Below are positions 1 through 25,555 of a DNA stretch of 25,555 nucleotides, one piece after another. The notes under the pieces are model-generated. The model saw nothing but the letters and a program-made list of their open reading frames with translations. It ran no database searches and was not told the DNA's origin. Positions within the stretch are counted from its first letter, which is position 1. Every line of letters starts with the position of its first letter. The translations under genes were made by a program, and so were the position numbers. The stretch comes from Chrysochromulina tobinii (lineage: Eukaryota; Haptophyta; Prymnesiales; Chrysochromulinaceae): contig JWZX01002133.1 in NCBI GenBank assembly GCA_001275005.1, positions 1 through 25,555 on the forward strand, given 5' to 3'.

Positions 1-260
1 GTAAGTCGACAAACCCGCGCAACACTACCGCGGCGCTTCGCACGCGTGACCACTCCGAGGAGCCACGCTCCACGAAAGATCCCACAGGACACACACCGGT
101 ACAACGCGACACACACGGATGAAACGACAAGCGGAATGGGGGGGTTCGAGAAATAGTAAAACGACAGAGCGGCTGTCGGGGGACACTATCGGCAGTCACT
201 GTCGACCTCGGCACAGTGAGTCAGTCCCACATATTACGGGGTGGGTGTTTGGCTAGCTCG

Positions 261-313
261 CCTCTCCCGTGTTCCTTACGGAAGTAAGGAAGCATGGATG
301 CTTACGGGAGAGG
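261..313. repeat. T-shaped palindrome (three-way junction)
   Basis: A perfect 10 bp outer stem pairs CCTCTCCCGT (261-270) with ACGGGAGAGG (304-313). Inside it lie two small hairpins. The first pairs TTCCTTAC (272-279) with GTAAGGAA (284-291) around a GGAA loop. The second pairs AAGCAT (290-295) with ATGCTT (298-303) around GG, and shares two bases with the first. The whole folds as a T or cruciform. This is seen directly; function is unknown. It lies next to the telomeric array, so a former terminal hairpin, a transposon end or a recombination site are the options. Confidence 0.6.
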
Positions 314-315
314 AC

Positions 316-371
316 GTTAGGGTCAGGGGTCAAAAGAGGAGAATGAGAGAAGAAATGACCCTGACCCTAAC
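316..371. repeat. Inverted repeat folding back on the telomeric array
   Basis: GTTAGGGTCAGGGGTCA (316-332) is the reverse complement of TGACCCTGACCCTAAC (356-371) apart from one extra G. The arms are separated by 23 bases. The right arm is the first, slightly variant part of the CCCTAA array, so one degenerate telomeric stretch faces the array in opposite orientation. Confidence 0.6.
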
Positions 372-430
372 CCTAACCCTAACCCTAACCCTAACCCTAA
401 CCCTAACCCTAACCCTAACCCTAACCCTAA
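365..430 (+). repeat. Telomere-type array, 11 perfect CCCTAA units
   Basis: Eleven uninterrupted CCCTAA hexamers (TTAGGG on the other strand) follow a variant CCCTGA unit at 359-364. The C-rich strand reads 5' to 3', the orientation expected at the left end of a chromosome, but unique sequence continues to the left. It is therefore an interstitial or subtelomeric array, or the end has gained DNA. TTAGGG is the type reported for haptophytes, many stramenopiles and animals, and differs from the TTTAGGG common in plants and green algae. Confidence 0.9.
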
Positions 431-1192
431 GGGGTCTTGGGCGTTGTCTATGTGTGTCATGCTCATCAACCCCTACTTAGAGGCTACTCCTTTACGGCTG
501 ACCTTCACGGTTTAGTAGCCAGAGGCCTCGTGCCCTGGCGACGACCTCCGTTAGCTGGAGATGCGCCGACGCTGCCGAGCGGCTCAGGGAGAAAGTTAGA
601 GGCCGCTGGCGTGCAACACATCGCGATAGAGAGACGAAAGGAAAAGCGGGTCCCCAGCCCTCGCCCCCTGGGGCTGGGCCCATATTGAATGTGAATCGCG
701 GGGCCGCGAGAATACACTTAGAATACACCCACCGTCGGCCTCATAGGCTACTACGACAGCGGGTCAGCGGCCCGCACATCACACCAGGCCGACCCCCACC
801 CACAGCCACACCAGGCTTCATTCACAACACACAAGCACGATCACAATGAGTCTCGTCTCGGCACCAACCCTTTGCCTTATGAGCGACCTGTGTTCTCCTC
901 GTGCCTCCAGAGCGGGCTCCTGATGTCTCCTTTCTCGTGCTCGTGCTTTCACACATCGTGATGTGCCGCAGAGAGCTCCTTGGATACTTGGCGGACCCTG
1001 TCGGACTCCGCGGTGATACTCAACGTGTACGTGGTCAAGCGCCCTCGAGCGCCTCAATCGCTGTCGGCCGGGAGCATCCCCTGGAGGGGGTAGGTCTTCC
1101 TCGTACGCTGTCACGCCGAGCGCGTCGTTATTGGAAGTACCACTCGCCGGCGTCGTCCCATCATCGGTTTTTTATCGGTCCAGAGCGAACAC

Positions 1193-1234
1193 CGCGGGGA
1201 GCGTGATCGACGCAAGCGAGGTGCAATCGCGAAA
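1193..1234 (-). pseudogene. Relic of one BspA-type leucine-rich repeat
   Basis: On the minus strand these 42 bases read FRDCTSLASITLPA, which is the core of the repeat in the LRR protein encoded at 3328-5292 (for example FQGCASLASITFPA). At DNA level the block GGGGAGCGTGATCGACGC is shared exactly with that gene. No start, second repeat or longer frame surrounds it, so it is a fragment left by duplication or gene conversion. It lies just downstream of the kinase-like gene. Confidence 0.6.
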
Positions 1235-1328
1235 GGTGTTGCGCCTGCCGCCCTTAACGTTGTTCGCTCTGGAAGACAACCAATCTAGCGCAAGCGCTAG
1301 AACCCACCACATACAGGCACGAGGCGCC

Positions 1329-2890
1329 CTATCGAAGACTCTCGAGACTGGCCAGAATTTTCTCCGGCATCACTTCTGCGAGTTGATGAGGAGAGATGTA
1401 GTATCGTCTAAGCAACGCCAACGGTGTCGTGTGGGCGAGCTCGAGAATGTCGAGATCTGGTTTGGGCCATGCCTTGGGATCGGCCTTCTCCTCAGCCGCC
1501 CAATCCGGATCCTTGGGAGCGATCTCCTTGACGTGCTCGACGAACGCCTCCATGGGCGCACGGAAGGGCATGTACTCGAGAAGGAAGTCACGGACCTCGC
1601 CCTGAGGCACTCCCTTCTCCTTCGGGTAATAAGCTCGGATGTACGAGCAATGGATGTTCATGAGCAGGCGTACGACGTCAGCCGTCGGGTTATATTGGTA
1701 CGCACCTTTCATGCCTACGGTGACCTGCCGTGCAAGAGGCGTAAGCGATGCGCGGTGAATGGTGCAGCAGCGAACGGTGTTCATGCATTCATGCGCGGCC
1801 GTCGCCATCGTGGACTCTCGGCGATAGGCTCGGCGCGCACCTGCTGGCCGTCGATGCATGCCATCGACTTCCCAAAGTCAATCATCCAGACAGAGATGTC
1901 CTCAGGGTCCGACGACGGCGTTGCGAGCGATGTCGTCTGCGAGTCGGCGAGCTGCTTCTGCACCGCCAAGAGCTCCGTCTGCGAGTCGGCGAGCTGCTTC
2001 TGCACCGCCAAGAGCTTCGCTTTCTTGGGCTCGACCGTCTTGGCAACGCGCTCGTACGTATCCATCGCGCGCACCCACATGCAGAGCGACTTGGCCGCCT
2101 TGGACACCTTGCCCACCATCTCCGGCAGGAAATTTTCGTTCTTCATGTACTTTTGGATGTTCTTGATCTTCTTCTCGTCTTGGTTGTCCTTGTCGTAGTT
2201 CTGGAGCTTCTCGAGGAAGCCATCCGACATGAGCTTCTTCGCCTCACCCCAGTCGGGCTTTACACCGAACAGGATGCACACGGCCTCGAGCGTGAGCGCG
2301 ACGAGCTCGGGCGGCTGTCTGAGCGCCTTCAACTCGTTGATGTCGTTCTTGTTCAGCGACTTGAGCGCATCGACGGACGCGCAGAAGGCGGGCATCGCCT
2401 CGTCAAGGTCGCGCTGCACATCGGCGTGGATAACACTAGCCTCAATGGCGAACTGGCGCGCGGCGGCCTCCTCCTTGGCGAGGCGCTGCTTGACGAGCAC
2501 GGGATCGACGGTGTGCTTGATGTCGATCATCACGTTGCCGTCGTTGAGATCGCGGTGAGAGAACTCTGAGCCTCGGCCGAGCAGCAGCAGCGTGCATACC
2601 TTTTGGACCACCACATGGCATACGGAACGGAGGTGTGCCGCAAAAGCGACGTCTTCTATGCTGCGCAGTCTCTTGGGCTTTTCGTCGTAGCCTGGACCAC
2701 GAATAAACTTCTCGAGCGTCGTGCCCTGGACAAACTGCAGGACCGCGGTGCCACCTGTGTAGCTGTGCACGCGCGGCACTCGGGCACAGCCCAAGGATGA
2801 CCTCGCTGTCTTGGAGAGCTCATGAGCAAACTGATTGAGGCGACACTCCTTTTCCATCTTGCGCCTAGGGACGAGCCCCTTTTCATGCAC
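1329..2890 (-). CDS. Kinase-like protein with a dynein stalk inserted in its catalytic domain (5' end incomplete)
   Basis: Proposed exons are 2890-1841 and 1724-1329; the intron 1840-1725 is GT-AG, phase 0. It rejoins a frame that otherwise runs to a stop near 1781. The 350 residues of the first exon carry a hinge-like stretch (AVLQFVQGTTLEKFI, about 49-63) and a catalytic loop with HRD and N (FSHRDLNDGNVMI, 110-122). From about 131 to 318 follows a stretch that matches the axonemal or cytoplasmic dynein heavy-chain stalk (end of coiled coil 1, the microtubule-binding domain with EAVCILFGVKPDW and SKAAKSLCMWVRAM, start of coiled coil 2). The frame then returns to a kinase DFG (VWMIDFGKS, 335-342) and a C-lobe-like tail. 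The glycine loop and beta-3 lysine are not found. An acceptor just upstream (CCACAG at 2896-2891) suggests further 5' exons that I could not place. The first in-frame ATG is at 2857. The kinase family is not clear; the HRD...N form resembles haspin-like or other atypical kinases. Confidence 0.65.
1725..1840 (-). other. Predicted intron of the kinase-like gene
   Basis: Donor GTGCGC follows the codon pair CAG CAG, and acceptor CGGCAG precedes GTC ACC. Length is 116 bp, phase 0. Without removal the frame stops soon after the DFG segment; with removal a 131-residue C-lobe-like tail follows (starting VTVGMKGAYQYNP). A frameshifted gene is the alternative. Confidence 0.55.
1934..2017 (-). repeat. 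42 bp in-frame tandem duplication in the stalk coiled coil
   Basis: Two identical 42 bp units (1934-1975 and 1976-2017) give the duplicated peptide ELLAVQKQLADSQT in coiled coil 2 of the dynein-derived segment. Fourteen residues are exactly two heptads, so the coiled-coil register is kept. Confidence 0.85.
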
Positions 2891-3327
2891 CTGTGGACGT
2901 GGTCGCTTCGGGAGGCCAGCAGGGGGTCGGGAGTGCAGCGCCCCGCCCCGCACCACTCAGAACGCGTGCCTCCCCCTCTCGAGCCGCATGCCCCCTCTTC
3001 CCCCCATCTCCTCTCAACCATGCGCGCGGCTGCTCACACGAGGCATTCCGGAAACGCCGCGCATGCCGAACGCGGCCCCACATGTATGTGCGTGCGGCGG
3101 GCGCCCTCTCACGCGAGGCCGCGTGTGGCGCCACCGGGGAGCGCGTGCTCGCGACGCCTGTGTCCCGCTGTCCGTTGGAGTGACCGAGCCCACGCCGCCG
3201 CGCGGGGCAACCCCGATGAGTCGGTCGCGGCTGACGCCTCCGGGGCATCGCACGGCGCGCGGCGGGCACACGCCAGAGAGAGATGTGGGGCCTGCTGGTC
3301 TTCCGCGCAGCGCGCTCCAGAGCCGGC
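2891..3327. other. Gap between the kinase-like gene and the LRR gene
   Basis: The 437 bases upstream of the kinase acceptor hold no frame that supplies a convincing kinase N-lobe. They probably contain an intron and the missing first exon(s) of the kinase-like gene, together with the 3' untranslated region of the LRR gene. GC-rich open frames cross it on both strands but show no domain. Confidence 0.35.
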
Positions 3328-5292
3328 CTATGCGCGGGTGACTTGAGTGTGCTCGTCGAAGGTCCCCGGGTCGACGACGGTCGATGATGGGATCGTAATA
3401 GAAAAGAGGGAGGTGCAGTTCTGAAAGGCGCCCCCACCAATCTGCGTCACCGACTCGGGGAGCGTGATCGACGCGAGCGAGGCGCAGCCGTAAAAGGCGT
3501 CATCACCAATCTGCGTCACCGACTCGGGGAGCGTGATCGACGCGAGCGAGGCGCAGCCGGTAAAGGCGTACCCACCAATCTGCGTCACCGACGCGGGGAA
3601 CGTGATCGACGCGAGCGAGGCGCAGCCCTGAAAGGCGCGCTCACCAATCTGCGTCACCGATTCGGGGAGCGTGATCGACGCGAGCGAGGCGCAGCCGAAA
3701 AAGGCGCTCACACCAATCTGCGTCACCGACGCGGGGAGGTCCGCGACCGACTTGAGCGACGTGCACTCTTGCATCTTAAGCCATCGCAGCGCCGTCAACC
3801 TCGCCACAGACGCCGGCAGCGCCTTCCCCTTCCACTTCATGCGCAGATCCAGCCCGCCCACGCGCCCCTCCTCCTTGTCCGCCGTGAGCGCCCTGCCGAG
3901 CCCGTCCCGGCCGCCCTCCACCCCCGCCACCCACTCGGGATCCTCCAGGATCCACGCGTCCTCAGACGCCCCGATGAGCTCCACGTCCGTCGCCCCCGCC
4001 GCCACCATGCTCCGCCCCGCCTCCCGGCGCAGCTCGCGCTCGCGCCCGCACGATTCGATGAGCTCCATCGCGCTGCGCACGATGCCGTAGATGGCGTGGC
4101 CGGGCAGCCTAATCTCGTCGGTCAGCATCATCTCGTGCACCACCTTCACCTCGCACACGTGCCGCGTCGGGTCGTCGACGATGACAAAGTTGACCGTCAG
4201 GTCGCGCCAGCCGCTAGCCAACGGCTGGGCGAAGCGGTCCTTGATGCGCACGACCCTTAGCGCCCCGGCCTCGTGCAGCGCCAACAGCCCCCTCACAATC
4301 GACCCGACCGCCGACATGCTGGTCGCCACGAGCATCGCGCGCACCACGTCGCACACCCACTTGCTCCGGCCGCGCCCCTCGCCCGGCCGGAGCGCGCTCT
4401 TCTCGACCACGCGGCTCGTCTTCTTGAGGCCCGTCTTCTTGGCGCCGAGCACCGCGAGCTCGAGCCCCGCCCCCGTCGCGGTCGCCAGCTCGCGCACGAC
4501 CACATCGAACGACGACTTCACGCGCGCCGCGTCGGCAAAGAGCACGGCCGCGACGCCCGCCTCGTCGCGCTGCTCGGCGGCGGCGGGCTTCTCGATCGCG
4601 GCGTCGAGGTCGCCGACCGCCGCCTCGTACTTGGCCATGCCGTCCGCGTCGCCGCTCTTGATCACATTGAACACATTATCGTACACCCGCTGGAAGTCCT
4701 TGTTGCCCGCGGTGATCGCCTTCTCGCACTTCTCGACCATCGCCTTCGCCGCCTCGTCGCTCACGCCCTCGGTGCGCTTTTGAATCTCGGTGGCCATAAC
4801 CTGATCCACCACGACGAGCTGCGCACGCAGCGCGTCGACAGCCTCCTCGGAGTCTGGGTCGCGCGCCACGTTCAGCTCGAGGTCGTGCAGCAGGGCGCAC
4901 GCTGCCTTGATGGTTGGGGCCTCGGCCAGTGGCTTAAAGGTATGGAGCGCCTCGGGCAGCTTGGCCGCGTGATCGCCGCCGTGGGCGGCGTCGTGCTCGG
5001 CGCCTTCGGTGGCCGCCGCCGGCCTGATGGGGCCCAGCGCCTCGGCCGCCTTCTCTCGAAGCGGCCTGAGCGCTTCGGGCACCTCGGACTGGGCATTGGC
5101 CTCGCCAACTGGCGGCGTCTCGCCCTGCTTGGCCCCCTGCTCGAGCAGCCAGCGCCCCAGATAGGTGAGCGGCCATTTTTCCGGCCGCGCGTCGGCCAGC
5201 GCATTGATGGCGGCGCCGTAAGCCGCCTCGAGCCGGTCGCGGTGCTGGTCGACGAACGCGTTCCGCGCCTGCACGTCGCGTGCGGCGCGCAT
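3328..5292 (-). CDS. Dpy-30-like / RelA-SpoT-like / BspA leucine-rich repeat protein
   Basis: A single 654-residue frame from an ATG at 5292 to a TAG. Residues about 20-52 (AINALADARPEKWPLTYL, then GRWLLEQG) look like a Dpy-30 dimerisation helix pair. A helical middle follows. Residues about 312-410 (VVRIKDRFAQPLASGWRDL, then HVCEVKVVHEMML and GHAIY) resemble the RelA/SpoT nucleotidyltransferase fold, with RIKDR, GWRDL and CEV in the positions of the family's RxKxR, GYRD and EVQ blocks. Key catalytic residues cannot be checked without alignment, so ppGpp synthesis should not be assumed. From about 519 to the end there are five 23-residue BspA-type repeats (LPESVTQIG..AF.GCASLASIT) and a last degenerate one. 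Such repeats form a beta-solenoid used in protein binding. No membrane segment is seen. The upstream kinase-like gene is on the same strand, about 440 bp downstream. Confidence 0.75.
   Translation of the reverse strand: MRAARDVQARNAFVDQHRDRLEAAYGAAINALADARPEKWPLTYLGRWLLEQGAKQGETPPVGEANAQSEVPEALRPLREKAAEALGPIRPAAATEGAEHDAAHGGDHAAKLPEALHTFKPLAEAPTIKAACALLHDLELNVARDPDSEEAVDALRAQLVVVDQVMATEIQKRTEGVSDEAAKAMVEKCEKAITAGNKDFQRVYDNVFNVIKSGDADGMAKYEAAVGDLDAAIEKPAAAEQRDEAGVAAVLFADAARVKSSFDVVVRELATATGAGLELAVLGAKKTGLKKTSRVVEKSALRPGEGRGRSKWVCDVVRAMLVATSMSAVGSIVRGLLALHEAGALRVVRIKDRFAQPLASGWRDLTVNFVIVDDPTRHVCEVKVVHEMMLTDEIRLPGHAIYGIVRSAMELIESCGRERELRREAGRSMVAAGATDVELIGASEDAWILEDPEWVAGVEGGRDGLGRALTADKEEGRVGGLDLRMKWKGKALPASVARLTALRWLKMQECTSLKSVADLPASVTQIGVSAFFGCASLASITLPESVTQIGERAFQGCASLASITFPASVTQIGGYAFTGCASLASITLPESVTQIGDDAFYGCASLASITLPESVTQIGGGAFQNCTSLFSITIPSSTVVDPGTFDEHTQVTRA
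3421..3765 (-). repeat. 69 bp tandem repeat encoding the BspA LRR units
   Basis: The block GCGTCACCGA recurs at 3444, 3513, 3582, 3651 and 3720, an exact 69 bp period (23 codons). The conserved part of each unit is nearly identical in DNA, including silent positions, while the five bases coding the variable GERAFQ-type loop differ. This suggests recent expansion or gene conversion. Confidence 0.9.
4063..4347 (-). other. RelA/SpoT-like domain segment
   Basis: These codons are residues 316-410 of the LRR protein. Order of blocks: a helical DVVRAMLVATSMSAV, the strand RVVRIKDRF, GWRDLTVNF, HVCEVKVVH, then GHAIYGIVRSAMEL. Spacing and order agree with the RelA_SpoT synthetase fold. The resemblance is from memory of the family and has not been aligned. 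Confidence 0.5.
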
Positions 5293-6348
5293 CCACTCCG
5301 ACGTGCGGCGAGTCCTCCTTCGTGCCTGACGTGTGCGTCGCCCCCACGTGTGTTAGCAATGACGATGGCGATGAGGGAGATACACATGAGCAAATGCGAC
5401 AAGTTCGATGAGTTTCGGCTTGTACGCGCCGAAACTTCCATTTTGGGTAGGCGATGTAGGGAGATTGGGTTGCGAGCGCGCAGTGGGAATACGCGCAACA
5501 TCTCCTTCTTTTTAATAAGAACAACGGTGCGCCTATTTTCAAGGAATTCACTTTTGAGAGATTGACTTGGATATTGACTAGACTCCCCCTCCCCCCCTCG
5601 AAACCACTGTTTGGCCTTCGTGCGGGCGGGTTTGAAAGGGTCGCGGTCCCTCATCGCCCCCCACTCAAAAAGTCCGTTTCAACATACACTGGGTCACCCT
5701 GACCGTGCCTGGCTGGAACGCGGAGCACTCTTCGGTTGTTTACACCGCGGTGACTCCCTCGGACGGTCAACTCGAGTCTCGACTGCGGCATTGCCCCGAT
5801 ATATGCCGGATCAGCTGAGGAGAAGACTGATCGATCCATATTAGGAAGATAGTTGTCTATATTAGGAACAAGGCTCAGCTGAGGAGAAGACTCTCTGCTC
5901 GATCACGCCAGCGCCGCGAATGACGCGTCTCTCACACACGGTGCAGCTGCAGGTGTACAGGCCTCGGTCATCCACTCACCCTCCGCGCTCCATCATCACC
6001 AGATCCACCGTCCCGCGTGACGACCCTCTCTCCCTCTCTCCCTCTCTCCCTCTCTCGGTTCGCACCGCACCGCCTCAGCACGAGAGGATCTCCATTGATC
6101 TCCATTGATCTCCATTGATCTCCATTGATCTCCACCGCCTCAGCACGAGAGGATCTCCACTGATCTCGAGAGGATCTCCACTGATCTCCACCGGCTAAGC
6201 ACGAGAGGATCTCCACTGATCTCGCGAGAGTTCGTCAAGCGCAACCGCGAGAGGATTCGGGATATCGTCAACTGCCAAATTAGGATGCGCGGCTCGAGAG
6301 AGAGAGAGGCGCTCAACATGGCGCTCATCATGGCGCTCAACATGGCGC
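5293..6348. other. Intergenic region between the LRR gene and LETM1
   Basis: No supported gene. It should contain the promoter of the LRR gene near 5293 and the 3' untranslated region of LETM1 near 6348. It holds a 17 bp direct repeat (CAGCTGAGGAGAAGACT near 5813 and 5876), a CCCTCTCT stretch around 6030-6055, and an array of GATCTCCATT and GATCTCCACT units at about 6090-6225. Confidence 0.6.
6085..6225. repeat. GATCTCCAYT tandem and interspersed repeats downstream of LETM1
   Basis: Four back-to-back GATCTCCATT units are followed by three copies of a longer unit with CAGCACGAGAGGATCTCCAC or close variants (AGCACGAGAGGATCTCC). They lie beyond the LETM1 stop codon and resemble, on the transcribed strand, the GATYGC arrays inside the last LETM1 intron. 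Confidence 0.7.
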
Positions 6349-9300
6349 TCAAGGTCCGCTGCCTCCCGCCGCGGCCGCCGCGGCGGCGGCCTTCGCGCCC
6401 GGCGTCACGCCCGTGTTCTCCTCGTCCGTCACGTCCGCAATCTCGCGCATGTCCTTGATGAGCTTGCGGATCTCGCCCACCGAGATCTGCCCGTCCTGGT
6501 CCGTGTCCATCTTGACGAGCAGAGCCTCGAATGCCTGCGCGTCTGGCCGACGAGATGGCTCGAGCTGCGCGACGAGATCGCACCGAGATCGGGCGAGCAG
6601 ATCGCAATCAGCCAAGGAGATCGCACCCAAACAGATCGTACCCGGATCGCAATCAGATCACACGCAGATCGCAATCAGCCCAGGAGATCGCACCCAGATC
6701 GCAATCAGATCGCACTCAGATTGCACTCAGATCGCACTCAGATTGCACTCAGATTGCACTCAGATCGCACTCAGATCGCACCCAGATCGCACTCAGATCG
6801 CACTCTCACCTCTTCCATCGCTTTGAGCAGCTCGCCCTTGGAAAGCATCCCGTCGCCATCGAGATCGAGCTTGTGGAACGCCGCGCCAATCGAGACCTCG
6901 CTCGCCTCCATCTCGGTCTTGATGCGGTCCATCATCGACTGCACACGCGAGTCGAGTAGCTTGACAGCGCGGGACGACTTTTTCGCCTCCTCCACCGTGC
7001 CCGCCGCTGCGACGCGCTCAGCTTCGAGCTCCGCCATCTCCTCCCTGATGAGGGATGCAATCAGTGATGAGGGATGCAATCAGAGGTCATCAGCGCTCAG
7101 CTTCGAGCTCCGCCATCTCCTCCCTGATGAGGGATGCAATCGGTCGCACCCAGGCAGGTCATCAGTGGCCATCCATTCGGAGGTCATGAGTGGCAATGGT
7201 GGTCATTAGTGGCAATCAGTGGGAGAGGGGGACTACCTTTCCATAAGGATGGGTGAGTCGATCTATTAGTGGCCATTAGTGGCCATTAGTGGCCATTAGT
7301 GGCAATCAGTGGGAGGGGGGGACTAACCTTTCCATACGGATGGGTGAGTCGATCATCGTGTCGATCGCCTCAGCCAGATTCGCAATCTGCTCGCGCGTGA
7401 GATGCACGACCGGCTCGGCCTCGGCCACGGCGCCCGGCACGGCGCCTGGACCCTTGGCGCCCGCCGCAGACAGCGCCTCCGACGCTCGAGACAGCGCCTC
7501 CGCGTTCGCCATGTACTGGGCGGCGGGGAGATCGAGATCTGCCGCCTCGAGCTCGCGATCTGCCGCCTCGAGCGGAATCTGCGCGGCGTCCGCGGCCTTC
7601 TCGAACGCGTCCCCTTCCTCGTAAGCGCTGAGAGCCGCGGTTCCTAATTTGGAAGGTGCGGAGGACGAAACGGTCGTCTCGGGCGTCGTATCGGGCGCGA
7701 ACATGCGATCCTCGAGCTTGTCAACCGCCGAGTCGAGAACGATGCGCTCCTGATGAAGGGAGCCATCAGAGACCATCAGACGCGAGCAGAAGCAATCAAG
7801 GGAGATCGAGTCGAGAACGATGCGCTCCTGATGAAGGGAGCCATCAGAGACCATCAGACGCCATCAGAAGCAATCAAGGCAGATCGAGGCAGATCGGGGC
7901 AGATCGAGGCGGAGATCGCACCTCATCGACGAGCTCCTCCTCTCGGTGGAGCGCCATCAGAGGCAATCACGGGAGATCGATGGAGATCGCACCTCCTCGA
8001 CGAGCTCCTCCTCTCGGTGAAGCGCTTCGAGCTTCTCGCCGCTCGTCTGGTCGGCGATCAAGGTCGACATGGCTGCCATCTCAGTCGGGAGCGACGACAT
8101 GGCGGCCTGGGCGGCGGCGAGGGGGAGCACAGTCTCACCGACAGTCTCACCTGATGAGGGAGGCAAGTTAGGGGGGTAATTAGGGGGGTAATTAGGGGGA
8201 GCACAGTCTCACCGACGGTCTCACCTGATGAGGGAGGTAATTAGGGAGGTAATTAGGGGGGGGTAATTAGGGGGAGCACAGTCTCATCGACGGTCTCACC
8301 GGCGTCGCCGAGCAGCGCGCGCTGGCTTTGGTCGTGGCGAGTGGCCGTGAAGTGGAGCATGTTCGTGAGGATGAGGAGGGAGTACCTGTGGGGAAGAGGC
8401 GCGGGCGTCGTGGTGAGCACTTGCATGCGAGGGGCAGGCCCATATTTGGTTCGGGGAGGAGACAGCGATGACGGGACCTCCTTCGAGGGCAATCAAGGCC
8501 AATCAAGGCCAATCAAGTGCAATCAAAGGCCAATCAAGGCCAATCCAGTGCAATCAAAGGCCAATCAAGGCCAATCAAGTGCAATCAAAGGCCAATCAAG
8601 GCCAATCAAGGCCAATCAAGGCCAATCAAGGCCAATCAAGCGTACGGAATCTCCTTTTCCTGCGAGAGCGAGAGCCATTGCTCCATCGCCTTCTGCATCT
8701 GCTTGTGGTTCAGGTCCTTGGTAGGCAAGCCGCGGTTACGAAGGTCGGTGCGTAGCTCGGTCTCGCTCAGACCGCCGATACCTGTGGGGAAGAGGAGCGG
8801 GCGCCGTGGTGAGCACTTGCATGCGTAGCTCGGTCTCACTCAGACCGCCGATACCTTCGCACAGGAGCGATGGAAAGCCGCATGCAATTAGAGTGGTCAT
8901 CAGCGCTCATCAGTGCTCATCAGAGCTCATCAGAGCTCATCAGCGCTCATCAGCGGCACGCACCTTCCCACAAGATCTCCTTGTCCTCGAGGTCAATCAA
9001 GGCCAATCAAGGTCAATCAAGGGCCATCAAGGGCACCTTCCCACAAGATCTCCTTGTCTTCATTGCGCAGTCTCCGCAGCCGTTGACGAATCTGGAAGCG
9101 GAGCAGCGCCGTGGGCGCGAAGTGGTTCATGTTGAGGAATTGTGCCATCGCAATGAGCTGGTCTCGGTACCTGATGAGGGAGGCAATCAGGCGTCCTCAG
9201 AGGTCATCAGAGGTCATTAGAGGTTATTTAGAGGCCATCGGGAGCACTCACGGGTCGTCAGAGGTCATCAGAGGTCATCAGAGGTCACCAGAGGTCATCA

Positions 9301-11231
9301 GAGGTCATCAGAGGTCATCAGAGGTCATCAGAGGTCATCAGAGGTCATCAGAGTTCATCAGAGGTCATCAGAGGATCATCAGAGGTCATCAAAGGTCATT
9401 AGAGGCCATCGGGAGCACTCAGGGGCCTTCAGCCCGCGTACAGGTGGTCGAGCGTGACGTTGTCCTTGAAGCCTCGCATGACCTCAAGCAGCTCCGCGGG
9501 GTCCTTAGCGCGCCCGCCCTCCTTCATGCGCACCTGATGAGGGAGGCAATCAGCGATCATCAGCAGTCATCAGCGGTCATCAGTGGTCATCATCAGTCAT
9601 CAGCGGTCATCAGTGGTCATCAGTGGTCATCAGAGGTCATCAGAGGTCATCAGCGGTCATCAGAGGTCATCAGAGGTCATCAGAGGTCATCAGCAGTACG
9701 CACCATAAACTCGCGCACATCGGCGTCCAGGCGCCCATCCGCGCGAGGCCCAAACTGGCGCCGCATCTCCTCGACGCGCTGCTCGACCAGCGTCATCTTA
9801 CGCGGGCTCTCGGATGGCGTCGTGTTGAGCGCCTGCTCCGCCTCCTCCTTTAAGCGCTCCCGCTGCCGGTGCTCGGCGGTCACCTGCGCGGGCGCCGTGG
9901 TGAGCACTTGCATGCAGGTCCAGGTCCAGATCCGGTGCTCGGCGTCACGGGCGCCGTATCGGTCACCTGGGTGGCGCGCTCGTCGAGGGTGTGCTGCAAG
10001 AATTGAGCCATCTCCATCCGCACCTGATGAGGCAGGCCATCAGAGGTCATCAGAGGTCATCAGAGCTCATCAGAGCTCATCAGAGGCCATCAGAGGTCAT
10101 CAAGAATTGAGCCATCTCCATCCGCACCTGATGAGGCAGGCCATCAGAGGTCATCAGAGCTCATCAGAGGTCATCAAGAATTGAGCCATCTCCATCCGCA
10201 CCTGATGAGGCAGGCCATCAGAGGTCATCAGAGCTCATCAGAGCTCATCAGAGCTCATCAGAGGTCATCAAGAATTGAGCCATCTCCATCCGCACCTGAT
10301 GAGGCAGGTCATCAGAGGCGAGCAGAGGTCATCAGAGGTCATCAGTTGTCATCAGAAGGCCATCAGCGAGGCAATCAGCGGGGCCATCAGCGCACCTTGA
10401 GCATCTTCTTCTGCTTCATCAGAGGCCATCAGGGGCAATCAGCGGGGCCATCAGCGCACCTTGAGCATCTTCTTCTGCTTCTCCTCCGCGTGGTGCTTCT
10501 CCTCGAACGTCGAGGGCAGCAGGTTCGGGAAGAGCCGGATGGCGAACGGCAGGGCGAACTCGGCCAGCGGCACGATCACGAAGAACAGCAGAGGCACGAG
10601 CCGCGCGATGTCCGCGCTCACGCGCACCTGTGGGGAAAGGGTGGGTGGGGGTGGGCGCCGTGGTGGGCGCTTGCTGCATGCAGGGCCGACATCGCGCGGC
10701 TCGTACCAGCAGCTTGTGCTCGCGCCGCGACAGCGAGCGGCCGAAGATGATCCGCTTGAGCAGCTTGGAGGCGATGCGGATGTCGGCGTAGAGGAGTTTG
10801 CTCCCGTGCCAGTAGTGGAGCGCCGCCTCCTTGACGTTCACCCACACCCACGTCGGCGTCCAGCGCGCCGGCGGTGGCGCCTTACTGCTGCCGCCGCCGC
10901 CGCTAATCGCCCGTGCGAGCGCGGCGGCGGCGGTGCTCCCGCCGGCACCGGCGCCGCGGAGAGGAGCCCGGTGGCGGTGGAGCAGCGCAATCGGCGCGGG
11001 CGCGAGCAGCCGGAAGCTCGACGACGAAGCGCCGCTTCGGGCGCTGCTGCTGCCGCTGCTGCTACTGCTCAGGCCGCGCCGGCCCGCAGCCGCGGTGGCC
11101 ACCGCGCCCGACCGGACGGCCAGTGCGCTCATGGACGCGGCCGAGCGGATGGCCACGAAGACCGCTGGGCGTGGCAGCGCCGCCGCGAGGAGCGGCGGGC
11201 ACTGCGGCGATCGGAGCCAACGTGCTTGCAT
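6349..11231 (-). CDS. LETM1: LETM1-type mitochondrial inner-membrane cation/proton exchanger, 12 exons
   Basis: Exons: 11231-10707, 10627-10460, 10023-9967, 9883-9704, 9533-9442, 9170-9037, 8781-8646, 8385-8300, 8150-7993, 7749-7328, 7044-6810, 6534-6349. All introns are GT-AG and the phases agree, giving 792 residues (human LETM1 is 739). The first in-frame ATG is at 11231; upstream codons are TTG. The N-terminus is rich in R, S and A, as in mitochondrial presequences. The LETM1 core begins with WVNVKEAALHYWHGSKLLY and continues through SLSRREHKLL, the single membrane segment LVPLLFFVIVPLAEFALP and LFPNLLPSTFEEKHH. The ribosome-binding-like domain follows (LLRFQIRQRLRRLRNEDKEI, ELRTDLRNRGLP, QWLSLSQEKEIPYSLLIL). 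Two canonical EF-hand loops sit near the C-terminus (D713-E724 DLDGDGMLSKGE and D741-E752 DTDQDGQISVGE). LETM1 exchanges K+ or Ca2+ for H+ across the inner membrane. It is transcribed divergently from the PfkB gene, with 156 bp between the start codons. Introns make up half of the gene and are built from repeats. Confidence 0.9.
6535..6809 (-). repeat. LETM1 intron 11: GATYGCACTCA-type satellite intron
   Basis: The 275 bp intron (donor GTGAGAGTGC, acceptor ACGCGCAG) consists largely of 10-12 bp units, on the transcribed strand GATCTGAGTGC, GATTGC and variants. Splicing joins KAMEE to AFEALLVKMD in phase 0, restoring the second EF-hand. Confidence 0.8.
7045..7327 (-). repeat. LETM1 intron 10 with duplicated acceptor and exon start
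   Basis: Phase 2 intron joining ATGGAAAG to GGAGGAG. Type B units (TGATTGCC, CTAATGGCC in sense) fill it. The acceptor ATCCCTCATCAG and about 30 bp of exon 11 occur twice: 7017-7063 (used) and 7096-7142 (decoy). Only the downstream copy continues into the coding frame. Confidence 0.8.
7750..7992 (-). repeat. LETM1 intron 9 with duplicated acceptor and exon start
   Basis: Phase 0 intron ending CCCTTCATCAG before GAGCGCATCG. A copy of acceptor plus exon 10 start (7731-7782) lies 78 bp upstream at 7809-7860. A fragment of exon 9 (CACCGAGAGGAGGAGCTCGT) is also copied inside the intron near 7922-7945. Confidence 0.8.
8151..8299 (-). repeat. LETM1 intron 8: CCCCTAATTA-type repeat intron
   Basis: Sense sequence consists of CCCCCTAATTA units plus a duplicate of the acceptor and exon start (CCTCATCAGGTGAGAC). 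Splicing in phase 1 joins GCCG to GTGAGACTGT. The exon 8 end and exon 9 start are themselves similar (GGTGAGACY), as expected for a duplicated AG|GT site. Confidence 0.75.
8386..8645 (-). repeat. LETM1 intron 7: satellite array plus introner-like 3' module
   Basis: The 5' part is an array of GGCCTTGATT units (8486-8640). The 3' part is a type A module, with CGCATGCAAGTGCTCACCAC at 8434-8415 on the minus strand, then a pyrimidine tract and CCCCACAG. It joins GAGATTCC to GTACTCCC in phase 2, within the conserved IPYSLLIL segment of LETM1. Confidence 0.85.
8782..9036 (-). mobile_element. LETM1 intron 6: composite intron with introner-like 3' module
   Basis: The sense order is: donor GTGCCC, TTGATTGRCC units, a copy of the exon 6 end with its donor (8985-8961), GATGAGCTCT units, a near-exact 32 bp copy of the exon 7 start (8854-8823, one mismatch), the type A core (TACGCATGCAAGTGCTCACC), a pyrimidine tract and CCCCACAG. 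The core sits directly against the copied exon 7 segment, as if it had inserted into exon sequence with a long target duplication. Confidence 0.8.
9171..9441 (-). repeat. LETM1 intron 5: GATGACCTCT satellite intron
   Basis: About twenty units of sense TCTGATGACC, near-identical at 9251-9385, with a repeated GGGAGCACTC block at both ends (9239 and 9410). The acceptor is TGCCTCCCTCATCAG. Splicing in phase 2 joins CACCT to GTACCGAGAC. Confidence 0.85.
9534..9703 (-). repeat. LETM1 intron 4: GATGACCRCT satellite intron
   Basis: A 170 bp phase 0 intron made almost wholly of sense GATGACCTCT, GATGACCACT and GATGACCGCT units, ending TTGCCTCCCTCATCAG. It joins REFM to VRMKEGG. Confidence 0.85.
9884..9966 (-). 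mobile_element. LETM1 intron 3: introner-like element (type A)
   Basis: An 83 bp phase 0 intron. It contains the core GCATGCAAGTGCTCACCACG and ends GCCCGCGCAG. Its 5' half repeats the start of exon 4: the intron reads GTGACCG...GCCGAGCACCGG and the exon reads GTGACCGCCGAGCACCGG. The copied exon segment lies immediately 5' of the core. Confidence 0.85.
10024..10459 (-). repeat. LETM1 intron 2: satellite intron with four-fold acceptor/exon-start copies
   Basis: A 436 bp phase 0 intron. A unit with CCTGCCTCATCAG plus the first 27 bases of exon 3 occurs in the used copy (9997-10036) and three upstream copies (10101-10140, 10175-10214, 10269-10308), separated by GATGACCTCT arrays. The end of exon 2 with its donor is also duplicated (10390-10418 against 10454-10482). 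Only the outermost donor and the last acceptor give an open frame. Confidence 0.85.
10628..10706 (-). mobile_element. LETM1 intron 1: introner-like element (type A) with inverted flank
   Basis: A 79 bp phase 0 intron with donor GTACGAGCC and acceptor TTTCCCCACAG. The core is slightly diverged (GCATGCAGCAAGCGCCCACC). The first 20 bases of the intron hold GAGCCGCGCGATGTC, the reverse complement of GACATCGCGCGGCTC near the start of exon 2. Here the exon copy next to the core is inverted, not direct. Confidence 0.8.
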
Positions 11232-11387
11232 TGGGGCGGCCAAGCCCTGAGTGCGTGCGGAGTGCGGAGGTCACCCGGAGAAAAAGTGACGGAACGCTGA
11301 GACGACGCTCGACCTCTCGTCACCTCCGGAAACGCAACGGCTGTCGGTAGACTGTCGCGACAATGGACTTGCTTTGTTTTTCTCGAA
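11232..11387. promoter_or_regulatory. Compact bidirectional promoter, LETM1 / PfkB kinase
   Basis: 156 bp separate the start codons of two divergent genes, so both promoters and 5' untranslated regions must lie here or overlap the coding regions. No TATA box is visible. An upstream ATG at 11363 in another frame (MDLLCFSRN...) precedes the PfkB start at 11388 and could reduce its translation. Confidence 0.55.
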
Positions 11388-12984
11388 ATGCGATTGTTCG
11401 GCTCCTTCGCCGCCGTCCTCTCGGCCCTCGTGTCGGCCGCAGCCGCCGCGCCCTCCGTGCTCTGCATCGGCGAGACGCTCTTCGATGGACTTCCCTCCGC
11501 GATCTATCTTGGAGGCGCGCCGCTGAACGTCGCGTGCCACCTAGCCCAGGCCGGCGTGCGAGCGAGGTACCTGTCAGCAGTCGGCCACGATCGGCTGGGC
11601 ACCGAGGCGGTTCGCCGGCTGCAAGCTCAGGGTGTGGACACAGACCTGATCGTGCAGGTGCGTGAGGCTGAGACTGGCTTTGTCACCGTCGAGCTCGACC
11701 GCAGCGGTGACGCCTCATACACGTTCGTGACGCCCGCCGCGTGGGACTTCATCCCGACCGCCGGCGCCGCGGCCGCGGCCAAGAGCGCAGACGCTCTGGT
11801 CTTTGGCTCGCTGGGCATGCGCGCCGAGGGCTCTCGCGCGGCCATACGAGCCGCGGCGGCCGCTGCCTCCTTTGCAGTCTGCGACATCAACCTCCGGCCG
11901 CCCTTTGTCGAGGCGGCGGTGGTGGCCGACGCGGCCCGCTCGGCCGACTTGCTCAAGCTGAACGACGAGGAGCTGGTGCCGCTGGCCAGCATGCTGTTAG
12001 AGACGACCGAAGCAGGTCCGAGTCGCGAGCTCTGATGAGCTCTGATTGCCTCCCTCCTCAGGTCCGATGAGCTCTGATGAGCTCTGATTGCCTCCCTCCT
12101 CAGGTCTGATGAGCTCTGATGAGCTCTGATTGCCTCCCTCCTCAGGTCCGAGTCGCGAGCTCGCAGCGGCCGCGCTGGCGGCCGCGCAGGCGGCCGAGAG
12201 GGCCGCCGCCGCGCCCAACACGGCGCCCAGCACGGACGGTGAGGTCGGAGGCGACGAGGCGACGCGCGCTGTTGCGAGGGCGGCGGCGTCCATCGGTGCG
12301 GCCCTTAGGCGCGCCTCGAGTGTCGTCGTGACACGCGGCGCGCGCGGCGCGGTGCTCTGGCAATCGACGAAACTGACGAGATCGGGCGACGAGCCATCGA
12401 CGAAACTGACGAGATCGGGCGACGAGCAATCGACGAAACTGACGAGATCGGGCGACGAGCAATCGACGAAACTGACGAGATCGGGCGACGAGGATGGAAG
12501 GAAGGGCGGTGGAGAATATGCTGGCAGAGCCTACGGTTGCGATGGCTTCGCCGCGCCCAATACGCCGGGAGGGGGGCAGGCGGATACAGTCGGCGCTGGC
12601 GATGCGTTCCTGGCGGCCTTGCTAGCGACCCTGCTCCGGGAGGGCGCCGTGCCGAGCGCTTCCGCGGCGCTCGAGGCGGGCTGCCGCCTCGGCGCCTACG
12701 TGGCAGGTGAGGGCCCTTGATGATCCTTGGACACTTGATGACCCTTGATGACACTTGATGACACTCGATGACACTTGATGACACTTGATGACACTTGATG
12801 ACACTTGATGACCCTTTGCCGCCTCGGCGCCTATGTGGCAGGCCAGCCTGGGGCGACCCCGACGCATTCGCTCGAGACGATCAACGAGCTGCGGCCGCGC
12901 GTCGCCCGGCCCAGGGGAGAGACAGCCGAGTCGGAGTTTGTCTTTCGGGTCGACCTCTCTCCGCAAGGTGACGAAACCATGTGA
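11388..12984 (+). CDS. PfkB-family carbohydrate kinase (fructokinase-like), 3 exons
   Basis: Exons 11388-12015, 12146-12706 and 12842-12984, both introns phase 1, give 443 residues. The enzyme family phosphorylates sugars such as fructose or ribose with ATP. Conserved blocks are LCIGETLFDGLPSAIYLGGA (residues 25-44, the N-terminal substrate motif), LSAVGHDRLG, CDINLRPPF, KLNDEEL, VVTRGARGAV and the C-terminal signature DTVGAGDAFLAALL with the catalytic base at D362. The N-terminus MRLFGSFAAVLSALVSAAAA is hydrophobic and could be a signal or organelle-targeting peptide. An insert of four 11-residue repeats (QSTKLTRSGDE) lies between the VVTRGARGAV strand and the signature. The substrate cannot be set from sequence; GGAPLNVA favours fructokinase-like members. 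The stop lies 198 bp before the next start. Confidence 0.88.
12016..12145 (+). repeat. PfkB intron 1: tandem-duplication intron
   Basis: The 130 bp intron begins with the same 17 bases (GTCCGAGTCGCGAGCTC) that begin exon 2. The spacing of the two copies equals the intron length, so splicing AG|GT to AG|GT removes exactly one duplication unit. The interior is three copies of GATGAGCTCTGATTGCCTCC with CTCCTCAG. Confidence 0.9.
12361..12492 (+). repeat. 33 bp x 4 coding minisatellite in the PfkB gene
   Basis: Four consecutive 33 bp units starting at 12361, 12394, 12427 and 12460, nearly identical in DNA, encode QSTKLTRSGDE repeats. The frame is kept, and no GT-AG pair brackets the array, so it appears to be translated. 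It would form an extended polar loop on the kinase fold. Confidence 0.85.
12707..12841 (+). repeat. PfkB intron 2: tandem-duplication intron with TTGATGACAC array
   Basis: The 25 bases ending each flank (TGCCGCCTCGGCGCCTAYGT then GGCAG) are the same at 12682-12706 and 12817-12841, with one T/C difference. Their 135 bp spacing is the intron length. Between them lie CTTGATGACA units. Exon 3 continues GQPGATPTHSLETINELRPR. Confidence 0.9.
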
Positions 12985-13182
12985 GACGAACTGGTCTGTT
13001 GTGTGGTCACGTATGGTCACCGTGGTTTTACGGGACCCCTCGCACACACGCACCTCGTTAAGAGGATCCAGTTCATTCATACTGGGTCATTCAAGGCGAC
13101 CGAGTGTTAACAGCCCGTTCACACGAATTTCTTCTTCCGCAAAGGTCGGCGTCGCTTGCACTGCTGCCGCGGCCTGGCCGCC

Positions 13183-16100
13183 ATGGCTGCCGGCAAGTCG
13201 CATCTGGAGATCTTCAAGGATGCGCTCCAGGACCCTGAGGTCCCCGCAGACCCCATACTCACCCTGGAGGCCCCGTCGGTCATGCTGCGCATCCGCTGGG
13301 TCGAGCAGATGCCGTGGATCGCGCTGAGCATCGGTGTCGAGGCAACGCGCAAGGAGCTCGTGCCCTTCCTGACGAGCAAGGTGACGGAGACCTTCAACTC
13401 TGACGCCTTCGTCGAGGGCCTCGAGGACGAGGTGCTCACGCACCTCGCCGTCGTGCTCGGCGACTTTGCGGACTATGTGGGCGGCCCGAGCGAGGCGTGG
13501 TGCCTGCTCGAGCCGCTCTTTGCGCTGTGCAACACGGACGAGACGCTGGTGCGCGAGGCGGCGGTCAAGTCGATCATCCAGCTGAGCGAGAAGATCGCGC
13601 TCGAGCCCAAGGGGCCCGAGCTCCTCTTCAAGCATATGGTCAAGTCGACACTCGACTTGTTCGACGACACCGTGGCGCCGCGCCAGGCGGGCTGGTTCTC
13701 GTCGCGCGTCTCCGCGTACGGGCTGGTGGCGACGGCGTACAAGGCGTGCGCCGCCTCGGCCGAGAAGGGTGTCACCGCTACCATCGAGGCGCCCGTCTAC
13801 GCCAAGGACGATTGCAAGGCGCCCTGGACACCAGACACGACGATGGAGCAGATCATCGGCCTGTTCACCGCGTCGGATCAGCGCGCCGAGCCGATGGTCA
13901 GGCGAGCGATTGCGGGGAACATCGAGGCGTTTGCGAGCGCGATCGGCCCCGAGAAGACGCGCACCGCCCTCGTCCCTCTCTGGATGACTCTCGTCGGCTA
14001 TGCGTCGGAAGTCGACACGTCGATCAGGGTCAAGGCGCTCCAATGCTCAAAGGCGATCTTTCAGGTGACCGCCTTTCGCGAGAGTGACCTCGGCACCGGG
14101 AGCAAGAACCCGACCCAGACGTATCTCGATTGCGCCGCCGACGCCAAAAGCTGGCGCGTGCGCGTCGCGGTCGCTGAGTCCCTAGCAGACGTCGCGATGG
14201 CCACGGGGATTGGCAAGAGGATGCCGCCCCCCGACCCGTCTTACCCGCCCACTCCGGCGGATGAGAAGCTGCTGCAAGAGACCTTCCTCTCCTTGCTCAA
14301 CGACAGCGAGGCCGAGGTGAAGCACGCGTCCGCTAAGTGCGCTGCCGCCGCCGCTTTCGTGCTTGGCGAGACGTACGCGGTCTCCGAGCTCGTCGACCCG
14401 CTCATCAAGCAGGCGCGCCCTCGCTTGGTGGCCCTTGATGACCATTTCTGACGAGTCTGAGCTCACATCTCCCTTGATGGCCATTTCTGACGAGTCTGAG
14501 CTCACATCTCCCTTGATGGCCATTTCTGACGAGTCCGAGCTCACATCTCCCATCACGCAGGTCTTGGGGGACGACCTCTCCGCGGACCGGCGTGTGGAGC
14601 TCGCCGACGTGCTGCTTGAGATGAGCGTGCCGCTCGGCGTCGAGAACGCGACCAAGACGTTCATCGGCGCTCGAGAAGGCCTCGAGGGGTCCTTGCTTGA
14701 GAAGCTCCTCTATGATCCCTCGTCCAATGTGCGCCTCATCGTGTTCCGGAAGCTGCCGGTGATGCTTTCGGCGCTGATGCCCGGGACCGAGGTGCCGCCG
14801 GCGATCAAGACAGGTGTGCACGAACAGCCATCACCGTGTCGACCTGGCTGCTTGCTTACCAGCGCTCACCACGGCGCCCTCCTCCGTCCCTCCCGTTCAC
14901 ACCCCCGTCCCTCCCATTCACAGTGTGCGAGCTCATCAATCGGCTCCTCAAGGACCCCAACTGGCGCGTGCGCCACGCCTCGCTCTCGATGCTGCCCTTC
15001 CTCGCTTTCATCCTCAAGACGCCCGACAAGTTCGCTGAGGCCCTCCCCGCGCTGCAATGGGGCGCCGTGCTGGGCGACTCCATCTCGATGGTGCGCAGCG
15101 AGATGGTCCAGGTCGCGCTGCAGATCGCGTCGCTGCCCGGCTTCCTTCACACCGGCTGGACTGTGAAGAGCCTGTACGCGCAGTGCGTCGAGAAGGGCCT
15201 CTTCACGTCCAAGGACTACCACCACCGCTCGGCGCTGCTCAAGCTGCTCGTCGCGCGCGATCCATGGGACGCGAGTGTCACGTACGCGCTTTCCCCACAG
15301 GGCACCGCCCACGCCCAGCATGCGCGTGCTCACCACGGCGCCCGTGCCCAGCATGCGCGTGCTCACCACGGCGCCCGCCCCCTCGCCCCCCCTCCCCCCC
15401 CAGGTACCCGATGCCCGTCGAGAAGGATTCGAAGGCGTCCTTTTGCGCGCTGCTCGACGAGGTGCTGCAGGCCGAATGGAACGAGGGCGTCGTCGAGTTC
15501 AAGGCTGTGGGGAAGAGCCTGCCAGCGGGCGGCAAGGCAGCGGGCTCCGGCGCGGCGTCCTCTTCCGAGGGCGGCGGGCTGCTGCCCCTCTCTGCGAATG
15601 GGATGGCCGAGAAGATTGCACTCGCCATCAGCGCCTCGCCTGACGCTGGCGCCGAGCTGGTCAAGGTGGACACGAAGGCGGCCGGCCTCGACCTAACGGC
15701 CTATTATTGGGAGCATGGGGAGTACCTCAAGGCGGGCAAGGTATTGCATGCACGAGTGCCCCACTGATTGCCTCTGATTGCCTATTATTGGGAGCGTGGG
15801 GAGTACCTCAAGGCGGGCAAGGTATTGCATGCACGAGTGCCCCACTGATTGCCACTCCTGATTGCCTCTCCTGATTGCCACTCCTGATTGCCAACTCCTG
15901 ATTGCAACTCCTGATTGCCACTCCTGATTGCCGCGGGTTCGTCATGGTCACGGTTTCGTCACTCCCGATTTGGCAGGCGGGCAGCGAGCAGTTCTACCGG
16001 CCGCACGGCCTCGTCGAGAGCAAGTTGCTCCCGATGGCCATCGAGATGCTCACTGATAAGGTGCCCCATCTCGTACTCCATGCCTCCCTGATGGCCTTCT

Positions 16101-16676
16101 GATGAGCTCCCTAATTGCCTCCTTCATGAGATGCTCTCTGATAAAGTGCCCAATCTCATGCTCCAAGTTGGACCCCGCCCTGCATGCAAGTGCTCACCAC
16201 GGCGCCCTGCCCTCTTCCCCACAGGTACCCAATCTCGTACTCCAGGCGGCCAAGGCCCTCGGCCAGGTGGGCGCGTTGCCCCACTATGCCAAGGCGAAGG
16301 AGCCGATCAAGACGGCGCTGCGTGCCAAGCTGCCCGATCTGCGCACGGGAGGTACGGAGATTTACCCGAGATTTCCTATTGACGAACCCCCCCGCGTGCC
16401 AAGCTGCCCGATCTGCGCACGGGAGGTACAGAGACCGATCTGGACGTGGCGGTGGACATCGAGCATGCAAGTGCTCACCACGGCGCCCTCCCCTTCCCTC
16501 TCCCCACAGGTACGGAGAGCGATCTGGATGTGGCGGTGGAGATCGCCACGGCGCTCGTGGCGCTCGGGGAGGTGCGCTCCTCCGATCCGAAGCTCGAGGC
16601 GGCGCTCACCTACCTGGAGGAGACGCACTCGCTCGCCCTCAAAAAGGAAGACGCGAAGGCTGAGGCGCCTTCCTAA
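13183..16676 (+). CDS. PR65-like (PP2A/PP4 A-type) HEAT-repeat phosphatase scaffold, 7 exons
   Basis: Exons 13183-14427, 14561-14813, 14924-15281, 15404-15740, 15977-16060, 16225-16351 and 16510-16676 give 856 residues with consistent phases. The ATG at 13183 has a strong context (GCCGCCATGG). The N-terminal 600 residues follow the PP2A A-subunit pattern: MPWIALSIGVEATRKELVPF, EDEVLTHLAVVLGDFADYVG, TLVREAAVKSIIQLSEKIA, WFSSRVSAYGL, DAKSWRVRVAVAESLADVA, EAEVKHASAKCAAAA and LKDPNWRVRHASLSMLPFLA. Such solenoids hold the catalytic and regulatory subunits of PP2A or PP4 together. The length exceeds the usual 590 residues of PR65. A low-complexity stretch (AAGSGAASSSEGGG) and further HEAT-like helices (VPNLVLQAAKALGQVGA) extend the C-terminus, closer to PP4R1-type scaffolds in length. 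PR65 and PP4R1 cannot be separated here without alignment. Confidence 0.85.
14428..14560 (+). repeat. Scaffold gene intron 1: 40 bp x 3 repeat intron
   Basis: Three tandem copies of a unit with GATGRCCATTTCTGACGAGT and CYGAGCTCACATCTCCC. Donor is GTGGCCC after CGCTTG and acceptor CATCACGCAG; phase 0, 133 bp. Removal joins ARPRL to VLGDDLSADRRVEL; the unspliced frame stops within the first unit. Confidence 0.8.
14814..14923 (+). mobile_element. Scaffold gene intron 2: introner-like element (type A), diverged
   Basis: A 110 bp phase 1 intron with the shortened core GCGCTCACCACGGCGCC at 14863-14879, then two CCCGTCCCTCCC runs and TTCACAG. The first bases (GTGTGC) match the exon 3 start (TGTGCGAG), a possible short target duplication. 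Confidence 0.75.
15282..15403 (+). mobile_element. Scaffold gene intron 3: introner-like element with doubled core
   Basis: Two tandem copies of the type A core (CAGCATGCGCGTGCTCACCA then CGGCGCCCG) near 15317-15377, followed by a C-rich tract and CCAG. Both exon junctions carry GTAC: AC|GTACGC at the donor and CAG|GTACCC at the acceptor. Phase 2, 122 bp. Confidence 0.85.
15741..15976 (+). repeat. Scaffold gene intron 4: duplicated exon end plus TGATTGCC array
   Basis: The end of exon 4 with its donor (15702-15771) is copied almost exactly at 15783-15852. An array of CTCCTGATTGCCA units follows, and the intron ends GATTTGGCAG. Use of the second donor would include an in-frame TGA, so the first donor is the productive one. 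Phase 0, 236 bp. Confidence 0.85.
16061..16224 (+). mobile_element. Scaffold gene intron 5: introner-like element with a copy of the joined exons
   Basis: The intron holds the type A core (GCATGCAAGTGCTCACCACG at 16183-16202) and CTTCCCCACAG. Upstream of the core, at 16129-16168, lies a copy of the exon 5 end running straight into the exon 6 start (GAGATGCTCTCTGATAAAG then TGCCCAATCTCATGCTCCAA). The donor region 16061-16082 also resembles the exon 6 start (GTGCCCCATCTCGTACTCCA). Three versions of the same junction therefore lie in tandem. Confidence 0.85.
16352..16509 (+). mobile_element. Scaffold gene intron 6: introner-like element with a copy of the joined exons
   Basis: Positions 16394-16463 are a contiguous copy of exon 6 end plus exon 7 start (CGATCTGCGCACGGGAG then GTACAGAGACCGATCTGGAC and onwards), with a few substitutions. 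Directly after it come the core GCATGCAAGTGCTCACCACG and a tract ending CTCTCCCCACAG. Phase 1, 158 bp. The copied junction is intron-free. Confidence 0.88.
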
Positions 16677-16775
16677 TTAGGCAGACGCGAACGCTGAGGC
16701 GCCTTCCTAATTAGGGGGCGACACGTCCTCAAAGAGGATGACGCGAAGGCTGCTGAGTCTGAGTGAGCTCACTGT
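16640..16775 (+). repeat. Tandem copies of the scaffold-gene C-terminal end
   Basis: The last codons and stop (ACGCGAAGGCTGAGGCGCCT then TCCTAATTAGG) are repeated at 16683-16716 with one substitution. A third, diverged copy (CTCAAAGAGGATGACGCGAA then GGCTGCTGAG) follows at 16729-16757 and would encode LKEDDAKAAESE plus a stop, against LKKEDAKAEAPS in the used end. Confidence 0.7.
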
Positions 16776-16914
16776 GGCAGCGTGGCGGCGGCGGCGGCGG
16801 CGACGGAGGCGGAGGCGACGAATGCAGGCGGTGCGGCGGCCGCGGCGGAAGCGGCGGAGGCGCCGATCGCGTGCGCTCACCATGGCGCTCACCGCCGACG
16901 GCGATGGTGGCAAA

Positions 16915-17012
16915 AGCAGAGTACCGTGGTGAGCAGAGCGTCGGCTGGCATGCTATGCGCGAGCGCCGTGGTGAGCACGTGCATGCAGGGCACTAGCGCC
17001 GTGGTGAGCAGA
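16915..17012 (-). mobile_element. Antisense fragments of the type A core outside a gene
   Basis: GCGCCGTGGTGAGCACGTGC followed by ATGCAGGGC (about 16963-16991) is the type A core in reverse orientation. Two shorter pieces (CCGTGGTGAGCAGAGCGTCG and a second copy with the same flank) lie at about 16923-16943 and 16998-17018. None is in a position to act as an intron of a recognised gene. Confidence 0.65.
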
Positions 17013-17344
17013 GCGTCGGCTGGCACTCCGGCTGTGAACGTTCACACGTCGGCTGGCACTCCGGCTGGCACGGAGAGCGGCCGCAGTCGGACTGACTGAC
17101 GACAGACCATAAAAACCAATCCATACAGCGGGCCGGGGGTGTTCATGTGGTCATACGGCTTTTATGTGATCTTGAGTGGGTGCGGCGCGTTCCCTCCAGA
17201 GACAGCGCGAGACCGGTCGTGTTTCGCTGTGTACACCCTTTCGGGAAGTCTTGTGTGGTGGCGCGCGCCCCCGCGGAGCGCGGCTCTGAAACTTGAATCT
17301 GTTGACATATGACAACCAGCCGGATCAGATCCGGATTCTGGTGA

Positions 17345-17370
17345 CTGTCCGGCGCCACTGCGCCGGACAG
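17345..17370. repeat. Perfect 11 bp hairpin with a 4-base loop
   Basis: CTGTCCGGCGC (17345-17355) pairs perfectly with GCGCCGGACAG (17360-17370) around CACT. It lies about 370 bp beyond the stop codon of the SHRWE gene. A 3'-end processing or termination structure or a transposon relic are possible; the sequence does not decide. Confidence 0.6.
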
Positions 17371-17655
17371 CTTGAGCACCGTCACGTATCGCGTATATAT
17401 TTTATTCGATACGTACGGTGCGTGGTTGTACATGCGACCCATGTGCCATGACTCCTCCGCCAGAGTGGTGCCCCTTCCGGCATGTTCAACTGATTCAAGG
17501 CGGAAGCGCTCCCCTCCCACCAGAGCGCCCGCCTGCCTCTACTGCCGTTGGCGCAGCCTCCATGCGCACCTCACACCCTCGAAGCGTCGTGTTGGGCTGT
17601 GCCAATAGCGCCGTCTTGAGCACCATCCGCAGCACTCACTCAAAGTGCGTACGCA

Positions 17656-17685
17656 TGCATCATTGATCACACTATGCATGATGCA
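17656..17685. repeat. TGCATCAT / ATGATGCA inverted repeat
   Basis: Two 8 bp arms (17656-17663 and 17678-17685) lie 14 bases apart, about 50 bp beyond the stop codon of the SHRWE gene. A 3' untranslated hairpin is possible. Confidence 0.4.
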
Positions 17686-17736
17686 AGTCGCTGTCGTCGA
17701 CCTTGGAAGCGAAAAGGGAAGCGCGCGCAGAGCTGA

Positions 17737-20298
17737 TCACCCCTCAAGCACGCCGGCCGCTCGCAGATCTCTATCGTGGCACTTCTCTGTCTGCCCCGAG
17801 CCAAGCGTTTCGATCTCCACGGTGTAGAGCGCCTCCTCTGCATCGTATGCGTTCACATAGGCGAGAGTCTCGTCTCCGTTGCTGCGCTTCAAGAACACGC
17901 AGCTGCCGATGGCGTAGCGCTTCTCATGGGCGGGCACGGGGTTGGGGGCCGCCGTTGCGACCGCGGGTTTAGGTTCCCAGCTTTTGAAACGTCTCAACGA
18001 CGTGCCTATCGATCTCCAGAATCTTGGGCAACATGGTCTCCTTGTCCTTTGCATTGGTGACGTTCACGTCCGGACTCTTGAGGATACGATACATTTCGTA
18101 GGGCGTCTTTTTGGAGACCAGATCTACAAGGCCCTTGGCTGTCGTCTCGGATCTCCAGGATCTTGAGGCAACATGGTCTTCTCAGGTTTAGGTTCCCAGC
18201 TATGAAACGTCTCAATGACCTTGTCGTTGGTCTTCTGGATGATGGGCAACATGATCTCCTTGTCCTTTGCATTGGTGACGTTCACGTCCGGCTTCTCGAG
18301 GATACGATACATTTCATCGGGCGTCTTTGTGGACACCTTGTCGACGAGGCCCTTGGCATCATACTCGTCGGTAGCGTTGTGGATGCATTCGATCGTGTAG
18401 CGACGCTCAGCCTCCGTTGCGGGGCGGAGCCCCTCGGGCGTGACCGTCTGCATCGAGCACCATGCCTCGAAGAGCGTCCAGAACCTGGACGCGTACGACC
18501 CATCGATGAGAATGAGGACGTGCGCGGTCAGGTTGAGGTCGGTGATGGCGGAGAGCATCAGCTGGAACTCGGCCTTCTCCATGGGAGTCCGATCGTCGAT
18601 GCCATAGTTGCTTTGGGGCATCGATGAATAGTCGAACCAGACCCACTTGATGTCTGGGTGCGCTTCCAGATACATCTTGATGGCCTCGAGCTGCACGCCG
18701 TCGACATCAGGCCGAGAAGGCTCTTCCCAGCGATGGCTCACGAAGAGGATGTGATTGATGATGCCCACGCCGTGAAACGCGTCGCCCAGAGGGATTCGGA
18801 TCTTTTTCAGGTGTCCAACGTTGCGCAGGGTCTGCATGGGAGGCAAAGATCGGGTCCTGCAGTCAAGCACAACTTTTCTAGGGATGAAGTAGAAGAAGGG
18901 TGCGTCGTCGGCCCAGCGCTCATCGCTGTGCCATCGGAGCTCTTCGATGGCCTGCTCCACCTTCTTCGGGGCGGCCTGGTCCTTTCTGATGGCCTGCTCC
19001 ACCTGCATTCGATGGCGAAATTGCCTGCAGCAACCACAGAGAAAGTGACAGAGAAAGTGACAAAGAGTGGCGAGAAACGCCACGCAGAAATAGTCCCAGT
19101 ATTCGTTGCCCCCCCTTGGATCGCGTGCGGGCGCCCTTGACGATCTTGCCGCCCCCGGCTGCGGCGGGGGTTTGGATGCAGGGGGTTTCCCCGTATGACT
19201 CTCGCGCTCCATGACCAAGGGTGCGACCGGCGGCTGCAACGGTGGCGGCTGCGGTGCTGGCGCCTTTGGTGTTCGAGCCGCATCCGCATGGTTGTCGTCC
19301 TCTCGCAGTTCTGCCTCGTGCGACTCTGGGATCACGCTGTGCATGCCGCTCATCATCTCCCGGACGTGCTCGTCGGTCTTGCCGACGATCGGCAGCATCG
19401 TCACCTTGTCCTTCTTGTTGGTCACCGCCACGTCGGGCGACGCGAGGAACTTGGACATCTCCGCCGGCGTCTTGGTCGACATCTCCAGCAGGGCCTCTCG
19501 GTCCTTGTGCGTCGCGTTGTGGATGCACACGACGGTGACACGCGACTCTCCCGCCCTTGCCGGGCGCACGCCCTGCGGCGTCACCTGCTGCATCGCGCAC
19601 CAGCCCTCCATCGTCGTCCAGAACCGCGAGCGGTACATGGTGTCGAGCAGGATGAGCACCTTGGCCGTCAGGTAGAGGTCGGCGATCGATTTGAGCATGA
19701 GGTCGAACTCGGCCTTCTCCGCGGGCGTGCGGTCGTCCTGATCCTGCAGGCAGCCGCTCGAGCGTTGTGGCATGCACGAGTAGTCGAACCAGACGTACTG
19801 GATCTCAGGGTGGGCCTGCAGGTGCGCCTTGATCGCCGCCAGCTGCGCGCCGGTCTCGTCGGGTGTCGCGGGGTCTTCCCACCTGTGGCTGACGAAGAGG
19901 ACGTTCTTGATCAGCCCCTTGCCCTGGAAGGCGTCGTTCAGGTCGATGAGCACCTTCACGAGCAGCTTCGAGTCGCGCATCTCCTGCATACGCTGCAGCT
20001 GCTTGGCGGTCAGATCCAGCACGGCGGCGCGGGTCAAAAAGTAGAAGCCGGGCTTGAGCGGGTCCCACGCCGTCTCTTCGGCCTTGAATTCATTGAATCT
20101 CTCCTCATCCCATCGCGGGTCATCGATGAGCGTGGCGTCCCTGAAGATCTCGCTGGGAGACGTCATCCGCATCTGAGATGATGAGGCCGAGGGCTTGGGT
20201 CCGAACCAGCCATCCAGCTGGGCGCGTGCAGAATCGACGAGGCTCGAGATCGGATTGGCCTGGCCTTCGTCCGGGTTGAGCGGCGCAAGTTCTTCCAT
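17737..20298 (-). CDS. Membrane protein with two SHRWE (TIR/HET-like) domains and a C-terminal SH3/Tudor-like domain
   Basis: The long frame opens at a TTG at 20421, but the first ATG is at 20298 (context GGCATGG). Proposed exons 20298-18128 and 17980-17737 give 804 residues. Two homologous blocks each contain LFVSHRWE (first SHRWE at 137-141, second at 521-525), VWFDYSCMPQ or VWFDYSSMPQ, a helix AEKAEFDLML and FWTTMEGWCAM or FWTLFEAWCSM. This order recalls TIR-like and heterokaryon-incompatibility folds (compare the HET WIDAxCINQ motif); enzymatic activity is not established. A proline-rich linker and a Cys-rich hydrophobic segment (YFCVAFLATLCHFLCHFLCG) about residues 398-423 separate them, so the halves may lie around a membrane. 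The tail (RYAIGSCVFLKRSNGDETLA then YVNAYDAEEALYTVEIETLG) looks like a small beta-barrel. Without the intron the first exon ends QPRAL at 18124. Confidence 0.65.
17981..18127 (-). repeat. Predicted intron of the SHRWE gene, a decayed copy of the upstream exon
   Basis: The stretch repeats the preceding exon (about 18190-18360) with roughly 80-90% identity by eye, including KPDVNVTNAKDKE, but with two single-base insertions that break the frame. A GT-AG pair (donor GTAGATC, acceptor CAAAAG) joins PRRQPRAF to WEPKPAVAT in phase 2. A truncated protein or a frameshifted tandem repeat is the alternative. Confidence 0.45.
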
Positions 20299-20514
20299 GC
20301 CAAAGTGTCTCGCGACCCGGAGGTTCCTAGGTTTGGCTCGTGTGAACCCGTTATTTTCCAACGAAAAGCCTGTACCGGTACGTCGCTCACTGTGCTCCAG
20401 GGGAGCGGCGACTTTGGGCAATTACGTGGTTCAATATCAATATCACTCTGCCCCGGCCCGAGCGCACAGCCGCTGCACCGCCAATCATGCAGCCGCCACA
20501 GCTGCTTCGACGGC

Positions 20515-20572
20515 TCGTCAATCAGAGGCAATCAGAGGCAATTAGAGGCAATTAGAGGCCATTAGAGCTCAA
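20515..20572 (-). repeat. CTCTRATTGCC array after the hydroxylase
   Basis: Five to six sense units of CTCTAATTGCC or CTCTGATTGCC begin right at the hydroxylase stop codon. The pattern equals the type B introns, and GTGATT overlapping the stop could act as a donor with CGAAGCAG at 20509-20502 as acceptor. The hydroxylase might therefore have another 3' exon. Confidence 0.5.
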
Positions 20573-21408
20573 ATCACATCGTCGCTCCGCCGCGTCGAGG
20601 GCTCGTGGTTCTCGGCGTCGAGCACGGCGCGCCAGTCGAGCCGCTCATGCGACCAGATGAACTGCTGTGCGACCCACTTGGTTTCGTCAACCGTCGGCTC
20701 CGCCTCATGATAAGCATTGTAGTCCGTCCATCCGCCCGCGGCAGCCGTGCACGCGGGAAAGTGGAGCACGCCCGTGCCCTCGACGGGCGCCACGCTCACG
20801 TCGGCGCCCGAGCCGTGCTCCACCTCAGTCCGTCCGCTGCCCGGGCCGGGTGCCTCGTAGAACGACGTGCCGTGGCTGCCGCCGAGTGCCAGATCATGGT
20901 TGGTCCATCGCCATCGGGTCCGGCCGCCGCGCGCGACCGTGTTGAGGTACACGAAGATGGTGAGCATGCGGTTGCAGCCGCTGATGGGGGCGCCCTTGAC
21001 GCCGTGCTCGACGCGGTGGCGGTCCGCCCACCAGTCGTTCGGATCGGGCTCGGCATCGCGCAGGTCGCCGCGGAAGGCGTCCGTGTGGATGTCAAAGCGC
21101 TCGCCCGGCTCATATCGGCTCACCTTGAGCGGCTGCAAGGCCGAGACGGCCACGCCGGCGAGACGCGCGAACCGAGCTCGCAGCGTCGGCACCTCGTCGT
21201 TGCGCAGCACGCAGCCGGAGCTCGTTCGGCTGCGGCCCGACACGTTGTGAAACGTCTGACGCATCAAATGTGGCTCGGCCTTTGCGCGGAGCCGCCGGCA
21301 TTCATCCGAGGAGAGCAAATTGGGCACGCTCAGGATGTACGGCCGCTCGTGGAGGACCCTCAATCGCAGGCTGGGGTGCGGCGGGATGACGTGAAATGGA
21401 TGGCGCAT
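20569..21408 (-). CDS. Prolyl 4-hydroxylase-like 2-oxoglutarate/Fe(II) dioxygenase
   Basis: A single 279-residue frame from the ATG at 21408. The family hydroxylates prolyl residues using O2 and 2-oxoglutarate. The iron ligands are visible: H108 and D110 in YEPGERFDIHTDAF, and the distal H234 in DYNAYHEAEPTVDETKWVAQ, with K244 as the 2-oxoglutarate-binding lysine. The segment CNRMLTIFVYLNTVARGGRT is the usual core strand pair, and GTGVLHFPACTAAAGG leads to the distal His. The N-terminal part (PYILSVPNLLSSDECRRL) matches the usual start of the P4H fold. No clear signal peptide is present; an upstream exon is possible. The last residues STRRSDDVI may read into an intron, since a type B array starts at the stop. 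It is divergent from the PDZ-like gene, with 135 bp between starts. Confidence 0.87.
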   Translation of the reverse strand: MRHPFHVIPPHPSLRLRVLHERPYILSVPNLLSSDECRRLRAKAEPHLMRQTFHNVSGRSRTSSGCVLRNDEVPTLRARFARLAGVAVSALQPLKVSRYEPGERFDIHTDAFRGDLRDAEPDPNDWWADRHRVEHGVKGAPISGCNRMLTIFVYLNTVARGGRTRWRWTNHDLALGGSHGTSFYEAPGPGSGRTEVEHGSGADVSVAPVEGTGVLHFPACTAAAGGWTDYNAYHEAEPTVDETKWVAQQFIWSHERLDWRAVLDAENHEPSTRRSDDVI

Positions 21409-21543
21409 CGCGAAGGTCCCTCGTGTGAAACGGCTGTGAACCCTTGCGGAACGTTCCGAGACGGCGCCAACTCACAGTTGCAAAGGTCGTTCCTGCGTTG
21501 ATGACGACTCGTGCAATTGTCCTGTGAAGCGAGTGTGGACGAG
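21409..21543. promoter_or_regulatory. Compact bidirectional promoter, hydroxylase / PDZ-like gene
   Basis: 135 bp separate two divergent start codons. No TATA box or other known element is recognised. The arrangement repeats that between LETM1 and the PfkB gene. Confidence 0.45.
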
Positions 21544-23745
21544 ATGGCCGCCACCGTCCGTCGAGCTCTGAGCTTCGGCAGTCGCAGCAAGCGCCAACCG
21601 GTCGAATCCAAGGTGGCAGACATTGATGTCGTCGCCGCCGCAAAACCTCCAGCCGCCGACGACGAGCCAGCAGCGGCGCCGCCGGCATCGCTGGCTCCTG
21701 CTCCTGTGGCTGCGGCGGCTCCCAAAGCTTCTGCCAAATTAGGCAACGACTCCAAAGCTTCGGCCACAAACATTGTCCGCCGGGCGCTGTCCTTTGGCAG
21801 CATCAGCAGCTCCATGCGCGCGACTCCTTTGAAGACGCTTCAGCCGACTCCGGGCGGCCCGCTGGTGCCGCCGTTGAAACTCGGGACGAGCAACCCGTGG
21901 CCCGAGGCCTCAGACGACGACTCGGAGGAGGATTCGGACGACGAGCCGGTCGACGCCCCCGCTGGCATACGAGGCCGGTCAGCGTCCGCATCGTCGCCGC
22001 CGGCGCCTCGCGGCACGCGCATAGCGGTGGTCGCGACCAAAGTCACGGTCGAGGACGAGGACGGGGCTGAGCGCGGCGCGACGGCGGCGGCGCGACTGGT
22101 CTCGTGTGCGGCACCCGCTGCCAAGTCGGCGCCGGCCCACCGACGCCATCCGTGGCAGCCGGAGGCAATCAGTGGCTCATCGGTGGCGAATCGTGGCTCC
22201 GTGCGGGTACATCTCCATCTCAGCCTCTGCCGACAAGCAGCAGCCGATGACCCAACTATGGAAGCAGCAGCCGCTGACCCAAATATGGTCTCCACCTGCG
22301 TGCGAGTGGCGCTGCGCCTCGTGACGACGAGCGCCGTGCCGAGCGCCACGCGGCACACCTTTCCGTACGCGGCGCCGCTCGGCATGTATCTCGCGCAGCG
22401 AGATAACTTCGTCATCGTCGAGACGGTCATCCCGAGCATGCAAGCGGCCGAAGCGGGCGTCGTCCCGGGCGCCGTCGTGCTGGGCATGCACCGGCGCAGC
22501 GGCGAGGACGCAATCTGGATGGATCTCGCGGGCATGCTCCGGGACGAGATCATCGCCCAGATCGAACAGGTTCCACAGCTCCCCACGAAGGCCTCTGATG
22601 GCCTCTGAATGCCTCTGATGGCCTCTGAATGCCTCTGATGGCCTCTGATTGCCTCTAATGGGCTCCAATTACCTCTTGAGCGCCTCTGATGGCCTCTGGT
22701 GGCCTCTGGTGGCCTCTGGTGGCCTCTGGTGGCCTCTGATGGGCTCTGATGGCCCTCTGTTGGCCTCTGGTGGCCTCTGATGGCCTCTAATTACCTCTTG
22801 AGCGCCTCTGATGGGCTCGAATTACCTCTGATTGCGCAGGTTCCACGACCGTTTTCACTCACGATGCGCCCGCCAGCCTCCGCCCACGTGCCCACGACGG
22901 CGGACGCGATCTTGGTGGTAGGTGCTGAGGCGGTGCCCAAGACAGCGCCGAGGCCTTCGGCGCCAGTGGTGGTCGCCACAGCGGCGGAGGAGACGGAGAA
23001 GGCGGAGAAGGCGGCGGCGGCGGCGGAGAAGGCGGCGAGGGCGAGGGCGACGGTGCAGAGCATGGCGGTGGCGGCAAAGGCGGCGGCGGAGAAGGCGGCG
23101 ACGGACGCGGCGGCGAAGGCGGCGGTTGCAAAGGCGGCTGCCGAGAAGGCAGCGGCGGGGAAGGCAGCGGCGGAGATGGCGGCAAGAGATCGGGCAGCGG
23201 CGGAGAAGGCTCGCTTCACCAATGTGCTGCGCGTCTGTCTCCCAGCTGCCGCTGCTGGCGACGGTGCCGCTGACGCTGCTTGCGGCGCGAGCGGTGCCCA
23301 AGACGGCGCTAGTGGTGCCCAAGACGGCGGCACCGTCGCTAAGCTTGAGGCGCTCCAATTGACGATCCGGAGCCTTTCGGGCGAGATGCGATCTGAGATG
23401 CAGGCGAGATGCAGGCAGATTGAGGCGCTCCAATTGACGATCCGGAGCCTTTCGGGCGAGATGCGATCTGAGATGCAGGCGCTCGATCAGCGGCCATCAG
23501 AGGTCATCAAGAGCTGCTCGGGCGAGATTCGATCTGAGATGCAGGCGCTCAGCCAGACTGTGGATGAGCTGCGATCTGCGCTGGCGCGGCTTGAACTGAC
23601 ACGCCAAGTCACCTTTGGCGAGAAGCCCCTTGGCGAGCGCCTCCTAGACGGCGAGCAGCTCGCCAACAGTCTACGTGAGTGCCTGCACCTGAGATCGCAG
23701 CGAGATCCATCCGCAGCTGCAATCAGGCCGCAATCAGGCCGTTAG
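21544..23745 (+). CDS. PDZ-like and alanine-rich coiled-coil protein with RRALSFG motifs
   Basis: The first ATG is at 21544 (the frame is open from a GTG at 21511). Exons 21544-22569 and 22840-23745 give 643 residues; the intron is phase 0. Two short motifs, VRRALSFGSRSKR (5-17) and VRRALSFGSISSS (78-90), look like basic phosphorylation sites of the RRxS type. An acidic stretch (SDDDSEEDSDDEP) follows. Residues about 278-340 (PLGMYLAQRDNFVIVETVIP then AAEAGVVPGAVVLGM) resemble a PDZ fold with its LGM carboxylate loop. Exon 2 codes a long Ala/Lys/Glu helix (EKAAAAAEKAARARATVQSM), then coiled-coil repeats (ALQLTIRSLSGEMRSEMQA twice, GEIRSEMQAL once). A good donor, CTAC|GTGAGT at 23674/23675, and an acceptor CGTTAG at 23821 could give a third exon to 24078 starting QLEALQLTLLEPD in frame. 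Both ends are therefore possible. Function unknown. Confidence 0.6.
22570..22839 (+). repeat. PDZ-like gene intron: CTCTGATGGC satellite intron
   Basis: A 270 bp phase 0 intron of about twenty units (CTCTGATGGC, CTCTGGTGGC, CTCTGAATGC) ending TGATTGCGCAG. The first bases (GTTCCAC) are the same as the first bases of exon 2, as in the other duplication-type introns. Confidence 0.85.
23343..23560 (+). repeat. Coding coiled-coil repeat in the PDZ-like gene
   Basis: A block with GAGGCGCTCCAATTGACGAT and the following GAGATGCGATCTGAGATGCA occurs at about 23347-23405 and 23431-23480. A third partial copy (GAGATTCGATCTGAGATGCA) is at 23523-23543. Between the second and third lies CATCAGAGGTCATCAAGAG (23494-23512), a fragment of the type B satellite in antisense orientation, read in frame as SEVIKS. 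Confidence 0.75.
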
Positions 23746-24010
23746 AGCTCGAGGCTCTCCAGATCCGAATCTCGAGCCAGATCCGAATCTCGCTGCAATC
23801 AGGCCGCAATCAGACCGTTAGAGCTCGAGGCTCTCCAGCTCACGCTCCTCGAGCCAGATCCGAATCTCGCTCACCGGCGCTGGCGCCGGCCTAACTCTCC
23901 TGACTCTCTCCGCCACGCGCCAGCGCCAGCGCGTTTCCAACCCGCAACCGCCAACCGGCATTATAACCGCCAGCGCCTGTCCAACCGCCAACCCGCCCGC
24001 AACCGGCATT
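23695..24010 (+). repeat. Repeats at the 3' end of the PDZ-like gene
   Basis: AATCAGGCCGCAATCAGRCC and GTTAGAGCTCGAGGCTCTCC occur twice (23721-23765 and 23798-23837), as does CCAGATCCGAATCTCG. From 23920 follow AACCGCCAACC and CGCAACCGGCATT repeats. This is an intron plus a possible third exon, or the 3' untranslated region. Confidence 0.6.
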
Positions 24011-24224
24011 CGATTCCAACCGCCGCATCGCATACGATTCTCAGAAACATAGATTTCAGCCTTTGGGTTTTGTCGTAGCTTAGTTTCGGCGCGTGTCTGG
24101 TGATCAGTAACTCACACGCGCATGTGCCTCACACTCTATATTTTCACTAAACCTCCCGTGCCATCCGTCTGCGGCTTCTTACACGAAAGGTGTGCATCGC
24201 GCGTCCTTGCCCATCGCCTAGTAG

Positions 24225-24887
24225 TCAGGCGCTCGCGGGTCCGACGATGGCGGCCGGATGCGGGTGTACGCAGCGCTGCTCGAGGCAGTCGAGGGCCGCC
24301 TTGACGCGCGGGCTGCTCGCCTGCTCGCGGTAGTGCTTCAGAGCCATGAAGTTCGTCGCCTCGCACACGATCTTCTGAATCTTGTCGCACCCGCCAGCGC
24401 GCTCCAGATAAGACGTGAAGGCCCACTCACAGACGCACCAGTGCTGCACGGGGCAACGCTCGCCGGGGCTGCCATCGCACGGCATGCTGCTCGAGCACCA
24501 GTCGGACTGGCCGGTCACCTGGCAGAAGTTCCCGCACGCAATCAATTATCTGAAGGCAATCAGCATGCAATCAGCATGCAATCAGTCGGACTGGCCGGTC
24601 ACCTGGCAGAAGTTCCCGCCGGAGCCCGTGAGCGACGACATGTCGATGCACACGTGGTGCGAGCCGGCGTCGTCGTCGCGGTCCGCGCAGTGGCCAGTCC
24701 GCGTGAAGCCCGTGAGAGCCATGCCAGGGCCGGAGCACTTTTGGAGCTCGCCACCGGAGACGTTGAGGTACCCTGAGACGACAGCGAGTGCGGCGAAGAC
24801 GGCGACCATGGCGAGGAGGTTTCGAGGCAAATTCCCCTCTTTGGAACCGGGTTGTGGGGGATGTAACCCAAATACGGAGGTTCGCAT
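24225..24887 (-). CDS. Membrane-anchored DUF2237-like protein, 2 exons
   Basis: Exons 24887-24603 and 24518-24225, phase 0, give 192 residues from an ATG at 24887. One hydrophobic segment (LLAMVAVFAALAVVSGYL, residues about 24-41) suggests a signal anchor or signal peptide. The rest is Cys-rich: GMALTGFTRTGHCADRDDDA, SHHVCIDM, a GNF segment, CPVQHWCVCEWAF and CEATNFMALKHY. The order TGFxRxGxC, GxHxVC, GN, WCxC and ATNxxAL agrees with the DUF2237 family of bacterial and algal proteins of unknown function. Here it is extended and extra cysteines (positions 94, 103, 109, 117, 173, 178) suggest disulfides in a secreted or lumenal domain. The assignment is from memory of the family pattern. Confidence 0.65.
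24519..24602 (-). repeat. DUF2237-like gene intron: one unit of an exact tandem duplication
   Basis: The 84 bp intron is flanked by an identical 36 bp segment at 24499-24534 and 24583-24618, including the AG|GT junction (sense TTCTGCCAGGTGACCGGCCA). Copy spacing is 84, equal to the intron length. The unique part carries three GATTGCATGCT or GATTGCCTTC units. Read through, the intron gives an immediate TGA. Confidence 0.92.
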
Positions 24888-24995
24888 AGGGCAGCTTGGA
24901 CTACAATGCCAAGTGACTGAGAAAACGTAAAGGACCGCGCCGTGTTCTGGTGGGGGAGAGTGAGACCGGACAGTTTTACTAGTTCCCAGAGATGA

Positions 24996-25499
24996 TCATT
25001 TGGTGGCCCGACTCGGCATCACGCGGATGAGGGCGGCGTCGCCCGCCATGGGCATGGCCGCGGCCGAGGGGTACTGCGACGCGGCGGTGGATGGCGACGG
25101 CGTGCTGGGCTTGTTCGTGAGTCCGCCCGCCGCCGTGGTGGGCGTGCCGGGCTTCGTGAGGCTTGGCGTCGTTCCGGGCACCTGCCTAATCGAGCGCGTC
25201 CGATTGCGGATGCCGAAGGAGAGCGCTCGGGTAGCGCCGTCGACGAAGTCATTCTTGGTCTGCGCGCGAGGTTGGCGGCGGGTTCAGACTCACGTGAAGG
25301 TAATCAATGGTAATCAAGGGCCATCAAGGGCCATCAAGGACAATCGAGGCCCATCAAGGGTCATCAAGGGCGACACAATCAAGGGCAATCAAGGGCGATC
25401 GAGAGCTATCGAGGGCAATCAGGCGAGATTGCACCTGCCGGCGCGCGAGCTTGGCAGCGAGCTCAGAGTCTAGACCGATACCAGCGACCTTCGGTCCAC
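24996..25499 (-). CDS. 3' part of an unrecognised gene with an ALSFG motif
   Basis: Two exons can be seen: 25499-25435 (starts after CCCCTAG; reads GPKVAGIGLDSELAAKLARR and Q) and 25259-24996 (TKNDFVDGATRALSFGIRNR and onwards to a stop). The frame joins in phase 0. The tail is rich in P, T, S and A. The motif TRALSFG matches the two RRALSFG motifs of the PDZ-like gene 3.4 kb away. Upstream exons lie beyond the window. No family is recognised. Confidence 0.5.
25260..25434 (-). repeat. Intron with TTGATGGCCC array and copied exon end
   Basis: Sense units of CCTTGATGGC and CCTTGATTGC fill 25300-25430. Near the acceptor, at 25291-25260, a diverged copy of the upstream exon end occurs (GAGTCTGAACCCGCCGCCAA then CCTCGCGCGCAG, against GACTCTGAGCTCGCTGCCAA in the exon). 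The copy supplies the 3' splice site. Confidence 0.75.
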
Positions 25500-25500
25500 C

Positions 25501-25555
25501 TAGGGGGGTTGCTCCCACCCCCCTGCCCCCCCCCAATGGGGATGCTCCCACCCCC
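25501..25555 (-). repeat. GC-rich minisatellite at the window end
   Basis: Sense GGGGGTGGGAGCATCCCC and GGGGGTGGGAGCAACCCC units with long C/G runs. They lie immediately upstream of the last exon seen and are probably intronic. The array continues out of the window. Confidence 0.6.

Follow-up and report, generated by a model that had tools for sequence, protein, structure and literature searches.

An in-frame dynein stalk segment between the catalytic loop and DFG motif of a kinase-like gene copy in Chrysochromulina tobinii

In a 25,555-nucleotide stretch of Chrysochromulina tobinii DNA (the window, to which all coordinates refer), we identified a kinase-like gene copy (1329..2857, minus strand) whose 5' part, including the N-lobe, is absent, and which carries a dynein stalk where its family passes from the catalytic-loop segment to the DFG motif. 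The observations that carry this account are each seen directly—a matching dynein gene in the same genome, relatives with an empty site, an intact frame, the absence of the N-lobe and a dN/dS near 1—and on balance we regard the insert as probably a young, tolerated in-frame dynein-fragment passenger in a predicted catalytically dead product, not as part of a working microtubule-binding kinase. In PMC full text, judged by titles and the starts of abstracts, we found no description of a dynein stalk within a kinase-like protein.

The chimeric frame lies on the minus strand at 1784-2956 (391 codons) and holds both HRDLNDGNV, in the catalytic loop HRDLNDGNVMID whose first base is at 2557, and DFGKS, whose first base is at 1879. 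Comparison of the frame with its relatives divides the locus, all on the minus strand, into an exon 1 flank before the insert (2501..2857; MEKECRL...HRDLNDGNVMIDIKHTVDP), identical at 325 of 351 aligned bases to a paralog on contig C361 of the same genome; the insert itself (1937..2500; 564 bases, 188 codons, starting with GT and ending with AG), which is exactly residues 153-340; an exon 1 flank after the insert (1841..1936; TTSLATPSSDPEDISVWMIDFGKSMACIDGQQ); and exon 2, with the C-terminal region VTVGMKGAYQYN...SLESLR and a stop (1329..1724). The 116-base segment between the exons (1725..1840; GTGCGC...GGCAG) is a likely intron, because P0025 lacks it, reading contiguously across the site as ...IDGEQVTAGMKG, and the C361 paralog has a 112-base version. 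The same chimera is encoded by a database cluster, P0001 (100% identity over 86% of the frame), which represents 4 sequences in 3 contigs of at most 3,537 bases each, possibly from the same sample, and is the sole protein with both kinase-like and stalk parts among the 79 proteins of one collection and the 32 of another. Elsewhere in the window, a 765-residue open frame at 18124-20421 (minus strand) contains one domain in two tandem copies (ILFVSHRWEEPSRPD... and VLFVSHRWEDPATPD...), and a search against Rfam at gathering scores returned no match. A protein phosphatase 2A subunit matched one environmental protein at 93% and apart from that distant relatives, with Prymnesium parvum at 33% among 120 listed matches of 342.

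The dynein likeness of the insert is not a chance resemblance, since protein residues 161-339 match positions 54-247 of 344 in the PF12777 profile (4.9e-24) and a PDB sequence search of the insert returned dynein heavy chains, with human DNAH6 the best (1.6e-43). Among the dyneins of this genome, the closest is a heavy-chain gene of DNAH6-like type on G000:C2006, with 92% DNA identity over insert bases 7-522; we label this nearest match the donor. The gene stays open for 1,185 codons within the locus examined, and in the PDB it is most closely related to a Chlamydomonas axonemal chain and to DNAH6. The sequence-only reading of this locus had claimed that both sets of motifs share one frame, that the segment between catalytic loop and DFG is a dynein stalk, and that its borders lie near 2500 and 1937; all of this is borne out, with the borders falling exactly at 2500 and 1937.

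As in the stalk of DNAH6-like axonemal chains, the insert presents the end of coiled coil 1, the microtubule-binding core and the start of coiled coil 2 in that order. Six bases at its 5' border (GTGCTC, 2495..2500) fall outside the donor alignment and are followed by the first stalk helix (2318..2494), the most diverged part of the insert relative to the donor; by the microtubule-binding domain core (2033..2317; QPPELV ... KTV), supported by the PDB match, predicted structure and Foldseek; and by the start of coiled coil 2 (1937..2032; EPKKAKL...). Unlike a dynein heavy chain, however, the insert has truncated arms and altered conserved positions, is hosted by another protein and comes without the AAA ring: donor homology is confined to 516 bases, Pfam finds no AAA-ring match in the frame, and the insert thus falls short of a full-length stalk rising from that ring. 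Its stalk is short, with 59 aligned residues ahead of QPP, and arm 2 is lengthened by a 14-residue tandem duplication at the right border (1934..2017) that is not in the donor. The duplicated 42-base unit, 14 codons or two heptads long, takes in the first kinase-side codon together with two bases that differ between insert and donor, and for this reason the duplication appears to postdate the insertion. By eye, no target-site duplication was seen around the insert; a 23-base match between the left junction and another place in the dynein gene was treated as coincidence.

Structure prediction of the unspliced 391-residue frame, using a mixed 36-row alignment, yielded helices at 152-199 (the end of coiled coil 1) and 286-341 (the start of coiled coil 2) with the microtubule-binding core between them, the arrangement of two long helices that had been proposed from sequence. 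Stalk pLDDT was 81-93 in ten-residue blocks across 161-330, with 67 and 71 at the ends, and Foldseek matched the model to dynein stalks (best 8i3j, E 2.7e-12; 6rza_X at TM 0.77 by target length). The model indicates that the stalk is able to fold on its own, and leaves the kinase-like flanks unfolded (pLDDT 29-53).

The insertion site is well defined by relatives. Stalk-less members of the family, such as P0002, P0005 and P0013, show the exact empty site KHTVDP|TTSLATPSSD at the point where 188 residues (window 2500-1937) separate KHTVDP from TTSLATPSSD in the chimera, with P0013-type relatives reading ...VMIDIKHTVDP-TTSLATPSSDPEDIAVWMIDFGKS. The C361 paralog (L012) is likewise without a stalk, and has a loop of a different type, KDTARDAVVKDPED. 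This position, which we take to be the turn between strands 7 and 8 of the kinase fold, tolerates change, since loop length varies across the 32-row family alignment: it is short in P0025 and P0033, and 13 residues longer in P0026.

How far the host can be called a kinase depends largely on its relatives. The host family is environmental and is marked by HRDLNDGN and DFGKS, with one member (P0080) fused to DUF6815. With Pfam cut-offs of 23.1 bits for PF07714 and 31.7 for PF00069, four of the six relatives scanned passed PF07714 (P0080, 30.9; L012, 29.1; P0022, 25.6; P0025, 23.4 bits), P0012 (22.9 bits) and P0082 (21.4 bits) did not, and none of the six passed PF00069. Searching the PDB with a profile of the family alignment yielded five weak matches, all to tyrosine kinases and each best in the N-lobe, and the predicted model of P0025 has a mean pLDDT of 45. 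The chimera's own flanks, joined without the stalk, had no significant match to a Pfam kinase (best Haspin, E 0.32). The kinase-like character proposed for the flanks is thus suggested by the modest Pfam scores of N-lobe-bearing relatives. Like protein kinases (PF00069 / PF07714), the chimera keeps the HRD catalytic loop and DFG, and most relatives also have the Gly loop and VAIKK; unlike them, it lacks the N-lobe, with its Gly loop and VAIK lysine, and bears 188 inserted residues. The suggestion of a working kinase-like enzyme therefore finds no support here, with the Gly loop and VAIKK lysine missing and the insert free of detectable purifying selection.

We compared the insert with its donor over 172 codons and found 40 base differences, falling at codon positions as 12/16/12; by count, 7.8 were synonymous and 32.2 nonsynonymous (dN/dS 1.12, bootstrap 0.59-3.40), and purifying selection on the insert was not detected in this comparison. 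Six further dynein proteins, including a partial one, served to polarise the 26 residue differences: 20 had arisen in the insert and 4 in the donor, with 2 ambiguous. The insert alters 9 of the 91 columns that are invariant in the donor and the other dyneins, and in a control set of 94 columns that do not vary across five or more other dyneins it differs at 11, compared with 3 for the donor. Divergence is nevertheless uneven, at 23/177 bases before QPP (coiled coil 1) vs. 17/339 after it (core and coiled coil 2; p = 0.003), which would be compatible with a degree of constraint on the microtubule-binding core; dN/dS is 1.77 in the first helix and 0.85 in the core alone, both on few sites. The insert frame is intact, with no stop, a net 3-base loss and the 42-base duplication, and the chance of a stop-free insert is 0.18-0.40. 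This intact frame is a weak sign of translation, since the case was picked out for its open frame. As far as is visible, the stalk sequence itself appears unconstrained while its frame stays intact. For the kinase-like exons compared with C361, dN/dS is 0.56 (0.34-0.98).

We next consider the N-lobe and the upstream junction, which bear on the alternative that the whole locus is a mosaic pseudogene close to a chromosome end, not transcribed and with an open frame that reflects only its youth. Family homology ends upstream at the ATG (2857), and the kinase-like fragment there abuts, at 2857/2858, on sequence that follows an LRR gene (gene at 3328-5352; downstream flank at 2858..3327, minus strand). 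The N-lobe of relatives (GEGIWGTVY loop, VAIKK) had no significant match in the window in tblastn searches with four N-lobe-bearing relatives, and on these same searches we rejected an N-lobe lying elsewhere in the window behind an intron. The LRR-gene flank recurs in the genome (12 matches, counting the window itself and short pieces), and in C428, C960 and C587 it continues differently from the same base. The kinase-like copy thus appears to be 5'-truncated, unless the 2857/2858 junction is an assembly error; this junction joins two repeated sequences and could be a local misassembly, in which case an N-lobe may exist after all. Within 2858-5352, the window shows an LRR_5 (BspA-type) gene with a 69-base repeat array at 3424-3738.

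The loss of the N-lobe and 5' end and the repeated adjoining flank are what a pseudogene would be expected to display, and the chimeric copy also sits 0.9 kb from a short telomere-type array: an interstitial (CCCTAA)12 at 358-430, 357 bases inside the contig, in the orientation that such arrays have where contigs like C103, C992 and C1485 begin. Exon 2 points the same way: of three sequences compared, this one has 19 private changes and the others 2 and 6, a hint of either decay or a different subfamily. Against this, however, the exon 1 flanks are unchanged at all 51 columns that do not vary among the relatives compared, with 2 residues private to this copy across 152 columns (32 rows, leaving out P0081 and P0032, two odd rows of the family), and the intron borders and final stop are intact. 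We consider an untranscribed pseudogene unlikely.

The insert borders, which begin GTGCTC and end TCGCAG, are compatible with splicing-out and so stand against our favoured reading of a translated passenger: exact removal restores KHTVDP|TTSLATPSSD, and the dynein piece could be a newly gained intron, leaving as product an ordinary kinase-like protein without its N-lobe. The lack of detectable purifying selection on its codons agrees with this, as do the many introner-like copies in the genome and the inspected introns, which use varied GT sites and several of which look recently gained. But at 564 bases the insert is far from the 112-116 of the gene's other intron, its 3' end is not pyrimidine-rich (47% over 30 bases vs. 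63% in the gene's own intron), and a spliced insert has no need of a sense frame, freedom from stops or length changes in threes, where the chance that both length changes fall in threes is about 1/9 if all lengths are equally probable. BLASTN places the 3-base loss as 2+1, and the dN/dS comparison places it as one codon. This frame argument is itself weakened, because the frame is how the case was noticed. Taking both sides together, a new intron seems to us rather improbable.

Introner-like elements in this genome are about 40 bases long, with a core GCAAGTGCTCACCACGGCGCC and usual end CCCCACAG; cores occur in the window at 16190 and 16471 (plus strand) and at 8816 and 9907 (minus strand), and 351 exact copies of the core are present in the genome, compared with 0 for a reversed control. 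Of 17 rows inspected, which cover 15 distinct sites because L035 and L036 overlap, 8 had the element flanked by near-identical host direct repeats (at least 17/20 bases, counted without a shuffled control). By eye the repeats run to about 20-35 bases and often begin with GT, and those that do would supply the 5' splice site. They are longer than the target duplications of 3-9 bp given for introners in PMC9860276. Set beside introners and intron gain (PMC9860276), our insert is likewise bounded by GT and AG, and its removal would restore the parental peptide; it differs in being coding-derived, in being the one such insertion found in the genome and in showing no target-site duplication by eye. 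Likely introns of two dynein genes, L014 (G000:C987) and L009 (G000:C1882), are of another kind, rich in TGATTGC-type repeats and ending CTCATCAG, and two gaps in the C987 gene are flanked on both sides by duplicated exon sequence.

A further possibility is that the locus encodes a functional pseudokinase tethered to microtubules, in which the stalk would be translated, folded and microtubule-bound, and the C-lobe fragment thereby held at the axoneme or the cytoskeleton. The confident prediction of both helices and core with solved dynein stalks as the best matches, the kept frame, the lower divergence of the core than of coiled coil 1, and a duplication of exactly two heptads would all fit such a protein. 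These are offset by the absence of detected purifying selection (core dN/dS being below 1 on few sites), the alteration of dynein columns that are otherwise invariant, the unfolded flanks of the model and stalk arms that are short and unequal, and we hold a functional tether to be very doubtful. Equally doubtful in our estimate is the fuller form of this reading, a natural microtubule-tethered pseudokinase that arose through in-frame capture of part of a motor, in which the loop from catalytic loop to DFG has turned into a dynein stalk and arm 2 was later lengthened by the frame-preserving two-heptad duplication. An assembly join of the present-day dynein gene is ruled out by the 8% divergence, the insert's own duplication and the presence of P0001 in 3 other contigs.

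The favoured reading of a tolerated passenger can be put as a series of steps. A stretch of 516 bases from a DNAH6-like axonemal heavy-chain gene would have been pasted in through DNA end-joining, as we infer from the six extra bases and the lack, by eye, of a target duplication. If the locus is transcribed, the stalk would be translated and would presumably fold independently into an antiparallel hairpin, within a loop of already variable length. What is kept would then be the downstream frame and not the stalk sequence, and the product would probably be unable to bind ATP in the usual kinase way, since it lacks the Gly loop and VAIKK lysine. Against this reading, survival of the frame could instead reflect selection on the stalk itself, and the core with coiled coil 2 is less diverged than coiled coil 1.

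Other joins involving this part of dynein occur among the proteins collected. P0060, P0075 and P0076, each one sequence in one contig (1,061-1,370 bases), combine parts of this dynein stretch with unrelated domains—a parvulin-type rotamase in P0060, an OB-fold segment in P0075, and AAA_34 plus scramblase in P0076—and may be assembly artefacts or further captures. They serve as a caution that joins of this sort can be artefactual. The chimera described here sits on a 25.6-kb contig, is diverged, carries a duplication and recurs in P0001, which sets it apart from those three.

Young chimeric genes have reportedly been formed from gene fragments in Drosophila yakuba. Our case shares with them known parents, a recent age and an open chimeric frame, and may differ in that the insert lies within a domain. 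With the donor, the empty site and the chimera all identified, the locus would represent an early stage of domain capture, and would be an example of a hairpin with antiparallel arms and adjoining ends entering the structured core of a protein, not its terminus, with the frame left intact. If the gene is expressed, it would offer a direct test of the fate of such an insert, as a protein loop, as a new intron or as a segment destined for loss.
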